Shown here piece by piece: positions 1 to 64,000 of a DNA stretch of 64,000 nt. The stretch is taken from contig NZ_AUAR01000010.1 in the NCBI RefSeq assembly GCF_000428825.1, positions 1 to 64,000 on the forward strand. Reading direction: 5' to 3'. Position numbers and translations under genes: made by a program. Each line of letters starts with the position of its first letter. Positions within the stretch are counted from its first letter, which is position 1. This DNA is from Desulfomicrobium escambiense DSM 10707 (lineage in GTDB: Bacteria; Desulfobacterota; Desulfovibrionia; Desulfovibrionales; Desulfomicrobiaceae). A model generated the notes under the pieces. That model worked only from the letters and a program-made list of their open reading frames with translations. It was not told the DNA's origin and searched no databases.

Positions 1-230
1 CGGAGTTCGAGCTTGCCGACGCGGGTGATCAGGGTGCGGCCATAATAGCCACTGCGATAGCCCAGACGGCCCTCTGTGCGCTCACCCTTGGATGCTCCAA
101 GGGCTGCGTCCATCTCGGCCTCCAACGTTTGCTGGACAACCGCACGCACGAGTTCCTTCAAAACATCCTGTTCGCCTTCAAGAAGCCCTTTCAGTTCAGA
201 CGACGATAGAATAGAATTCTTCCTGACCAT
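1..230 (-). CDS. IS256-family transposase, N-terminal part (partial)
   Basis: The minus strand from an ATG at 230 reads MVRKNSILSSSELKGLL, then a stretch with VLKELVRAVVQQTLEAEM, GASKGERTEGR and LGYRSGYYGRTL. This is the conserved start of Mut-type IS256 transposases, DDE enzymes that move the element by a copy-paste circle. Only 76 residues are inside the window; the family is usually about 400 residues, and the catalytic DDE residues lie beyond the edge. No stop or frameshift is seen in this part, so the copy may be intact. It sits directly against the truncated dedA gene. Confidence 0.85.
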   Translation of the reverse strand, partial: MVRKNSILSSSELKGLLEGEQDVLKELVRAVVQQTLEAEMDAALGASKGERTEGRLGYRSGYYGRTLITRVGKLEL

Positions 231-312
231 GGCAGACTCCTCCCGGAGTTGTGGATTGGTGGTACAACCCACACATGCCATGGTCTTTCTTTTTGCTGAA
301 GATCCCGCACAC
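1..312 (-). mobile_element. IS256-family insertion sequence, transposase-proximal end (runs off left edge)
   Basis: The element holds the first 76 codons of an IS256-type transposase pointing left and about 80 bases of leader up to its outer end. The likely terminus is near 312, where the minus strand reads GGTAGTGTGCGGGATCTTC and the downstream DNA switches to dedA coding sequence. The exact terminus, any direct repeat and the far end cannot be fixed because the rest lies outside the window. The boundary is inferred from where homology to DedA begins. Confidence 0.75.
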
Positions 313-316
313 TACC

Positions 317-790
317 GGCTTTCTGGCGCACCGCGGTTACATGGACCTGCGGCTGGTCGTCCTGTGCGCGTATCTCGGCAGCATGGCGGGCGATCAGCTG
401 TTTTTCTTTCTCGGCCGCCGGCACGGGCAGCAGTGGCTTGTTCGCCACGAGGGGTGGCGGGCCGGGATCGAGCGCGTCGACCGGCTCATGTCGCGGTACG
501 GATGGGTTGTGCTGCTGGGCTTCCGCTTTGCCTATGGCCTGCGCTCGGTGACCCCGTTCGCCCTGGGCCTGAGCGGGCTGCCGGCCATGAAATTCGCGGT
601 CTTCAATCTTGTCGGGGCCCTGATCTGGGCGGTGGTCGTGGGAGGTGCGGGGTACCTGTTCGGTTCCACGCTGGAACTTTTCATGGACCGGCTGGCCCGC
701 TACGAGCATCTCATGGCCGCCGGAATCCTGGCGGCGGGCGTTGTCATCTGGGCCGGTCGCCGCTGGCTGAACCGGCGGAGAAAGGCCTGA
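317..790 (+). pseudogene. DedA/YohD-family membrane protein, 5' end removed by IS256 element
   Basis: The surviving frame begins around GFLAHRGYMDL and continues through LGSMAGDQLFFFLGRR, FRFAYGLRSVTPF and the C-terminal helices of DedA (SNARE-associated/VTT) proteins; it resembles E. coli YohD. DedA proteins are inner-membrane proteins linked to lipid scrambling and proton-dependent homeostasis. The first 25-30 residues of the family, with the re-entrant segment and its acidic EGE-type motif, are missing. An in-frame ATG at 251 lies in the IS leader, so a hybrid protein of 179 residues could be made, but it would lack the essential N-terminal segment. The ORF is otherwise uninterrupted, which suggests a recent disruption. 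Confidence 0.8.
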
Positions 791-827
791 AGCCTGCCGC
801 CGGCTCTCGGTTCCGCCGGCGCCATGA

Positions 828-1574
828 TCAGGCCTGACGGCCCTTGGCGATATTCACGATGCGCTGAATCTGCCGGCACAGGCCCATGAGCTGGTTGTAT
901 TCGTTCAGCCGCGGGTTGACCCGGTTCAGGATGCGCTTGATGGACAGCATGAAGTAGTCGGGGTTCTCGGGCTTGAGGTAGTCGATGTCGATGAGGGTTT
1001 CGCGCAGTTCGGAGAAGAGGATCTCGCGCTCCTCGTGGTTGATGTAGCGGTCCTTGGGTTGGCCCGCGATCTTGAAGGGTTTGGTCAGCGACTTCTTGAA
1101 GCACTCGTAGAGCACGACCATGACGGCCTGGCTCAGGTTCAGGGACGTCAGGCTGTCGGTGGTGGGGATGGTCAGGAGGTGGTTGCACAGCTCCGTCTCG
1201 TCGTTGGTCAGGCCCTTGTCCTCGGGGCCGAAGACGATGGCCACGGAGCCGCCGGTGTTGCGCTGCTCGATGATCTGCGGCGCGGCCTCCTCGGGCGTCT
1301 GGATGGACTTGCGCCAGCCGCCCGTGCGGGCCGTGGTCCCGTAGGAGAAGGAGTAGGGCGCCAGGGCCTCGGCCAGGGTGGCGTGGATGCGCACGTTGTC
1401 CAGCAGGTGCCGGGCGTGGTGCGTGGCCAGGGGCAGGGCCTTGTCGATGTTCCAGTTCCACGGGTCCACGAGCACGATCTGGCCGCAGCCCATGTTCTTG
1501 CAGGCCCTGGCCACGGACCCGATGTTCTCGGGGTACTTGGGCCGGAAGAGGATGACGTCGATGTTCTCGAGCAC
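828..1574 (-). CDS. trmJ: tRNA (cytidine/uridine-2'-O-)-methyltransferase TrmJ
   Basis: A 248-residue SPOUT-fold RNA methyltransferase. The N-terminus has FRPKYPENIGSVARACKNMG, the TrmJ/TrmH signature. Then come FGPEDKGLTNDE and IPTTDSLTSLNLSQAV, which form the knotted SAM-binding site. The C-terminal helical extension (KRILNRVNPRLNEYN) is typical of TrmJ. It would methylate the ribose of nucleotide 32 in tRNA. It follows ychF on the same strand with about 10 bases between, so the two are probably co-transcribed. Substrate specificity (Cm32 versus Um32) cannot be read from the sequence. Confidence 0.9.
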   Translation of the reverse strand: MLENIDVILFRPKYPENIGSVARACKNMGCGQIVLVDPWNWNIDKALPLATHHARHLLDNVRIHATLAEALAPYSFSYGTTARTGGWRKSIQTPEEAAPQIIEQRNTGGSVAIVFGPEDKGLTNDETELCNHLLTIPTTDSLTSLNLSQAVMVVLYECFKKSLTKPFKIAGQPKDRYINHEEREILFSELRETLIDIDYLKPENPDYFMLSIKRILNRVNPRLNEYNQLMGLCRQIQRIVNIAKGRQA

Positions 1575-1583
1575 GGCCGTCCC

Positions 1584-2684
1584 CTAGACGTTGAACAGGA
1601 AGTGGACCACGTCGCCGTCCTTCAGGACGTACTCCTTGCCTTCCACCCGCAGCACCCCGGCGGCGCGGCATTTGGCCTCGGTGCCGTGCTTGACGTAGTC
1701 GTCGAAGGCGATGACCTCGGCCCGGATGAAGCCGCGCTCGAAGTCCGTGTGGATGACACCCGCGCCCTGGGGGGCCTTGGTGCCCTGGCGGATGGTCCAG
1801 GCGCGCACTTCCTTGGGGCCGGCCGTGAAGTAGGAGCACAGGCCGAGCATCTCGTAGCCCGTGCGGATGACGAGATCGAGGCCCGACTCGGTCACGCCGT
1901 AGGACGCCAGGAACTCCTGGGCCTCCTCGGGCGAGAGGCCAACCAGCTCCTCCTCGATGCGGGCCGAGATCTTCACGGCGCGGGAGCCGCGGGCTTCGGC
2001 CAGGGCGCGCACCTGGCGCACGTAGTCGTTGTCCTCGGCCAGCCCTTCCTCGTCCACGTTCATGCCGTAGATGACGGGCTTGAAGGTGATGAGCAGGAGA
2101 TCCTTGCGCAGTTCCTGGCCCAGGTCGCTCTTCAGCTCTTCGAGTTCGCAGGCCGGCCTGCCCGCGTTCAGATGCGTGATGAGCTTCTGCAGCAGTTCCA
2201 GCTGCACGCCCAGCTTCTTGTCGCCCTTGAGCTGCTTGGACAGGCGGTCGGCCTTGCGCTCGGCAGCCTGCAGGTCGGCCAGGATGAGCTCGGTGTCGAT
2301 GATGTCGATGTCGCGGATGGGGTCGACCGAGCCGCTGACGTGGATGACGTCGTCGTTCTCGAAGCAGCGCACCACGTGCAGGATGGCGTCGCACTCGCGG
2401 ATGTTGGCCAGGAACTGGTTACCCAGGCCCTCGCCCTGGCTCGCGCCCTTGACCAGCCCGGCGATGTCGATGAAGTCCACCGTGGCCTGGATGACCTTCT
2501 GGGAGGCGGCCAGTTCCTGCAGCTTGGCCAGGCGCGGGTCGGGCACCGGGACCACGGCCTTGTTGGGCTCGATGGTGCAGAAGGGGTAGTTGGCGCTCTC
2601 GGCGTTCTGTGCCTTGGTCAGCGCGTTGAAGAGGGTGGACTTGCCCACGTTGGGCAGACCCACGATGCCGATGCTCAGTCCCAT
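1584..2684 (-). CDS. ychF: YchF/OLA1-type ATPase
   Basis: A 366-residue Obg-family P-loop protein. GLPNVGKST (residues 8-16) is the Walker A/G1 loop and [10 protein letters not shown] the G3 region. The G4 position reads NVDE rather than NKxD, the change that makes YchF prefer ATP. A TGS domain forms the C-terminus ([18 protein letters not shown]). The start was set at 2684, not at an upstream in-frame codon, because AAGGAG lies 6-7 bases before it and MGLSIGIVG is the family's usual N-terminus. YchF binds ribosomes and is linked to oxidative stress responses. It is upstream of trmJ in the same direction. Confidence 0.95.
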
Positions 2685-3108
2685 GATATCTCCTTCATTC
2701 CCTTGCCCGTCGGCAGTCATTCAGCGTGGTCCCGGCATGCGCCGGGAGGCGCGTCGCCCTGCGAGGCGGACCCGGATGGCGGCCTGTGTCTGGATGGAGG
2801 GAATGGTTTCGTGCGAATTGCCTCTCGCCCGTCCCCGGGCGTGAGGTGGCGAAGCCATAATATGATCGTTCCGACGACGCAAGGCGAGATATGGCGTGGG
2901 AAATGGTACGGCACCGTCCCGCCGGCATTCGCGGAGCATCCGTGGCATGGCGCGAAAGTGCAAAGAATGCTGGCCGATTTTGAGGCAAAGTGTGAAAAAT
3001 CGTTACCACTTCCACGAGATCGCCGCCTTGGACCGCGCGGAAGAGAATTTGAGCTTTCCTCCGAACGGGTATAAGCGGCCCCTATCACAACTTGCGAGGG
3101 GGATTTTC
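2685..3108. other. Intergenic region, no gene supported
   Basis: This 424-base gap separates leftward ychF from the rightward aminotransferase and must hold both promoters. Short overlapping open frames exist on both strands, but none has a ribosome site plus recognisable protein features. GGTGGCGAAGCCAT near 2846 recurs just before the TPR gene at 27132. The last 150 bases are less GC-rich than the coding DNA, as expected for a promoter region, but I could not pick out a confident -35/-10 pair. Confidence 0.5.
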
Positions 3109-4263
3109 ATGAACGAATGCCGCATCAACCCGTGCTGCCAGGACCTGAGTTCCTTCAAGGTCATGGATGTGCTGGAGCGGGCCTGCGCCCTGGAGAGCCA
3201 GGGACGGGACATCGTGCACCTGCAGATCGGCGAGCCGGACTTCGACACGCCCGAGTGCGTCAAGGACGCCGCCTGCAAGGCCATCCGCGACGGCCGCTGC
3301 CAGTACACCCATTCCCTGGGCATCATCGAGCTGCGCGAGGCCGTCTGCGCCCACTACCACGCCAAGTACGGCGTGGACGTCCATCCCGACCAGGTCCTTG
3401 TGACCTCGGGCACGTCGCCGTCCATGCTGCTGGTCTTTTCGCTCCTCTGCCGGCCCGGCGAACGGGTCCTGCTGTCGGATCCGAGCTATGCCTGCTACCC
3501 CAATTTCATTCGCTTCACCGGCGCCGTGCCGGACTTCGTGCCCGTGCGCGAGGCCGACGGCTTCCAGTTCCGCGTCGATCAGGTCAAGGCCCGCATGGGT
3601 GAGGACGTGCGCGGCATCCTGGTCAACTCCCCGTCCAACCCCACGGGAACGCTGGTCAGCCCCGAGGTCTATTGCGGACTGGCCGAGCTTGGCGTGCCGC
3701 TTTTCTCCGACGAGATCTACCACGGCCTGGTCTACGAGGGGCAGGAGCACACGGCCCTGGAATTCACGGACAACTGCTTCGTCTTCAACGGCTTCTCCAA
3801 GCTCTACGCCATGACCGGCTGGCGCCTGGGCTACGTCATCGCCCCCAAGGCGTACATGAAGCGCCTGCAGACCATGCAGCAGAACTTTTTCCTGTGCACC
3901 AGCTCCATCGCCCAGTGGGCCGGTGTGGCCGCCCTGACCCAGGCCGACGCGGACGTGGCGCGCATGAAGGCGGTCTACGACCAGCGGCGGCGGTACATGA
4001 TCGGGCGGCTGCGGGAGCTGGACTTCGGCATCGAGGTCGAGCCGACCGGCGCGTTCTACGTCTTCGCCAACGCGAAGAAGTTCACGAACGACTCCATGCA
4101 GTTCACCTTCGACCTGCTGGAGAAAGCCGGCGTGGGCGTGGCCCCCGGCGTGGACTTCGGTCCCGGAGGCGAGGGCTACATCCGCTTTTCCTACGCCAAT
4201 TCCATTGAGAACATCGAGGAGGGCATGCGCCGTCTCGAAAAATATCTGGGAGGCTTGAAATGA
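3109..4263 (+). CDS. Class I/II PLP-dependent aminotransferase (aspartate aminotransferase-like)
   Basis: A 384-residue fold-type I aminotransferase. Visible family marks are QIGEPDFDTPE (substrate loop), YTHSLGIIELREA, SPSNPTGTL (PLP-binding Asn), DEIYHGLVY, and FNGFSKLYAMTGWRLGY with the Schiff-base lysine; the arginine of IRFSYA binds substrate carboxylate. It transfers an amino group between an amino acid and a 2-oxoacid; the actual substrate is not fixed by sequence. The ATG at 3109 is preceded by GCGAGGGGG. The stop overlaps the start of a small ferredoxin (ATGA), indicating translational coupling. The second cysteine-rich position, NPCCQD near the N-terminus, is unusual. Confidence 0.92.
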   Translation: MNECRINPCCQDLSSFKVMDVLERACALESQGRDIVHLQIGEPDFDTPECVKDAACKAIRDGRCQYTHSLGIIELREAVCAHYHAKYGVDVHPDQVLVTSGTSPSMLLVFSLLCRPGERVLLSDPSYACYPNFIRFTGAVPDFVPVREADGFQFRVDQVKARMGEDVRGILVNSPSNPTGTLVSPEVYCGLAELGVPLFSDEIYHGLVYEGQEHTALEFTDNCFVFNGFSKLYAMTGWRLGYVIAPKAYMKRLQTMQQNFFLCTSSIAQWAGVAALTQADADVARMKAVYDQRRRYMIGRLRELDFGIEVEPTGAFYVFANAKKFTNDSMQFTFDLLEKAGVGVAPGVDFGPGGEGYIRFSYANSIENIEEGMRRLEKYLGGLK

Positions 4264-4454
4264 ACATGGTCGAAGTGGCCCTGAACCGGCCCTGCTGTTC
4301 CGGCTGCCTGGCCTGCGTGGAACTGGCCCCGGAGATTTTCGCCTACGACGAGGCCGCCCACGTGGCCGTGATCCTCAAGAACCCCTGCGAGGAAGACCTG
4401 GCCCGCAAGGCCGCGGCCTACTGTCCGGACGACTGCATCGAGGTCATCGAATAG
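4260..4454 (+). CDS. Single-cluster ferredoxin
   Basis: A 64-residue protein with RPCCSGCLACVELAPEIF near the N-terminus and YCPDDCIEVIE at the C-terminus, the pattern of small one-cluster ferredoxins that hold a [4Fe-4S] or [3Fe-4S] centre. It is cytoplasmic with no signal peptide. It overlaps the aminotransferase by four bases (ATGA), so the two are very likely made together. That pairing suggests the ferredoxin serves a redox step linked to amino-acid metabolism, which is inference. A strong terminator follows directly. Confidence 0.88.
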   Translation: MNMVEVALNRPCCSGCLACVELAPEIFAYDEAAHVAVILKNPCEEDLARKAAAYCPDDCIEVIE

Positions 4455-4481
4455 GGATTGACGTAAACAAGCAATCAAAAG

Positions 4482-4510
4482 GCGCTCCATTTGGGGCGCT
4501 TTCTTGTTTT
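4482..4510 (+). terminator. Rho-independent terminator after ferredoxin
   Basis: Stem GCGCTCC / GGGGCGC (one U-G pair) with a four-base loop, followed by TTTCTTGTTTT. It closes the aminotransferase-ferredoxin operon. Confidence 0.85.
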
Positions 4511-4599
4511 ATGGGCAAGTCGCAACCGCTCCCTCCTTGACTGTCGAACCCTCCTTCTTATCAGGAATTGTTCTTTTTTAAATTACACCGGAGGCAGTC

Positions 4600-5799
4600 A
4601 TGACCGCCATTTCCAACGATACCCTGGCCAACATTCTGTTCCGCCTGCACTGGGAAGAGCACGGGGTGCGCCATGAAGACAGTTTTTATGCCCAGAACGT
4701 GAACCTGTGGCGCGATGTATTTCCTGCGGGGCTGGAGAAGGAAATTCTCGGCCTGGAGGAAGGGCGGTCCCGGCATGTGGACCTGCGGCCTGGAGTTCAT
4801 GTGCCGGTGCGGGACATGCGCAAGGTCGTGACCGTGCCGCGAAAGGCCTTCAAGGTCGCCCCGGACCTTCCGCCCATTGTCCCGACTCAGGGCCGCTTCT
4901 ACCCCCAGGGCGTGCTGCGTGGCCTGCCCGGCATCTATCCGCAGAATATCCAGCCGTTTCGGGTCATCAATATCGGCGAGGACACGCTGACCGTCGATCT
5001 GAACCATCCCCTGGCCGATGTGCAGGCGCGGCTCGAAATTACGCCGCTGGCCGTCTGGACCAAGCAGGCGGAGTTCGGCGGGCAGTGCCAGGACTGGATC
5101 TGCGCCCTGACCGATGGGCCGGGGCTGAAGCGCAGGGCGGACAGGGGCACGGATTTCGGCCTGGACACGCCGCTGGAAAAGCCGTTGGGAGAGGGCGACG
5201 CCGACTTCTACGCCACGCCGCGCAAGGTCGCCCATGTGGACAGCCAGGCCCGCGAGAACATCGGCAAAGTCTATGCGCGCCTTTTGCCCGGCAGGAAGCG
5301 TATCCTCGACCTCATGGCAGGCTGGCAGTCCCATCTGCCGGACGGCGTCACGGCCACGGGCCTGGGTATGAACGCCGAGGAGATGGGCGAAAACCCGGCC
5401 TTGTCGTCCCTCGTGGTGCACGACCTGAACGCCGACCCGGCACTGCCTTTCGCGGACCGCGCTTTCGACGCCGTGATCTGCAGCCTGTCCGTGGAATACC
5501 TGACCCGGCCCCTGGAGGTCTTCCGCGAGATCGCGCGGGTGCTGGAACCCGGAGGGCTGTGCGCCGTGGTCTTCTCCCACCGCTGGTTCCCGGATCAGGC
5601 CGTACGGATTTGGACCGAACTGCACGAGTTCGAGCGGGTTGGGCTGGTCACGGGATATTTTCGAGAGAGCGGCCTCTTCAAGGATTTGTCCACATTGTCC
5701 GAGCGCGGCTGGCCCCGGCCCATGGACGCACGGGACCGCTACTATCCCATGATCCAGCATTCGGACCCGGTGCACGCGGTCTGGGGCGTCGCGGGCTGA
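4600..5799 (+). CDS. FKBP-like domain fused to SAM-dependent methyltransferase
   Basis: A 399-residue protein with two parts. Residues 1-150 look like a divergent SlyD-type FKBP: a PAGLEKEILGLEEG segment, then DTLTVDLNHPLADVQARLEI, which matches the NHPLAG strand of SlyD. Residues 200-390 are a class I methyltransferase with ILDLMAGWQSHLP in place of the glycine-rich motif I, GLGMNAEEM, VVHDLNADPALPF, and EIARVLEPGGLCAVVFSHRW. This LMxxWxSHLP subfamily is known from other bacteria and cyanobacteria without a settled substrate. The gene stands alone after a terminator. The FKBP call is less certain than the methyltransferase call. Confidence 0.75.
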   Translation: MTAISNDTLANILFRLHWEEHGVRHEDSFYAQNVNLWRDVFPAGLEKEILGLEEGRSRHVDLRPGVHVPVRDMRKVVTVPRKAFKVAPDLPPIVPTQGRFYPQGVLRGLPGIYPQNIQPFRVINIGEDTLTVDLNHPLADVQARLEITPLAVWTKQAEFGGQCQDWICALTDGPGLKRRADRGTDFGLDTPLEKPLGEGDADFYATPRKVAHVDSQARENIGKVYARLLPGRKRILDLMAGWQSHLPDGVTATGLGMNAEEMGENPALSSLVVHDLNADPALPFADRAFDAVICSLSVEYLTRPLEVFREIARVLEPGGLCAVVFSHRWFPDQAVRIWTELHEFERVGLVTGYFRESGLFKDLSTLSERGWPRPMDARDRYYPMIQHSDPVHAVWGVAG

Positions 5800-5872
5800 C
5801 GGCCGCATCCCTGCTGCCCGCAAAAGGTGACGGTCGCTCCTGTGCGGGGCGGCCGTCGTGTCGAGGGTTGGA

Positions 5873-6169
5873 TTATTCCATGTCCGAGAGACGTTTCTGG
5901 ATGGCGTCCAGTTGGGCCTGCAGTGCCTCGGCCTGGTTTTTCAGAGCCTGTTTCTCCATGGTCGGGTCAAGCCCGGCGCGGGGGGCGAAGCGGCCCTGGT
6001 AGCCGGCCCCAAAGAAACGGTTCCTGCAGCCCCGGCCGCCGCCGAAACCCATCCCGCGGCCGTACCCGTAGCCGGCATTGCCCGGCATTGCCGCGCCGGA
6101 GCAGTATCCGGCTCCCCTGCCTGTCATGGCGCCCATTCCCATGGGCCCCGTTCCATCACCAGCTGGCAT
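5873..6169 (-). CDS. DUF5320-type small Gly/Met-rich protein with coiled-coil tail
   Basis: A 98-residue protein starting at an ATG at 6169 with AAGGAGGATC just before it. The first half is rich in glycine, methionine and aromatic residues (GDGTGPMGMGAMTGRGAGYC, then repeated GYGRG/GFGGG). The tail is a predicted coiled coil (MEKQALKNQAEALQAQLDAIQ). This layout is DUF5320, found mainly in anaerobes beside NifX-like and Mrp/NBP35-type proteins. Function is unknown. Here it is the last gene of a three-gene minus-strand cassette with an IscU-like scaffold and a CGGC protein, which points to metal or Fe-S handling by context only. Confidence 0.8.
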   Translation of the reverse strand: MPAGDGTGPMGMGAMTGRGAGYCSGAAMPGNAGYGYGRGMGFGGGRGCRNRFFGAGYQGRFAPRAGLDPTMEKQALKNQAEALQAQLDAIQKRLSDME

Positions 6170-6219
6170 GACGATCCTCCTTCCCGCGGTCGCGCGGGAG
6201 CGGTTGTGTGGAAAAAATG

Positions 6220-6660
6220 TCATCCTTCCTTGGAGTCGGGGCGCATGTGCCTGTTCACGGCCTCGTGCAGCGATGTCACGGCCAGGAAGGCGCAATGGTG
6301 GTGGTCCTCCGGAATCTGCCCGGCCCGGGCCAAAACCTCTTCGCCGGTGATGTCGAGGATCTCCTCGGCTGTTTTGCCCATGGCCATCTCGGCGGCTATG
6401 GACCCACAGACCACGCTCGGCCCGCAACCGTCCGTCTCGAAGGACGCGGCGCCGACCCGCTCGCCGTCGAACTTGAGGAAGATGGCCATTGAGTCGCCGC
6501 AGGGCCCCCGAAGTTCCGCCGCGCCGTCGGCGTTCGCAAGGGCGCCTCGGTTGGGCGGATCGATCCAGCGCTGAAAGGCCTCCTCGCCCCATGCCTCCCT
6601 GGTGTCCTCGTTGATGGTCTCCTGCAGGACCGCGACGATGCGGTCGAAATCATCACCCAT
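6220..6660 (-). CDS. IscU/NifU-N-like Fe-S cluster scaffold
   Basis: A 146-residue protein carrying the three cysteines of the IscU fold: RGPCGDSM, ETDGCGPSVVCGS and DHHHCAFLAV. The aspartate after the first cysteine, which stabilises cluster transfer, is also kept. A histidine run precedes the third cysteine. The N-terminus has an extra 40 residues (DTREAWGEEAFQRWIDPP) compared with IscU. It probably assembles or holds an Fe-S cluster in the cytoplasm. No IscS, ferredoxin or HscA is adjacent, so it may serve a special client instead of general assembly. The ATG at 6660 has GAGGAG upstream. Confidence 0.88.
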   Translation of the reverse strand: MGDDFDRIVAVLQETINEDTREAWGEEAFQRWIDPPNRGALANADGAAELRGPCGDSMAIFLKFDGERVGAASFETDGCGPSVVCGSIAAEMAMGKTAEEILDITGEEVLARAGQIPEDHHHCAFLAVTSLHEAVNRHMRPDSKEG

Positions 6661-6680
6661 GTGCGAAGCTCCTCGTGTTC

Positions 6681-7058
6681 TTATGTGAAAATGTCGGGAC
6701 GATAGCCCTTGGGCAGGTGCGCCGTGCCCAGCACGCAGGGAATCCCCGCTGCGCGGGCCGCGTCCCCGGCCAACCGGGCAGCGTCCGGGCACAGCCCGTC
6801 GCCTTCGACCCAGCCGTCTTTGTCCTTGTGGGCGAACATGCACGTGCAGAAATGGATCTGTGCGGCCCCCTTGCTCTTCAGAATCCTGGCCATGTCCGCC
6901 ACGCCGTCCCCAGGGCCGCGGCAGGTGAAAACCCCCACCAATTCGTGCCCATCCCCGTCCTGAAAGCCTTCGCGGCCCTGGTCCAGGGCCTTGAGGCACG
7001 AGGTCAGGGGGCATCGTGTTTCGTTTTTTTCGCAGCGGATGATGCCGATCTGTTTCAT
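6681..7058 (-). CDS. CGGC-domain protein (variant)
   Basis: A 125-residue protein matching the CGGC domain (DUF1847-like/PF08821 type): KQIGIIRCEKNETRCPLTSC at the N-terminus, GVFTCRGPGDGVADMARIL in the middle, and CTCMFAHKDKDGW. The name-giving CGGC run reads CRGP here, so one of the paired cysteines is lost. Other cysteines remain (positions about 8, 16, 21, 45, 70 and 72), enough for a metal or Fe-S site. It leads the cassette with the IscU-like and DUF5320 genes (20- and 50-base gaps). Function of the family is unknown; metal or redox handling is inferred. Confidence 0.75.
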   Translation of the reverse strand: MKQIGIIRCEKNETRCPLTSCLKALDQGREGFQDGDGHELVGVFTCRGPGDGVADMARILKSKGAAQIHFCTCMFAHKDKDGWVEGDGLCPDAARLAGDAARAAGIPCVLGTAHLPKGYRPDIFT

Positions 7059-7428
7059 GTTTTCTCCGTGGAAAGATGTGCTGTGCCCGGCCAGTTTCAG
7101 ATGGCGGCCATGCTTGGAAGGGCTGAAGCAACAGCAATGCCATTGCCGAAATATGGGCGGTTATCTTTCAACTAGCCAACATAAAAGATAAATTATTTCC
7201 GGAAGCGCTACGGCATCGGGGTAGGGACGCATTTCCGCAACTCTCGGGACCGGCAGGGTTGCGGCACTGCAGTACTCAACCTGTCCATGCAAAAATAAGG
7301 GTCACATTCAAAATTTGATGGGTGACCCCTGAGTTACGTGGTCCCTGATTTACGCGAATGGGCCGTATCGTATGGGCAGATCTGCGTGTCTGCTCATTTT
7401 CCATACTGCCACCCGTGCGATTTGTAGT
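7059..7428. other. Gene-free stretch between Fe-S cassette and toxin-antitoxin pair
   Basis: About 370 bases with no supported gene. It must hold the promoter of the leftward CGGC operon, in the AT-richer part near 7140-7200. An inverted repeat AGGGTCAC...GTGACCC sits at about 7299-7337 and may be a remnant of a small repetitive element. No open frame has a convincing start or protein signature. Confidence 0.45.
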
Positions 7429-7446
7429 GGCGAAATTTTTTTCGCC
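7429..7446. terminator. Hairpin downstream of yoeB
   Basis: Perfect stem GGCGAAA / TTTCGCC with a TTTT loop, just past the toxin stop. It resembles the hairpin at 8011-8036 on the other side of the pair. The minus strand has no strong T-run after it, so termination would be weak. Confidence 0.5.
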
Positions 7447-7451
7447 CCGTC

Positions 7452-7706
7452 CTAATAATGGTAACGAAGCTGGGCGATGAGCAGGCCCTCGTCCGTGGCC
7501 TTGTAGACAAAGCGGTGTTCGTCGTTGATCCTCCGGGACCAGTACCCTTTGAGAGCGTGTTTGAGGGGCTCGGGCTTGCCGATGCCGGTGAACGGCTGGC
7601 GGGAGGCTTCGCGGATGAGTTGATTGATCCGGGCCAGGGTCTTTGTGTCTGTCTTCTGCCAGTAAAGGTAATCCTCCCAGGCGGTTTCGGAGAAGACGAG
7701 TTTCAT
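7452..7706 (-). CDS. yoeB: YoeB-family mRNA interferase toxin
   Basis: An 84-residue protein, the same length as E. coli YoeB. It keeps all the RNase residues: Glu46 (in KPEPLKH), Arg65 (in DEHRFVY), His83 and Tyr84 (ending RYHY), plus the WSRRI strand. YoeB cuts mRNA at the ribosomal A site when freed from YefM. Its ATG at 7706 overlaps the antitoxin stop (ATGA), giving tight translational coupling. All catalytic residues are present, so the toxin should be active. Confidence 0.95.
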   Translation of the reverse strand: MKLVFSETAWEDYLYWQKTDTKTLARINQLIREASRQPFTGIGKPEPLKHALKGYWSRRINDEHRFVYKATDEGLLIAQLRYHY

Positions 7707-7954
7707 TCCGCCAAAGCTCTTTCCAGGCCCTGGCCGGATTCGAGTTCGGAGATGGCCTTGAGCAAGCGCATCGCGTTCTTTGGGCTGCGCAGGAGATAGG
7801 CCGTTTCTTCCAGGGCCGCATAATCCTCCAGGGACATCATGACAACCGACTGGTCGTTGCCCCGGGTGATGATGATCGGTGCGTGGTCCTCGCAGACTTG
7901 GCTCATGGTCTGGGCCAGATTGGCGCGGGCATTGGTATAGGTGATGGCGTTCAT
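7703..7954 (-). CDS. yefM: YefM-family antitoxin
   Basis: An 83-residue Phd/YefM protein: NAITYTNARANLAQTM at the N-terminus (DNA-binding fold), VVMMSLEDYAALEET in the middle, and an acidic, flexible C-terminus that would wrap YoeB. The start was chosen at 7954 because GGAGA lies just upstream and the family begins here; an in-frame extension to 8065 runs through the operator and is not coding. It neutralises YoeB and represses its own promoter by binding the palindrome directly upstream. Confidence 0.93.
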   Translation of the reverse strand: MNAITYTNARANLAQTMSQVCEDHAPIIITRGNDQSVVMMSLEDYAALEETAYLLRSPKNAMRLLKAISELESGQGLERALAE

Positions 7955-7966
7955 TGGTTGTCTCCG

Positions 7967-7988
7967 TATGTACAATATTCTGTACATA
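7967..7988 (-). promoter_or_regulatory. YefM operator/promoter of yefM-yoeB
   Basis: Perfect palindrome TATGTACA-ATATTC-TGTACATA, 12 bases before the yefM start. TGTACA is the known core of YefM operators, here present in both arms. On the minus strand a -35-like TTGTCA lies at 8002-8007, so the -10 region falls inside the operator and YefM binding would block RNA polymerase. Confidence 0.88.
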
Positions 7989-8010
7989 ATTCGTGCGGAG
8001 ATGACAAGGG

Positions 8011-8036
8011 TCGGGGCGAAAGATTTTTCGCCCCGA
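8011..8036. terminator. Palindromic hairpin upstream of yefM
   Basis: Eleven-base perfect stem TCGGGGCGAAA / TTTCGCCCCGA with a four-base loop. It lies between the leftward EamA gene's side and the TA promoter and could insulate yefM-yoeB from readthrough. Its arms share GGCGAAA with the hairpin after yoeB. Confidence 0.55.
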
Positions 8037-8092
8037 CAACTGTGGGCGTTTTGACTGCGTGACATCCAGCGTAAGTCTGGGGGGGGGCGTGG

Positions 8093-8959
8093 TCAGAGCG
8101 TAGCAGTGCGGGATGCGAGCAGTGCCTTGGCGCAGCCGCTGGCCATGATCGTGGCGCAGCCTGCCAGTTGCAGGACGGAGAGGTTTTCTCCGAAGATGGT
8201 CCAGCCGAAGAAGACCACGGCCAGGGGTTCGAAATAGGCCAGGGTGCCGAAGGTGGCGGCGGGCAGGCGGCTCAGGGCCGCGACGGCGAAGGTGATGGCC
8301 AGGAAGCCGGGGATCAGGCCCGTGGCCAGGAGCCAGAGGCCGTTCACGGCGGTGATTTCGGGCCGGGAGTGCAGGAAGAAGGGCAGCATGACCAGGGCTC
8401 CGGTCAGGAGTTGGTAGAAGGCGCGGGTCATGACCGGAACGTGGGGCCGGATACGGCGGTTCATGAGGATGAAGCCCGCGTAGCAGAGCATGGCCAGGGC
8501 TGCGAGGCCCAGGCCCGCCGCATGGTTTGAGCCGTCCGCGAAATCGAGCCGGAATTCCATCATGGCCGCGAAACCGAGCATGGCCAGGCCGATGAGAATC
8601 CAGCCCGCGAGATTCAGCCGCTCCTCCATGAAGCAGTGCGCGAAGATCGAGGCCGCCACCGGGGCCAGATAGACGAGCATGATGGCGTTGGCCATGGAGG
8701 TCAGGTTCATGGCCTGCACGTAGAAGATGATGAACCCGGCCAGGAGCGCGCCGTTGACGATCACGGGCCAGGTCGGCCAGCGCCTGAGCGTCCCGGCCTG
8801 ACGGGTGGCCAGGAGAAAAACGGCCAGGAACCCCGCACCGAGCAGGAGGCGGAAAAAGGTGATGGTCTCGGCGGGCAGGCCGGTGATTCTGGAGAAGACG
8901 CCGATGGTGCCCATGAACAGGGCCGAGAGGATGGCCAGGGCGATGCCGGTTGTGTCCAA
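8093..8959 (-). CDS. EamA/DMT-family exporter
   Basis: A 288-residue inner-membrane protein with about ten hydrophobic helices in two EamA repeats (residues about 5-135 and 150-280). Characteristic pieces are SALFMGTIGVFSRITG, FFRLLLGAGFL, NAIMLVYLAPVAASI and FEPLAVVFFGWTIFGE. DMT proteins export amino acids, nucleosides or other metabolites; the substrate is not readable. The start is a TTG at 8959, with GGAGA about ten bases upstream; the next ATG would delete most of helix 1. It follows a strong terminator and so has its own promoter. Confidence 0.88.
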   Translation of the reverse strand: MDTTGIALAILSALFMGTIGVFSRITGLPAETITFFRLLLGAGFLAVFLLATRQAGTLRRWPTWPVIVNGALLAGFIIFYVQAMNLTSMANAIMLVYLAPVAASIFAHCFMEERLNLAGWILIGLAMLGFAAMMEFRLDFADGSNHAAGLGLAALAMLCYAGFILMNRRIRPHVPVMTRAFYQLLTGALVMLPFFLHSRPEITAVNGLWLLATGLIPGFLAITFAVAALSRLPAATFGTLAYFEPLAVVFFGWTIFGENLSVLQLAGCATIMASGCAKALLASRTATL

Positions 8960-8986
8960 GGGGAAATTTCTCCGTTGCGCAAAAGG

Positions 8987-9022
8987 AAAGGACCGGAACG
9001 CATGCGCGCTCCGGTCCTTTTT
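8987..9022 (-). terminator. Rho-independent terminator after ferredoxin-nitroreductase
   Basis: Stem AAAGGACCGGA / TCCGGTCCTTT with a 12-base loop, T-rich on the minus strand. It ends the reductase operon and separates it from the EamA gene. Confidence 0.85.
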
Positions 9023-9838
9023 CTATTCGAGGATGTTGACCTTGGCCGGTCCCCGTCTGACGGGGCGGTGGTACTGGACGTCGGGTTTGCCGAAGAGCAT
9101 CGCGTAGCCGATGGCGTGATCGGCCGGGATGCGCAGGGTTTCGCGCAGCTGCGGGCAGATGGCCAGGGCCATCATGAACATGCCGTCCCACAGGGTGCCA
9201 AGGCCATGAGAGCTGGCCAGGAGCTCGAAGGTGGTCAGGGCGATGTGCGCGTCCTGCACCGCGCAGGGCACGCCGGGCGGGGTGCTCGTCAGCAGCATGT
9301 GCGGCGCGCCCCGGAAGATGGCGTCGCGGCCTTGGGTCCTCCAAGCCTGGACGGCGAAGCCCAGGTACTGTGCGATGAGCCCTTCCGGCAGCTTCCCGGC
9401 GTCGGCCAGCGCCCCGAGGCGCTCCAGGGTCTCGCGGCGAAGCTTGTCCATGAAAGCCTTGTCCCGGACCACCGTGAACACGACGCCCTGGGCGTTGACC
9501 CCGGTTGGCGCGTGGCAGGTGGTGTTGACGAGTTCGTCGATGAGGGCCGCGGGGACGTTTTCGTCCCTGTAGCGCCGCACGGACCGCCGCCATTTGATCA
9601 GGTCGATCATCTGCGCCGGGGACGGCAGGTCTTTCGCCGGTTCGCTCTCTTCGGGCGTCAGGCCTAGGATGGACACGGCCCCCGTCGGGCAGACCGTGTA
9701 GCAGTGCAGGCAGCGGTAGCAGCGGCCCTCGTCGGTCATTGCGGGGAAATCGTCCATGGCGATGATGCCGGCGGGACAGTCCGCCGCGCACTCGCCGCAC
9801 TGGATGCATTTTTCCCGGTCGATGCTGAAATCGATCAT
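9023..9838 (-). CDS. Nitroreductase with N-terminal 2[4Fe-4S] ferredoxin domain
   Basis: A 271-residue fusion. Residues 1-60 hold two ferredoxin motifs (CIQCGECAADCP and CYRCLHCYTVCP). Residues 80-270 are an FMN-dependent nitroreductase (RRSVRRYRDENVP, HAPTGVNAQGV, GHATLWDGMF-like GLGTLWDGM). The iron-sulfur part would feed electrons to FMN without needing NAD(P)H, common in strict anaerobes. The start at 9838 has GAGGGAGG six bases upstream; an ATG 15 bases earlier is less well placed. It follows the flavodoxin-fold reductase on the same strand, likely one operon controlled by the divergent HxlR gene. Confidence 0.93.
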   Translation of the reverse strand: MIDFSIDREKCIQCGECAADCPAGIIAMDDFPAMTDEGRCYRCLHCYTVCPTGAVSILGLTPEESEPAKDLPSPAQMIDLIKWRRSVRRYRDENVPAALIDELVNTTCHAPTGVNAQGVVFTVVRDKAFMDKLRRETLERLGALADAGKLPEGLIAQYLGFAVQAWRTQGRDAIFRGAPHMLLTSTPPGVPCAVQDAHIALTTFELLASSHGLGTLWDGMFMMALAICPQLRETLRIPADHAIGYAMLFGKPDVQYHRPVRRGPAKVNILE

Positions 9839-9849
9839 CTGAACCTCCC

Positions 9850-10464
9850 TCATTCGCTCACGGCTTCCAGGGCGGGGAACGTCGCCAGGTGCGGCTTTAT
9901 GGCCGCACCCAGCCAGGCGATTGTCTGCCCCAGATTCTTCATGTTGCCAAGCCCTTCGGCATCGCCCTCGACCTCGCCCTTGTCGCGGCCGTAGGCCATG
10001 TTCCAGTAGACCGAACCGGGGATGAGCATCTGGTTCATGAGGAACATGTGGTTGATGGTGTCGTAGACGTGGGTCGCCCCGCCGCGGCGCACGGCCACCA
10101 CGGCCGCACCGATCTTGCCCTTGAAGGCGCGGCCGTTGGCCAGGGCCACGAGGCCGGCGCGGTCAAGCAGCGCCTTCATCTCGGCCGAGACGTCGGTGAA
10201 ATAGGTCGGGGAGCCGAAGATCAGGGCGTCGGCCCGCAGGAGCTTCTCCATGACCGGGTTGAAGACGTCGTTCTTCATGGCGCACTGGCCGTCCTTGTTC
10301 TCGAAGCATTTGTAGCAGGCCTGGCAGCCGCGGATCTTCTGCCCGCCGACCTGGACCAGCTCCGTTTCCCAGCCCGCCTGGGCCAGGGGGGCCAGAACCC
10401 TGTTCAGAAGAATTTCGGTGTTGCCGCCCTTGCGCGGGCTGCCGTTGACTGCGATCGCGTACAT
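9850..10464 (-). CDS. Flavodoxin-fold NAD(P)H-dependent FMN oxidoreductase
   Basis: A 204-residue protein with NGSPRKGGNTEILL (FMN phosphate loop) near the N-terminus, then CQACYKCFENKDGQC, a cysteine cluster seen in the iron-sulfur flavoprotein branch of this family, and FGSPTYFTDVSAEMKALLDR. It probably binds FMN and transfers electrons; the CxxCxxC segment may hold a cluster. The start at 10464 has GGAGGA upstream. It is followed by the ferredoxin-nitroreductase with an 11-base gap and is divergent from the HxlR regulator, the usual layout for an electrophile- or redox-responsive pair. Confidence 0.9.
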   Translation of the reverse strand: MYAIAVNGSPRKGGNTEILLNRVLAPLAQAGWETELVQVGGQKIRGCQACYKCFENKDGQCAMKNDVFNPVMEKLLRADALIFGSPTYFTDVSAEMKALLDRAGLVALANGRAFKGKIGAAVVAVRRGGATHVYDTINHMFLMNQMLIPGSVYWNMAYGRDKGEVEGDAEGLGNMKNLGQTIAWLGAAIKPHLATFPALEAVSE

Positions 10465-10529
10465 ATTTCGTCCTCCATGTTGGGGTTGACTGCGTGTTCC
10501 GGACGCAGATAGAGCACATGTCGACGTTT

Positions 10530-10576
10530 TTGAAAAGTACTGTCTTGAATGTCTGGTACGTACACGGAGTATAGTA
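10530..10576. promoter_or_regulatory. Divergent promoter region with possible HxlR operator
   Basis: The 112-base divergent gap holds AGTACT at 10537-10542 and GTACGTAC at 10557-10564, two GTAC-based palindromes about 14 bases apart. HxlR-family regulators often bind such inverted GTAC/TACT pairs. Assignment as the operator is inference. Confidence 0.4.
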
Positions 10577-11020
10577 ATGAGCAAAGACCGGCCTGCGCCC
10601 TGCAAAATCAAGGAGATAGGCGGGAAGCGCTACCGCTGCTATTTCGAACTGACCCTGTCCGTCATCGGCGGGAAATGGAAGCCCATCATCCTCTACCATC
10701 TCTCCCTGGCCGACGCCGTGCGCTTCGGGGAGCTCCGGCGAGGCATGCCCGACGTGACCGAGCGCATGCTGACGCGCCAGCTGCGCGAACTGGAGGCCGA
10801 CGGCCTGGTGCACCGCGAGGTCTACCGCGAAGTGCCGCCCCGGGTCGAGTATTCCCTGACGGACATGGGCGCGAGCCTGATCCCGATCCTCAAGCAGATG
10901 CAGGCCTGGGGGGTGGCGTACGAGGAGTTTCTTGGCGGGGAGGGGCGTTTCGGGGAGGAGGGGTATGAGCGTCCTCCTCAATCGGATACATCAGTCTGTT
11001 CGGCGGTAGGGGGAGATTGA
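10577..11020 (+). CDS. HxlR-family transcriptional regulator
   Basis: A 147-residue winged-helix protein. LTLSVIGGKWKPIILYHL is the HxlR signature, followed by RFGELRRGMPDVTERMLTRQLRELEADGLV (recognition helix) and the wing REVPPRVEYSLTDMG. Cysteines sit at about positions 9 and 21 (APCKIKEI, RYRCYF), of the kind used for thiol sensing in YodB/HypR relatives. It most likely controls the divergent flavodoxin-fold reductase and nitroreductase genes. GGAG precedes the ATG. The last 20 residues are not conserved. Confidence 0.92.
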   Translation: MSKDRPAPCKIKEIGGKRYRCYFELTLSVIGGKWKPIILYHLSLADAVRFGELRRGMPDVTERMLTRQLRELEADGLVHREVYREVPPRVEYSLTDMGASLIPILKQMQAWGVAYEEFLGGEGRFGEEGYERPPQSDTSVCSAVGGD

Positions 11021-11181
11021 TCAGGGGCATGTCAAGATGGGTGCCTGAAGGCCGAGGATGAGTTTTCAGCGGCGCCGGGAGGAGGGGATGAAGGGCCGCA
11101 CAGGGATGGCCGGCCCGTTAGCGCAGCCGCCTTGGCCTTGATCCGATTCTCATGGTCAAGAAAGAGACCGGATCGTCATTC

Positions 11182-11412
11182 TCAAACCATGTTGCGGCTC
11201 TTGCCGTTCCGAGTATTGCCGGTGGGGTTTGCGACGGGCGCATGCTTTGAATGGCCGAGATGGTCGGTCATTTCGGCGTTAAGGGCTCGCTCGACGAGGG
11301 CCTTGGTCAGTTGCTTGAGAAGGCCTTCCTCGTCGATGAGGTCTTCAGGCTTCTTGTAATCCGCCAGGAGGGCGTCGATCAGGTCGACTGGAAGAGGCTT
11401 GCGTGCGGTCAT
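11182..11412 (-). pseudogene. IS256-family transposase, N-terminal remnant
   Basis: A 76-residue frame: PVDLIDALLADYKKPEDLI, then EGLLKQLTKALVERAL, LNAEMTDHLGHSKH and GNTRNGKSR. This matches the start of IS256 transposases but ends in a stop right after GKSR, where the family continues for about 330 more residues with the DDE core. It cannot be active. It marks a past insertion and recombination event next to horizontally acquired DNA. Confidence 0.88.
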
Positions 11413-11468
11413 GTCGTCTCCTTGTGGGGTCGATTATCGACAACTGACCGTTTACACAAAATATTTTA
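11182..11468 (-). mobile_element. Truncated IS256-family element (left end only)
   Basis: The minus strand from about 11468 reads an IS256-type terminus with TTTGTGTAAACGGTCAG, then the transposase start. Similarity stops at about 11189. Everything downstream, including the other end, is gone, so this is a dead remnant. It differs from the element at position 1. It borders the VgrG/immunity island. Confidence 0.8.
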
Positions 11469-11490
11469 CCCCCCCCCATACGTACCTGAA

Positions 11491-11521
11491 CAAAAAAGCC
11501 ACCCATTACCAGATGGCTTCA
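11491..11521 (-). terminator. Terminator of the vgrG/immunity operon
   Basis: On the minus strand, stem AAGCCATC / GGTGGCTT with one G-U pair and an eight-base loop, followed by TTTTTTG. It lies 75 bases past the small AT-rich gene. Confidence 0.75.
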
Positions 11522-11595
11522 TTTCCAATCGTCAAACCGGTCTGACAAAACTCCTCGTCGACGTGAATACCAACCTCCATGCTATACACAATATT

Positions 11596-12003
11596 TCACT
11601 TCATGATACAGTAAGGCAATTTCTTACCTGCATTTGGATATTTTGTACCTATTTCATTTTCACTAAGCACAACGAAGTCAATCAAGTCTATGACTATATC
11701 TACTTCTAATTCTGGATATCTTCCCTGCTCTTTTATGTAGCCGTCTTTCTTAATTTTTTCATTTATCATATCAAACACAGAATTATGCGTCGCACTAAGA
11801 ATCGCAATATTTTTTTCTGTTTCTATATAATAAAATTTTATTACATATTCACTATCAGTCCATGATCTCGTAGAGTGAATATAATTTTTTGTAATTTCAG
11901 TAAATTTTTGTAAATACTGATCAGAAATTTTGTTTGTTTTCATATCGTATGACTCCGTTGAGCAAATTGTTATTATCAGTGTTGCTATAATAAAAAACTT
12001 CAT
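11596..12003 (-). CDS. AT-rich secreted small protein, putative immunity protein to the VgrG effector
   Basis: A 135-residue protein, no family recognised. It starts with a hydrophobic signal-like segment (KFFIIATLIITICS) and continues with a charged, helix- and strand-rich domain containing IHSTRSWTDSEYVIKFYYIE and ELEVDIVIDLIDFVVLSE. A cysteine ends the signal segment, but the residues before it do not make a good lipobox. Base composition is far lower in GC than the rest of the window. It begins 12 bases after vgrG on the same strand and ends at a terminator. Position, size, signal and composition fit an immunity protein for a periplasm-acting T6SS effector; this is inference. Confidence 0.65.
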   Translation of the reverse strand: MKFFIIATLIITICSTESYDMKTNKISDQYLQKFTEITKNYIHSTRSWTDSEYVIKFYYIETEKNIAILSATHNSVFDMINEKIKKDGYIKEQGRYPELEVDIVIDLIDFVVLSENEIGTKYPNAGKKLPYCIMK

Positions 12004-12015
12004 AATAATTACTCA

Positions 12016-14448
12016 TTAGTTATCACAAAATACTGTATCACCATTCCCATTGATATAGTAGAAATCTCCATCCGATGAAATAACCATATAGAACAAGCAC
12101 TTATTCTTGGCATATGCGGCGAATTCCATGTCTTGGTTGCTAGGTCTTGCACTTGAAAAAACATGCGTATGAAAATTCCCGATGGCGTTAGCTGGTTTTG
12201 GATCGGGGATGACCATCATTGCTTCCCCCTTTTTGAAGGCACTCACCGTGTATTCCCCTGGGGTGTCTTCCAGAATCCAGCCTGAGAATTCCACGCCGTT
12301 TTCCCGGGTCAGTTCCATGGCACGGGCAAGGCCCTTCTGAACCGCCTCGCTCCCCTTGACGGCCATGACCGTTCTGCAGATTTCCTCCTCTGACGTTACT
12401 ATCGCTGGAACCGGCTTCTGCAAACCGGGAAGAATCTCTCCCACAGATCCCATGTGCTGGCTCATTCCTTCCCCTTGCAGGCTGTTCGTCACCTCACGCT
12501 CATTGCTGTGCGGCAGCAGCGGCCTCGCTCCCGACCCCACGCCCGGACTCCCGCCTGAGTTGATTTTGACCTTGGCGCCACCCACGTACACCCCCGACGG
12601 GTCTATCTTGATGAAGCCCGACCCGGCCTTGATGGTCAGTTCCGAACCGGCCTCGACGACGATCTTGCGGCCCGCCGCCACGTGGGTCTCCCGGCCTGTG
12701 GCCGCGAGCCATTTGTCGCCGATCCGGCAATGCCTGCTGCCACGGACCGTCAGGTGGTCGTCCGACAGGAGTTCGACCTTGCGGTCCAGGCGAACCGTCT
12801 GCTGGTCTTCGCCTTTCACCAGGGAGTAGGAGAAATTGTCGATGGTGCGGTGCTGGTCGTGTAGGATGTGTTCTTTCCAGTCGTTCTTCACGTAGACGTT
12901 CACGTCCTTCTCGGCGTGGACGTAGATCTCCTCCTGTCCCTTCCTGTCTTCCACGCGCAGTTCGTTGAATCCGCGCGGCTCTCCTTGGGTCCCCGGCGTG
13001 GACATGGATTTGAAGATCGTGCGCGTCTTGTGTTCGGGGAGAGGGTACGGGACAGGGTTGAAGGAGTTGAAGACCCGGTCCGTGATGATGGGCCGGTCCG
13101 GGTCGCCATCCAGGAAGGTCACGACGACTTCGTGACCGATGCGTGGGATGGCCATGGTCCCGAACTGTCCTCCCGCCCAGCCCTGGGCCGCGCGGATCCA
13201 GCAACTGGTCTTTTCGTCGCGGCCTCCCTGCCGGTCCCAGTGGAACTGCACCTTCACCCGCCCGTACTGGTCCGGGTAGATCTCTTCGCCGTCCGGCCCG
13301 GTCACGATGGCCGTGTGCAGGCCGGGGATGAGGTTTCGCGGGTGGCGCGACGCGGGGATGAAGCGGGTCGTGTTGGGGATGGCCTGGACGTTGGCTGCAT
13401 ACGTCATGCCCCGGTCCGGTGCCTCGTGCTCCAGGACCTGCGGCTGTTCGCCCCTGTGCTCCACGCGCACGACCCACCATCGGCGGTTGAGGTCCCGCCG
13501 GTGGTGGTCGTAGAGTTCGAACACGTATCCCGGCGTCATGCGGGAGGCGTCGGTGTCGGCGCGCACGAGCTCGCCCATGCACAGATTGCGCTGCAGTTCC
13601 AGATCCACGTAGCGCTGCCCGTCCTTCTGCATTTGGTACAGGTGCGGATAGCGGTACCGCTCCAGGGTCATGCCGGGCGGGACGGGCGCCTTGGCGGGAT
13701 CGGTCTCGGCCAGGCCGACCTGCAGGTCCAGGCGCGTCTTCGCGAAGTTCCACTCGCGGAAGGTGAAGGCGTCGCTGCCGATGGCTCGGCCCGGTTCCAT
13801 GCTGCGGACCGTGGCCGTGTCCGCCTCGGTGCCCGCGCCGGGATGGAAGCGCAGCAGGCTTTCGCCGTGAATGCGGGGCCCGTCCTGCATGTCCGAGAAG
13901 CAGAGCACGTGGCGGTCCTCGTGGTGCTCGAAATAGAAGTAGATGCCCTCCTCCTCGCACAGGCGCGAGATGAAGTGCAGGGCCGTCTCGCCGTACTGCA
14001 CGCAGTACTCGCGGGGTGCGTAGTCGAAGAAGCATTTGAATGCGTAGCTGTCGCCGGTGAAGTTCTGCTCCTTGAGGATTTGCTCGATGATCCGGGGCAC
14101 GCTCAGGTTCTGGAAGATGCGGTGGTCCCTGGTCAGGCCCAGGAACCACAGGCGGGGCACGATGGTGGCGCGGTAGTGGGTGCGGACGTTGGCGGTGTGC
14201 AGTTGCTCGAAGAAGCGGACGACGCCGTGCACGAGCCTGACCCCGCCGCTTGTGTCCGCAATGCGCAGGCACGCGGGCCTGGCCAGGACCTTGGCGAAGT
14301 CGATGTTGATGGACTCGTGGACCAGTTCGATGACGAACTCGTAGGGTTCGTGCACCTCTTCATGGCCGGAGAAGGCGTAGACCTTGAAACCCGTCTCCCC
14401 GGAAGAATCGAAGGTGAACCACGGACTGTCTGCTGTCGGATGCCGCAT
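12016..14448 (-). CDS. vgrG: Type VI secretion VgrG spike with C-terminal JAMM-like effector domain
   Basis: An 810-residue protein. Residues 1-370 are the gp27-like part (FKVYAFSGHEEVHEPYEF, YGETALHFISRLCEEEGIYF). Residues 380-480 are the gp5 OB-fold (YPDQYGRVKVQFHWDR, CWIRAAQGWAGG, HEVVVTFLDGDPDRP). Residues 490-650 form the repetitive beta-helix needle. A linker follows, then a C-terminal domain of about 140 residues with HTH at 760-762 and SNQD at 770-773, fitting the JAMM metalloprotease motif HxH-x7-SxxD. The cargo would be delivered on the spike tip. The gene's 3' end becomes AT-rich like the next gene. No other T6SS gene is nearby. GGGGAGG precedes the ATG. Confidence 0.88.
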   Translation of the reverse strand: MRHPTADSPWFTFDSSGETGFKVYAFSGHEEVHEPYEFVIELVHESINIDFAKVLARPACLRIADTSGGVRLVHGVVRFFEQLHTANVRTHYRATIVPRLWFLGLTRDHRIFQNLSVPRIIEQILKEQNFTGDSYAFKCFFDYAPREYCVQYGETALHFISRLCEEEGIYFYFEHHEDRHVLCFSDMQDGPRIHGESLLRFHPGAGTEADTATVRSMEPGRAIGSDAFTFREWNFAKTRLDLQVGLAETDPAKAPVPPGMTLERYRYPHLYQMQKDGQRYVDLELQRNLCMGELVRADTDASRMTPGYVFELYDHHRRDLNRRWWVVRVEHRGEQPQVLEHEAPDRGMTYAANVQAIPNTTRFIPASRHPRNLIPGLHTAIVTGPDGEEIYPDQYGRVKVQFHWDRQGGRDEKTSCWIRAAQGWAGGQFGTMAIPRIGHEVVVTFLDGDPDRPIITDRVFNSFNPVPYPLPEHKTRTIFKSMSTPGTQGEPRGFNELRVEDRKGQEEIYVHAEKDVNVYVKNDWKEHILHDQHRTIDNFSYSLVKGEDQQTVRLDRKVELLSDDHLTVRGSRHCRIGDKWLAATGRETHVAAGRKIVVEAGSELTIKAGSGFIKIDPSGVYVGGAKVKINSGGSPGVGSGARPLLPHSNEREVTNSLQGEGMSQHMGSVGEILPGLQKPVPAIVTSEEEICRTVMAVKGSEAVQKGLARAMELTRENGVEFSGWILEDTPGEYTVSAFKKGEAMMVIPDPKPANAIGNFHTHVFSSARPSNQDMEFAAYAKNKCLFYMVISSDGDFYYINGNGDTVFCDN

Positions 14449-14817
14449 GAAACCTCCCCGCGCCGTGTCCCGGCACGCGTTTTCCGCTCATCGTGCCAGT
14501 ATCGCGAAAGCATAACCATTCGGGAATGTGTGTACTTTTTGTGCGATTAGTCTGGTGAGAAGAGACCTGGCGGAGGCGGAGTCAGTGCGGGATAGACGGA
14601 GAAAAGCCGGCATGTGCGCAACGGCGGGTTGCCTGACGGCGATCACCCCGCCCTTGAGTTGAGTGCTGAAATATGAGGGCCTGCAATTCGATTTTTTGTT
14701 AGCAATGGCAGATGATCGGGCGGTCCTCGTACTCACAGGTCAGGGCGCCAATGATTTCCAGCCATCCCCTGACGCAGACGGAAGACGCCGGATGATCGGC
14801 TGGACCAAGCGCGGAAC
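14449..14817. other. Intergenic region upstream of vgrG
   Basis: About 370 bases with no supported gene between the vgrG start and the end of the DUF401 gene. The part next to vgrG (14500-14560) is less GC-rich and should carry its promoter. Short open frames on both strands show no protein features. Confidence 0.45.
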
Positions 14818-16077
14818 TCAGCTCGTCATGAGCCAGGTCACCGCCGCCCCGGCCGGGATGAGCATGAGGCCGGGCACGAGGATGCGGGGCAGGAGCTTGC
14901 CCGGATCCTGGTGGAAGTACTTGCAGGTCATGAGGTAGCAGATGTGCATGGGCGAGGCCATGATCCCGGCCAGGCCCGAATAGAAGCCCAGGCTCAGGAC
15001 GGCCGGGATGAGGTGCGCCTGCCCCGTGGACTGGGCCAGGCCGAAGAGCAGGGGGAAGGTCGCGCCGACGAAGGCGATGGTGATGCCGGACACGAAGCCG
15101 ACCAGGAAGGGCAGGGTCGCGGCCATGATGAAGACGGCGTTCCCGCCGCCGATGGCCTCGGCCAGGGCGTCGACCACATGCCCCTGGTGCAGGATCTCCT
15201 TGAAGATGAAGATGGCACCGACCACGGCCAGGAGGGACATGGTGTTGTCCTTGCCCGCTTCCCGCAGCACTTCGGACCACCGCGCCCTAGCCATGACCAG
15301 GCTCACGGCGCAGGCCAGGATCAGGGCGGCGATGACGCCGTACTCCATGGCTCGTCCCGGCCAGAGCGTGGCGCACAGCCACTCTCCGGCGATGGAGCCC
15401 AGGATGGCCGTGAAGAGCGGGATGCCGCCGCTCCAGCCGGAGTCGACCTCGCCGTCAGCGGAAGGCGCCTGCAGCCGGGGAGCGTGCCTCAGGGCCGGCC
15501 GCAGGATGAAGATCCAGCCGAGGAAGGCGGTCACGACGGGCCCCGGCCACATCAGGGCCACGAGCCCCGTGACCGGGATGCCGGCCAGGGACGATGCCAG
15601 GATGAGGCCTGGGTACAGGGGCCAGGCCAGTTCCCAGAGGTGGCGGAACCAGTAGTTGATGAGGGTCTGGTCCCGCGGGGTCACGTCGAGTTCCTCGGCC
15701 GCCTTCTGGACCATGGGCGCAGAGAAGATGGCCCCGCCGGGCATGGGCAAAAGTCCGATGAGGGCCGGAAAGAAGACGAGCAGGAGCGAGCGCGAGCGCA
15801 CCCGTCCGCGGATGGCCCGCATGAACCGCGCCGACTGGCCCGAGGCCGAATAGAGGGCGCTGAAGGCCAGGATGACGGCGATGATGGCGCAGAGGATGAA
15901 GGCCTCCTCGGTCAGCAGCGCCCCGGGCACGGCCCGGGCCCAGTCCAGGGGCGAGAGGCCGAAGAGGAGCGCCAGCACGAGGCTGCCGGCCAGAATGGAC
16001 AGGCCGAGGCCCAGTTTCAGCCGGATGCCCGCGAGCATCACGGCGAAGACGGCGGCGACGGACAGGACGGCCGTCAT
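14818..16077 (-). CDS. DUF401-family membrane transporter
   Basis: A 419-residue polytopic membrane protein with about 11 helices. Landmarks are [42 protein letters not shown] and [25 protein letters not shown], the conserved stretches of DUF401. The family is related to Na+/H+- and dicarboxylate-type antiporters and is common in anaerobes and archaea; its substrate is not known. Its ATG overlaps the ychJ stop (ATGA), so it is the third gene of the nifX-ychJ-DUF401 operon. Confidence 0.88.
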
Positions 16078-16553
16078 GACCGGTCAGCGCAGCATTTCTT
16101 GAATTTCTTGCCGCTGCCGCAGGGGCACGGGTCGTTGCGGCCGACCTTGGGGCTTTCGTTGCGCACGGTCTCGGTCTCGTGCTCGCCGTCGAGGTAGTAC
16201 CAGCGTCCCTCGCGGCGCACGAAACTGCTGCGTTCGGTCAGGCGCTGGGTGCCGCCCTTGTGCCGAAACGTCGCCCGGAAGCGGACCATCCCTTCATCCC
16301 CGTCCTCGGAGGCCTCCAGGATTTCGAGGTTCAGCCAGTCCGTGTCCCGGTTCCAGCGCCGGATGTCTTCCTCGTGGAATTCCTCCTGGTGCTCCTCGAC
16401 CATGGACTCCCGCAGATGGGCCATCTCGTTGCGGGTGAAGGCCGTGAAGCGCGAGCGCATCAGGGCTTCGGGGGTGGGGGCGACGGTTTCGCCGGCGATG
16501 ACGGGGCCGCAGCAGTTTTCGTAGGCCAGGCCGGAGCGGCAGGGGCAGTCCAT
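16074..16553 (-). CDS. ychJ: YchJ-family protein with SEC-C zinc motifs at both ends
   Basis: A 159-residue protein. The N-terminal SEC-C motif is [15 protein letters not shown]; the middle is an NTF2-like domain ([41 protein letters not shown]); the C-terminal SEC-C motif is [20 protein letters not shown] motifs bind zinc and are found in SecA and many stand-alone proteins; the function of YchJ is unknown. It starts at 16553, one base after the nifX-like stop, and its stop overlaps the DUF401 start. Confidence 0.9.
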
Positions 16554-16554
16554 G

Positions 16555-16917
16555 TTACGCATCCTCGTGGCTGCAGCCTTCGTGAGTGCACAAGATGGGC
16601 TGGTCGGCGATCGCGCCGCGTGCCCAGTCCCCGAGCACGTCGCGGACATCGCCCACGCAGCCTCTGACGACCGTGATGCCGTGTTCGGCCATCTTGCTGA
16701 TGGCGCCCTGGCCGATGTTGCCAACGAGCATGATGGTCACGCCCTTACCCTGCATGGTCACGCCCACGGTGGACTTGCAGCCGCAGCCCGAAGGCGGGAG
16801 GAAGGTTTCCTCCTCGACGATGCCCTTGTCGTTGTCGAGGGTGAATATGGTGAAGGTCCGGGCATGGCCGAAGTGCTCGTCGACGCGTTTTCCGGCGGTG
16901 GGAATGGCGATTTTCAT
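16555..16917 (-). CDS. NifX/NifB-type dinitrogenase-cofactor family protein
   Basis: A 120-residue member of the NifB/NifX/NafY superfamily (PF02579): [21 protein letters not shown] at the N-terminus with the conserved His of [21 protein letters not shown] with a Cys-x-Cys, and [23 protein letters not shown]. The C-terminus has an additional THEGCSHED metal-type tail. Such proteins bind Fe-S or FeMo-co-like clusters; many occur in organisms without nitrogenase. It leads the nifX-ychJ-DUF401 operon and diverges from the CMD-family gene. No nif genes are in the window. Confidence 0.88.
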
Positions 16918-17017
16918 GGCAAAACTCCTTGTTTTTCGGATCAGGTTGCCCGTATGATCGTTTCACACCGACGTCAATGTGCGACAGGGCGGAGAAAAGC
17001 TCCGCAGGAGGCTGGAA

Positions 17018-17329
17018 ATGAGCGAAGGAAAGCCGAAACATTATCGGAAATTGCAGGAGATGTACCCGGATCTGATCGGCGCCGCCGAAACCCTGGGCAG
17101 GACGGCCCAGGAGGCGGGGCCGCTGGGCGAGAAGGAGATGCAGCTGGTCCAGCTCGGGGCGTCCGTGGCCCTGCGGTCCGAGGGCGCCGTGCGTAGCCAT
17201 GCTCGCCGGGCCTTGCAGGCCGGGGCGACGGCCGCGGAGGTGCGGCACGCGGTCATCATCTTGACCAGCACCATCGGATTCCCTACCGTCGCGGCGGCCC
17301 TGGACTGGCTGGAAAAGGTCCTCGAATAG
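17018..17329 (+). CDS. Carboxymuconolactone decarboxylase-family protein lacking the CxxC
   Basis: A 103-residue AhpD/CMD-fold protein. The core helix pair reads LVQLGASVALRSEGAVRSHARRALQAGAT, then EVRHAVIILTSTIGFPTVAAAL. In redox-active relatives the region before the conserved His is CxxCxxxH; here both cysteines are missing, so peroxidase or disulfide activity is unlikely. A binding or decarboxylase-like role is possible. The ATG at 17018 has CAGGAGG upstream; an earlier GTG is less well placed. It diverges from the nifX-like gene. Confidence 0.85.
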   Translation: MSEGKPKHYRKLQEMYPDLIGAAETLGRTAQEAGPLGEKEMQLVQLGASVALRSEGAVRSHARRALQAGATAAEVRHAVIILTSTIGFPTVAAALDWLEKVLE

Positions 17330-17356
17330 CCCTTTTTCGAACCTGATGTTATGGAG

Positions 17357-17382
17357 AGCGGCCTCATGGGGCCGCTTTCGCT
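17357..17382 (+). terminator. Terminator-like hairpin between CMD gene and ridA
   Basis: Perfect stem AGCGGCC / GGCCGCT with a six-base loop and a short T-containing tail (TTCGCTT). It ends 12 bases before the ridA start and may allow partial readthrough. Confidence 0.6.
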
Positions 17383-17393
17383 TGGAGTGCACC

Positions 17394-17783
17394 ATGCAGA
17401 AAATGGAATTCATCGCCACGGACAAGGCTCCGGCCGCCGTGGGTCCCTACTCCCAGGCCGTGCGCACCGCGGGATTCGTCTACGTCAGCGGCCAACTGGG
17501 CCTCGTGCCCGCCACGGGCGCCTTCGCCGGCCCGGATTTCGAGGCCCAGGCCCGTCAGTCCCTGGCAAACGTGGGCGCCATCCTGGCCGCTGCCGGGTGC
17601 GGCGTGACCGACGTCGTCAGCGTGGACGTGTTCGTCACGGACCTGTCCAACTTCAAACTCTTCAACGCCATCTACGACGAATTCATGGCCGGACACAGGC
17701 CGGCCCGCGCCGCCGTGCAGGTCTCGGCCCTGCCCCTTGGCGGAGTGGTCGAAGTGAAGTGCGTGGCCGTGGCCCGGCCCTAA
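17394..17783 (+). CDS. ridA: RidA-family enamine/imine deaminase
   Basis: A 129-residue RidA (YjgF/YER057c) protein: KAPAAVGPYSQAVR, VYVSGQLGLVP, DVVSVDVFVTDLSNF and RPARAAVQVSALPLGG. The arginine of the last motif binds the substrate carboxylate in true RidA, so enamine/imine deamination is likely. These reactive products come from PLP enzymes acting on serine or threonine. It precedes the LOG-family gene by 9 bases. TTGGAG lies upstream of the ATG. Confidence 0.95.
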   Translation: MQKMEFIATDKAPAAVGPYSQAVRTAGFVYVSGQLGLVPATGAFAGPDFEAQARQSLANVGAILAAAGCGVTDVVSVDVFVTDLSNFKLFNAIYDEFMAGHRPARAAVQVSALPLGGVVEVKCVAVARP

Positions 17784-17792
17784 GGAACATTC

Positions 17793-18692
17793 ATGGTCAA
17801 CAAGCGAACCCGCCGTTTCGGCGTTTTCCCCTCGGCCAACGAGGACGCCCAGGCCGCCCAGCGGCACAAGGGCACGCCCCAGTGCACCTCCGACTCCTAC
17901 CGTCTGGCCTTCCAGGATCAGGAGTTTCTGCTGCGTCAGGAACTGCGGCCCGTGCGCCTGCAGCTGGAACTGCTCAAGCCCGAACTGACCCTGCAGGAGC
18001 ACCAGATCGAGTCGACCATCGTCGTCTTCGGCAGCGCCCGCATTCTCGACCCCGAGCAGGCCAGCATCCGGCTGGAGAAGGTCATGGACGGGCTGAAGAA
18101 GAACCCCGACGACCTCGTGCTGCAGCAGGAACTCGTCCGGGCCCGCACGGCCATGACCAACAGCCGGTACTACTCCGAGGCCCGCAAGCTCGGACGGCTC
18201 ATCGCCGAGAGCATGGACAGGCACGGGCACGTGGTCGTGACCGGCGGGGGCGGCGGCATCATGGGTGCGGCCAACCAGGGCGCCCACGACGTGGACGCCA
18301 TCAGCATCGGCATGAACATCGTCCTGCCCTTCGAGCAGGAGCCCAACCCCTACATCACCCCGGAGCTGAGCTTCCAGTTCCACTACTTCGCCATCCGCAA
18401 GATGCACCTCTTGATGCGGGCCAAGGCCATGGTGGCCTTCCCTGGCGGCTTCGGGACCATGGACGAGCTCTTCGAGACCCTGACCCTCATCCAGACGCGC
18501 AAGGTCAAGCCCATCCCGGTCCTGCTCTTCGGCCGGCGATTCTGGCAGAAGGTCATCAATTTCGAGGCGCTGGTGGAGGAGGGCACCATCAACGAGGAGG
18601 ATCTGAAGATCTTCCGCTACGTCAGCACGGCCGAGGAGGCCTGGGAGATCATCTCGGCCAGCAACGGGCCGACCACGGACGGCAAGTACTAG
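17793..18692 (+). CDS. LOG-family (TIGR00730-type) nucleotide phosphoribohydrolase with N-terminal extension
   Basis: A 299-residue Rossmann-fold protein. The core begins about residue 75 (STIVVFGSARILDPE) and includes VVVTGGGGGIMGAANQGA, the catalytic PGGFGTMDELFETLT, and a C-terminal helix. LOG proteins hydrolyse nucleoside 5'-monophosphates and are also called lysine decarboxylase-like by mistake. The first 75 residues and an insertion of about 40 residues between FGSAR and the next helix make it longer than the 190-residue family norm; this longer form is widespread in bacteria. It follows ridA on the same strand. Confidence 0.9.
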   Translation: MVNKRTRRFGVFPSANEDAQAAQRHKGTPQCTSDSYRLAFQDQEFLLRQELRPVRLQLELLKPELTLQEHQIESTIVVFGSARILDPEQASIRLEKVMDGLKKNPDDLVLQQELVRARTAMTNSRYYSEARKLGRLIAESMDRHGHVVVTGGGGGIMGAANQGAHDVDAISIGMNIVLPFEQEPNPYITPELSFQFHYFAIRKMHLLMRAKAMVAFPGGFGTMDELFETLTLIQTRKVKPIPVLLFGRRFWQKVINFEALVEEGTINEEDLKIFRYVSTAEEAWEIISASNGPTTDGKY

Positions 18693-18693
18693 C

Positions 18694-19305
18694 TCAGTTC
18701 CCCACCGCCCCGCGCACGTCGGAGATGATCCGTCCCGAGAGCGTGCGCATGACCCGGCTCATGGCTTCGACCACCGAGCCGGGATTTTTTTTGGCGCTGG
18801 GCTCGGACCCGCGGTAGGTGCGCTGGAACAGGACCATGTCGGGCGCGGAGGCGGCCCGCAGGTCCAGCAGGGTGACGGTCAGTTCGGCCGTGGCCAGCCA
18901 GCGGTCCTGGCCGTCCACCTCCAGCCATTCTTCGACCATGCCCTCGATGCGGTGGGTTGCCGGCAGGGCCGAACCCGGCCCGGTCACGGCCAGGAACAGG
19001 CCGCTGGCCTGCAGGTCGCGGCGCAGGTAGTCGGCGGCCAGGATCTGGGGCGCACTGCGCCACTGGTGGTAATGGTATTCCTGCCGGCCGAAGGACAGGT
19101 CGCGGTAGATGATCTTGGCCGTGTTGTACTCCGGGGCCACGCCGAAGCGGCTCACGCTGACGACGGCCTGCGTCCGTTCCCCGGACACCGCCGGGGGGTC
19201 GTACTCCAGGGTGTAGTAGCGGGTGTCGGGCGCTGCGGTGCGGGCCGCGCCGCAGCCCGTCAGGGCCAGGACGAGGATGGCGAGGGCGATCAGGCGGATG
19301 TGCAT
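18694..19305 (-). CDS. ABC-transport auxiliary lipoprotein (PqiC/DUF330-like)
   Basis: A 203-residue protein with a lipoprotein signal ending LALTGC, then TRYYTLEYDPP, SVSRFGVAPEYNTAKIIYR and YLRRDLQASGLF, typical of the PqiC-like lipoproteins that accompany MCE transporters. It is expected to be anchored in the outer membrane facing the periplasm. It is the last gene of the four-gene lipid-transport operon, 6 bases after the MCE gene. Its stop lies one base from the stop of the convergent LOG-family gene, with no separate terminator visible. Confidence 0.88.
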   Translation of the reverse strand: MHIRLIALAILVLALTGCGAARTAAPDTRYYTLEYDPPAVSGERTQAVVSVSRFGVAPEYNTAKIIYRDLSFGRQEYHYHQWRSAPQILAADYLRRDLQASGLFLAVTGPGSALPATHRIEGMVEEWLEVDGQDRWLATAELTVTLLDLRAASAPDMVLFQRTYRGSEPSAKKNPGSVVEAMSRVMRTLSGRIISDVRGAVGN

Positions 19306-19311
19306 GGTATT

Positions 19312-20322
19312 CTACTCCTCGGTTGCCCGGGGGGCTTTGGGTTCTCCGAACAGGAGCTGAGCGGGCTGGTCCTTCACGCTCGTGATGAGGGAGTTCAGGT
19401 TACCCGAGGTCTGTTCCAGGTTCTCGGCTGTGGCGGACAGTCTGTCTTCGAGGTCGCGGATGGTGGCCTGCATCTGCAGCATGGTCGCCTGGCTCTGGGT
19501 CATGAAGGCGTCGGTTTTGAGGGCCGCACCGGCCAGGGCGCCCATGGTCGTGTCGACGTGCGGCCGGTTGGCGTCGAGCATGGCCTGGAACTGCGCCAGC
19601 ACGGCGTCCATGCGCGTCAGCTCCTCGGCGGCCTTGTCCATGAGCCTGCGCGAGGCCTCGATGCTGCCGTCCACGTTCCTGGCCATGGACTGCAGGCGCT
19701 GCGGGCTGGCGGCGGCGTTGATACTGGCCAGGAGCGTGCGGATGTCCGCGGAAATGTCGCCGATGCGGGCCTGGGCCACGGCGTTGTCCAGGGAGCTGAA
19801 GGCGTTTTTGGCCTGGTCGGAGATCCCCCTGAAGTCGATGGCCTTGATCTGGGCGGCGATGTCGTTGATCTCCCGGAACAGCTTGCGGATGTCCGAGGGC
19901 TTGGAGGCGATGACCGGGTGTTCCGGAGTGAAGTCGAGGGCCGGCGTCGGGCCGTCCAGGGGCGTGCGCTTGTCGATCTCCACGAACATGGCGCCGGTGA
20001 TGCCGACGTTGGAGATGGCCGCGACGCTGCCCGCGAAGCGCTTCTCGTCACCCGCGTGATCGTCGTCCACCTGGATGACGACCTCGATGAGGTGGTAGTC
20101 CGGCGCGATGCGGATGGCCTGGACGCGGCCCACGGGCACGCCGCGGTACTTGACCGGCGAGTCGACGTTCAGCCCCTGCACGGACTCGTCGAAGTAGGTC
20201 ACGTAGAGTTCGCCCTTGCGCAGGAAGGAGGTCATGCCCAGCCAGATGATGGCCAGGGTGGCCAGGCCGAGCCCGGCGGTCATGAACAGGCCTACGGAAA
20301 AATTGACGCGAGCGGAAGCCAT
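19312..20322 (-). CDS. MlaD-family MCE-domain protein
   Basis: A 336-residue protein with one N-terminal membrane anchor (NFSVGLFMTAGLGLATLAII). Residues 38-115 are the MCE domain (VTYFDESVQGLNVDSPVKYRG, the GVPVGRV loop, and a strand ending GITGAMFVEI). Residues 150-310 form a long helical, coiled-coil tail. MCE proteins form hexameric rings carrying phospholipids across the periplasm. It shares one base with the ATPase gene stop, so translation is coupled. The operon as a whole is a Mla-type retrograde or anterograde lipid transporter. Confidence 0.93.
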   Translation of the reverse strand: MASARVNFSVGLFMTAGLGLATLAIIWLGMTSFLRKGELYVTYFDESVQGLNVDSPVKYRGVPVGRVQAIRIAPDYHLIEVVIQVDDDHAGDEKRFAGSVAAISNVGITGAMFVEIDKRTPLDGPTPALDFTPEHPVIASKPSDIRKLFREINDIAAQIKAIDFRGISDQAKNAFSSLDNAVAQARIGDISADIRTLLASINAAASPQRLQSMARNVDGSIEASRRLMDKAAEELTRMDAVLAQFQAMLDANRPHVDTTMGALAGAALKTDAFMTQSQATMLQMQATIRDLEDRLSATAENLEQTSGNLNSLITSVKDQPAQLLFGEPKAPRATEE

Positions 20323-21077
20323 TATCCCTCCATCCCGGGCTGGCGGTTGAAGAATTGGCGCACGAAGGGGTGCGCGCTTTTTTCCTTGAGTTCGTGCGGG
20401 TCGCCTTCAGCGATGATGGATTTCGACGCCGCGTCGAGCATGACCACCCGCGAGGCGATGGTCAGGATGGAGGACAGCTCGTGGGTCACGACCACGAAGG
20501 TCGTGCCCAGGGTCCGGTTGAGGCGCAGAATGAGCGCGTCGAGTCCGGCCGAACTGATGGGGTCCAGGCCGGCCGAGGGCTCGTCCAGGAAGAGGATCTC
20601 TGGGTTCAGGGCCAGGGCGCGGGCGATGGCGGCCCGCTTCCTCATGCCGCCCGAGAGTTCCTCGGGCAGATGATGCTCGAAGCCCTCCAGCCCGACCTGG
20701 CGCAGCTTGAGGCGGACCAGGTCGTCCACGGCCCGTCCCCGAAGGCCCGAGTACTCGGTGATGGGCAGGGCCACGTTCTCGCCCAGGGTCATGGAGGAAA
20801 AGAGCGCCCCTCCCTGGTACATGACGCCGATGCGGGCCAGAATGCGTCTGTAGGATGCGTCGTCTGGGTTCATGTTCATGCCGGCGATGCTGATGCCTCC
20901 GGCCATGGGCCTGTACAGTCCGACCATGTGCTTGAGCAGGGTCGACTTGCCGCAGCCGCTGCCGCCGAGGATGACGAAGACTTCGCCGGCGTGGATGTCG
21001 AAATTCAGGTCGCGCATGACGACATGGTCCCCGAAGCCCATGGTCAGACCTCGTACGGTGATGACGGGCGCGCTCAT
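20322..21077 (-). CDS. MlaF-type ABC transporter ATPase
   Basis: A 251-residue ATP-binding subunit: Walker A GGSGCGKST at about residues 36-44, LSGGMRKRAAIARAL signature, Walker B ILFLDEPSAGLD, and the switch histidine in FVVVTHELSS. The start and stop both overlap its neighbours by 4 and 1 bases, so it is translated with the permease. It energises lipid transport from the cytoplasmic face of the inner membrane. Confidence 0.95.
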   Translation of the reverse strand: MSAPVITVRGLTMGFGDHVVMRDLNFDIHAGEVFVILGGSGCGKSTLLKHMVGLYRPMAGGISIAGMNMNPDDASYRRILARIGVMYQGGALFSSMTLGENVALPITEYSGLRGRAVDDLVRLKLRQVGLEGFEHHLPEELSGGMRKRAAIARALALNPEILFLDEPSAGLDPISSAGLDALILRLNRTLGTTFVVVTHELSSILTIASRVVMLDAASKSIIAEGDPHELKEKSAHPFVRQFFNRQPGMEG

Positions 21078-22198
21078 GGCCGCCAGTACCTCAGGATGAC
21101 GGCCAGAATGGAGTCCGTCAGGACGACCAGGAAGATGCTTGTGACCACGGCCGAGGTCGTGGCCTGGCCGACGCTGGCCGCCCCGCCACGCACGCGGTAG
21201 CCCTTGAAGCAGCCCACCGTGGAGATGAGCACTGCGAAGATGACGCTTTTGAACAGCCCCCAGTTGATGTCGAAGATGGACAGGGTGCTCATGGTCTGGG
21301 TCATGTAGGCGTTCAGGGTCAGGTTCAGGGTCCCCACGCCGATGACGAGGCCGCCGGCGATGGCGAAGAGGTTGGAAAAAACCGTCAGCAGCGGCACGAC
21401 CAGGACCGAGGCGATGACCTTGGGGGCCACGAGGAACATGGCCGGCTTGAAGCCCATGGTGATCAGGGCGTCGACTTCCTCGGATACCTTCATGGTCCCG
21501 ATTTCGGCGGCAAAGGCCGAGCCCGAACGCCCGGCCACGATGATGGCCGTCATGATGGGGCCCAGCTCCCGGACCATGGCCAGGGCCACCAGGGACGCTA
21601 CGTAGATGTTGGCCCCGAACTGCTGCAGCTGCACCGCGGACATGAAGGCCATGATCAGCCCCAGCAGAAAGCTGATCAGGCCGACGATGGGCAGGGCGTC
21701 CACCCCGACGCGCTGCATGTAGGAGATCGTGTCACCGAGGCGCAGCCGTCCGGGGTGGATCAGGAGGGAGGCCAGGGCCGTGGTCGTCTCGCCGACGAAG
21801 GCGACGTGGCTGGCGGTCTGGTCGACGACATACATGGTCTTTTCGCCGAAGCGTGTCAGCAGGTCCGGCCTGACGCGGCGGACGGGGCCGGGCTCGGGCG
21901 GGGAGTCCAGGCGCAGGAAATTCAGGAGTTCACGGACGTGGTCCGGGGTGCGCTCCATTTCGAGCTTCCCGCCTGACGCATCGGCCAGGCGCCTGAGCTC
22001 CATGATGACCAGGGCGCCGCAGTCGTCCATGCGCGTCACCCCGCCCAGATCGACGCGTATGCGCTGCGGCAGGGGACGGGGGGCGTTCGCGAGCCGGTCC
22101 AGGATTGTCGGGACGGACTGCAGGTTCAGCGCGCCCCGCAACGTCAGGGACAGGGCGTCGGACCCGATGGAAATGTCGAGGTCGGCTGTGTTCTTCAT
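21074..22198 (-). CDS. MlaE-type ABC permease with N-terminal STAS domain
   Basis: A 374-residue fusion. Residues 5-100 form a STAS domain (LRGALNLQSVPTILDRL, RVDLGGVTRMDDCGALVIMEL), a job done by the separate MlaB protein in E. coli. Residues 115-370 are the MlaE permease (VGVDALPIVGLISFLLGLIM, AALAMVRELGPIMTAIIVAGR-like LVALAMVRELGPIM, RGGAASVGQATTSAVV). It is the first gene of the operon and would form the inner-membrane channel. The STAS part likely stabilises the ATPase. Confidence 0.94.
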   Translation of the reverse strand: MKNTADLDISIGSDALSLTLRGALNLQSVPTILDRLANAPRPLPQRIRVDLGGVTRMDDCGALVIMELRRLADASGGKLEMERTPDHVRELLNFLRLDSPPEPGPVRRVRPDLLTRFGEKTMYVVDQTASHVAFVGETTTALASLLIHPGRLRLGDTISYMQRVGVDALPIVGLISFLLGLIMAFMSAVQLQQFGANIYVASLVALAMVRELGPIMTAIIVAGRSGSAFAAEIGTMKVSEEVDALITMGFKPAMFLVAPKVIASVLVVPLLTVFSNLFAIAGGLVIGVGTLNLTLNAYMTQTMSTLSIFDINWGLFKSVIFAVLISTVGCFKGYRVRGGAASVGQATTSAVVTSIFLVVLTDSILAVILRYWRP

Positions 22199-22397
22199 GG
22201 TGCGGTCGAATTGTTCGATATTCGGAACTCATAGCCGAGGGCGGACAGGTCGTCTACACTGCGGGGACGCCGTCCGGCGCCTTGTGACGGGATTCCCGAT
22301 CTTGAAACTGCGAACGGGGTGTGAGAAAGGGGGCTGAACAGGTCGCGGTATCGTCCATCCTGCCGCGGTCCCCCCACCATGTAACCGGAAGTTTTTC

Positions 22398-23546
22398 ATG
22401 ACCCTTCGCCTTCTCTGCCTTCTGGCCGCCCTGGTTCTCGGGTTCGCGGCCCCTGTCCGTGCCGAGTCCCTGCCGTCCGTCCCGGAGTCCCTGTACCCCG
22501 AACTCGAATATCTCCTGACCGTGCCCCAGGGATCGGCCGACCTCGCCGCCGACAAGCTGAACGGCATCGTGTCGTTTGTGGCTTCCACCCCGCAGGACAC
22601 GAGCATGGCCATGCGGGACCGCGACAAGGCCTCGGGCGCCTTTCACGCCTTCACCCTGCGCGGGAGTCTGGCGCGGGTCGTGGACTACGCCTACAATCCT
22701 GACATCCCGGTCTACGTGACCATGCCGTCCTCGGTGCGGGAGCAGGAGTGGCTCGACCCGGCCACCCGTGACGCCCTGAGGGGCCTGTCGCGGGCCGTAG
22801 AGCAGGGCGGCTCTTTCATGTTGCGCGGTCGCGAGCGCGAGATCATCACGCCCGACGCCAACACGGGCGGCTACTACGCCTACAAGCAGGACCGGGCCCT
22901 GAGCGTCTTTCCCGGCCCGAAGGGGCCGATCATCGTCTCCGTGGCCTGCCAGAACGAGCCCTCGGACATCGGCCGCAAGGGCTTCGTGGTGGGGCCCGAC
23001 TCCGACTGGAACTACCTCTACTCGGCCGAGACCGGGCTGACCAAGACGGGCCTGGGTTGGGTCGATTCCTACATGTACAAGGCCTACTCGGTCCTCGTGC
23101 TCGTCTCCGACACCGAAGCCGGCGTCGTGCGCGCCGGATCCTTCAAATGGCTGAACGCGGGTTGGGCCAAGGTCAACATGGTCAAGCAAATGCACATCGT
23201 CAATGGCATCAAGCGCTTCGCCGCGGATTTCAAGGCCGTTCTCGAATCCCCCCGTCTGCCGCAGGCCGGGGAACTGGCCGCCATGTACAGGGAACTGCAG
23301 GGGGATAGCCCCGAGAGCCTGCGCGCCCAGGTCGCCCCCTACCTCGACGCCATCGCCACCGGCGGGTCGTCCTCGTCCCTGGCGGGGCCCTTCAAGCAGT
23401 TGCTGGCCTCGGGCGAGTACCTGCGGGACATGAGCCGGGAGGAGATGGTCAAGATCGTGCTCAAGGAATTCCTCAAACAGCGCCTCGGCCGGCAGACCCT
23501 GATCCAGGTCGCCCGGGCCGGGACGCCCGGGACGACGCACCCCTGA
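22398..23546 (+). CDS. Secreted protein of unknown function
   Basis: A 382-residue protein with a clear signal peptide (LLCLLAALVLGFAAPVRAE, cleavage after RAE or VRA). No catalytic motif or known domain is recognised. The mature part is mixed alpha/beta with GGYYAYKQDRALSVFPGP, VSVACQNEPSDIGRKGF and WNYLYSAETGLTKTGLGW; the C-terminal third is helical and charged. It is probably periplasmic. The gene diverges from the Mla-type operon and precedes, on the same strand, a recombinase-tail-like gene and the amidoligase pair, but gaps of 150 and 180 bases make a shared operon uncertain. Confidence 0.75.
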   Translation: MTLRLLCLLAALVLGFAAPVRAESLPSVPESLYPELEYLLTVPQGSADLAADKLNGIVSFVASTPQDTSMAMRDRDKASGAFHAFTLRGSLARVVDYAYNPDIPVYVTMPSSVREQEWLDPATRDALRGLSRAVEQGGSFMLRGREREIITPDANTGGYYAYKQDRALSVFPGPKGPIIVSVACQNEPSDIGRKGFVVGPDSDWNYLYSAETGLTKTGLGWVDSYMYKAYSVLVLVSDTEAGVVRAGSFKWLNAGWAKVNMVKQMHIVNGIKRFAADFKAVLESPRLPQAGELAAMYRELQGDSPESLRAQVAPYLDAIATGGSSSSLAGPFKQLLASGEYLRDMSREEMVKIVLKEFLKQRLGRQTLIQVARAGTPGTTHP

Positions 23547-23696
23547 CCTGCGGTCCGTCCTGACAACCCCGCCTCGGGCGGCCCGGAGCTCCATGGCTGA
23601 CAGCGCGCGTTTCGAGTCAAATCGGGATCCGGTTTCCCTCGGGCCGGCGTGCACCGTACGTCCTCGCTCGGGCCCTGCGCCGAAGGGGAGGCGGGC

Positions 23697-24134
23697 GTGA
23701 CCCGGCCCGGCGACGAGGCGCGCCAGCGGGCCCGCGGCATTCGCGACGAGGCACTTTCCCGGCTTGCCCAGCGGGACCGGGACTCCATCGACCATCTGCG
23801 GGCCGAACTGGCCGAAATGAAGGCCATGTTGCACAGGCAGGCCGAGCAGCTCGCAACTCTGACGACCCTGGTCTCCTCCCTTTCCGTCACGGCCTCCGGA
23901 CCCGAAGACGCTCCCCCCGCATCCACCCCCCGCCCCTTGTCCGGCGCCAAGCGCGCCGCCCTCGAACGCATCCGCGACCTGCGCCGCCAGGATCTGTCTT
24001 TCGCGCGCATCTGCGAGATCTTCCAGGCGGAGCAAATCCCGACGCTGTCAGGGGACGGGCAGTGGTCCAAGGGCACCTTGTGGAACCTCTGGCGCAACCA
24101 CGGCCACCAGCTCGGCACGGCCGACAGGGACTGA
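23697..24134 (+). CDS. Small coiled-coil protein with recombinase-like C-terminal helix-turn-helix
   Basis: A 145-residue protein starting at a GTG with GGGGAGG five bases upstream. Residues 20-65 are a coiled coil (IDHLRAELAEMKAMLHRQAEQ). Residues 85-140 (LERIRDLRRQDLSFARICEIF, then EQIPTLSGDGQWSKGTLWNLW) match the DNA-binding tail of large serine recombinases, in which a helix pair is followed by IPT...W....V..IL.N. The catalytic domain is absent. It is likely a DNA-binding protein derived from, or similar to, a recombinase tail; its target is unknown. Confidence 0.65.
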   Translation: MTRPGDEARQRARGIRDEALSRLAQRDRDSIDHLRAELAEMKAMLHRQAEQLATLTTLVSSLSVTASGPEDAPPASTPRPLSGAKRAALERIRDLRRQDLSFARICEIFQAEQIPTLSGDGQWSKGTLWNLWRNHGHQLGTADRD

Positions 24135-24315
24135 CTCCGCCGTCGCGTCTGCCGCAACCCATCCTCAGCATTCCCTGACCCGCACCGCCAAGGGGCTGGA
24201 TAACCAGGCCGATTCGTGGGATGGGATATTCACGTGTTCGACGCGTCAGGACAACGTCCCGGCCTGCGCGCGGCGGGTTTCTGGCATCGGGCGGGATTGA
24301 TGGCGAGAGACGTTC

Positions 24316-25308
24316 ATGAAGCAGTCTGCAGGTTTTTTCCGCATGCCGCCGCAGCTCGGTACGAGCGACGGCAGTTCCCGGCGCGTGGGGTTTGAGCTGG
24401 AGTTTTCCGGCATTTTCCTGGATGACGCCGTCGCCGCCCTGGAGAAGTCCATGGGCGGGCGCGTCACGTCGAGGACGGCGGCGGAAGTGCGTTTTCAGTC
24501 CGAAGGCCTCGGCGTGTTCCAGGTCGAACTGGACTGGTCCTTCCTGAAGGTCAAGGCCGCCCGGACCGGCGACGAAGCGGACTGGGGCGGCGAATGGCTC
24601 GAACTCCTCAGCCATGCCGCGGCCCTTTTCGTGCCCGTCGAGGTGGTCTGCCCTCCGGTTCCGCTCGCGGACATGGCCATGCTGGAGCCTCTGCTGCACG
24701 CATTGCGTGAGGCCGGCGCCGTCGGCACCGAGGAGTCCCTCCTGGCGGCCTACGGGCTGCACATCAACGTCGAGATGCCGCAGCTGGACGCCCCGACGCT
24801 GTATGCCTACCTGAAAGCCTTCTCCCTGCTGCAGTGGTGGCTGGTCGAGGCCCACGACGTGGACATCGCACGGCGGGTCAGCCCCTTCGTCGACCTCTAC
24901 CCCGAAGCGTACATCCGGCTGCTGTGCACGGAGCCGGAGCCGACCATGGACAGGATTTTCGCCGATTATCTCGAACACAACCCCAGCCGCAACCGCGCCC
25001 TGGACATGCTGCCCCTGCTGGCGCACATTGATGAAAAGCGCGTGCGCCGGAGCGTCAGCGACATGAAGGTCCGGGCCCGTCCGGCCCTCCATTACCGCCT
25101 GCCCGATTGTCTCATCGACCGCCCCGAGTGGTCTCTGTCCGATGCCTGGAACATCTGGTGCGTCGTGGAGCGCCTGGCTGGCAGCGGGGATGACCTCCGT
25201 GCGCTGTCCGATGCCTTCCTGGCCGCCGAAAGGCCCATCCTGGGCGTGAGCCGCGGCGACTGGGTCGAGTTCGTTGACCGATGGCTGGCAGACCGCGCGT
25301 TGGCGTGA
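24316..25308 (+). CDS. Amidoligase-family enzyme (glutamine-synthetase-like fold, PF12224 type)
   Basis: A 330-residue protein with the amidoligase_2 pattern: RRVGFELEFSGI (metal-binding Glu27 and Glu29), VELDWSFLK, YGLHINVEMP (His149, Asn151), an SPFVDLYPEAYIRL stretch near 190-202, and a basic KVRARPALHYRLPD segment. These enzymes use ATP to join a carboxylate to an amine, as in glutamine synthetase or glutamate-cysteine ligase. The product cannot be deduced. It overlaps the next gene, a class I glutamine-amidotransferase-like hydrolase, by 28 bases. Amidoligase/amidotransferase gene pairs have been reported by comparative genomics as makers of unknown peptides or amides. Confidence 0.85.
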   Translation: MKQSAGFFRMPPQLGTSDGSSRRVGFELEFSGIFLDDAVAALEKSMGGRVTSRTAAEVRFQSEGLGVFQVELDWSFLKVKAARTGDEADWGGEWLELLSHAAALFVPVEVVCPPVPLADMAMLEPLLHALREAGAVGTEESLLAAYGLHINVEMPQLDAPTLYAYLKAFSLLQWWLVEAHDVDIARRVSPFVDLYPEAYIRLLCTEPEPTMDRIFADYLEHNPSRNRALDMLPLLAHIDEKRVRRSVSDMKVRARPALHYRLPDCLIDRPEWSLSDAWNIWCVVERLAGSGDDLRALSDAFLAAERPILGVSRGDWVEFVDRWLADRALA

Positions 25309-25952
25309 CCGGCAACGGCCGGCTCTGGTCGCCGGCCTGGTGGTGCACCCGGCTGGCCCTGCGGCTGGCCGGGGCCGCGCCCGTACGCATCAGCGTGCGC
25401 CACAGGGCTAGCGTGCGCAGCATGGACGCTCTCGTCATCGGCGGCGGCAACGACATCAGCCCCGAGCACTTCGGCGGCGACCTGTCGGGCAAGGTCAAGG
25501 CCGACCCCAAGCGCGACCTGCTGGAGATCGAGTGCATCCGCTGGGCCCTGTCGCACGGGGTGCCGCTTTTGGGTATCTGCCGCGGGGCGCAGCTCATCAA
25601 CGTGGTCCTGGGCGGCACGCTGCACCAGGACATCCGTCACCTGCGCAAGCGTACCTCCAACCGGCCGGGCCTCCTGCCGACCAAGCGGGTGCGCCTCGAC
25701 CCCGACTCCCTGGTGGCAGGCGTCTGCGGCACAGACAAACTCAGGGTCAACAGCCTGCATCACCAGGCCGTGCACAGGCCCGGCACGGGACTGACCGTGG
25801 TGGGGTGGGACCGCGACGAGATCGTGCAGGCGGTGGAGTGCGTCGGGGAGCGTCCGGCCATCGGCGTGCAGTGGCACCCGGAGTACATGCTCTACCTCCC
25901 GTCGCAGTTCGCGCTCTTCCGCTGGCTGGTGCGCAGCGCAAAAAAGGCATGA
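25281..25952 (+). CDS. Class I glutamine amidotransferase-like hydrolase (peptidase C26 type)
   Basis: A 223-residue protein. LLGICRGAQLINVVLGG carries the nucleophile Cys100, and GVQWHPEYML carries His199 and Glu201, completing the triad. DALVIGGGNDISPEHF gives the oxyanion-side loop of the C26 (gamma-glutamyl hydrolase/PuuD) group. It would hydrolyse a gamma-glutamyl amide or release ammonia. The ATG lies inside the end of the amidoligase gene, so translation is coupled and the two proteins probably act on the same compound. A terminator hairpin overlaps its stop codon. Confidence 0.9.
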   Translation: MAGRPRVGVTGNGRLWSPAWWCTRLALRLAGAAPVRISVRHRASVRSMDALVIGGGNDISPEHFGGDLSGKVKADPKRDLLEIECIRWALSHGVPLLGICRGAQLINVVLGGTLHQDIRHLRKRTSNRPGLLPTKRVRLDPDSLVAGVCGTDKLRVNSLHHQAVHRPGTGLTVVGWDRDEIVQAVECVGERPAIGVQWHPEYMLYLPSQFALFRWLVRSAKKA

Positions 25953-25978
25953 CTCCCTGACCGGGAATCATGCCTTCG
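25945..25978 (+). terminator. Terminator of the amidoligase operon
   Basis: Perfect nine-base stem AAGGCATGA / TCATGCCTT with a 14-base loop that includes the stop codon of the hydrolase gene. A-run upstream and T/C-rich tail are short, so it may work in both directions for the convergent membrane-protein gene. Confidence 0.7.
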
Positions 25979-26012
25979 CTGTCGGTGCGGCGCGGGCCCG
26001 CTTTATTTTCGG

Positions 26013-26978
26013 CTACATGACCAGGTGCAGGACCCTGGGCATGAAGGTCGGCACGTCCCAGCCGGGGACGTAGCGGTTCAGGGTCTCGATGATGGCGACA
26101 GCCAGCAGGCCCGCGTGCAGCATGGTGGCCAGCGCGATGACGATCATGCTGCCCTTGAGGCGCATGGGATTCTCGCTGACGCAGACCAGGAGGGACAGGG
26201 CCATGGCCAGGACCAGGCAGGCCGCCGAAGCCGCTCCGGCGTAGAAGATCTGGGGCAGGTGCAGGTTGAAGACGCCCTTCAGGCTCAGGTACATCCAGAC
26301 CGCGATCATCAGAGTGACCAGCCCCAGGGCGATGTGCCATTTGCACAGGAAGGGCGGGGCGAAACGGTAGTAGTCGCGGCCCCAGTCGTCGGCGTTGCGG
26401 CGCAGCAGCAGGTAGACGAGTCCTCCGGCGGCGGTCAGGCACAGGGCCATGGGCAGCCACAGGGCCGCCAGGGGCCACACGGACGAGCCCCATGGGGGAA
26501 GAAAGGCCGGGTCGTCCAGGGGCAGGCCCCGGAAATAGAGCAGGGTCAGCAGGACGAGGCCCCAGTATCCGCATTTGACGGCCACATTGCCGACGCAGCC
26601 GAGCAGGACATGCACGGTCCGGCGTTCCTTGGCCGTCTTCCAACCCAGGTCGTAGGCCACCAGGGCCAGGGTCCCGAAAAAGGGCAGGGCCAGGGTCACG
26701 GCCAGGAGCATCTGGTTGGCGAGGGCGAATTCGGACTGCCAGAATGGGCGCACCATGAGCAGGGCCCACCCGGCCAGGATCGCGACCCAGAAAAGGGCGT
26801 GGCCGCGCACGCCGAGCCGTGAAACCTGCCGGGCCACGCGGGCCGGGAAGGGTTTGCCGGAAATCAGTCCGATCAGTTCGCTGACCAGGGAGATGGCCGG
26901 CGCCCCCCAGAACAGGGCCGCCAGCAGGAGCAGAAGGGGGAGAAGGGCGAACGCCCACTGGGGTACGGAAAGCGCCAT
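26013..26978 (-). CDS. Polytopic membrane protein of unknown function
   Basis: A 321-residue protein with eight or nine membrane helices, starting with WAFALLPLLLLLAALFWG. No family is recognised. Notable non-membrane features are HALFW, MVRPFWQSEF, CKWHIALG and CVSENPMRLKG; scattered histidines in or near helices (HALF, TVHVLLG, KWHIAL, TMLHAG) could bind heme or metal, which is speculation. It stands alone, convergent with the amidoligase pair. Related proteins occur in sulfate reducers without an assigned role as far as I can tell. Confidence 0.7.
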   Translation of the reverse strand: MALSVPQWAFALLPLLLLLAALFWGAPAISLVSELIGLISGKPFPARVARQVSRLGVRGHALFWVAILAGWALLMVRPFWQSEFALANQMLLAVTLALPFFGTLALVAYDLGWKTAKERRTVHVLLGCVGNVAVKCGYWGLVLLTLLYFRGLPLDDPAFLPPWGSSVWPLAALWLPMALCLTAAGGLVYLLLRRNADDWGRDYYRFAPPFLCKWHIALGLVTLMIAVWMYLSLKGVFNLHLPQIFYAGAASAACLVLAMALSLLVCVSENPMRLKGSMIVIALATMLHAGLLAVAIIETLNRYVPGWDVPTFMPRVLHLVM

Positions 26979-27145
26979 GGGTACCTCGCGCGTGATGTCT
27001 GTATGTCGAAGAGTATGGTCAAGGGTATCGAATGCGGGCTATCTGCACCAAAAGGGCGTAAGAGGCAAGGCGCGCGCTCCCTTGAAAATCGGTCCGTTCT
27101 CTCCTATGCCTCGGTCGTAACCACGGGGGATATGGTGGCGAAGCC

Positions 27146-28015
27146 ATGAAATCAGTGCTGGCCTTCGGGGCCGGAGTGCTTGTCGGCGTCCTGCTTACGT
27201 TCGCCGCCGGCATGTACGTGCATCCGGGCCAACCCGGCCGGGCTGCTGCGGAAAAGGCCCTTGCCGGGCTTTTCGCCGTGATGCGGGCCGTACCGGCGCG
27301 GATGTCCGCCGCCCTGGACGCAGTCACCGCCCCCAAACCGGTCGTCCTGCGCCGACCCGTCGCGCGTGTGCTGCGCATGACGCGCACCGGAGTCGTCCTG
27401 CTCCACACCATCCTGCCCGACGAAACGAAAGCGGCCGCAAGGCCGATCCCCGACGAGCGACGGCAAACGGCCTCCCTGCCGGCCCCTGAAGCCGTGCCTG
27501 CGGCAGGTCCTGAAACCCCGCGCGGCCCGGAACCGGCGCAGTCCCCTGTAACGCCGACGTCCCGAGCCGAAGGGGGCACGCCACCGAAGGCGGCCGTCAA
27601 GGCCGGTCCCGAAAGCGTGTACGCCCAGGCTCTCAAGGCCTACGAAGCGGGCCGGCACGAGGAGGCACGGCAGCGTTTCGCCGCCTTCCTGAAGGCTTTC
27701 CCCGGCCATGCCCTGGCGCCCAACGCCCTCTACTGGACGGGCGAGACGTGGTACGACCAGGGCCGTTACGACCTGGCCACGGAGGCCTTCGCTCGCGTGC
27801 TGCGGGAGCACCCCCGCCACGCCAAGAGTCCCGATGCGCTGCTGAAGATGGCCTACGCGGCCATGCGCCAGGGTCGCCACGACGCGGCCAGGGCGTATCT
27901 GGACCAGCTCGATGCGCGCTATCCCGATTCCGGCGCATCCCGGCTGGGGCGGCAGGCTCGGGGCAGGCTGCAGGGCAGCGGCGAGAGCGGCACCATGGTG
28001 GCGGTTCATGGATGA
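27146..28015 (+). CDS. Membrane-anchored TPR protein, YbgF/CpoB-like
   Basis: A 289-residue protein. An N-terminal membrane anchor (LAFGAGVLVGVLLTFAAGMYV) is followed by a long proline/alanine-rich linker (residues 95-155). Residues 160-280 hold three TPR-like repeats: VYAQALKAYEAGRHEEARQRF, ALYWTGETWYDQGRYDLATEA and DALLKMAYAAMRQGRHDAARA, as in the tol-pal associated protein YbgF/CpoB. It has no lipobox, unlike the second YbgF-like protein at 34982. It overlaps dprA by 8 bases and so heads that operon. Confidence 0.82.
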   Translation: MKSVLAFGAGVLVGVLLTFAAGMYVHPGQPGRAAAEKALAGLFAVMRAVPARMSAALDAVTAPKPVVLRRPVARVLRMTRTGVVLLHTILPDETKAAARPIPDERRQTASLPAPEAVPAAGPETPRGPEPAQSPVTPTSRAEGGTPPKAAVKAGPESVYAQALKAYEAGRHEEARQRFAAFLKAFPGHALAPNALYWTGETWYDQGRYDLATEAFARVLREHPRHAKSPDALLKMAYAAMRQGRHDAARAYLDQLDARYPDSGASRLGRQARGRLQGSGESGTMVAVHG

Positions 28016-29135
28016 GTTCTCCGCCAGTCTGGCACTGCGTCACACCCGCGGCCTGGGGCCGCGGACCTGGAAGCGCCTGCTGGACGCCTTCGGCGGCGCC
28101 GCGACTGCTGCCGAGCAGTGGGCGTCCTGGGCCGGGCGCGGGCTGACTCCGGCCCGCATGCAGGAGGAGTTCGGGCGCGGTGGCTGGCGAGAGAAGGCCC
28201 TGGCCGAGGAGCGCAGGGCCCGGGAACTCGGCCTGTCCGTCATCTTCTACAACGACCCTGCCTGGCCCGATCTCCTGCGCGAGATACCGGACCCTCCGCT
28301 TTTCCTGTACCATCTCGGCGACCTGAGCCTGCTGGCGCGGCCATGCGTGGCCGTGGTCGGCTCCCGCGAGGCGTCGCGCTACGGTCTGGGCATGGCCGAG
28401 ACCATGGCCGCTTCCCTGAGCCGCGCCGGGATCTGCGTGGTTTCGGGCTTCGCCCACGGCATCGACCGGGCCGCCCACGTCGGGGCCCTCGGCGGCGTGG
28501 GCGGGACCGTCGCCGTGCTGGGCACGGGCCCGGATCTGGTCTACCCGGCGTCCAACCGCGACCTCTGGGACCGCGTCGCCGCCGAGGGCCTTATCGTCAG
28601 CGAATTCGCGCCGGGCACGCGGCCCGACGGCATGAATTTTCCCCACCGCAACCGCATCGTCAGCGGCCTCTCCCTGGGCGTCCTCGTGGTCGAGGCGGCC
28701 CTGGGCAGCGGCAGCCTCATCACGGCCGAACTGGCCCTGGCCCAGAACCGCGACGTCTTCGCCCTGCCCGGTCCGGCCAATCTCAAGACCTACCGGGGGA
28801 GCCACCAACTCATCCGGCAGGGCGCCTGCCTGGTGCAGAACGGCGAGGACATCCTGCGGGAACTGCAGCCGCGCCTGCGCGGTCTCTCCTTGCCTGACGC
28901 CCCCGACACCTTATCTGCTGAACATGCCGCGCCGGAGATCGGACGGCCCGAACCGGACGATCCCGAACACAGAGTGGTGCACCGCCTGCTCCGCAACGGC
29001 GACCCGCAGCACATCGACACCCTGACCCGCGGCACGGGCTGGACTGCGGACAAGGTCAGCGCCACGCTCCTCTTCATGGAATTGCAAGGCCTTGTGAAGC
29101 AGCTGCCGGGGATGTACTATGCCCTCGCAACCTGA
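28008..29135 (+). CDS. dprA: DNA-processing protein DprA
   Basis: A 375-residue protein with a SAM-like N-terminal helical region, then the Rossmann DprA/Smf domain: VAVVGSREASRYGLGMAE, VVSGFAHGIDRAAHVGAL, AVLGTGPDLVYPASNRDL, GTRPDGMNFPHRNRIVSGLS, and a C-terminal winged helix (HRLLRNGDPQHIDTLTRGTG). DprA loads RecA on incoming single-stranded DNA during transformation and may help other recombination. The start at 28008 was chosen over longer frames because the family begins here. It overlaps the TPR gene. Confidence 0.95.
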   Translation: MDEFSASLALRHTRGLGPRTWKRLLDAFGGAATAAEQWASWAGRGLTPARMQEEFGRGGWREKALAEERRARELGLSVIFYNDPAWPDLLREIPDPPLFLYHLGDLSLLARPCVAVVGSREASRYGLGMAETMAASLSRAGICVVSGFAHGIDRAAHVGALGGVGGTVAVLGTGPDLVYPASNRDLWDRVAAEGLIVSEFAPGTRPDGMNFPHRNRIVSGLSLGVLVVEAALGSGSLITAELALAQNRDVFALPGPANLKTYRGSHQLIRQGACLVQNGEDILRELQPRLRGLSLPDAPDTLSAEHAAPEIGRPEPDDPEHRVVHRLLRNGDPQHIDTLTRGTGWTADKVSATLLFMELQGLVKQLPGMYYALAT

Positions 29136-29156
29136 CTGAAGGCATCGGAGAAACGC

Positions 29157-29507
29157 ATGCAAAAGATACCCTTGCAACTGGCGAGGCCGGACATGGTCCT
29201 GGCCAAGCCCGTGGCCCGCGACAACGGCATGGTCCTCGTGGCGGCCGGAACGAAGCTGACGGATTCCCTCATCTCGAAACTGGGCAACATGGGGGTGGAG
29301 GAGGTGGCCGTGCAGGGCGACGCCCTGGGCATGGGCGACGGCTGCGGAGCCGAGGCCCTGGCGAAGAAGCAGGAGCGGCTGGATTACCTCTTCCGCAACT
29401 TCAAGGAAGACAAATACATGCAGCGCGTGAAAGGGCTCATTTCGGACTACTATGCGCGCAAGTGCGCCCTGGCCGCGGCCCAGGCGGCGAAGACGGGGGG
29501 TGAATGA
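29157..29507 (+). CDS. Small HDOD-associated protein of unknown function
   Basis: A 116-residue protein. The first 55 residues (QLARPDMVLAKPVARDNGMVL, AAGTKLTDSLISKLGNMGV) match the beta-rich segment often found in front of HD-GYP domains, and a helical tail follows (KKQERLDYLFRNFKEDKYMQR). No enzyme motif. It overlaps the next HDOD gene through ATGATG, so the two are coupled and probably form one signalling unit. It lies between dprA and HDOD/GGDEF/xer genes. Confidence 0.75.
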   Translation: MQKIPLQLARPDMVLAKPVARDNGMVLVAAGTKLTDSLISKLGNMGVEEVAVQGDALGMGDGCGAEALAKKQERLDYLFRNFKEDKYMQRVKGLISDYYARKCALAAAQAAKTGGE

Positions 29508-30331
29508 TGGACGAAGATCTGCGTACGAAGCAAAAGGGCGAGATCCTGGCCGTCAAGGACCTGCCCACCCTGCCCGGTGTTCTGGAGGAGGTCGCCGTCC
29601 TGGTGCAGGATCCCAACACCTCCACGGACCAGATCAGCAAGGCCATCTCCAGGGACCAGGTCCTGTCGGCCAAGGTCCTGAAGATGGTCAACTCGCCCAT
29701 CTACGGCTTCCCCGGACGCATCGGCTCTATCCAGCACGCCCTGGTGCTCCTGGGGTTCAACGTCATCAAGGGCATCATCATCTCCACCTCCGTGTTCGAC
29801 GTCATGAACGAGAACATGAAGGGCCTGTGGGAGCACAGCCTGGGCTGTGCCCTGGCCAGTTCCGCCATCGCCCGGGCCATCGGCTGCAAGGACCCGGAGG
29901 AGTATGCCGTGGCCGGCCTGCTGCACGATATCGGCAAGGTCGTGGCCGCCGTGCAGCTGCCGGACAGCCGCGCGGCCATCGACGCCCTGGTCCGCGAGAA
30001 GGACCTGTCCTACCGCAAGGCCGAGGCCGAGGTCCTGGGCTTCGCCCACGACCGCATCAACCTCTGGCTCTGCACCTACTGGAACCTGCCGCCCAACCTG
30101 AAGGAAGGACTGTCCTACCATCACCGCCCCATGTCGGCCTCCCTCTACCCGAAGGTGGCGCAGGTCGTGCACGTGGCCGACTTCCTGGCCCGGCTCCACG
30201 GCGTGGGCAGCGGTGGCGACGATCAGGTCAGCGTCCTGGACGAGGGGGTGCTGGAGGCCCTGGAGATCACCCCCGAGATCCTGTACCGGATCATGGACGA
30301 TCTGGAGCGCGATTTCATGGACCTGATCTAG
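29504..30331 (+). CDS. HDOD-domain signalling protein
   Basis: A 275-residue protein. DLPTLPGVLEEVAVLVQDPN starts the HDOD domain, followed by SRDQVLSAKVLKMVNSPIYGFPG, SIQHALVLLGFNVIKGIIIST and GLLHDIGKV. HDOD domains are catalytically inactive relatives of HD phosphohydrolases, although an HDIGK run is kept here. They act in signalling with GGDEF and chemotaxis proteins. It sits between the small partner protein and the REC-GGDEF gene, 10 bases before the latter. Confidence 0.9.
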   Translation: MMDEDLRTKQKGEILAVKDLPTLPGVLEEVAVLVQDPNTSTDQISKAISRDQVLSAKVLKMVNSPIYGFPGRIGSIQHALVLLGFNVIKGIIISTSVFDVMNENMKGLWEHSLGCALASSAIARAIGCKDPEEYAVAGLLHDIGKVVAAVQLPDSRAAIDALVREKDLSYRKAEAEVLGFAHDRINLWLCTYWNLPPNLKEGLSYHHRPMSASLYPKVAQVVHVADFLARLHGVGSGGDDQVSVLDEGVLEALEITPEILYRIMDDLERDFMDLI

Positions 30332-30341
30332 GACGGCGGGC

Positions 30342-31280
30342 ATGAAGGACGGCAAGCATTTCTTCCTGGTCACGGCCGACCCCAAACTCGAAGGGAGCCT
30401 GCGGGCCCTGTGGCCCGAGGAGGAGGTCAAGTGGACCTGCTTCGGCCGGGGAACGTCGGCCCTGGAGTTCCTTTTTTCGGAACCGCCGGACCTGCTGGTC
30501 GTGGACGAGCAGTTGCCCGACCTGGCCGGGGCCGATCTGGTCCGGCTCATCAAGGGCGAGAACGTCTACCGCCAGCTGCCCGTGGTCCTCTGTCTGGCGG
30601 GCGAGGATGTGGCCGAAACCCTGGATTTCAGCACCCTCGAGATCGACGATTTCCTGATCAAGCCCCTTTCTGCGGCCACGGCCAAGGCCCGCCTCGTCCT
30701 GGCCTACCACCGCTCCACCCGAGAGCTGGACGCCAGCCCCCTGACCAAGCTGCCGGGCAACACGTCCATCATCCACAAGATCCAGGACCTCATCGATCGG
30801 CAGGAGGACTTCGCCCTGGCCTACATCGACCTGGACCACTTCAAGTCCTTCAACGACAAGTACGGCTTCTCGCGCGGGGACGAGGTGCTGCTGATGACGG
30901 CCCGGGTCATCGTCAATTCCATCCGGGGCTTCATGGGCGCGAACACCTTCGTCGGGCACGTGGGCGGCGACGACTTCGTCTTCATCGTGCCGCCCGACAA
31001 GGCCGAGAGCGCCTGCCGTCAGGTCATCGACAACTTCGACTCCATCGTGCCCCATTTCTACGACCAGGAGGACCGCGCCCGCGGGGCCATCCATTCCCTG
31101 GACCGGCGGGGCCACGAGCAGGTCTTCCCCATCATGGCCATCTCCATCGCCGTGGTCTTCAACCGTGGCGGCCGTCTCAAGCATTTCGGCGAGGCGTCCC
31201 AGATCGCCATGAACCTGAAGAAGGAAGCCAAGAAAAATCCGGGGAGCTGCTATGTCATGGACAAACGGTCCGGCTCCTGA
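30342..31280 (+). CDS. Response-regulator-like protein with GGDEF (diguanylate cyclase-type) domain
   Basis: A 312-residue protein. Residues 1-120 are a receiver-like domain (LLVVDEQLPDLAGADLVRLIK with the aspartate of VVDEQLP shifted from the usual place, FLIKPL). Residues 125-305 are a GGDEF domain: SPLTKLPGNTSI, LAYIDLDHFKSFNDKYGFSRGDEVL and HVGGDDFVFI. The signature reads GGDDF, a change from GGDEF that keeps the metal-binding first aspartate but replaces the catalytic glutamate by aspartate, so activity may be reduced. It overlaps the recombinase gene by 29 bases. Confidence 0.88.
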   Translation: MKDGKHFFLVTADPKLEGSLRALWPEEEVKWTCFGRGTSALEFLFSEPPDLLVVDEQLPDLAGADLVRLIKGENVYRQLPVVLCLAGEDVAETLDFSTLEIDDFLIKPLSAATAKARLVLAYHRSTRELDASPLTKLPGNTSIIHKIQDLIDRQEDFALAYIDLDHFKSFNDKYGFSRGDEVLLMTARVIVNSIRGFMGANTFVGHVGGDDFVFIVPPDKAESACRQVIDNFDSIVPHFYDQEDRARGAIHSLDRRGHEQVFPIMAISIAVVFNRGGRLKHFGEASQIAMNLKKEAKKNPGSCYVMDKRSGS

Positions 31281-32187
31281 CCCAGTCGCCCTCTTCCTGC
31301 TCTACCTCGACGCCCAGCGCGGCTACTCGCCGGCCACCGTGGCGGCCTACGGCACGGACCTGGAGGGCGTGCACGTCTTTCTGCAGCGGCGGGACAAGGG
31401 CCTGCACGACCCGGCGGCGGTGACCAAGAACGACGTCACGGCCTTCCTCGCCGACCTGCACCGCAGGAGCCTGGCCAAGTCGAGCGTCTGCCGCAAGCTC
31501 TCGGCCCTGCGCGCCTTCTACCGCTTCCTGCGCCAGCGCAAGCTCGTGGCCGACGACCCGTGCGCGTCCCTGTCCAACCCGAAGCTGCCCAAACTCCACC
31601 CCAAGGTCCTGAACGTCGATCAGGCCGTCCACCTGGTAGAGTCCGACGTCACGCCTGACCCCGAAGGCCTGCGCGACCTGGCGCTGCTGGAGGTCCTGTA
31701 CGGTTCGGGGCTGCGCGTCAGCGAGGCCCTGGGGCTCGATTTCGGGGATGTCGATCTGGATCAGCGGCTGCTGCGGGTGCTGGGCAAGGGCAGGAAGGAA
31801 CGGGTCGTGCCCCTGACGAACCCGGCCGTGGAGCGCCTGCGGCGCTATATCGAGCAGAGGGGGGCCTTCGGCCCCGCGCCGCGGGAACAAGCCATATTTT
31901 TGGGAAAGCGAGGGGGCAGGCTGACGCGCAAGCAGGCCGGCCGCATCGTCAAGGCCATGGCGGCGTTAAGCGGAGTCCCGTCCTCCATCAGCCCCCATAC
32001 CCTGCGCCACAGCTTCGCCACGCACATGCTCCAGGCCGGAGCGGATCTCAGAAGCGTGCAGGAGTTGCTGGGGCACTCGCGCATCTCGACCACCCAGCGC
32101 TATACCCACCTGGACCTGGCGCAGATCATGCGCGTCTACGACTCGGCCCATCCCCTGGCGGGGAAGACGGGCGAGTCCGAAGAGTGA
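31252..32187 (+). CDS. xerC: Xer-type tyrosine recombinase
   Basis: A 311-residue XerC/XerD protein. N-terminal SAM-like core-binding domain (GYSPATVAAYGTDLEGV), then the catalytic set: Arg in GSGLRVSEALGL, Lys in GKGRKERVVPL, His-x-x-Arg in SPHTLRHSFATHML, His in LLGHSRISTTQ, and the nucleophile Tyr in RYTHLDL. Length and order match the chromosome-dimer resolution recombinases, not phage integrases. XerC versus XerD cannot be decided. It starts inside the GGDEF gene, so it shares its mRNA with signalling genes and dprA. Confidence 0.9.
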   Translation: MSWTNGPAPDPVALFLLYLDAQRGYSPATVAAYGTDLEGVHVFLQRRDKGLHDPAAVTKNDVTAFLADLHRRSLAKSSVCRKLSALRAFYRFLRQRKLVADDPCASLSNPKLPKLHPKVLNVDQAVHLVESDVTPDPEGLRDLALLEVLYGSGLRVSEALGLDFGDVDLDQRLLRVLGKGRKERVVPLTNPAVERLRRYIEQRGAFGPAPREQAIFLGKRGGRLTRKQAGRIVKAMAALSGVPSSISPHTLRHSFATHMLQAGADLRSVQELLGHSRISTTQRYTHLDLAQIMRVYDSAHPLAGKTGESEE

Positions 32188-32251
32188 GCGTATGCACAGC
32201 CAAACCATCATCCGTCACGCCATGCCACACCCATTATCTCTCTGAGGAAAA

Positions 32252-32875
32252 ATGGAAAGCGTCTTTATCCGTTCATCCGATCTTTCCGCGGTCACAGGGC
32301 TGGAGCACGACAAGGTCGTACTCGTTCTTCCTTACATTGATCGAGAACTGACCAGTAAAGCGGAACTGGTCCTCAAGCGGAGGGCCATGAGTGACGGCCT
32401 TCTCGTACTTGTTGAGGACGATGTGCGGCTTGGTTTCATCCGGGTTGCAAACATGGTTTTCGCAAGAAGTGCCTCGCAGTATTTCGGCTACCTAGCACAG
32501 GACGTCTTTCCCGGCGAAGGATGGCTCCGCTGCGCACTTGATGTCTTGGACAAGTCCGGAGGCAATCTCATCGCTTTGAACGACGGTCGATTTTTCGGCA
32601 ATATCGCCGTGTTCGGAATTGCGCGTCGCGTCTGGGTTCGCGGGCTATACCACAATTGCCTGTTTTACCCTGGGTATAAAAGTCATTTCGGCGATACGGA
32701 ACTGTCCGTTTTGGCCCTGAACGCCGGCAAGCTTGTCTTCAGCCCGAATTGCCTGATGATGGAGGCTGATTACGAAAAGCACCTCAAGGGAAACAACCGG
32801 GATGATGACTCGTTGTACCGGGAGAGAGCCAGATCGGGCTTCAACGGGATGACGGCGCCTTTTGAGCCCGCTTGA
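32252..32875 (+). CDS. Putative glycosyltransferase-like protein, low GC
   Basis: A 207-residue protein that resembles GT-A fold sugar transferases: VVLVLPYIDRELTSKAELVLKR at the N-terminus, LLVLVEDDVRLGFIRVANMVF (a DxD-like EDD), QDVFPGEGWLRCALDVL and YKSHFGDTELSVLAL. The GDTELS stretch is common in family 2-like proteins that check sugar-acceptor geometry. Codon use and GC content are clearly lower than in its neighbours, which suggests acquisition. It stands alone between xer and a minus-strand block. The match is by motif only. Confidence 0.6.
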   Translation: MESVFIRSSDLSAVTGLEHDKVVLVLPYIDRELTSKAELVLKRRAMSDGLLVLVEDDVRLGFIRVANMVFARSASQYFGYLAQDVFPGEGWLRCALDVLDKSGGNLIALNDGRFFGNIAVFGIARRVWVRGLYHNCLFYPGYKSHFGDTELSVLALNAGKLVFSPNCLMMEADYEKHLKGNNRDDDSLYRERARSGFNGMTAPFEPA

Positions 32876-32880
32876 CACGC

Positions 32881-33168
32881 CTACTGCATCTGGTCGGCCC
32901 CGGCCAGTGGCACGTCCAGGTCATTGGACAGGACCCACAGGGCCAGCAGGTGGCGCAGGGTCAGGTCGGCCTGGGCCATGGAGTCGCGGCCCGCGTCCTG
33001 GCTCGCCATCTCCTGGATGGCCATCATGTATTCCCGGGCCAGGGTGAACTCGGCGCAGATTTCGCGCACGAAGTCCTCGTAGGTGTCCGGGTCCTGCTGG
33101 TAGAGCTGGTCCAGGACGCTCATGGTCCTGGTCAGGTTGAAGAGGGTGATGTCGCTCATCTGGGGCAT
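32881..33168 (-). CDS. Small helical protein next to cheZ
   Basis: A 95-residue, all-helical, acidic protein with no recognised family (DITLFNLTRTMSVLDQLYQQ, then AEFTLAREYMMAIQEMASQD). The start at 33168 has CGGAGAAG upstream. It is separated from cheZ by a strong terminator. By location it may belong with motility or cell-envelope genes; nothing more can be said. Confidence 0.65.
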   Translation of the reverse strand: MPQMSDITLFNLTRTMSVLDQLYQQDPDTYEDFVREICAEFTLAREYMMAIQEMASQDAGRDSMAQADLTLRHLLALWVLSNDLDVPLAGADQMQ

Positions 33169-33186
33169 GGTGCTTCTCCGTGAAAA

Positions 33187-33219
33187 GAGCCGGCCGCGGG
33201 GCATGTCCGCGGCCGGCTC
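33187..33219 (-). terminator. Strong terminator after cheZ
   Basis: Perfect 13-base stem GAGCCGGCCGCGG / CCGCGGCCGGCTC with a seven-base loop, followed on the minus strand by TTTT. It separates cheZ from the small downstream gene. Confidence 0.85.
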
Positions 33220-33241
33220 GCTGGTGTTTCAAATGTGGCGG

Positions 33242-33970
33242 CTACAGGCCGAGCTGGCTCAGGAGGTCGTCCACGTCGGTCTGGGACGCCCCGGTCTGGG
33301 GGCCTTTGAGGCCCGTGGCCCGAGCCTTGGATGTCTGGCGGATTTCCTCGACGCTGCGCTCCGGGTTCTCCTCCATGGCCTTCATGGACAGGCCCGTGGC
33401 CATGTAGAGCTCGAAGACCACCTTCTCGATCTGCTGCAGGGCGGCGACGATGCGCTTGATGCGCTGGCCCGTCAGGTCCTGGAAGCTCAGGGTGGTCATG
33501 ATCTCCATCAGGTCCTCGCCCAGGGCCTGTTGGCCTGCGCGCAGTTCAGCGATCTCGGGCGAGGCGTCCCGGGCCGCCAGGGAATCCAGAAGCGTCGTGG
33601 ACCTTTCGGTTTGGTCCAGGTGCTTCTCGACCAGGGTCATGATGCTCTCGGTAGCCTTTTCCGTGGTCTGCAGGATGGCGCCGAGCTGGGTCGAGGCTTC
33701 GGAAAACATCTCGTCGGCCACAGGCGCCGGCGTCTCCACGGGCAGCGCCGTTCCGTTTATCGCGGCGGCGTTGATTTCCTTGTAGATGGACTTCAGGCCG
33801 TCCTGCAGGTCCTTGCTGATGGCGCGGTAGAATTCGCCCTCGGTCAGAGCCATGGTCAGGGCGCGGTTGATCTCTTCGGAAAGCGCCGCGGAGATGACGT
33901 CGCGGATGGTGCTTTCGGCCCGGGCCGTGATCCTGTTCAGCAGTTCCTGGCTCAGCTGTTCCTTGTGCAT
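33242..33970 (-). CDS. cheZ: CheZ-like CheY-P phosphatase
   Basis: A 242-residue helical protein. The CheZ catalytic stretch is LSFQDLTGQRIKRIVAALQQIE (with the Asp and Gln of FQDLTGQ), and the C-terminus DVDDLLSQLGL is the CheY-binding tail. The middle forms long helices (SEASTQLGAILQTTEKATESI). CheZ speeds removal of phosphate from CheY and sets the motor response. No other che genes are in the window. It lies after the PilZ gene in the same direction. Confidence 0.9.
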   Translation of the reverse strand: MHKEQLSQELLNRITARAESTIRDVISAALSEEINRALTMALTEGEFYRAISKDLQDGLKSIYKEINAAAINGTALPVETPAPVADEMFSEASTQLGAILQTTEKATESIMTLVEKHLDQTERSTTLLDSLAARDASPEIAELRAGQQALGEDLMEIMTTLSFQDLTGQRIKRIVAALQQIEKVVFELYMATGLSMKAMEENPERSVEEIRQTSKARATGLKGPQTGASQTDVDDLLSQLGL

Positions 33971-33981
33971 CGAGCCTCCGG

Positions 33982-34515
33982 TCAGGATGAGGGGGAGAGG
34001 TGCCTCTCCCGCAGTTGTTCGCGCTGCCGGTCGACCACGAACTGCACGATCTTCTCGCGCTCGGCTTCGCGCATCTCCCTGAACTCCAGGGCCCAGACCT
34101 TGTGCCCCCGGTGTTCTTCCTCGCGGATGAGCACCCCGGTGGTGCCTGCCAGAGTCTGTGGCTGGCTGCCCAGGGCGACGACTACCTCCACGGTCTGGCC
34201 CAGCCGGAAGTCGCGGTCCGCGCTGAAGCGCAGTCCGGCGCCGCTGATGTCGTGGATGAGGATGGTTGCGGGGAAATCCTCCTGCAGGGACTGCTGGGTC
34301 AGGAGCGCGAGGATGGCGCTCAGCTTCTCGTTCATGCTCCGCAGGTACTGGACGAGCCCGTCGGGCAGGGCGTCCTGGGCGGCCTCAGAAAGCTGAGGCC
34401 CGGATGCGGCCGGCGAAACGTTGAAGAGGGGCTTGAGGCTGCCCTCGGGCAGGACCCGCAGATACCCTTTCAGGGCCGTGTCGATGCGTGCAAAGGTGCG
34501 CTCCGCGACGCTCAT
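33982..34515 (-). CDS. PilZ-domain protein
   Basis: A 177-residue protein with an N-terminal helical part (SVAERTFARIDTALKGYLRVL) and a C-terminal PilZ-like beta barrel: FPATILIHDISGAGLRFSADRDF, LGQTVEVVVAL, GVLIREEEHRGHKVWALEF. The D-[SA]-S-x-x-G type loop reads DISGAGLRF. The upstream RxxxR is not clear, so c-di-GMP binding is uncertain. It sits between NIL-ferredoxin and cheZ in a minus-strand run and may link c-di-GMP to motility. Confidence 0.82.
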   Translation of the reverse strand: MSVAERTFARIDTALKGYLRVLPEGSLKPLFNVSPAASGPQLSEAAQDALPDGLVQYLRSMNEKLSAILALLTQQSLQEDFPATILIHDISGAGLRFSADRDFRLGQTVEVVVALGSQPQTLAGTTGVLIREEEHRGHKVWALEFREMREAEREKIVQFVVDRQREQLRERHLSPSS

Positions 34516-34525
34516 GTTCCCTCCG

Positions 34526-34960
34526 TCACCAGACGTTGGTGTCGACTTCCATGACCATGGCGTGCACGGGGCAGACGGTGACGCACATGTTGCAGGCCGT
34601 GCACTTCTCCTGGTCGAAATCGACCTTCCTGGTTTCGAGATTGAGGTGCAGCGCCTTGGACGGGCACAGCGCCGTGCACAGGCCGCAGTGCATGCACAAT
34701 TCCTCGCTGCGCGAGATCTCGTGGGCCACGGGGGTGACCTTGATGCCCTGCTCCTGCAGGTAAGTCACGCCCTGACGGTAGTGCTCCGTGGTGCCCGAGA
34801 GCTCCAGGATCATGTGTCCCTCGCGGCGAGGGTTGATATTGGCCTGCAGGATGTTGAAGGTCAGGTCAAAGAGCTTGGCCAGGTTGTACATCATGGGCTG
34901 GCCCGACGATTCCGGGGGGAAGCGCAGGCTGACGATGCGGCTGTATTCGTGGGTGGTCAT
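34526..34960 (-). CDS. NIL-domain ferredoxin, 2[4Fe-4S]
   Basis: A 144-residue protein. Residues 1-75 form a NIL domain (RIVSLRFPPESSGQPMMYNLAK, ANINPRREGHMILELSG), found as a small-molecule sensor, often for methionine, in ABC transporters. Residues 80-144 hold two ferredoxin motifs (CMHCGLCTALCP and CTACNMCVTVCP). This NIL-ferredoxin is widespread in anaerobes, and its partner enzyme is often in sulfur or methionine metabolism; its role here is not proved. It precedes the PilZ gene. Confidence 0.93.
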   Translation of the reverse strand: MTTHEYSRIVSLRFPPESSGQPMMYNLAKLFDLTFNILQANINPRREGHMILELSGTTEHYRQGVTYLQEQGIKVTPVAHEISRSEELCMHCGLCTALCPSKALHLNLETRKVDFDQEKCTACNMCVTVCPVHAMVMEVDTNVW

Positions 34961-34981
34961 GTGCTGTCCTGCCGTTGGCGG

Positions 34982-35923
34982 CTACTTGCCTTCCTTCAGG
35001 TACGCCTGGGCCCGTTTGGCCTCGGCGGAATCGGGGTATTTCTTGATCAGGTCCTCGAGGACCAGCTTGCCGGCCTGGTCCTTCTTCAGCTTGTAGAAGG
35101 AGATGCCCTGCTTGAGCAGCGCCGGCCGGTACTTGTTGGATTTGCTGTGTTCCTCGATGACCTTTTGGTAGGTCAGGACGGCGTTGGCGTAGTCCTGCAG
35201 CTGGAAGAAGCATTCGCCCTGCCAGAAGATGGCGTTGGGCACGAGGGGGTCCTTGGGGAAGCCCTTGACGAACTCGGCCCAGGTCGTCTGGGCCTGCTTG
35301 TACTTCATGGCGTAGAATGCTTCCAGGGCCTTCTGGTACAGCTCCTGTCCAGGCACGTCGGAGGGAGTCTCAGCTCCCGCCGCCTGGGCCGGCTGAGGCG
35401 CCTGGGGCTGGACGACGGCCGGCTTGCCGGGAGCCATCGGGGCGACGGGGGGCTGGGCCGCGGGAGCCTGACCGGCAGGCATCTGCGGCGCTATGCCCGG
35501 TGCGGCGGGGGCGGCTTCGGTCCTGGGCATCTCGTCGAAGACGACGCCGAGCTGCGAGGCCATGAACATGTTCCGGCGCTCCAGCTCCTGGACCTTGGCG
35601 TTCAGGGAGTCGATGGTCAGGCCACCCTGCATTTCCTGGGTGCGGCGGTAGTCCTCCATCTGGCCGCTCAGAGCCGCCAGCTGGCTGCGCATGGAGTTCA
35701 GCTCGGCCCAGCTGTTGGCCTGGACCGGCTGGGAGCGGGCCAGGTCGGACTCGATCTTGGTGATGCGTTCCTGCAGCTTGGCCTGCTCCTGTTGCTGGTA
35801 ATAGACTTGGCTGCTCAGGCGGTCGAAGTCCTTCTTGGACGTGACGCAGGCCGGAAGGGTGCCGAGCATGACGGCCAGGGCTCCGGCCACGAGGATTTTG
35901 CTGGATGCGCGGAAAGAAGTCAT
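34982..35923 (-). CDS. Tol-Pal associated lipoprotein, YbgF/CpoB-like
   Basis: A 313-residue lipoprotein with signal ending TLPAC (start at 35923 with GAGAGG upstream). Residues 35-130 are a coiled coil (QVYYQQQEQAKLQERITKIES), followed by a Pro/Ala-rich linker and three TPR repeats (ELYQKALEAFYAMKYKQAQTTW, AIFWQGECFFQLQDYANAVL, RPALLKQGISFYKLKKDQAGK). CpoB links peptidoglycan synthesis with outer-membrane constriction. It is the second such protein in the window, but the first with a lipid anchor. Confidence 0.9.
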   Translation of the reverse strand: MTSFRASSKILVAGALAVMLGTLPACVTSKKDFDRLSSQVYYQQQEQAKLQERITKIESDLARSQPVQANSWAELNSMRSQLAALSGQMEDYRRTQEMQGGLTIDSLNAKVQELERRNMFMASQLGVVFDEMPRTEAAPAAPGIAPQMPAGQAPAAQPPVAPMAPGKPAVVQPQAPQPAQAAGAETPSDVPGQELYQKALEAFYAMKYKQAQTTWAEFVKGFPKDPLVPNAIFWQGECFFQLQDYANAVLTYQKVIEEHSKSNKYRPALLKQGISFYKLKKDQAGKLVLEDLIKKYPDSAEAKRAQAYLKEGK

Positions 35924-35985
35924 GGAAACCTCTCTGAAGTGCTGTTTTGCTCTTCCCTGACCTCCCGTGTCCCGGGAGCAGGGGG

Positions 35986-36189
35986 TTATTTTTTCAGGGC
36001 GCGTTTTCTGCCGAAAAGGATATAGCCCACACCGCCCAGGACCGGCAAGATGACTTGGGCCACAATCCAGGCGGCTCGTTCCTGCTGCGTCGGGAATTCG
36101 TTTTTGTACAGGTGCATGATGGACCACAGGTTGGGGATGATGGGCACCAGCAGCACCGGCAGGGCCCAGACGGGTATGTCAGCGAACAT
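35986..36189 (-). CDS. Small PLDc_N-domain membrane protein
   Basis: A 67-residue protein with two membrane helices: DIPVWALPVLLVPIIPNLWSIMH and AAWIVAQVILPVLGGVGYILFG, ending RKRALKK. This is the PLDc_N pattern (the membrane part of cardiolipin synthases) occurring alone. Function unknown. It overlaps the start of the upstream lgt by 11 bases, so it is coupled to it. Confidence 0.83.
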   Translation of the reverse strand: MFADIPVWALPVLLVPIIPNLWSIMHLYKNEFPTQQERAAWIVAQVILPVLGGVGYILFGRKRALKK

Positions 36190-36964
36190 GGCGATTCCTT
36201 ATGAAAATGAGGTAGATGCCGAGGAGAACGGCGCACAGCGCGATGAACTGGGTCACGCTGATGGGGCCGAAATCGCCGCGGTAGTCGGAGCGGAAGAGTT
36301 CGATCACGTAGCGGAAGGCCCCGAACAGGACCAGGAAGAGGCCCATGAGCTGTCCCGGCGCCTTGACGAAGGGCTTGGCTGCCAGGATTGCGGCGAAGCA
36401 GACCAGCCCGGCCAGGCTGTGGTAGAGCTGCGTGGGGTGCAGGGGCACGTTCAGGGGCGCCAGCGAATCGGGGTGATGGAAGGTGATGGCCCAGGGCAGG
36501 TCGCAGGACGCGCCGTAGCAGCAGCCCGCAGCCAAGCAGCCGATGCGCCCGATGGCCTCGCCCAGTCCGATGCCCGGGGCCAGGAGGTCCATCCAGACCC
36601 AGGGGTCCTGCTTTCTGATCCTGAGGAAAGCCAGGGCCAGAATGGCGGCCATGATGGCCCCGCCGGAAAAGACCAGGCCGCCTTTCCAGAACATGAGGAT
36701 TTCCTGGGGGTTGTGCCAGAAATACGTCGGGTTGATGAGGACGTACAGCAGGCGCGCGCCCAGAATGGCGCCCAGGATGATGTAGAAACCCAGGTCCGAG
36801 ACCGTCTCGGGGTTCAGGCCGCGCTGTCTGGCTTCGCGCATGGACCAGCCGATGCCCAGCAGAAACCCGGCGGCCACGAACAGGCCGTAGGTGTGCAGGG
36901 CGAAGGGGCCGAACTGGATGCCGAACAGCACGAAGGGCGGGAACTCAAGGATTGTCGGAAACAC
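36179..36964 (-). CDS. lgt: Prolipoprotein diacylglyceryl transferase Lgt
   Basis: A 261-residue membrane enzyme with seven helices. Marks are LHTYGLFVAAGFLLG, ARLLYVLINP, VFSGGAIMAAIL, the GEAIGRIGCLAAGCCYG signature and HPTQLYHSLAGL. It moves a diacylglyceryl group from phosphatidylglycerol to the lipobox cysteine of prolipoproteins, the first step before LspA. It overlaps lspA by 20 bases. Its products include the ybgF-like lipoprotein in the same block. Confidence 0.94.
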   Translation of the reverse strand: MFPTILEFPPFVLFGIQFGPFALHTYGLFVAAGFLLGIGWSMREARQRGLNPETVSDLGFYIILGAILGARLLYVLINPTYFWHNPQEILMFWKGGLVFSGGAIMAAILALAFLRIRKQDPWVWMDLLAPGIGLGEAIGRIGCLAAGCCYGASCDLPWAITFHHPDSLAPLNVPLHPTQLYHSLAGLVCFAAILAAKPFVKAPGQLMGLFLVLFGAFRYVIELFRSDYRGDFGPISVTQFIALCAVLLGIYLIFIRNRHVR

Positions 36965-37484
36965 AGCGTCGCCTCTGCTGGTAGAAGGACACGAGAAGGG
37001 CGCCGGCGCCGATGCAGATGCCCATGTCGGCTACATTGAAGGCCGGCCAGTGCCACTGGCCCACGTAGAAGTCCAGGAAGTCGATGACCACCCCGAGCCG
37101 TACGCGGTCCACGAGGTTGCCCAGGGCCCCTCCGAGGATCAGGCCGAGACCGTACACGTAGAACGGGCCGTCGTCGTCCTTGCTCCTGGCCAGCACCGCG
37201 ATGAGACCCACCGCCAGGATGGAGACGACGACGAAGAACGGGCGCTGCCAGTCGATGTCATGCCGGTTCAGAAAGCCGAAGGCCGCGCCCCGGTTCAGGA
37301 CGTGCACGATATCGAAGAACCCCGGAATGACCGTGAAGCCCTTCTCCCAGACCGGGATGGCCTGCTGGATCCAGAGCTTGGTCAGCTGGTCCAGGGCGAT
37401 GACGATGCCGGCCAGCGCCGCGATGAGGCGGTAGCGTCGCCTCATGTCCGGCGGCGGGCAGGGGACGTGCTTGGGCTTAGGCAT
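36945..37484 (-). CDS. lspA: Lipoprotein signal peptidase LspA
   Basis: A 179-residue aspartyl protease with four helices. The catalytic aspartates lie in [18 protein letters not shown] and FNVADMGIC, and [12 protein letters not shown] is the conserved substrate loop. It cleaves signal peptides after Lgt modification. It overlaps ileS by 8 bases and lgt by 20, an arrangement of ileS-lspA-lgt shared by many proteobacteria (ileS-lspA) and here extended by lgt. Confidence 0.96.
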
Positions 37485-40287
37485 GGTAGTCCTGCAGCAC
37501 CTTGGTGCAGCGCGGGCAGATCTGGGGATGGGCCGGGTCCGTGCCCAGGTTCTCGTCGTGGATCCAGCAGCGTGCGCACTTCTCTCCCTTGGCCCTGTCC
37601 ACGACCACGGATACGCCGGCCACCTCGCCCTGGACAGCGTCGGCCGGGGCCGGGGCGTCGGTGACCGCGGCTTGGCTGACGATGAAGACGTCGCGCAGGT
37701 CCGAGGCCACGGACGTGAGGCTCTCGAAGGCCTCGCCCGTGGCGTGCAGGGTCACACTGGCGTCGAGGGAATGGCCCAGGGCCTTGGACTGGCGCAGGGG
37801 CTCGATGGCCTTGGTCACGTCGCCGCGCACGGCGAAGACGAGGTTCCAGACGGCCTCCTCCTCGTCGCTCAGGAGTTGCCCTTCGATTTCAGGAACGCGC
37901 ATGGCGAAGACCGTGCCGCCCGCCGGGCGCATGGCCTCGGGCAGGTGCTGGAAGATCTCCTCGGCCGTGAAACTGAGGATCGGCGCCATGTCGTTCACGA
38001 TCATGAGCAGGATGTGGTACAGGGCCGTCTGGGCCGAGCGGCGCTCCAGGCTCGTGGCGCCGGTGACGTAGGCGCGGTCCTTGATGATGTCGAGGTAGTA
38101 GGAGCTTAAGTCCGTGGTGCAGAGGTTGTGCAGGTTGTGGTAGACCTTGTGGAACTCGAAGCCCTCGTAGGCGGCCTGCACGGCCTGGTGCCGGGAGCGG
38201 ACCATGTTCAGGGCGTAGCGGTCCAGGGACAGCATGTCGGCCGTGGGCACGGCGTCCGTGGCCGGGTTGAAGTCGCTCAGGTTGCCGATGATGAAGCGGC
38301 AGGTGTTGCGGATCTTGCGGTAGGCATCCACCAGGCGGCCGATGATCTCGTCGGAGATGCGCAGGTCCTCCTGGTAGTTCTCGGAGGCCACCCACAGGCG
38401 CAGCACCTCGGCGCCATGCTTGGCGATGACCTCCTGCGGGGCCACGACGTTGCCGATGGACTTGGACATCTTGCGGCCCTGGCCGTCGAGGACGAAGCCG
38501 TGGGTCAGCACGGCCCGGTAGGGGGGCACGCCGCGGGTGCCCATGGAAGCCAGAAGCGACGAGTGGAACCAGCCGCGGTGCTGGTCCGTGCCCTCCAGGT
38601 ACAGGTCGGCCGGGAAGGAGCATTCCTCGCGGCCCTCGACCACGGCGGCGAAGCTCGTGCCGGAGTCGAACCACACGTCGAGGATGTCGTCCTCTTTCTC
38701 CCAGTGCGTGCCGCCGCACTGGGGGCAGGTCAGGCCCTGGGGCACGACGTCCCCGAGGGGCGCCTCGAACCAGTAATCCGCCCCACGGGGGTGGCTCTCG
38801 AAGCGGTCGACGATGCCGTGGGCCCAGTCGCCGTCGAACCAGGCGTCGCCGCAGTCCTTGCACAGGAGGGCGATGATGGGCACGCCCCACATGCGCTGTC
38901 GCGAGATGCACCAGTCGGGGCGGAACTTGATCATGCTGTGGATGCGCTCCTTGCCCCAGGACGGGACCCAGCGCACGTCGTTGTCGATGGCGTCCAGGGT
39001 CTTGGCGCGCAGGTCGTTGGCCTCCATGGCGATGAACCACTGGGTCGTGGCCCTGAAGATGACGGGCTTCTTGCAGCGCCAGCAGTGCGGGTAGGAGTGC
39101 CGGATCTTCTCGCTGGCCAGCAGATTGCCGACCTCGGTCAGCTTGGCCATGACCAGGGGGTTGGCCTCGAAGACGTTCTTGCCGCCGAAGAACTCCACGG
39201 ACGGCAGGAAGCGCGCCTGGTCGTCCAGGGGCGAGAGGATGTCGAGGCCATAGCGCAGGCCCGTCTCGTAGTCCTCGCGGCCGTGGCCTGGGGCGGTGTG
39301 CACGCAGCCGGTGCCGGCGTCGAGGGTCACGTAGTCGGCCGTGACCACGGGGGACGGGCGGTCGTAAAAAGGATGGCGGGCGACGAGGCCTTCGAGGGCC
39401 GCGCCGGTGACCGTGGCCAGGGATTTCCACTCGGACCAGCCGAATTTCCCGGCGCAGACCTCGGCCAGTTCCCTGGCCAGGACGTAGAAGTTCCCGTCGG
39501 CCTCGATGAGGTCGTACTCGAAATCGGGGTGCACGGCCACGGCCAGGTTGTCCGGGATGGTCCAGGGCGTGGTGGTCCAGATGACGATGTAGCTTTTGCC
39601 CGGGGCGGCCTGGGGGAAGACTTCAGCCAGTTTGCCGGATTCCAGGGGGAAGCGTACGTAGATGGACGGGGAGGTGTGGTCGTCGTACTCGACCTCGGCC
39701 TCGGCCAGGGCCGTCTCGCAGGAGCCGCACCAGTAGATGGGCTTCTTGTTGCGCTGCACCGAGCCCTTTTTGTAGAAATTGGCCAGTTCCCGGGCCGTGG
39801 CGGCCTCGTACTGGGGCGTCATGGTCAGGTAGGGCTTGTCCCAGGTGCCCAGCACCCCGAGGCGCTTGAACTCCTCGCGCTGGATGTCGAGGTACTTGAG
39901 GGCGTATTCGCGGCACTTCTGGCGGATTTCCAGGATCGAGTACTTGTCCTTGCCGCCCAGCTCCTGCTCGACCTTGAGCTCGATGGGCAGGCCGTGGCAG
40001 TCCCAGCCGGGGACGTACTGCGCCTTGCGGCCCGTCATGTTGCGGTGCTTGACGATGACGTCCTTCAGGATCTTGTTCATGGCGTGGCCGATGTGGATGT
40101 GGCCGTTGGCGTAGGGCGGCCCGTCGTGCAGGACGTAGGGCTCCTTGCCGTCGTTGGCGGAAACCATGGCCCCGTAGGCGTCGCTTGCGTACCAGCCTTC
40201 AAGGACCTTGGGCTCGTTCTGGGTCAGGCTGGCCTTCATGGGGAAGGTGGTGGCGGGGAGATTGAGGGTTTTCTTGTAATCGCTCAT
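37477..40287 (-). CDS. ileS: Isoleucyl-tRNA synthetase
   Basis: A 936-residue class I synthetase. [16 protein letters not shown] is the HIGH motif at about 57-70, [10 protein letters not shown] the KMSKS loop at about 605, and the editing CP1 domain lies between ([31 protein letters not shown]). The C-terminal zinc finger is [10 protein letters not shown]...CPRCTKVL. It charges tRNA-Ile and edits valine. It leads the ileS-lspA-lgt operon. Length fits the bacterial-type enzyme. Confidence 0.97.
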
Positions 40288-40410
40288 GGGGCGGCGCTCC
40301 TGAAGTTTATGCTCTGTGCCGTCCGGCCACGGGACTTCGGCACGGGTTCGTCAAGTAATGAAGGGGAGAACAGTGGAATATCCCGCACCCGAAGTCAAGT
40401 TTGCAGCGTC

Positions 40411-41388
40411 TTACAGCTTTTTTTCCCAAGCGTAGGCCGAGAGGGCGATGGCGTCGATGTCGTCGTGCCGCGGCACCCAGGCCATGGTAGCCCGGATGCG
40501 CGACGGGTCGGAGATGAGGGCCGGGGGGTCGCCGGCGCGCCGTCCGCTTTCCGCCACGGGGAAGTCGACGCCGCTGACCCGCTTCACGGCGGCCGTTATC
40601 TCGCGCACGGAGTAGCCGTGGCCATAGCCGCAGTTGAAGACGCCAGAGGGGTTGCCCGCCTCCAGGTGCCGCAGGGCCAGGACGTGGGCTGCGGCGAGGT
40701 CGGCCACGTGGATGTAGTCGCGGATGCACGTGCCGTCGGGCGTGTCGTAGTCCGTGCCGAAGATGTGCAGGGCCTCGCGCCGGCCCAGGGCGGCCTGTGA
40801 TGCCACCTTGATCAGGTGCGTGGCGTTGGGCGTGCACTGGCCGATGCGGCCCGCCGGGTCGGCCCCGGCCACGTTGAAGTAGCGCAGGATGACGTAGGTG
40901 AAGCCGGGGTGCGCGGCGGCCGTGTCCTGGATGACCCACTCGCTCATGAGTTTGGTGCGGCCGTAGGGGTTGATGGGCTTCGTCGGGCTGTCCTCGGTCA
41001 CGGCCGGGGTGTCGGGCATGCCGTAGACCGCGGCGGTGGAGGAAAAGACGAAGCGGGGGATGGCGTTCTTGACGGCCAGTCGGATGAGCTCCGTGGTATT
41101 GTTGGTGTTGTTCATGTAGTATTTGAGCGGGTTCTCCACGGACTCGGGCACGACGATGGAGCCCGCGAAGTGCAGGACGGCCGAGAAGCCCTCCTCGGCC
41201 ATGAGGGCGTCCAGGCGGTCCGTGTCGGCCAGGTCGCCGACCACGAGGCGCGCCGGTGGCAGCACGGCCTCGGCCCGGCCCGTAGAGAGGTTGTCGTAGA
41301 CCACGACCTCGCAGCCGGCCTCCAGCAGGGCCAGGGTGGTGTGGGACCCGATGTACCCGGCTCCGCCGGTGACCAGTATCTTCGCCAT
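40411..41388 (-). CDS. galE: UDP-glucose 4-epimerase
   Basis: A 325-residue extended SDR enzyme: GGAGYIGSHTTLALLEAG (NAD binding), FAGSIVVPESVENPLKYY, FSSTAAVYGMPD with Ser, and NPYGRTKLMSEWV with the Tyr-x-x-x-Lys pair. GTCIRDYIHVADLA and the C-terminal YLGS-like region GVDFPVAESGRRAGDPP complete the family. It interconverts UDP-glucose and UDP-galactose for envelope sugars. It precedes ileS on the same strand with a 120-base gap, and diverges from the protease gene. Confidence 0.95.
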   Translation of the reverse strand: MAKILVTGGAGYIGSHTTLALLEAGCEVVVYDNLSTGRAEAVLPPARLVVGDLADTDRLDALMAEEGFSAVLHFAGSIVVPESVENPLKYYMNNTNNTTELIRLAVKNAIPRFVFSSTAAVYGMPDTPAVTEDSPTKPINPYGRTKLMSEWVIQDTAAAHPGFTYVILRYFNVAGADPAGRIGQCTPNATHLIKVASQAALGRREALHIFGTDYDTPDGTCIRDYIHVADLAAAHVLALRHLEAGNPSGVFNCGYGHGYSVREITAAVKRVSGVDFPVAESGRRAGDPPALISDPSRIRATMAWVPRHDDIDAIALSAYAWEKKL

Positions 41389-41518
41389 GGATTTTTCCTC
41401 GCGTTCAGGTTGACTTTGCCGCTTCGCTCTTTACAGAAAGCCTTCGTGTCTGCAAAGCGGTTTGGCCGTGTATGACAGCAACTGCGCACAATAAGCGAAT
41501 CACCATGAAGGAGCACCC

Positions 41519-44428
41519 ATGCCCACCGGTTTCACCCTCGTTTCCTCCACGCATGTCCCGGAGATAGCCTCCCAGGCCGACCTCTACGTCCACGACAGAA
41601 CCGGTGCGCGCATCCTCTCGGTCAGAAACGACGACGAGAACAAGGTCTTCGGCATCACCTTCCGCACGCCCCCGGCCGACTCCACGGGCGTGGCGCACAT
41701 CCTGGAGCACTCGGTCCTGTGCGGGTCGCGCAAGTACCCGGTCAAGGAGCCCTTCGTGGACCTCCTCAAGGGCTCCTTGCAGACCTTCCTGAACGCCATG
41801 ACCTACCCGGACAAGACGTGCTACCCCGTGGCCAGCCAGAACCTGAAGGATTTCTACAACCTGACGGACGTGTACCTCGACGCTGTCTTCTTCCCGCGCA
41901 TCACCCCCGAGATCTTCGAGCAGGAGGGCTGGCACCTGGACCTTCCGGCCGCGGATGCGGAACTGGCCGTCAAGGGCGTGGTCTACAACGAAATGAAGGG
42001 CGTCTACTCCTCGCCCGACTCGCAGCTGGCCGAGCAGTCCCAGCAGTCCCTCTTCCCGGACACGACCTACGGCCTGGACTCGGGCGGCCACCCCCGCGCC
42101 ATCACGGACCTGACGTACGAGCAGTTCGCGCGGTTCCACCGCACCTACTACCACCCGTCCAACGCCTGGATCTTCTTCTACGGCGACGACGACCCCGAGG
42201 CGCGCCTCGAACTGCTGCGCGAGTACCTGGACCGCTTCGAGGCCCTGGAGGTGGATTCGTCCGTCGGCCTGCAGCCCGCCTTCGACGGCCCGCGCGAGGT
42301 GTGCCAGGGCTTCGAGGCCATGGGCGAGGAGGACGAGGCCCTGGGCATGCTGACCATGAACTGGCTCCTGCCCGGCAAGGAGGACCCCGAGACGGTCCTG
42401 GCCTGCAAGATCCTCGACGGCCTGCTGACGGGCATGAACGCCTCGCCCCTGCGCAAGGCCCTCATCGAGTCGGGCCTGGGCGAGGACCTGACGGGCGCGG
42501 GAGTCGAGCACGAGATGGCCCAGATGTACTACTCCGTAGGCCTGAAGGGCGTGCTGCCCGAGAATTTCGAGGCCGTGAAGGCCCTCATCCTTTCCACCCT
42601 GCAGGACATCGTGGACAAGGGGTTCGAGGCCGACCTCATCGAGGCCGGCATCAACTCCGCCGAGTTCGACCTGCGTGAGAACAACACCGGCTCCTACCCG
42701 CGCGGCCTCATCGTCATGCTGCGGGCCCTGGGCTCCTGGCTCTACGACCTGGACCCCCTGGAGCTGGTGGCCTTCGAGAAGCCACTGGCCGCACTCAAGG
42801 ACCGCCTGGCCCGTGGCGAGAAGGTCTTCGAGGAGCTCATCCGCCGTCATATCCTCGAAAACCCGCACCACACCGTTGTCGTCTTGGAACCCGAGGAAGG
42901 CTACGCCGCCCGCGTCGACGACGAAGAGCAGGCGCTCATCCGCTCCCTGCGCGAAGCCCGCGCCGACCTGGGCGACGAGGAGCTCGTGCGCCGTACGGAA
43001 CAGCTGCGGCGCATGCAGGAGACCCCGGATTCCCCCGAGGCCCTGGCGACCCTGCCGTGCCTGTCGCGCGAGGACATCGACCCCGAGGTGCGCGTCGTGC
43101 CCACCGAGGCCCGCGACTGGGACGGGGCCACGGCCCTGCTGCACGACCTGCCGACCAACGACATTTGCTACCTGGACTTGGCCCTGGACCTGGGCGCCGT
43201 GCCCGAGCGGCTCATCCCCCTGGTGCCCCTCTTCGGCCGCGCCCTGACGGAGATGGGCACGGACCTCGAAGACTACGTGTCCTTCTCCAAGCGGATCAAC
43301 AGCAAGACCGGCGGCGTCTACGCCCGCACCCTCCTGACCCAGCGCGAGGGCGGGCCAGACCCCGTGGCCCGGCTCGTGGTGCGCGCCAAGGCCGTGGGCG
43401 CGAGAGTGGGGGACATGCTCGGCATCGTGGGCGACGCCCTGACCCGGACCCGCTTCGACGACCGCGAACGCTTCCGGCAGATGGTCTTGGAGGAGAAGGC
43501 GGGACTGGAGCACGCGCTGGTGCCCTCGGGGCATCATTTCGTGGGCCTGCGGCTGCGGTCGCGCTTCAACCTGGCCGACAGCCTGCAGGAGCGCATGGGC
43601 GGCGTCGAGAGTCTCCTCTTCCTGCGGGAACTGGCCGGCAGGATCGACGGTGACTGGAACGGCGTCCTGGACGACCTGGAGACCCTGCGCCGGGCCGTGG
43701 TGCGGCGCGGCTGCGCCGTGGTCAACCTGACCATGGACGAGTCCATGCTCGCCGGTCACTGCGAGCGCTTCCGGGAATTCGCGGCCGGCCTGCCCGGCGG
43801 CGTGGCCGAGCGGGCGGTCTGGTCCGGCCCGGCCGCGGCGGAGCACGAGGCCCTGATCATCCCGGCCCAGGTCAACTACGTCGGCAAGGTCTGCGACCTG
43901 CACGCGGCCGGGTACGGGTTCCACGGCTCCAGCCTCGTGGCTTCGAAATACCTGCGCACGACCTGGCTCTGGGAGCAGGTGCGCGTCCTGGGCGGGGCCT
44001 ATGGCGGCTTCTGCAGCTACGGCCGCCTGACGGGCCTCATGAGCTTCGGCTCCTACCGCGACCCCAACATCGCCTCCACCCTGGCGGCCTTCGACGGCTG
44101 CGGCAAGTTCCTGGAGACCGTCAGCCTGGACCGGGGCGAACTGCTCAAGGCCATCATCGGCACCTCCGGCGACCTGGACCCCTACCAGCTGCCCGACGCC
44201 AAGGGCTTCACGGCCATGACCCAGCACATGGCCGGCGTGACCACGCCGACGCGTCAGCGCATCCGCGACGAGGTGCTGGCCACGGAAGAAGGCCATCTGC
44301 GCTCCTTCGGCACGCTCCTGCGCGAGGCCGCGGCCTCGGGGTTGGTCTGCGTCATGTCCGGCGAGGAGGCTCTGGCCAGGGCTGGCCTGCAGGGGCTCGA
44401 ACTGCCGAGGAAGCTGAAGCTGCTCTAG
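41519..44428 (+). CDS. M16C metalloprotease (PreP-like)
   Basis: A 969-residue insulinase-superfamily enzyme. The inverted zinc motif is HILEH (His60, Glu63, His64) in VAHILEHSVLCGSRKYPVKEP, with a distal glutamate in VVYNEMKGVYSSPDS. Two M16 halves are joined by an M16C-associated segment, a layout like mitochondrial PreP. It would degrade free peptides such as cleaved signal or other oligopeptides. There is no signal peptide, so cytoplasmic. GGAG precedes the ATG. It stands apart from the HD-GYP genes that follow. Confidence 0.95.
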   Translation: MPTGFTLVSSTHVPEIASQADLYVHDRTGARILSVRNDDENKVFGITFRTPPADSTGVAHILEHSVLCGSRKYPVKEPFVDLLKGSLQTFLNAMTYPDKTCYPVASQNLKDFYNLTDVYLDAVFFPRITPEIFEQEGWHLDLPAADAELAVKGVVYNEMKGVYSSPDSQLAEQSQQSLFPDTTYGLDSGGHPRAITDLTYEQFARFHRTYYHPSNAWIFFYGDDDPEARLELLREYLDRFEALEVDSSVGLQPAFDGPREVCQGFEAMGEEDEALGMLTMNWLLPGKEDPETVLACKILDGLLTGMNASPLRKALIESGLGEDLTGAGVEHEMAQMYYSVGLKGVLPENFEAVKALILSTLQDIVDKGFEADLIEAGINSAEFDLRENNTGSYPRGLIVMLRALGSWLYDLDPLELVAFEKPLAALKDRLARGEKVFEELIRRHILENPHHTVVVLEPEEGYAARVDDEEQALIRSLREARADLGDEELVRRTEQLRRMQETPDSPEALATLPCLSREDIDPEVRVVPTEARDWDGATALLHDLPTNDICYLDLALDLGAVPERLIPLVPLFGRALTEMGTDLEDYVSFSKRINSKTGGVYARTLLTQREGGPDPVARLVVRAKAVGARVGDMLGIVGDALTRTRFDDRERFRQMVLEEKAGLEHALVPSGHHFVGLRLRSRFNLADSLQERMGGVESLLFLRELAGRIDGDWNGVLDDLETLRRAVVRRGCAVVNLTMDESMLAGHCERFREFAAGLPGGVAERAVWSGPAAAEHEALIIPAQVNYVGKVCDLHAAGYGFHGSSLVASKYLRTTWLWEQVRVLGGAYGGFCSYGRLTGLMSFGSYRDPNIASTLAAFDGCGKFLETVSLDRGELLKAIIGTSGDLDPYQLPDAKGFTAMTQHMAGVTTPTRQRIRDEVLATEEGHLRSFGTLLREAAASGLVCVMSGEEALARAGLQGLELPRKLKLL

Positions 44429-44591
44429 GAAGATCGATCGGGCCCGGAGGAGGCGGGACTGCGCCGCTGCGCCGTTGCGGCGGCATCCGTCAGGTTTTAA
44501 AAAGGTTTTGATAAATGTCGGTTCGCGTGGCATGAGGGTCACACTGAATCCGCCGGCCCAAGGCGGACGAGACCTCAAACGCGGTGAACCG

Positions 44592-46157
44592 ATGAACGAC
44601 ATCTCCCACTCCTCCCCTGGCGCGCACTCCGACGAACTGCTGTTTGCCGCGGAAGCCGACGCCGCCGGCTTCAGGGCGCTGCCCGGATGGAAGCTCCTCA
44701 TCGTCGACGACGAGGAGGAAGTGCACGTCATCACCAGGATGGTGCTGGAAGGCATGACCTTCTCGGGCCGGGGGCTGTCCTTCCTCAGCGCCTATTCCGG
44801 CCGGGAGGCCGCGGAGATCCTGCGCGCCGAGCCCGACGTCGCCGTCATCCTCCTGGATGTGGTCATGGAGACGGGGCAGGCCGGCCTCGACCTGGTGGAG
44901 TTCATCCGGGGCGAGCTCGGCAACCGGCTGGCGCGCATCATCCTGCGCACGGGGCAGCCGGGCCAGGCTCCGGAGCGCGACGTCATCACCCGCTACGACA
45001 TCAACGACTATAAGCACAAAACCGAACTCACGGCCCAGAAGCTCTTTTCCACCGTGACCACGGCCATCCGCTCCTACAACGACCTGCGCGCCATCGAGAA
45101 GACCCGCCAGGGCCTGGAACTCATCATCTCCTCCACGCGCGGGCTTTTCCAGCGCGGCGACATGGAGCTTTTCGCCCGCGGCGTGCTGGACCAGATGAGC
45201 TCGCTGCTGCGCGTCAACGAGGACTGCCTGTTCCTGCATTCGCCCTCCGGCTTCGCGGCCACGGTCCAGGACGGGGACATAGCCGTGCTGGCCGGCACGG
45301 GGGAGTTCAGCCACTGTGGGATCGGCCTGGCCTGCAGCCTGTCCCTCGACGTGCTGGACGCCCTGCGGACGGCCGTGCGGGAGAAGTCGAGCCAGTTCAC
45401 CCGCGACCATTTCGTGCAGTATTTCCGTTCCAGACGAGGCGGGGAAAACCTGCTCTATTTCCGCTTGAACCATCCGCTGAGTCCCTTCGAGCATCGACTG
45501 GTCGAGGTCTTTTCCCGCAACGTGGCCGTGGCCATGGACAACATGCAGCTTGGCCTGGAATTGGCCAACAGCCAGAAGGAGATCATCTTCACACTGGGTG
45601 AGTGCGTGGAGTCCCGGTCCAAGGAAACGGCGAGCCACGTGCGCAGGGTTTCGGAATGTTGCCGCCTCATGGCCGAACGCCTCGGCTTCGCCGCCCAGGA
45701 CGCGGAACTCCTGCGTCTGGCCTCGCCCATGCACGACGTGGGCAAGATCGGCATTCCCGATTCCATCCTGCTCAAGCCCGGGCCCCTTTCGACCGAGGAG
45801 TTCGAGGTCATGAAGACGCACACCCGCATCGGCTTCCAGATGCTCAAGGGGTCGCCTCGGCCCATCATGCAGGCCGCAGCCGTCATCGCCCACGAGCACC
45901 ACGAGCGGTGGAACGGGCAGGGGTACCCGCGGGGGCTGCGCGGAGAGGAAATCCATCCTTACGGCCGCATCGCCTGCCTGGTGGACGTCTTCGACTCCCT
46001 GCTTTCCCGCCGCGTGTACAAGGAGGCCTGGCCCTTGCCGCGCGTACGAGACTACATCGCCGACGAGCGGGGCGGCATGTTCGACCCCGGCATGGTCGAC
46101 ATCCTGCTGGGCGACCTGGATGCCTTCACCGCCCTGCGCAACGAATTTCCCGACTGA
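44592..46157 (+). CDS. REC-DUF3369-HD-GYP response regulator, paralogue 1
   Basis: A 521-residue protein. Residues 30-150 are a receiver domain (KLLIVDDEEEVHVITRMVL, VAVILLDVVMETGQAG with the phospho-acceptor Asp). Residues 170-345 are DUF3369, a GAF-like sensor. Residues 350-521 are HD-GYP: RSKETASHVRRVSE, SPMHDVGKIGIPDSIL, IAHEHHERWNGQGYPRGL. All metal ligands of the HD-GYP phosphodiesterase are present, so c-di-GMP hydrolysis is likely. It is first of three tandem copies; the next starts 18 bases after its stop. The ATG lacks a strong ribosome site. Confidence 0.93.
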   Translation: MNDISHSSPGAHSDELLFAAEADAAGFRALPGWKLLIVDDEEEVHVITRMVLEGMTFSGRGLSFLSAYSGREAAEILRAEPDVAVILLDVVMETGQAGLDLVEFIRGELGNRLARIILRTGQPGQAPERDVITRYDINDYKHKTELTAQKLFSTVTTAIRSYNDLRAIEKTRQGLELIISSTRGLFQRGDMELFARGVLDQMSSLLRVNEDCLFLHSPSGFAATVQDGDIAVLAGTGEFSHCGIGLACSLSLDVLDALRTAVREKSSQFTRDHFVQYFRSRRGGENLLYFRLNHPLSPFEHRLVEVFSRNVAVAMDNMQLGLELANSQKEIIFTLGECVESRSKETASHVRRVSECCRLMAERLGFAAQDAELLRLASPMHDVGKIGIPDSILLKPGPLSTEEFEVMKTHTRIGFQMLKGSPRPIMQAAAVIAHEHHERWNGQGYPRGLRGEEIHPYGRIACLVDVFDSLLSRRVYKEAWPLPRVRDYIADERGGMFDPGMVDILLGDLDAFTALRNEFPD

Positions 46158-46175
46158 ACCGACGGGGTCCTGTTC

Positions 46176-47711
46176 ATGAGAAACGACGACATGATGGATG
46201 AAGTCCGCTTCGCGGAGGAGACGCCGCCGGCATCGTCGGAAGGCAATGGCGCGTGGAAGGTCATGATCGTGGATGACGACGATTTCGTCCACAAGGTGAC
46301 CGAACTGACCCTGGGCGACTACCGCTACCAGAACACGCCCGTGCAGTACCTGCACGCCTATTCCGCCCTAGAGGCCAAGATGCTCCTGGACGAGCATCCG
46401 GACACGGCGGTCATTCTCCTCGACGTGGTCATGGAGACCGAGAACGCGGGCCTGGAGTTCGCGCGGTATGTCCGCCGGGAGGCGGCCAACTCCTTCGTGC
46501 GCATCATCCTGCGCACGGGTCAGCCGGGCCAGGCGCCCGAACGCAAGGTCATCACCGAGTACGACATCAACGACTACAAGCACAAGGCTGAGCTGAGCGA
46601 GCAGCGCCTGTTCACGGCCATCACGGCGGCCATCCGCTCCTTCAACGACCTGCGGACCATCGACCAGAGCCGGATCGGGCTGCAGGGCATCATCGCCGCG
46701 TCGGCGGAACTGTTCGCGGTCAAGGCGGTGCAGGACTTCTTCGTGCTCGCGCTGGAGCACATCCTGCGCACGGGCCGCTGCGCCGGCCTGTCGTGCTCCG
46801 AGTTCGGCCTGGTCGGGACGGTCCGGGAAGGCCGGGTCGAGGTCTTCGAGTCCCGGGGGCTGTTCGACCCAGGCGACGGCTTTTCGGGGCCGGCGCGGCG
46901 CATGCTCGAACTGTGTTGCGCCACATCGGCGCAGCGCCGTCTGCATGTCCTGGAAAAGGAGTTCGCGGCAGGCTTCTACAACAGCCACACGGACCAGGAC
47001 TATGTCCTCTACGCCTCCTTCGGCCGCCCCCTGAACGAGATGGAGCAGGGCCTGCTGCACATCCTTGGCGGCAACATCGCCGTGGCCCTGAACAACCTGT
47101 TCCTGACCGAGGAGATCGTGGCCACCCAGCGCGAGGTCGTGCTGACCCTGGGCGAGGTCGTGGAGACGCGTTCCAAGGAGACGGCCCAGCACGTCAAGCG
47201 CGTGGCTGAATACTCCTACCTCCTGGCCGTCAAGGCCGGGCTGTCCGAAGACAAGGCCCAACTCCTGCGCATGGCCTCACCCATGCACGACGTCGGCAAG
47301 ATTGGCATCCCCGACTCCATCCTCTTCAAGCCGGGCAAGCTGACCGAGGAGGAGTTCAACATCATCAAGACCCACACCGTCATCGGTCACTCCATCCTCA
47401 AGAACTCGCCGCGGCGGATCATGCGCACGGCCGCGACCATCGCCCTGCAGCACCACGAACGCTGGGACGGCACGGGCTACCCGCACGGGCTGGTGGAGGA
47501 CGAAACGCACATTTTCGGCCGCATCACGGCCCTGGCCGACGTCTTCGACGCCCTGGCCTGCGACCGCGTCTACAAGAAGGCCTGGCCCCTGGACGAGGTC
47601 CTGGCCTACCTGCGGGATCAGCAGGGGCGGCAGTTCGACCCGCGTCTTGTGGATATTTTCCTGGCGAACATCGACGGGTTGCTGGCCATCCGCGCCACCT
47701 ACCCGGACTAG
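46176..47711 (+). CDS. REC-DUF3369-HD-GYP response regulator, paralogue 2
   Basis: A 511-residue protein with the same three domains: receiver (KVMIVDDDDFVHKVTELTL, AVILLDVVMETENAG), DUF3369, and HD-GYP (TRSKETAQHVKRVAEYS, SPMHDVGKIGIPDSIL, LQHHERWDGTGYPHGL). Its receiver lacks the extra N-terminal stretch of paralogue 1. All catalytic histidines and aspartates are present. It starts 18 bases after paralogue 1 and ends 25 bases before paralogue 3, so the three are probably one transcript. Confidence 0.93.
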   Translation: MRNDDMMDEVRFAEETPPASSEGNGAWKVMIVDDDDFVHKVTELTLGDYRYQNTPVQYLHAYSALEAKMLLDEHPDTAVILLDVVMETENAGLEFARYVRREAANSFVRIILRTGQPGQAPERKVITEYDINDYKHKAELSEQRLFTAITAAIRSFNDLRTIDQSRIGLQGIIAASAELFAVKAVQDFFVLALEHILRTGRCAGLSCSEFGLVGTVREGRVEVFESRGLFDPGDGFSGPARRMLELCCATSAQRRLHVLEKEFAAGFYNSHTDQDYVLYASFGRPLNEMEQGLLHILGGNIAVALNNLFLTEEIVATQREVVLTLGEVVETRSKETAQHVKRVAEYSYLLAVKAGLSEDKAQLLRMASPMHDVGKIGIPDSILFKPGKLTEEEFNIIKTHTVIGHSILKNSPRRIMRTAATIALQHHERWDGTGYPHGLVEDETHIFGRITALADVFDALACDRVYKKAWPLDEVLAYLRDQQGRQFDPRLVDIFLANIDGLLAIRATYPD

Positions 47712-47736
47712 ACGCCCGACGGGACACGGAGGGTTC

Positions 47737-49332
47737 ATGACCGGACACGACCTGCGCGACGACCTGGTGTTCGCGGACGAGGAAGTCGTCGCCGCTCCCG
47801 CGCGGGGGCAGGACGCCTGGAAGCTCCTCATCGTCGACGACGAGGAGGAAGTGCACAGCATCACGCGCATGGTCCTGGGCGGCTACGAATTCGAGGGCGC
47901 GCCCCTTGTCTTCCTGAGCGCATACAGCGCCGAGGAGGGCCGCCGGGTCATGGACGACAACCCCGACGTGGCGGTCATGCTGCTTGATGTCGTCATGGAG
48001 ACGCCGCACGCCGGTCTCGATCTGGCGCGCCACGTGCGTGAGGCGCTGGGCAACCGGCTGGTGCGCATCATCCTGCGCACGGGCCAGCCCGGCCAGGCTC
48101 CGGAACGGCAGGTCATCATCGACTACGACATCAACGACTACAAGAACAAATCCGAACTCACGGCGCAGAAGCTCTTCACCGCCGTGACCACGGGCATCCG
48201 CTCCTTCCGGGACCTGCAGGCCATCGACCGCAGCCGCCAGGGCCTCGAGGACATCATCACCGCCTCGGCGGATCTCTTTCGCACGAACAGCCTGGAGCGT
48301 TTCGCCCGCGGCGTCCTGACTCAGATGACGTCGCTCCTGCGCCTGGAGGAAAGCTCCATGTACCTGGGCGCGGGTTCGGGATTCGCGGCCCGGGACAGGG
48401 AGGACGACTTCGTCATCATCGCAGGCACCGGCGATTTTTCGGACATGAAGTCCCGGCTGGCCAGCGAGGCCCTGGACGGGCAGGAGCTGGAGCTGGTCCG
48501 CAGGGCGGTCGGCGCCGACGACTGCCTGTTCGACCACGAGTGCTATGCCGGCTGCTTCGGCATGGACAGCGGGTCGCGCCATGTCCTCTTCCTGCGGATC
48601 AAACGCTGCCTCTCGGAACTGGAACAGCGCCTCGTGCACATCTTCGCGGCCAACGCCGCCGTGGCCTTCGAGAACCTTCTGCTCAACCGCGAGATGACCG
48701 AAACCCACCGCGAGGTCATCTTCACCCTGGGCGAGGTGGTCGAGAACCGGGCGCTGATCGAGGGCCTGCACGTGCACCGCGTGGCCGAAATGGCCCACCT
48801 GCTGGCTTGCAAAGCCGGCCTCGACGAGGACGACTGCGAACTGCTGCGCCTAGCCATGCCCATGCACGACGTGGGCAAGGTCGCCATCCCCGACCGCGTG
48901 CTGCTCAAGACCGGCCCCCTGGATGAGGTTGAGCGCCGTATCGTCGAGGAGCACCCGCGTCTGGGATTCGACATCCTGAACCGTTCCGGGAACCGCATCA
49001 TGCAGGCTGCCGCGCGCATCGCCCTGGAGCATCAGGAGTCCTGGGACGGCAGCGGGTACCCGGCGGGCCTGGCGGGCGAGGACATCCACATTTTCAGCCG
49101 CATCGCGCGGGTGGTGGACGTGATGGACTCGCTCTTGAGCGAGCGCGTCTACAAAAAGCCCTGGAGCGTGGAGGATACGCTGGCCCACCTCCGGGAACAG
49201 CGCGGCCGCCAGTTCGACCCGGTCATGGTGGACCTGCTCCTGGGGCACCGGCAGGAGTTCCTGGCCCTGCGGGAGAACATTCTTCAGCAGAGCCGGGATG
49301 TTGAAATGGGGGAGAGCGAAAAAAAATCTTGA
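47737..49332 (+). CDS. REC-DUF3369-HD-GYP response regulator, paralogue 3
   Basis: A 531-residue protein starting at 47737 with CGGAGGG upstream. The receiver repeats paralogue 1 closely (KLLIVDDEEEVHSITRMVL, a 14-residue identical run first). In the HD-GYP domain the first helix has changed (NRALIEGLHVHRVAEM in place of RSKET) and the H-H-E motif reads HQESWDGSGYPAGL, so one histidine of the usual HHE is glutamine. The core HDVGKVAIPDRVL is kept. Catalysis could be altered. The stop overlaps the -35 box of the following tRNA-Tyr promoter. Confidence 0.92.
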   Translation: MTGHDLRDDLVFADEEVVAAPARGQDAWKLLIVDDEEEVHSITRMVLGGYEFEGAPLVFLSAYSAEEGRRVMDDNPDVAVMLLDVVMETPHAGLDLARHVREALGNRLVRIILRTGQPGQAPERQVIIDYDINDYKNKSELTAQKLFTAVTTGIRSFRDLQAIDRSRQGLEDIITASADLFRTNSLERFARGVLTQMTSLLRLEESSMYLGAGSGFAARDREDDFVIIAGTGDFSDMKSRLASEALDGQELELVRRAVGADDCLFDHECYAGCFGMDSGSRHVLFLRIKRCLSELEQRLVHIFAANAAVAFENLLLNREMTETHREVIFTLGEVVENRALIEGLHVHRVAEMAHLLACKAGLDEDDCELLRLAMPMHDVGKVAIPDRVLLKTGPLDEVERRIVEEHPRLGFDILNRSGNRIMQAAARIALEHQESWDGSGYPAGLAGEDIHIFSRIARVVDVMDSLLSERVYKKPWSVEDTLAHLREQRGRQFDPVMVDLLLGHRQEFLALRENILQQSRDVEMGESEKKS

Positions 49333-49357
49333 CCGTGCAGTCTCGTTCACCTATCAA
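49329..49357 (+). promoter_or_regulatory. Promoter of tRNA-Tyr
   Basis: TTGACC at 49329-49334, 17-base spacer, TATCAA at 49352-49357, ending 12 bases before the tRNA. The -35 box overlaps the stop codon of the third HD-GYP gene. Confidence 0.8.
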
Positions 49358-49369
49358 GCCCCTCTGCCT

Positions 49370-49455
49370 GGAGGGGTTCCCGAGTGGCCAAAGGGAACAG
49401 ACTGTAAATCTGTCGTCGAACGACTTCGGAGGTTCGAATCCTCCCCCCTCCACCA
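49370..49455 (+). tRNA. tRNA-Tyr (anticodon GTA)
   Basis: An 86-base class II tRNA. Acceptor stem GGAGGGG pairs with CCCCTCC before ACCA; the CCA end is encoded. The anticodon loop ACTGTAAAT gives GTA (Tyr), and a long variable arm follows (TCGTCGAACGACTTCGG), as in bacterial tRNA-Tyr. The T-loop is GGTTCGAATCC. A promoter and terminator bracket it as a single-gene unit. Confidence 0.97.
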
Positions 49456-49464
49456 GCCGACCAC

Positions 49465-49488
49465 AACCCGCTTTCGAGCGGGTTTTTT
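49465..49488 (+). terminator. Terminator of tRNA-Tyr
   Basis: Perfect eight-base stem AACCCGCT / AGCGGGTT capped by a TTCG tetraloop and followed by TTTT. A textbook rho-independent terminator, 10 bases past the tRNA. Confidence 0.92.
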
Positions 49489-49902
49489 CGTTTGTGCGCC
49501 CCGCAATGATCTCCGGCCTGAAGCGCGTGCGGGCATGGTCGGAGGGATCCGTATCCCGACATATGCGCGGTGCGAAGATGTCGCGTGCGGCCTGCGCCCA
49601 GTTGTGTGCATCACGTGCGGCAAATTTTCCGCGTCGTGCAGGCTGACCGCCAGCGTCACTGCGAGCGCAGCGCTGCAGTCCATCTCCATCATTTCACGCC
49701 AGGGATTGCTCGCGCATAACCCGACCCGTTCGTCGAAGACTCCTCGCAATGACGCCGCTCGCAATGCGTCATGACAAGTGAAACGCGGCAGTGGCCGCCG
49801 ATTCCGTGCATCGCGTCCGGCAAGGGGATTCTGCCCGATTGCGCGCCCGAGGCTGGACGAAATCCCGCGGATATGTGATTTTCGCGCGAAAGGAGGCCTC
49901 CC
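49489..49902. other. Intergenic DNA with a palindromic repeat
   Basis: No gene is supported in this 414-base stretch. Its centre holds a dispersed palindromic element (see 49653-49753). The rest is degenerate sequence on both strands with short, unlikely frames. The final 20 bases carry the strong ribosome site GAAAGGAGG of the secreted protein gene. Confidence 0.5.
49653..49753. repeat. Dispersed palindromic repeat, copy A
   Basis: About 100 bases with inverted ends: GCGTCACTGCGAG at the left and CTCGCAATGACGC at the right, differing at one position. The right arm GTCGAAGACTCCTCGCAATG is identical to that of copy C at 59314-59420. Between them lies GGATTGC, also in copy C. This is a small non-coding repeat of the common GTCATTGCGAG type. 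Confidence 0.8.
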
Positions 49903-50673
49903 ATGTTCGTACGCACCCTCTTCGTTGTTGCGCTTCTTTTGTGCTTTTCCGGGCTCTCGACGGCGGGATATGCCGAACCCGTGCACGGCGCGCGCGGGAT
50001 CGTTTATGGCGAGTACCAGCTGCATGTCGCCTGCGATCCGGCACCGGCCGGTGCCAACGCGCCCGTCCGCCTGGATCTGACGCTGGCCGACCCGAACGGG
50101 GCCACCGTCACGGATCTGGACCCGGCCGGCGCCCCGGAACTGGCCATCGTCCGCCAGGGGCTCGACGTGTTCACGCTCATGCGGCCGTCCATGGGGGCAG
50201 GGGGCGTGTTCACCATGAACCTGACCTTTCCCGTGCCGGGAACCTACTTCGTCTATCTGGGCCTCACGCCCCTGGGCGGCTGGCCCGTTACCGCCATGAC
50301 CGAACTGCAGATCGCTGGCGATGCAGTGGCCCCGCTGCCTCTTGAGGTACACGTGCCGGGCAGGGTGGTGAGCGAAACCCTGGGCGCGGACATCGCCGTG
50401 CACAAGACGCCGACCGCCCATCGGATAGACCTCGGCCTGATCCAGCCAGACGGCTCCCCGCTGACGGATGTGGACATTGCCTCGGGCGATCTGGTCATCC
50501 TGAGCGCGGATGGAAAGGAATTTTTCCACGCCCGTCCGGTCCCGGCCGAAAACGCCACCACCGCCGCCTTCGAAGCCGTCTTTCCGCGCCCCGGCATCTA
50601 CAAGGCCTGGGCCCAGTTTCAGGGGGCCGGCAAAGCCCTGGAACTGCCTTTCGCGCTGGAAATCACTGATTGA
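49903..50673 (+). CDS. Secreted beta-rich protein (YtkA-like repeats)
   Basis: A 256-residue protein with a signal peptide (LFVVALLLCFSGLSTAGYA) and a strong ribosome site (GAAAGGAGG). The mature part looks like two beta-sandwich domains of about 110 residues each: YQLHVACDPAPAGANAPVRL to PGTYFVYLGLTPLGGW, and LPLEVHVPGRVVSETLGADI to PGIYKAWAQFQ. The PGTY/PGIY ends are typical of YtkA/FixH-like or Ig-like secreted domains that bind copper or heme in relatives. No metal ligands are evident here. Probably periplasmic. It lies alone between the two tRNA genes. Confidence 0.75.
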   Translation: MFVRTLFVVALLLCFSGLSTAGYAEPVHGARGIVYGEYQLHVACDPAPAGANAPVRLDLTLADPNGATVTDLDPAGAPELAIVRQGLDVFTLMRPSMGAGGVFTMNLTFPVPGTYFVYLGLTPLGGWPVTAMTELQIAGDAVAPLPLEVHVPGRVVSETLGADIAVHKTPTAHRIDLGLIQPDGSPLTDVDIASGDLVILSADGKEFFHARPVPAENATTAAFEAVFPRPGIYKAWAQFQGAGKALELPFALEITD

Positions 50674-50718
50674 CGAGAGAATAACCACAGACCAAGGCGC
50701 CCGATCTCCACTTTTCCC

Positions 50719-50747
50719 TTGACGCTCGTCCACGCCTTGGATAGCTA
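50719..50747 (+). promoter_or_regulatory. Promoter of tRNA-Thr
   Basis: TTGACG at 50719-50724, 17-base spacer, TAGCTA at 50742-50747, 16 bases before the tRNA. Same -35 class as the tRNA-Tyr promoter. Confidence 0.7.
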
Positions 50748-50763
50748 CGACTTCGCTGTTTTC

Positions 50764-50839
<76 letters not shown>

Positions 50840-50847
50840 GTAAAAAC

Positions 50848-50880
50848 AAGGGGTTAGCTTTTAATAGCTGGCCCCTTTTT
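50848..50880 (+). terminator. Terminator of tRNA-Thr
   Basis: Twelve-base stem AAGGGGTTAGCT / AGCTGGCCCCTT with two G-U pairs, loop TTTAAT, then TTTTTCTTT. Ends eight bases after the tRNA begins to leave. Confidence 0.88.
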
Positions 50881-50922
50881 CTTTGTGCGCACGGTAGGGC
50901 GCACCTCTTTGGCGGCCTGACT

Positions 50923-51777
50923 TCAGCGGGCGGCGTCGATCCGGTGCTTGAGGAACGTTTCGTCACGCAGTTCCTGAAAGGCGAGGTCCAGTTCGGCCTG
51001 GGTGTTCATGACGATGGGGCCGCCCCAGGCGATGGGTTCGTGGAGGGGCTTGCCCGTCAGGAGCAGCAGGCGCAGGGGACCGTTGCCCGCTGTCGCCGCC
51101 AGTTCGTCCCCGTCCTCGAAGAGCACCAGGGTGCCGTTGGCAACGGCGCTGCCGTTGATGGTCCCGTCGCCGCCGTGGACAAAGGCGAAGGCGGTGTGAC
51201 CCCTGCGGGTCGGGAGGATGAATTCCCTGTCCGGGGCGATGGCGCAGTCCAGGTACTGCGGGTCGATGACCACGTCGTCCACCGGCCCGGTCACGCCTGC
51301 GACGGTGCCGGCGATGACCTTGACGGAGGCCTCCGGCGTTCTGACCTCGGGGATCGCGTCGGCAGTGATGTCGCGGTAGCGGGGCGGCATCATCTTGCGG
51401 CTCGCGGGCAGATTCGCCCAGAGCTGGAAACCGTGCATGGCCCCGGCCTCGTCACCTTGCGGCATTTCCTGATGGATGATGCCGCTGCCGGCGGTCATCC
51501 ACTGCACGTCCCCGGCGGAAATGACCCCGCTGTTGCCGAGGCTGTCGCCGTGCGCGACGTCGCCTTTGAGCACGTAGGTGATGGTTTCGATGCCCCGGTG
51601 GGGGTGCCAGGGGAAGCCCTTGACATACTCGTGCGGGTGGTCCGAGCGGAAATCGTCCAGCATGAGGAAGGGGTCGAAAAGCGCGGCGTCCCTGCTGCTG
51701 AACATCCTGCGCAGGGTCACGCCCGCGCCTTCGATCACCTTCTGGCCCTGGTAGATGTGCCTGATTTCCCTTCTCAT
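50923..51777 (-). CDS. Pirin-family protein
   Basis: A 284-residue bicupin. The N-terminal cupin holds the metal ligands in WHPHRGIETITYVLKG (two His) and GIIHQEMP (His and Glu), as in pirin and quercetinase-like YhhW. The start at 51777 has AAGGAGA upstream. Bacterial pirins may have quercetin dioxygenase activity or act in stress and metabolism. It is alone, convergent to tRNA-Thr. Confidence 0.93.
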   Translation of the reverse strand: MRREIRHIYQGQKVIEGAGVTLRRMFSSRDAALFDPFLMLDDFRSDHPHEYVKGFPWHPHRGIETITYVLKGDVAHGDSLGNSGVISAGDVQWMTAGSGIIHQEMPQGDEAGAMHGFQLWANLPASRKMMPPRYRDITADAIPEVRTPEASVKVIAGTVAGVTGPVDDVVIDPQYLDCAIAPDREFILPTRRGHTAFAFVHGGDGTINGSAVANGTLVLFEDGDELAATAGNGPLRLLLLTGKPLHEPIAWGGPIVMNTQAELDLAFQELRDETFLKHRIDAAR

Positions 51778-52175
51778 CGTGTCTCCTTCGGCCCTTTGGC
51801 CGTCGCTATTGCGCATCCCTGTTCCCCCTGTGGGCCGTATGCCCGCCCATCCGTGCCGCGTCATGGCGCCGCGTCCGGCGACCTTTCCGCTGGCCCTGGG
51901 GCGGTCCTTTGCGCGCCACTGCGTTGATGGGGGCTTCGTGGCCTGTCGCTGTCTCGTCCCCGCCCTGATCCGATGCCGCGTCAACGATCATGCACCGCGG
52001 CTTTTCTTCTCTTTGTCTCGGCACAGACACGCGTGCAGGTCGAGCATGAGACCCATTGTCCGTTGTCCGGTCCTGTTGATGCCGGGGCCTTTCGGCTTCA
52101 GTCTGGTATTTGAAAATTTATGCGATTTGCAGGTTTCCTATTCAGTTTGTTCATGAAGTCTATTAGCTTTCTCCC
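51778..52175. other. Gene-free stretch upstream of pirin
   Basis: About 400 bases with no supported gene. The part nearest pirin is GC-rich and holds its promoter somewhere; the part from 52080 on is AT-rich. It leads into the sensor remnant at 52176. Confidence 0.45.
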
Positions 52176-52466
52176 ATGCCAAACATGAGGTGGAATATCG
52201 TGCGGAAAATAGTGGCGGAGGGCATGGCCGCATTTTTGTTTACTGCTACAGCAGGATTCGCTTTGCAACAGAGTCCTGAGCAGGACGCGTACCTTCGTTC
52301 TCTCGGGCCGGTCAGCGTGTGCGTTGATCTGACCTGCCGGGAAGCGGACATGACGATGCGTTCGCTGACCATGGCCGCATACACCATCAAGAAGGAAGGG
52401 TGGTTCAACCTGAAGATCGCCGGCGAGATTCCGGCGTACGCCAACCGGATGCGCATCGGCGAGCCG
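52176..52466 (+). pseudogene. Remnant of a family-3 substrate-binding sensor protein
   Basis: A short frame with a signal-peptide-like start (AEGMAAFLFTATAGFALQQ) followed by SPEQDAYLRSLGPVSVCVD, which matches the very start of extracellular solute-binding domains found at the front of sensor kinases and GGDEF proteins (LTPEE.AYL...G.I.VCVDP.W.P). The following WFNLKIAGEIPAYANRMRIGE matches a later part of that domain, so the middle is deleted. The frame then runs into the 3' end of the kinase gene on the other strand. It is a degenerate, internally deleted leftover. The reading rests on motif resemblance. Confidence 0.45.
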
Positions 52467-55400
52467 TCATTTTTTCGTGCGCTTCATGACCCTGTCGAGG
52501 GCGTCCCTGAGATCGTCCAGGTGGACGGGTTTGCTGAGATAGTCGGTCATGCCGGAGGCGAGGAATTTCTCCCGGTCTCCGGCCATGGCGAACGAGGTCA
52601 GGGCGATGATGGGAATGTTGGCTTTTGCGCCGGCTCCTGATTTCCGGATTGTCTTCGTCGCCTCGATTCCGTCCATGACCGGCATTTGGATATCCATGAG
52701 GATGCAGTCGAAATTCCCTGATTCCCATCGTTCGACTGCCTCGAGTCCGTTCTCTGCCGTGGACGGGCGCACCCCTGCCTTTTCCAGAAGCTTGCGCATG
52801 AAGAACTGGTTGGAAAGGTCGTCTTCGACCAGCAGGACATTGCCTGACGGGAGGCCATTTGCGGCCTCGTTCGACTGCACGTCATTTTGCGGGATTGCCG
52901 TGCCGGTGCGCCCGAAGGGCAGGATCACATGGGCGGACGTCCCTTCGCCGGGCAACGTGTCCATGACTATATGCCCTCCCATGAGTATTACCAGGCGCTT
53001 GACGATGGCCAGGCCGAGTCCGGCGCCTTGGTGTGCCTTGCTGTACGTCGCATCGACCTGCACAAAGGGGGTGAAGAGATCCTTGAGCCTGTCCTCCGGG
53101 ATGCCGATGCCCGTGTCATGGACGGAGAAGGCGATGCGGATGTCGTTGGACCTCGGTGAAGCGATGGGGTAAATTTCAAGGGTGATGGCACCCTGGTCGG
53201 TGAATTTGAAGGCGTTGCCCACCAGGTTGAACAGGATCTGCCGAACCCGCGCCTCGTCGCCGATGAGGGCTTCGGGCGTGGCCGGGTCGATTCGGCACAG
53301 CAGGGGTACGTTCTTTTCCTTGTAGATGATGTCGAAGAGTTCGGAAACCGACTGCGCGAGATCGCAGACGCGGAACTCCCGCCGTTCGAACTCAAGCCTT
53401 CCCGTCTCGATCCTGGAGATGTCCAGGATGTCCGTGAGGAGCCTCGTCAAGCGGTGCGTTGAACGGATGGCCATGTCGATGTATTCCGCCTGCTCCTGAT
53501 CCGGGTCGGTTGTCTGCAGGAGCTGCATCATGCCACTGATGCCATTGAGTGGGGTGCGTATTTCATGGCTCATGTTCGCCAGGAATTCGCTTTTGGTCTT
53601 GTTCGCGGCTTCGGCCTCCAGCCTGGCCCGAATCAGCTGGTCTTCCATGGTCTTGCGGTCGGTAATGTCGTCCACGACCCAAATGACGCCCTTGTTCAGG
53701 TCCGTGGGATCCAGAGCTTTTCCGGACAGCATGCACCATACCGTAGTGCCGTTCTTTTTCTTGAGTTGAAAGTCAATTTGCTTCTGATTTTTTTGGGTTA
53801 GCTTGTCGTAGTATCTGCGTCCAAAATCGATGAAATGCTCTTGGTCGACATGCAGTTCGCGGACGCTCATCCCAACCATGCTTTCCGGGGATTCATAGCC
53901 GCATATTTCTGCCAGGCGTTGATTGGCTCTGACCAGACGCCTTCCTCCCCGTAAAAGCATGATGCCGACCTGAGAATTTTCGAAGATGCTTTCAAAATCA
54001 TTTTTGATTTCCGCTAACAGTTTTTCCGCATTCTTGCGTGACGAGATGTCGCGAACAGCAGAGAACGCATATTCCTGATCTGCGAGTTGGATGGGAACGG
54101 TGATGACTTCAACCGGGATTTCAGTTCCATCTTTGTGCAGGTCAATGCCTTCGAAACTTGGTCGATTCAACTCCGTGAGCACGGTTGACCCGAGTTTTCC
54201 CCGAACCGAAGGGGCCTGGATGTCCGTCAATGCGAGTTGCAGAAGCTCGTCGCGGTCATATCCCAGAAGCGTGCACGCGGCCATGTTGGCATCAAAAAGC
54301 GTGTCGTCCTTGCGCCAGATGAATAAAGGGTCTGGCGACTTTTCAAAAAGGACCCGAAAGCGTTCCTCGCTTTTTTTCAGCGCTTCTTCAGCGTGCTTTC
54401 GTTCCGTGATGTCCTGGTTAACGCCGATTGTTTTGATCTGTTGCCCACGAGTGTCCTTAACCACCATGTAGCGCACTACGATGTCGCGCACCTCGCCGCC
54501 TCTTTTGACAATGCGGTGCTCGATCTGCGCCGTGCGGTTATCGTAAACTCCCGCTCTGATCTTCCCGATTTCCGATGCAACGAGTTCCGCCTCCTCGGGG
54601 TGCACGAATTCACGTGCGTACGTCTCGGCGGACATGAAAAAACCGCCTTCACGTTCGCTCGTTGTTCCGTACAGGGAATAGAACTGTTCGTTGAAGGCGA
54701 ATGTCATGGTCGAAAGGTCCAATTCCCAGTGCCCCATGTGAGCCATTTCCACGGCCAATGACAGACGCTCCTCGCTGACTTTCAGTTCGTTCTTGATGCG
54801 GCGCTGTTCGAGCAGGAGTATGGCGCTGTTCACGAAGGCCGTGATCTGGTTGATGTCGTCGTGCGAGTATGCCGATGGCTTGTTGGCCACCACGGCGAGG
54901 GCAACGACCCTGTTGTCTCTGAGAATCGGTACGGAGAGGAGATTTTTGATGGGGACGTGTCCCGGGGGGAGTCCACGCTTTCGCTCCGTGGTCTGGTCGT
55001 AGTCTTCGATGACGACGGCGTGCCGTTCGGACACCGCCCTGGCCCAGACTCCGGCCCTGTCCAAGGGGAAGTGGATGGGGTTCTCTGCGACCGCGCATGC
55101 GTGCATCACCTCCCGTGACCAGGAGTGGATGACCATGTCGCTTTCCTTGTCGTCAAGAAAGCCGAAGAATGAGTATTGGCTGCCCGTCAGGGTCTGAATT
55201 TCTTCGAGCACCAGGTTGCAGAGTTCGCGATAGCCCGCCTCGACCATGCGCGAGATATGCCACAGGGCCGTGAGCCTGGCCTTGAGAGCGGCCTGTTCTT
55301 CCATGGCCCGCCGGATCTCGGTGATGTCACGGAATTCCACCGCGCGGACCAGCCTGCCTTTGTAGGGGAAGTTGCGGGCCTCGAGGCGTACAGGGTATTC

Positions 55401-56462
55401 CTCTCCGTTTTTGCGGACCCCGAATGCTTCGTAGGGTTTCTCGTAACCCGTGATGATGTTGCGCATGACCTCGCTTCTGGAACCTTCGGCGATGAGGCTT
55501 AGCCCGTCCATGCCGATGAGCTCCTCGACAGCGTACCCGGAAATCTCGGACAGGCCGAGGTTGCAGTCCAGGATGACGCCCTGGTCATGGATGGCTATCC
55601 CGCCGAAAGAGGCGTTGTGCAGGGCCTTGAATCTGGCTTCGCTCTCCTGGATTTCCCGCTCTTTCTCCCGGAAGGGGGAAAGGTCCCGCACGAAGGCATA
55701 GATCTTGCCCCCTTCGTGCTCGGCAAAGGTGGCGTTGACCTCGACATCTATGATTTTTCCGTCCTTGCACCGCTCCTTTGTTTCAAATCGGACCTGTTTC
55801 AATCTTGCGATGTCTTTGATGCGCTGTAGCGAGGCTTCTTTATCTTCAAGGCAATCGATGTCCCATATGCTCATTCCAAGGAATTCTTTCTGGCTGTACC
55901 CGAGCATTTCCGTGCCGCGTTCGTTAATTTCACGGATCCTGCCTTCCATATCTACAACAAAAAAACAGCTGAACGCGATTTCAAGTATCGCAGAAGATCT
56001 TTTCTCAAGAAAGTAACGTTCTGTAACGTCTCTTGATATATTCAAAATTCCTTCTATTTTTCCGTCACACACAATTCTTGGGGCATAGAGCACGTCCATG
56101 TATCTTCTTCCCATACTTGGATAATCGACCCATATGGAGAAGGAGACCTGTTCTCCGCCCAACGCCTTGATAATTCTTGGCTTTATTGTTTCCTCGAAGG
56201 CTTTGACTCCGGTAATTATGGCAGGAGTCTTGCCGATCATCTGATTTTTTTGGACTCCAACATATTTTTCATAGGCGTTGTTGACGTATTGATATCTGAA
56301 ATTTGTATCGAGAAGCGATACTGGAAAATCCATTGCATCGAATAGGGCACGGCAATCGATGTTGGCCTGATCAAAATATGAATCCAAAAAAGAATCACAA
56401 CATGAGTTGTTTTCCTTTACATGGATTGTATTCTTTTTATCTACTCTTTTTGAATCAGGCAT
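52467..56462 (-). CDS. Large soluble hybrid sensor histidine kinase (multi-PAS, GAF, HisKA, HATPase, REC)
   Basis: A 1331-residue protein. No membrane helix or signal peptide, so it senses cytoplasmic cues. In order: three PAS domains (about 40-150, 160-270, 280-390), one GAF (400-555, [21 protein letters not shown]), three further PAS domains (565-685, 695-810, 820-930), HisKA with phospho-acceptor His966 in [12 protein letters not shown], HATPase ([37 protein letters not shown]) and a C-terminal receiver with Asp1257 ([13 protein letters not shown]). All catalytic residues are present. The first 200 codons are AT-richer than the rest. No output gene is adjacent; gene-poor DNA lies on both sides. 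Confidence 0.95.
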
Positions 56463-57267
56463 AAATTCTCCAGTGGAAACGTGGATGAGAATTTGTTTTT
56501 TGAGGACGTTGTACGTTCTGTCGTGCGCCTTGCAGACGGTTGTTTGGACGCTGGCAGCATTCGGAGACGGTGGGTATCGGCCACGCTGCGTTCACGCGAG
56601 ACCATCCGCAGGCGGTCGAAATGCCGTCGACTCCGAGGTGAACTCGTCGCCGGCCATCTGGTCATCGGACGTCATGCATCCCTCAAGGGTTCAGGCGTCT
56701 GACGGTGGGCGCGACATGCCGACCGATATGGCGGCGGCCGGAGCGTTGCCTGACAATATGTCGTTATGATTAAAAAATATAAATAGTTGCGATTTCAGTC
56801 TGCCGTAAGACACGAAATTTTTCAAGTAGCCATTGGGGAATTGCATTGTGGCTATGAGTCTGTAGCCTCGTCCTTGCGGCCGGTTCAGCTCCTTTTCCCC
56901 TCACGCCGCAGCGGGGCGTCGCCGTGGAAGGTCCTTCTTGGCGAGTCCGCGTGGCATGTCTGCACGGGAGTCCCCATCTGGTCATTTCCCGGAATGAATC
57001 TCGCCTTTTGTGCGACGACTCTTCACGTGCTCTGCTGACGAAACGGGGAGGTGGTTGTCGCATGTTTCCAATGGCTTGCCGTCTCCACGCCGCTGCACGG
57101 ATGCCGGGGCGCGGTCAATGGATGTGCCGAATCTTTGTCTTGCTGGAAAACCGGAGGGAACGGAGGGCGCGACTTGGGCTGCGTCGAATGCCTGGTGCTT
57201 GAGGCTTTCCGGAGGGAAATGCGCAGACGAGGCGTGAGCTGTCTGAATATCAATGAAAGGAAGATGC
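56463..57267. other. Long gene-poor region upstream of the hybrid kinase
   Basis: About 800 bases without a supported gene. Short frames on both strands lack ribosome sites and protein features. Part is high-GC, part AT-rich, as if built from decayed pieces. It contains one copy of a 45-base repeat (56985-57029). The kinase promoter must lie in the left part near 56465-56560. Confidence 0.5.
56985..57029. repeat. Short dispersed repeat, copy 1
   Basis: Contains CCGGAATGAATCTCG and TCTTCACGTG, both shared with copy 2 at 59952-59996; about 35 of 43 positions match overall. Both copies are in gene-free DNA and in the same orientation. Confidence 0.6.
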
Positions 57268-57268
57268 G

Positions 57269-57302
57269 AGCCGTAAACGGCTGACCCCGAAGGCCGGGGT
57301 TT
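57269..57302. repeat. Two adjacent inverted repeats beyond panF
   Basis: AGCCGTAAACGGCT, then ACCCCGAAGGCCGGGGTTTT. The second hairpin has a T-run on the plus strand and could stop rightward transcription; on the minus strand neither hairpin has a good T-tail for panF. Confidence 0.5.
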
Positions 57303-58781
57303 TCACGTGGATCTTGAAGAATCCCGAAGCCCTGGGGCGCGATGTCCGAGGTATGATCCGATCATGTACGCGATGGCGCTGACCAGCGTTGTCGGGACGA
57401 TGGCGTGGATGCCGCCCATGGCGGGTTTCATGATGGAGAGCGCCATGAAGGCGGTCACTCCGCAGACGATGGAGGCGACGGCGCCCCTGGCGTTGCCGGA
57501 CTGGCAGTACAGGCCCAGCACGATGGGGCAGAGGAACGCGGCTTCGAGGCCGCCGAAGGCGAAGAGGTTGATCCAGACCAGGAGGTCCGGCGGTTCGAGG
57601 GCGGCGACGAAGACCAGCAGGCCGACGACGGCCGTGATCCAGGTGCTCGTCCTTTTGAGCGTGGCCACGGGCATGCGGGAGGCGTCGCCCTTGAGCCGGT
57701 AGTGGATGTACAGGTCCTTGATGATGGCGGCGGAGACCAGCAGGAGCATGGAGTCGACCGTGGACATGATGGCCGCCAGGGGGCCGGCGATGAACACGCC
57801 AGCCCACACGGGGGAGAGGAGTTCGAGGATCATCGTCGGCATGGCCAGGTCGCCGGCGGGCAGGTCCGGGAAGACGGCACGTCCGAAGGTTCCGGCGAGG
57901 TGCGCGCACAGGATCATGAACCCGATGAGCAGCGTGCCGATGACCATGGCGTCGTGCATGGCGCGGGAGTCCCGGTAGCCCATGCAGCGCTGGGTGGTGT
58001 GCGGCAGGCCCAGCACGCCGATGCCCACCAGGACCCAGAAGGACATGGTGAAGGCTTGCGGCACCGCGTTGTCCGGCCCGGTGGGCGTGATCAGGCCGGG
58101 ATCGATGTCCTTGAGGGTCGAGACGCATTTCGCCACGCCGCCGCCGGCGTTGATGACGGCCAGCAGCACCACGACCACGGCCACGACCATGACGATGCCC
58201 TGGATGGCGTCCGTCAGTACCACGGCGCGGAAACCGCCGACCGCCGTGTACAGCACCACGCTGATGCCGAAGAGGGACAGGCCGACGGCGTATGGGTAGC
58301 CCGTGACGGTCTGGAAGAGGCGCGCCCCGCCGATGAATTGCGCCAGCATGGCGGCCATGAAGAAGACGATCAGGGCCACGGAGCACAGGATGACCACCGC
58401 GTCGCTGTTGTAACGGGCGCGCAGGTAGTCGGTGATGGTCACGGACTGGGTCTGGCGCGCCACGATGGCGAAGCGTTTGCCCAGTACCCCAAGCGTGAGG
58501 AAGGCCGTGGGCACCTGGATCATGGCCAGCAGCACCCAGCTCAGGCCGAACCGGTAGGCCACGCCGGGGCCGCCGATGAAACTGCTGGCGCTGGTGTAGC
58601 TGGCGATGATGGTCATGGCCAGGACAAAGCCGCCCATGGTCCGGCTACCGATGAAGTATTCCTCGATGAATCCCTGCGAGGTTGTTTTCGCGGACTTTTG
58701 GCGAGCCCAGAGCGCAATGCCTATGGATACGGCCAGGTACGCAATCATGGGAATGATGGTCTGGATCGAACTGGGTGTCAT
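57303..58781 (-). CDS. panF: Sodium/pantothenate-type symporter (PanF-like)
   Basis: A 492-residue sodium:solute symporter with about 13 helices: IASYTSASSFIGGPGVAYRFG (Na+ site), QSVTITDYLRARYNSDAV, GGFRAVVLTDAIQG, GPLAAIMSTVDSMLLLVSAAI. Closest in pattern to PanF, the pantothenate permease. It overlaps the yhdT stop (ATGA), the same yhdT-panF order as in E. coli, which supports the PanF call over other SSS-family members. Confidence 0.88.
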   Translation of the reverse strand: MTPSSIQTIIPMIAYLAVSIGIALWARQKSAKTTSQGFIEEYFIGSRTMGGFVLAMTIIASYTSASSFIGGPGVAYRFGLSWVLLAMIQVPTAFLTLGVLGKRFAIVARQTQSVTITDYLRARYNSDAVVILCSVALIVFFMAAMLAQFIGGARLFQTVTGYPYAVGLSLFGISVVLYTAVGGFRAVVLTDAIQGIVMVVAVVVVLLAVINAGGGVAKCVSTLKDIDPGLITPTGPDNAVPQAFTMSFWVLVGIGVLGLPHTTQRCMGYRDSRAMHDAMVIGTLLIGFMILCAHLAGTFGRAVFPDLPAGDLAMPTMILELLSPVWAGVFIAGPLAAIMSTVDSMLLLVSAAIIKDLYIHYRLKGDASRMPVATLKRTSTWITAVVGLLVFVAALEPPDLLVWINLFAFGGLEAAFLCPIVLGLYCQSGNARGAVASIVCGVTAFMALSIMKPAMGGIHAIVPTTLVSAIAYMIGSYLGHRAPGLRDSSRST

Positions 58782-59074
58782 TTGTCCTCGCCTTGTATTG
58801 GGGGGGTGTTCTGGACGTCGGCATCAAGCGGTATTTCCTTGAAGAACAATCGAACGACCAGCCAGAGGAGGACGGTGGTGAGAGGGTAGCCAAGAATGCA
58901 GCTGTAAAAGAACCATGCAGGAAAACCGAAGATGTACGAATATGTTTCAGGGTCTTTGTTTCCCAATCCGTATCCGGAGACGTACCACCATAAAAAATAC
59001 AAGGCATAAACTGCCAAAACTGCCAGGGCTTCCCTGTTAGCCTGTCTGATTCTATGGTCTTGATGTGTGTCCAT
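58778..59074 (-). CDS. yhdT: YhdT-family small membrane protein
   Basis: A 98-residue protein with two helices (VLAVYALYFLWWYVSGYG and YSYIFGFPAWFFYSCILGYPL, then TTVLLWLVVRLFF). This is the DUF997/YhdT family, an accessory found directly before panF. It shares ATGA with panF. The start at 59074 was chosen because the family begins with the charged QDHRIRQANREA segment. It probably assists pantothenate uptake. Confidence 0.88.
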   Translation of the reverse strand: MDTHQDHRIRQANREALAVLAVYALYFLWWYVSGYGLGNKDPETYSYIFGFPAWFFYSCILGYPLTTVLLWLVVRLFFKEIPLDADVQNTPPIQGEDK

Positions 59075-59127
59075 TGTGCTTGTGTCCGTCGCGTTCAGCA
59101 AAATTTCCAAGGAATGATGGGAGGTCT

Positions 59128-59163
59128 CACGAGTCACTGCGAGCGCCGCGCGGCAGTCCATGC
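59128..59163. repeat. Dispersed palindromic repeat, half copy B
   Basis: GTCACTGCGAGCGC...GGCAGTCCATG matches the left arm of copy A (GTCACTGCGAGCGCAGCG... GCAGTCCATC). The right arm is missing. Confidence 0.6.
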
Positions 59164-59313
59164 CTTGACATGAGGTCACTGCAAAAAGTCGTCATGCCCT
59201 TGAACAAGGGGAGGGAGACTTTTTCAGGGCTCTTCCGGTCACAGCGCCAGACTGTCATCGGCGGCCCACTGACGTAATTGAACGTTGATCCGGGTGCATC
59301 ACCGCAAGTGACC

Positions 59314-59420
59314 CGTCATCGCGAGCGCAGCGAGGGCGTCCCATCCTCGACGTGCTGGAGTGCAATCGGAAAAGATCTTGAGAAACTGGATTGCCGCGTC
59401 GAAGACTCCTCGCAATGACA
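59314..59420. repeat. Dispersed palindromic repeat, copy C
   Basis: Left arm CGTCATCGCGAGCGCAGCG, right arm GTCGAAGACTCCTCGCAATG followed by AC. Length and arm order match copy A (100 versus 107 bases). Ends form an imperfect inverted repeat. Confidence 0.8.
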
Positions 59421-59536
59421 GGCGTCCACATTGATCCATCCTGCGTGAACGCTTCCAGAGTTTGACCTTTCGCGGCTCACAAGCGTCATGGACGCTCAGC
59501 CCGGATGATCCTTTTTTAACTGTCCGAAAAGAATGG

Positions 59537-59555
59537 ATTCCCGTCTTCGCGGGAA
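59537..59555. repeat. Small palindromic repeat of the ATTCCCGC type
   Basis: ATTCCCG TCTTCG CGGGAAT, a perfect hairpin inside GGATTCCCG...GGGAATGGC. This is a widespread short palindromic element in proteobacterial intergenic DNA, here without detectable coding context. Confidence 0.65.
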
Positions 59556-59951
59556 TGGCACCCGGGTTCGTTCCCGTTTATTGCGGAGGTTTCTCGGAGA
59601 TCGCGTGTTGTCTCAAACGAGGACGACAAACAGGATCGTTGCATGCAAACTACAAACAATGCCAGCGATCTGCAACTCATTTGCAACGCGCGTGGGCCGG
59701 GTCGATGTTTGTCGGCCGTTCCGCAATGGCCGGTACGCGGCTTTGCTTGAGGCGACGTGACGATGTGGCGACGTGCGTGGTGTGCTGTTGCGACGGCGGG
59801 TTGAAGGGGCACTCGCCGCATCCGGAAATGTGCGACCTCGCCGAGCGGCGGGCGCGGGTTTCACCTGCCTGGGCACAGCCGGCATCCGTGGGCAGTGTCA
59901 TCCCGGATGGCGTCCTTCCTGCGCATTTCTGTCCATTGCGAATAAGTTTCA

Positions 59952-59996
59952 TTTTCCGGAATGAATCTCGTCCGTCTTGTGATGATTCTTCACGTG
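59952..59996. repeat. Short dispersed repeat, copy 2
   Basis: See copy 1 at 56985-57029. Shares CCGGAATGAATCTCG and TCTTCACGTG with some changes between them. Confidence 0.6.
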
Positions 59997-60375
59997 ACAA
60001 AGTGCCGTAATGGAGACTGGATTATCGATTAGTCCGGAAAATCGGACACAGAGAATTGGACGATGTGGATAATTTGCACTCTATATTATCAAATAAGATT
60101 CCGAATATTTTATACATGTCAAACATACTGTTCTGAAAATTGATTTTTTCATGATATAATAAGGTAAAAATGTTGAAAAATATTTCATATCTTTCTTGTT
60201 TTTGCATTTTGATAAATTTGTCACGAGTTATGATTGGTTGTGCGAACAGCTTAATGAGCGTCTCTTTTATTTTCGCAAGCGAAAAAAAACCATGATTGTT
60301 TCGGAAATTCTTGCGCAGACATGCTGCAATGGATACACAAGCGCAAACAAATTAACCGTATGGAGGGTATGAGGA

Positions 60376-61365
60376 ATGTTGAAAATGAAGACCATTCTTG
60401 CGTTTGCGCTGGTTGCGGTTTTTCTGTGTGCTGCTTCCGCCTTCGCTGCTCCCATCGTGATCAAGTACTCCCACGTCGTGGCAGAGGACACGCCCAAGGG
60501 CATCCAGGCCAACAAGTTTCGCGACCTCGTGGCCGAACGCCTGGCCGGCAAGGTCGTGGTCGAGGTCTACCCCAACTCCCAGCTCTTCGGCGACGGCAAG
60601 GAACTCGAAGCCCTGCTCCTGGGCGACGTGCATCTTCTGGCGCCGGCCCTTTCCAAGTTCCAGAAGTACACTCCGCTGCTGCAGATCTACGATCTGCCCT
60701 TCCTGTTCAAGGACATGGAGGCCATCGACAGGTTCCAGCAGGGTCCCAACGGTCGCGCGCTGCTCACCTCCATGAAGGACAAGGGCATCATCGGCCTGGA
60801 ATACCTGCACAACGGCATGAAGCAGATCTCCGCCAACGATCCCATCCGCGTCCCTGCCGATGCCGCCAACAAGAAGTTCCGCATCATGACCTCCGACGTT
60901 CTGGCCGCCCAGTTCGAGGCCGTGGACGCCATGCCCCTCAAGAAGCCCTTCGCCGAGGTCTTCACCCTGCTGCAGACCAAGGCCATCGACGGACAGGAGA
61001 ATTCCTGGTCCAACATCTACTCCCAGAAGTACTACGAGGTGCAGCCTTACATCACCGAAACCAACCACGGCATCCTCGACTATCTCGTGGTCAGCACCAC
61101 CGAGTTCTGGGACAGCCTGCCCGCCGACATCCGTCCGGTCATCGAGGAGTGCCTGAAGGAATCCATCGCCGTCGGCAACGAAGCCGCCGCCAAGAAGGAC
61201 CTCGAAGACAAGCAGAAGATCATCGACTCCAAGCGTTCCGAGATCATCACCCTGACCGAGGCCGAGCGCGGCCAGTGGGTCGAGGCCATGAAGCCGGTGT
61301 GGAAGAAGTTCGAGGACGCCGTGGGCAAGGAAAACCTCGAAGCCGCCATCGCTTCCAACAAATAG
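60376..61365 (+). CDS. dctP: TRAP transporter substrate-binding protein DctP
   Basis: A 329-residue periplasmic protein. Signal peptide (ILAFALVAVFLCAASAFA), then VIKYSHVVAEDTPKGIQANKF, VYPNSQLFGDGKELEALLLGD and KKFRIMTSDVLAAQFEAVDA (with the Arg that binds a carboxylate), and QENSWSNIYSQKYYEVQPYI. It binds an organic acid and delivers it to DctQM; the C4-dicarboxylate assignment is by family. Strong ribosome site: GGAGGGTATGAGG just before the ATG. First gene of the operon. Confidence 0.95.
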   Translation: MLKMKTILAFALVAVFLCAASAFAAPIVIKYSHVVAEDTPKGIQANKFRDLVAERLAGKVVVEVYPNSQLFGDGKELEALLLGDVHLLAPALSKFQKYTPLLQIYDLPFLFKDMEAIDRFQQGPNGRALLTSMKDKGIIGLEYLHNGMKQISANDPIRVPADAANKKFRIMTSDVLAAQFEAVDAMPLKKPFAEVFTLLQTKAIDGQENSWSNIYSQKYYEVQPYITETNHGILDYLVVSTTEFWDSLPADIRPVIEECLKESIAVGNEAAAKKDLEDKQKIIDSKRSEIITLTEAERGQWVEAMKPVWKKFEDAVGKENLEAAIASNK

Positions 61366-61377
61366 TCTCCGGGAATC

Positions 61378-61926
61378 ATGAATACCTTCATCAACAAGCT
61401 GGAGGAGGGGATCATCTCCCTCCTCCTGGCTTCCATGACGCTTCTGGTTTTCGTGGAGGTGGTGTTCCGTTTCGGCTTCAACGTGGGCATCCAGTGGGCC
61501 CAGGAGCTGACGCTCCTGCTGTCGGGCTGGCTGGTCATGTTCGGCGTGTCCTACGGCATCAAGGTTGGTTCGCACATCGGGGTCGACGCGCTTGTCAAGC
61601 TCTTTCCCGACGGCGTGCGGCGGGCCGTGTCCATCGTGGCCGTGCTGCTCTGCCTGGTCTACTGCGGACTGTTTCTCTTCGGCAGCTGGGCCTACCTCGG
61701 CAAGCTCAGGAGCATCGGCATCCACCTCGAGGACATTCCCGTGCCCAAGTGGATGGCCAACAGCATCCTGTTCGTCGGACTGCTCATGATGGTCGTCCGC
61801 CTGCTGGATCTCCTCTGGGCCATCGTCCGTGGGCGCGCCGAAGGCTTCAAGCTGCTGGATGAGGCCAAGGAGAGCATGTACCTGGTCCAGAAAGAGGGCA
61901 CGGCCCTGGATGGAGACGACGAATGA
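61378..61926 (+). CDS. dctQ: TRAP transporter small permease DctQ
   Basis: A 182-residue protein with four membrane helices: ISLLLASMTLLVFVEVVFRFG, WAQELTLLLSGWLVMFGVSYG, AVSIVAVLLCLVYCGLFLFG and WMANSILFVGLLMMVVRLLDL. Length and pattern are typical of DctQ. It starts 12 bases after dctP and overlaps dctM by four bases (ATGA). Confidence 0.94.
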   Translation: MNTFINKLEEGIISLLLASMTLLVFVEVVFRFGFNVGIQWAQELTLLLSGWLVMFGVSYGIKVGSHIGVDALVKLFPDGVRRAVSIVAVLLCLVYCGLFLFGSWAYLGKLRSIGIHLEDIPVPKWMANSILFVGLLMMVVRLLDLLWAIVRGRAEGFKLLDEAKESMYLVQKEGTALDGDDE

Positions 61927-63320
61927 CCACAGCCGCCCTGTTCTCCCTGCTCTTCCTGTTCATCGCCACGGGCATGCCCATCGCCATCGCGCTGGGCCTT
62001 TCGAGCATCACCACGATCCTGTTCTTTTCCAACGACTCCCTGGCGTCCATTGCCCTGAAGCTCTTCGAGTCGGTATCCGAACACTACACCCTGCTGGCCA
62101 TACCGTTCTTCATCCTGTCGTCCCAGTTCCTGTCGACGGGCGGCGTGGCCAAGCGGCTCATCAACTTCGCCCTGGACTGCATCGGGCACGTCAAGGGCGG
62201 CCTGGCCATGGCCTCGGTCCTGGCCTGCATGCTCTTCGCGGCAGTTTCCGGCTCATCGCCGGCCACGGTGGCGGCCATCGGCAGTATCGTCATCGGCGGC
62301 ATGGTCCGCTCGGGATACCCCGAGAGCTTCGCCGCCGGCGTCATCTGCAACGCCGGGACGCTCGGGATTCTCATCCCGCCGTCCATCGTCATGCTCGTGT
62401 ACGCTGCGGCCACCCAGGAGTCGGCGGCCAGGCTATTCATGGCCGGGTTCATCCCCGGCATCTGCCTGGGGCTGCTCCTGATGCTCGCCATCTACATCGT
62501 GGCCCGGATCAAGAACTATCCGGCCCTGGCCTGGCCCGGCTTCCGGCAGGTCTTCCGTTCCGGCGTCAAGGCCCTGGGCGGACTCATGCTTGTCATCATC
62601 GTGCTGGGCTCCATCTACGGCGGCATCTGCAGCCCGACCGAAGCGGCCGCAGTTTCGGCGGTGTACGCCTACTGGATCGCCGTCTTCGTCTACCGCGACA
62701 TGGGGCCCCTCAAGGACGTGCCCCTGCGCAAGTTCGAGGAAAGCCTGGGCTCGGCCCTTACGCGCGGCCTGTGGCAGACCCTGCTGGCCATCCCCAGGTC
62801 CTGGGTGCACCCCGAGGTGCGCCACGTGGTCCTGGACGCCGCCAAGGTCAGCATCATGCTGCTCTTCATCATCGGCAACGCCATGCTCTTCGCCCACGTG
62901 CTGACCACCGAGCGCATCCCGCACATGATCGCCGAGACCATCGTGGGCTGGGGCCTGCCGGCCTGGGGCTTCCTGATCGTCGTCAACCTGCTGCTCCTGG
63001 CGGCCGGCAACTTCATGGAGCCTTCGGCCATCACCATGATCATGATCCCGATCCTCTTCCCCATCGCCATGAAGCTCGGCATCGATCCCATCCATCTGGG
63101 CATCATCTGCGTGGTTAACATGGAGATCGGCCTGATCACGCCTCCCGTGGGCCTGAACCTCTTCGTCACGGCGGGCATCACCAAGCGCGACCTGACCTGG
63201 GTCGTACGCGCGGCCTTCCCTTGGCTGACGATCCTGCTAGGGTTCCTGGCCATCATCACCTACGTCCCGCAGATCTCCCTGTGGCTGCCGGAATTCATCG
63301 ACAAGCTCAAAGGGTACTGA
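61923..63320 (+). CDS. dctM: TRAP transporter large permease DctM
   Basis: A 465-residue protein with about 12 helices, longer than the usual 425. Marks: IATGMPIAIALGLSSI, VSGSSPATVAAIGSIV, SGYPESFAAGVICNAGTLGILIPPSIVMLVY and GLITPPVGLNLFVTAGI, the substrate/Na+ site. An insert of about 40 residues with KFEESLGSALTRGLWQTLLAIP lies after the central helices. It ends the three-gene TRAP operon before a terminator. Confidence 0.95.
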   Translation: MTTAALFSLLFLFIATGMPIAIALGLSSITTILFFSNDSLASIALKLFESVSEHYTLLAIPFFILSSQFLSTGGVAKRLINFALDCIGHVKGGLAMASVLACMLFAAVSGSSPATVAAIGSIVIGGMVRSGYPESFAAGVICNAGTLGILIPPSIVMLVYAAATQESAARLFMAGFIPGICLGLLLMLAIYIVARIKNYPALAWPGFRQVFRSGVKALGGLMLVIIVLGSIYGGICSPTEAAAVSAVYAYWIAVFVYRDMGPLKDVPLRKFEESLGSALTRGLWQTLLAIPRSWVHPEVRHVVLDAAKVSIMLLFIIGNAMLFAHVLTTERIPHMIAETIVGWGLPAWGFLIVVNLLLLAAGNFMEPSAITMIMIPILFPIAMKLGIDPIHLGIICVVNMEIGLITPPVGLNLFVTAGITKRDLTWVVRAAFPWLTILLGFLAIITYVPQISLWLPEFIDKLKGY

Positions 63321-63344
63321 GGGTTTCCCGAACACGAAACAGAG

Positions 63345-63376
63345 AACCGGACTCCGCGAGGGGCCCGGTTTTTTTG
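63345..63376 (+). terminator. Terminator of the TRAP operon
   Basis: Stem AACCGG / CCGGTT with a 14-base loop, followed by TTTTT. It lies 25 bases past dctM. Confidence 0.8.
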
Positions 63377-63415
63377 GGGAAGGATTGCGCCCGGCGCAAC
63401 GGGCTGGCCGCGGGG

Positions 63416-63856
63416 CTAGTCGTCGTTTTTGCGGCAGGCCGGGCAGATCCCTTCCAGGCGGATGTCCACATGGCGGACATCGAGCGAAAGGGCCTCCAGG
63501 GCCTTCTGGTCCAGGGGCAGGGTGTCGCAGTGCAGGCAGAGGTAGCGGTCGCAGCGCGTGCAGTGGAAGTGCGGGTGCTCGTCGTCATGATCCTCGCGCA
63601 GGCAGAAGCGGCGCGATTTGTCGCCGAGGTCAAGACGGTTCAGGACCTCGTGTTCGACCAGGAGGTCGAGGATGCGGTAGACCGTGACCCGGTTGATGTC
63701 CGATTTGGCGCGCACCGCATCGAGGACCTCCTGTGCGCTGGACGGGTAGGGGGTGCCGCCCACGGCCATGAGCACGCGCACGCGGTGCTCCGTGGCTTCC
63801 AGGCCCGCGGCGGCGAGACGGTGTTCCGCCGCCTTGGCGGTCATGCGGGCCTTCAC
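63416..63856 (-). CDS. Fur-family regulator, probably Zur
   Basis: A 146-residue Fur protein. N-terminal winged helix (HRLAAAGLEATEHRVRVLMAV, VTVYRILDLLVEHEVLNRL), then the dimerisation part with HFHCTRCDRYLCLHC and a C-terminal GICPACRKND, so the structural CxxC...CxxC zinc site is complete with an extra cysteine pair. The start is a GTG at 63856 with GGAGG five bases upstream; the ATG four codons on is less well spaced. It overlaps the end of a ZnuB-like permease gene (GTGA), so it is probably a zinc-uptake regulator in its own operon. Confidence 0.88.
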   Translation of the reverse strand: MKARMTAKAAEHRLAAAGLEATEHRVRVLMAVGGTPYPSSAQEVLDAVRAKSDINRVTVYRILDLLVEHEVLNRLDLGDKSRRFCLREDHDDEHPHFHCTRCDRYLCLHCDTLPLDQKALEALSLDVRHVDIRLEGICPACRKNDD

Positions 63857-64000
63857 CCGAGCCTCCGCAGGCTGTGCACGCCCCAGGCCAGGACATACCC
63901 GCCCGTGGCCATGGCGATGATGGACGCGCCCGAGGTGATGTCGAAGTGGTAGGACACGGCCAGGCCGGCCAGGCAGAAGGCGAGGCTCGCCAGGGTGGCC
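63853..64000 (-). CDS. ZnuB-like ABC-3 family metal permease, C-terminal end (partial)
   Basis: The minus strand from the window edge reads ATLASLAFCLAGLAVSYHF, then DITSGASIIAMATGGYVLAW and VHSLRRLG before a TGA stop at 63853-63855. This is the last helix pair of ABC-3 permeases (ZnuB/MntB), where the SYxxDLPSGA stretch is conserved, here SYHFDITSGA. Only 48 residues are inside the window. The stop overlaps the GTG start of the Fur-family gene, indicating a znu-type operon running leftward with the regulator last. Confidence 0.85.
   Translation of the reverse strand, partial: ATLASLAFCLAGLAVSYHFDITSGASIIAMATGGYVLAWGVHSLRRLG

Follow-up and report, generated by a model that had tools for sequence, protein, structure and literature searches.

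What do the two overlapping genes at positions 24316 to 25952 of our window do, and do they form a new system? The window is the whole stretch of DNA that we analyzed, 64,000 nucleotides from Desulfomicrobium escambiense DSM 10707 (RefSeq assembly GCF_000428825.1, contig NZ_AUAR01000010.1, positions 1 to 64,000 of the forward strand). A preliminary description, made from the sequence alone, read the pair as an amidoligase and an amidotransferase-like hydrolase and considered it to be its best candidate for an undescribed system. The term is too strong: the family has been described, and the pairing had reportedly been predicted before. Iyer et al. 2009 (Mol Biosyst) are said to have predicted amidoligase-GAT neighborhoods in proteobacteria; by that account, the ligase family there is Amidoligase_2, as in the window pair, and the partner is of the same class. 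The window pair is a further copy of a predicted and, as far as we found, uncharacterized enzyme module. The features of the locus are:

24316 to 25308, plus strand: predicted ATP-dependent amide ligase of the Amidoligase_2 family, 330 amino acids, with a predicted glutamine-synthetase fold (from the open reading frame, PF12224, and an AF2 model); "the ligase" below
25281 to 25952, plus strand: predicted C26-type gamma-glutamyl hydrolase, class-I GAT-like, 223 amino acids, with the triad Cys100-His199-Glu201 (from the open reading frame and PF07722); "the GAT" below
25281 to 25308, plus strand: 28-nt coding overlap of the ligase and GAT genes (from the coordinates of the open reading frames), with translational coupling likely
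25944 to 25976, no strand assigned: strong hairpin (z = -4.87) spanning the stop codon of the GAT gene; the minus strand holds the T-run, which makes it chiefly a candidate terminator of the convergent gene at 26013 to 26978 (minus strand)

Both open reading frames and their 28-base overlap have the coordinates that were first given for them, 24316–25308 (+) and 25281–25952 (+). The two genes overlap in 122 of 155 loci, and because the overlap is exactly 28 nt in 26 of the 77 loci from named relatives, the start of the GAT gene is credible. The terminator that was described after the pair is doubtful. The T-run of the hairpin at 25944–25976 lies on the minus strand, so the hairpin is a better fit for the convergent gene than for the pair. 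Also, a consensus terminator scan of 23400–26100 had no terminator-like site at the end of the pair; its one site is inside the ligase gene (at 24396), and 1.2 are expected by chance.

The ligase belongs to the Amidoligase_2 family, as had been proposed (PF12224, 210.8 bits, E = 3.8e-62, versus a curated Pfam cut-off of 22). No model in NCBIfam matches it. Glu27, Glu29, and His149 had been singled out as its motifs. Across 95 aligned ligases, including the window's, both glutamates hold up (Glu in all 92 ligases with a residue there), but His149 is not invariant: 78 of the 95 have histidine and 17 have glutamine.

By sequence, no solved chain matches the ligase profile, even up to E = 10. An AF2 model that was built from an alignment of 64 sequences has a mean pLDDT of 89.8. 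Foldseek alone found nothing for this model at E ≤ 0.001; the best hit was YbdK (0.039), followed by glutamate-cysteine ligase and glutamine synthetase. When VIA-align was run over the top 1,000 Foldseek hits, the best alignment was to a glutamine synthetase (5dm3_D; Z = 12.1, rmsd 3.6, 214 aligned). All 50 of the matches listed are titled glutamine synthetase or glutamine-synthetase-type ligase, in a list that leaves other folds possible. The ligase is thus predicted to have the glutamine-synthetase fold. The preliminary description held that a model lacking the amidoligase fold would speak against its reading; since the model aligns with glutamine-synthetase-type entries, it speaks for that fold instead.

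The GAT matches Peptidase_C26 (PF07722; 159.5 bits, E = 1.4e-46, Pfam cut-off 20.5) and, more weakly, GATase (PF00117; 56.4 bits, E = 4.2e-15). Cys100, His199, and Glu201 are kept in 155 of 155 aligned GATs, which agrees with the initial view of a C26-type hydrolase with a complete triad. The best NCBIfam model is PuuD, at 68.3 bits, short of the equivalog cut-off of 266. The model for gamma-glutamyl-CDP-amidate hydrolase scores 47.3 bits, and models for glutamine amidotransferases score under 40. The solved relatives are Lin1909 (6e-26), 7d4r (1e-25; also 7d53 and 7d50), and PuuD (4.5e-17), as compared to 4.5e-4 for TrpG.

Among 61 relatives, 12 have PF12224, and so do 5 of the 16 genus genomes, 17 of 297 genomes of the phylum, and 20 of 369 Gammaproteobacteria (phage-like copies are counted). 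The window-type ligase (profile A4) turned up in 22 of the 398 genomes searched in Microbulbifer's phylum and in 49 of the 194 in its order. A scan of named genomes gave 580 relatives of the ligase. The best 80 of the 580 are our "named loci"; they are the closest relatives rather than a random sample. Within these best 80, the nearest relative of the ligase is from a Desulfomicrobium MAG (90%), followed by gammaproteobacteria (Thiorhodococcus, 62%). Our counts are for 168 loci, which include two pairs with identical ligases (L031/L051 and L117/L138) and two ligases that are fragments (L034, which lies at the end of a contig, and L242, which is in two frames). Loci that do not match the profile of the window-type ligase were excluded (L041, L043, L044, L048, L049, and L050 of one 20; L133 and L152 of another 20).

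The preliminary description had suggested comparing genomes to see whether the pair stays adjacent, and it does. By open reading frames, a GAT gene comes after the ligase gene on the same strand in 77 of the 80 named loci (best 80 of 580). Adjacency on the same strand also holds in the other sets: 17 of 18 loci of a gammaproteobacterial draw, 13 of 14 loci from Desulfobacterota, 15 of 18 loci of a phylum draw, and 31 of 37 loci of an order draw. Of the three named loci without a called GAT, L063 and L081 stop at the end of a contig, and L119 has none. Searches with tblastn add one GAT each to the named set (L063, a fragment), the phylum set (L200), and the order set (L240). The mirror-tree correlation between the ligase and the GAT is 0.84 across 56 loci (0 of 1,000 shuffles were as high), to which shared species history contributes. 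The ligase is also on plasmids, in 11 records that are all alphaproteobacterial by the names listed; we opened seven of these regions, and in three of them, a GAT is annotated directly downstream. The plasmid pDSHI02 of Dinoroseobacter shibae has the two-gene version. The ligase-GAT pair is a widespread module.

A few loci have other neighbors. In L103, L104, L108, L114, and L129, the ligase is immediately preceded, on its own strand, by a gene for an AI-2E-type transporter (identified with Pfam in one of them), and by clustering, seven loci of the order draw have a similar gene. In L047 (5110–7031), a GCS2-type ligase adjoins a gene of the N-formylglutamate-amidohydrolase type, a few kb from the pair.

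Does a third gene recur beside the pair, as the preliminary description suggested checking? When we clustered the open reading frames around the 80 named loci (best 80 of 580), one gene recurred after the GAT. It encodes a membrane protein of about 143 amino acids, with a VTT domain (PF09335) in four of the four that we tested with Pfam. In two comparisons, a VTT from the operons had 42% and 43% identity with YqaA of E. coli. By its VTT domain and its similarity to YqaA, the third gene belongs to the COG1238 (YqaA) branch of the DedA superfamily; the assignment of YqaA to COG1238 is our reading of PMC10127716.

A COG1238/YqaA-type VTT gene is beside the ligase in 59 of the 168 loci, 56 with a GAT and 3 without; the window pair does not have one. 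By set, it is there in 32 of the 80 named loci (best 80 of 580), in 6 of 18 loci of the gammaproteobacterial draw (with two more about 2.2 kb away), and in 20 of 37 loci of the order draw by script, or 21 if we count L209, where the VTT directly follows the GAT. Two of the five locus sets have none (0 of 14 Desulfobacterota loci and 0 of 18 loci of the phylum draw). In 50 of the 56 loci with both genes, the VTT start lies no more than 20 nt from the GAT stop codon. In L229, L236, and L239, the VTT directly follows the ligase, and tblastn found no GAT in these 11-kb loci. By script, 10 of the 168 loci have neither a GAT nor a VTT; at least two of these (L063 and L240) hold a GAT that is cut by the end of a contig. 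In L242 (G1287:C4:254066-255008), the ligase gene is split over two frames, and the GAT and the VTT still adjoin it.

The state of the VTT changes 23 times on the ligase tree. Evolutionary distances for the VTT are correlated with those for the ligase (r = 0.56) and the GAT (r = 0.59); 0 of 1,000 shuffles were as high, and shared species history contributes to both values. Across genomes of one order, the ligase is present in 17 of 20 genomes that have an operon-type VTT at 200 bits or above and in 25 of 33 at 180 bits or above, as compared to 49 of 194 overall, with kinship ignored. (This comparison joins two draws of 194 genomes, which we took to be the same genomes, and uses a VTT profile that was built from the operon copies.) A COG1238-type match is present somewhere (E = 1e-10) in 32 of 49 genomes, chiefly those without an adjacent VTT. 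The recurrence of a VTT gene with the ligase-GAT pair in other bacteria is a new observation here. We found no published link between amidoligases and DedA/VTT proteins, and no published ligase-VTT loci, in the literature searched, which did not extend to Iyer et al. 2009.

In E. coli K-12, yqaA adjoins gshA (glutamate-cysteine ligase) on the same strand, which resembles the loci with a VTT and a ligase. Unlike the ligase-GAT-VTT loci, there is no GAT alongside, and GshA is from a ligase family other than PF12224. We considered a general linkage of yqaA and gshA and rejected it: outside E. coli, no gshA turned up near 27 of the COG1238-type matches from the 49 genomes.

An extra segment of about 30–40 residues is found in 16 of the 155 GATs (L035–L047, L130, L139, L140, L148, L149, L237, and L238). 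Each of the 14 segments that we scored contains a hydrophobic stretch, with a best 15-residue hydropathy of 0.97 to 2.61. We wondered if the segment stands in for the VTT gene: at first, 0 of 14 of these loci had a VTT, and with more loci, it was 2 of 16 (p = 0.05). We rejected this idea. In an AF2 model of the GAT from L130, the segment has low confidence (pLDDT about 55–74 in residues 71–120), and we therefore give it no structural reading.

In the window, there is no VTT near the pair within a 26-kb stretch, and the convergent gene at 26013–26978 comes next. There is a single COG1238-type match in the window genome, at C1:206362 on a different contig; it has the motif VFPVPSE at the place of PFYSE (or a close variant) in the operon copies. 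This genome also has another PF12224 amidoligase (G000:C9:69598-70278; L001 and L041), which is beside a phage-tail-like open reading frame, in a prophage-like setting, with no GAT or VTT in the surrounding 20 kb.

The preliminary description had also raised the involvement of a secreted protein (22398) and a DNA-binding-like gene (23697) upstream of the pair. These were rejected as partners because both are also present at loci of the genus without the pair. The secreted gene is found in 15 of the 16 genomes of the genus, and both genes, along with the convergent gene (itself in 13 of 16 genomes), are present in each of the eight genus loci that we fetched for this site, all of them lacking the pair there. 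Conversely, genes of the 22398 and 23697 types are beside the ligase in just one of the 80 named loci (best 80 of 580), which is the nearest relative. The stretch from 24134 to 26013, together with L248–L255, looks like a variable slot between core genes of the genus. The slot may be empty, or it may be filled by the amidoligase pair, by several sensor genes, or by one gene of the PAS/GGDEF type. The slot has only a few bases in L253 and L254. In L248–L252, it has an open reading frame of about 570–670 codons (Pfam was run on that of L248 and gave PAS/GGDEF), and in L255, it has several open reading frames, two of which encode PAS proteins by Pfam. The pair occupies the slot in the window and in genome G014; in G003, it is at the end of a contig, just before the convergent gene. 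Two other genomes of the genus, G002 and G013, have a different pair, about 40% identical, elsewhere. In a quick tree of 112 ligases, the window copy is within a branch of 66 rows (support 98), 55 of which are gammaproteobacterial. The window pair was probably gained by transfer from a gammaproteobacterium, a direction that we infer.

What would the pair do? Ligases with the glutamine-synthetase fold spend ATP on activating a carboxylate, and gamma-glutamyl amides are cleaved by C26 enzymes. Given these activities, the likeliest role of the pair is to form and break an amide of the gamma-glutamyl type. In our proposal, the ligase would couple an ATP-activated carboxylate to an amine, with the gamma-carboxylate of glutamate as the likeliest acid partner; the C26-type cysteine hydrolase would cut the gamma-glutamyl-type amide again. 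Since a gene for a VTT membrane protein accompanies the module in many relatives, we suggest, with less confidence, that the amine might be part of a membrane lipid or of a lipid-linked compound. The COG1238/YqaA-type VTT protein could then carry this lipid, with or without its cap, across the inner membrane. The window organism would have a two-gene version of the module, in a variable slot between core genes. The make-and-trim pair of the preliminary description remains the most economical reading, given the predicted fold of the ligase, PuuD among the solved relatives of the GAT, and the conserved adjacency. Taken together, we give a make-and-break module for a gamma-glutamyl-type amide, perhaps with a membrane-lipid amine, about an even chance of being right; its reaction, specificity, and lipid target are all read from the families, the modeled fold, and gene neighborhoods. 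The lipid reading rests on the VTT gene, which is absent beside the window pair. The full form of the idea, in which a membrane lipid would have its amine head group reversibly capped with a gamma-glutamyl or similar amide and the COG1238 VTT would flip the capped or uncapped lipid, is tentative, and on balance we doubt it.

We considered three other explanations. The GAT might be a genuine glutaminase and supply the ligase with ammonia, in which case the pair would make a primary amide on a carboxylate; MurT/GatD, acting on lipid II, is the comparison. A synthetase that is tightly coupled to a class-I GAT is a classical layout, and GATase (PF00117, 4.2e-15) does match the GAT. But C26 outscores GATase by 159.5 to 56.4 bits, and PuuD (68.3) and gamma-glutamyl-CDP-amidate hydrolase (47.3) outscore the glutamine amidotransferase models (under 40). 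None of these score comparisons is decisive, and we consider an ammonia donor to be unlikely. Or the amine might be small and soluble: as in the gamma-glutamylputrescine pathway of PuuA and PuuD, a gamma-glutamate cap would be added and later removed, for amine catabolism, protection, or an osmolyte. PuuA/PuuD have the same enzyme logic as the window pair, namely a ligase with the glutamine-synthetase fold and a C26 gamma-glutamyl hydrolase, and PuuD is among the solved relatives of the GAT. Also, in five of six loci from one genus of the same order (L035–L039), an alpha-amylase-type gene comes after the pair on the same strand; it was GlgX-like in the one locus checked with Pfam, where the next gene is also of the alpha-amylase type. 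The window pair differs from PuuA/PuuD in that the ligase is in PF12224 and matches no NCBIfam model, and the GAT is far below the equivalog cut-off for PuuD (68.3 versus 266). Against a soluble route, besides the GAT and the VTT, neighbors with a fixed place are found in few loci (the AI-2E transporter upstream, in 5; this is from the 45 largest clusters around the best 80 of 580 loci). This soluble route seems doubtful to us as well.

The third explanation is a modification of the cell surface or of peptidoglycan, for instance for phage exclusion. Phages such as phiEco32, LUZ24, RIO-1, and others carry cassettes with an amidoligase and a glutamine amidotransferase, as in the window pair, and PMC5498523 and PMC10580990 describe phage amidoligases with GAT, gamma-glutamylcyclotransferase, and ATP-grasp genes that are predicted to alter the cell wall. 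The window GAT matches the PHROG "glutamine amidotransferase" (8.7e-22) and 39 phage records, and the second PF12224 gene of the window genome is in a prophage-like setting. Against this, the window ligase has no match at E = 1e-5 in 50,697 phage records (both are PF12224 at the profile level), nor in viral contigs by a pattern scan. The partners in the cassettes include ATP-grasp genes, and in two of the papers on them, the GATs are of another class (class II, PF13522) than the window's partner (PF07722/PF00117); since 39 phage records match the window GAT, class II need not define phage cassettes. With the ligase absent from the phage records and the viral contigs, and only the GAT having its 39 weak matches, we rejected a phage origin of the pair. 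PADLOC had no match for the three proteins searched (the ligase, the GAT, and one VTT), and we rejected a defense system on that ground. A role in surface modification is, in our view, quite improbable.

For the gamma-glutamyl-type module that we prefer, the three-gene version in other bacteria is a more interesting lead than the window pair. According to PMC10127716, the function of the COG1238 DedA proteins is little known, and their cargo may be lipids that are uncharged or carry a positive charge. A conserved operon that joins a COG1238 protein with a predicted amide ligase and a predicted hydrolase gives this question of cargo two enzymes whose chemistry can be tested, and in non-pathogenic strains, since Microbulbifer and Thiorhodococcus have the three-gene operon. 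If the proposed capping of a membrane lipid is true, it would be a new cycle of lipid modification, and the COG1238 branch of the DedA superfamily would have its first named cargo.
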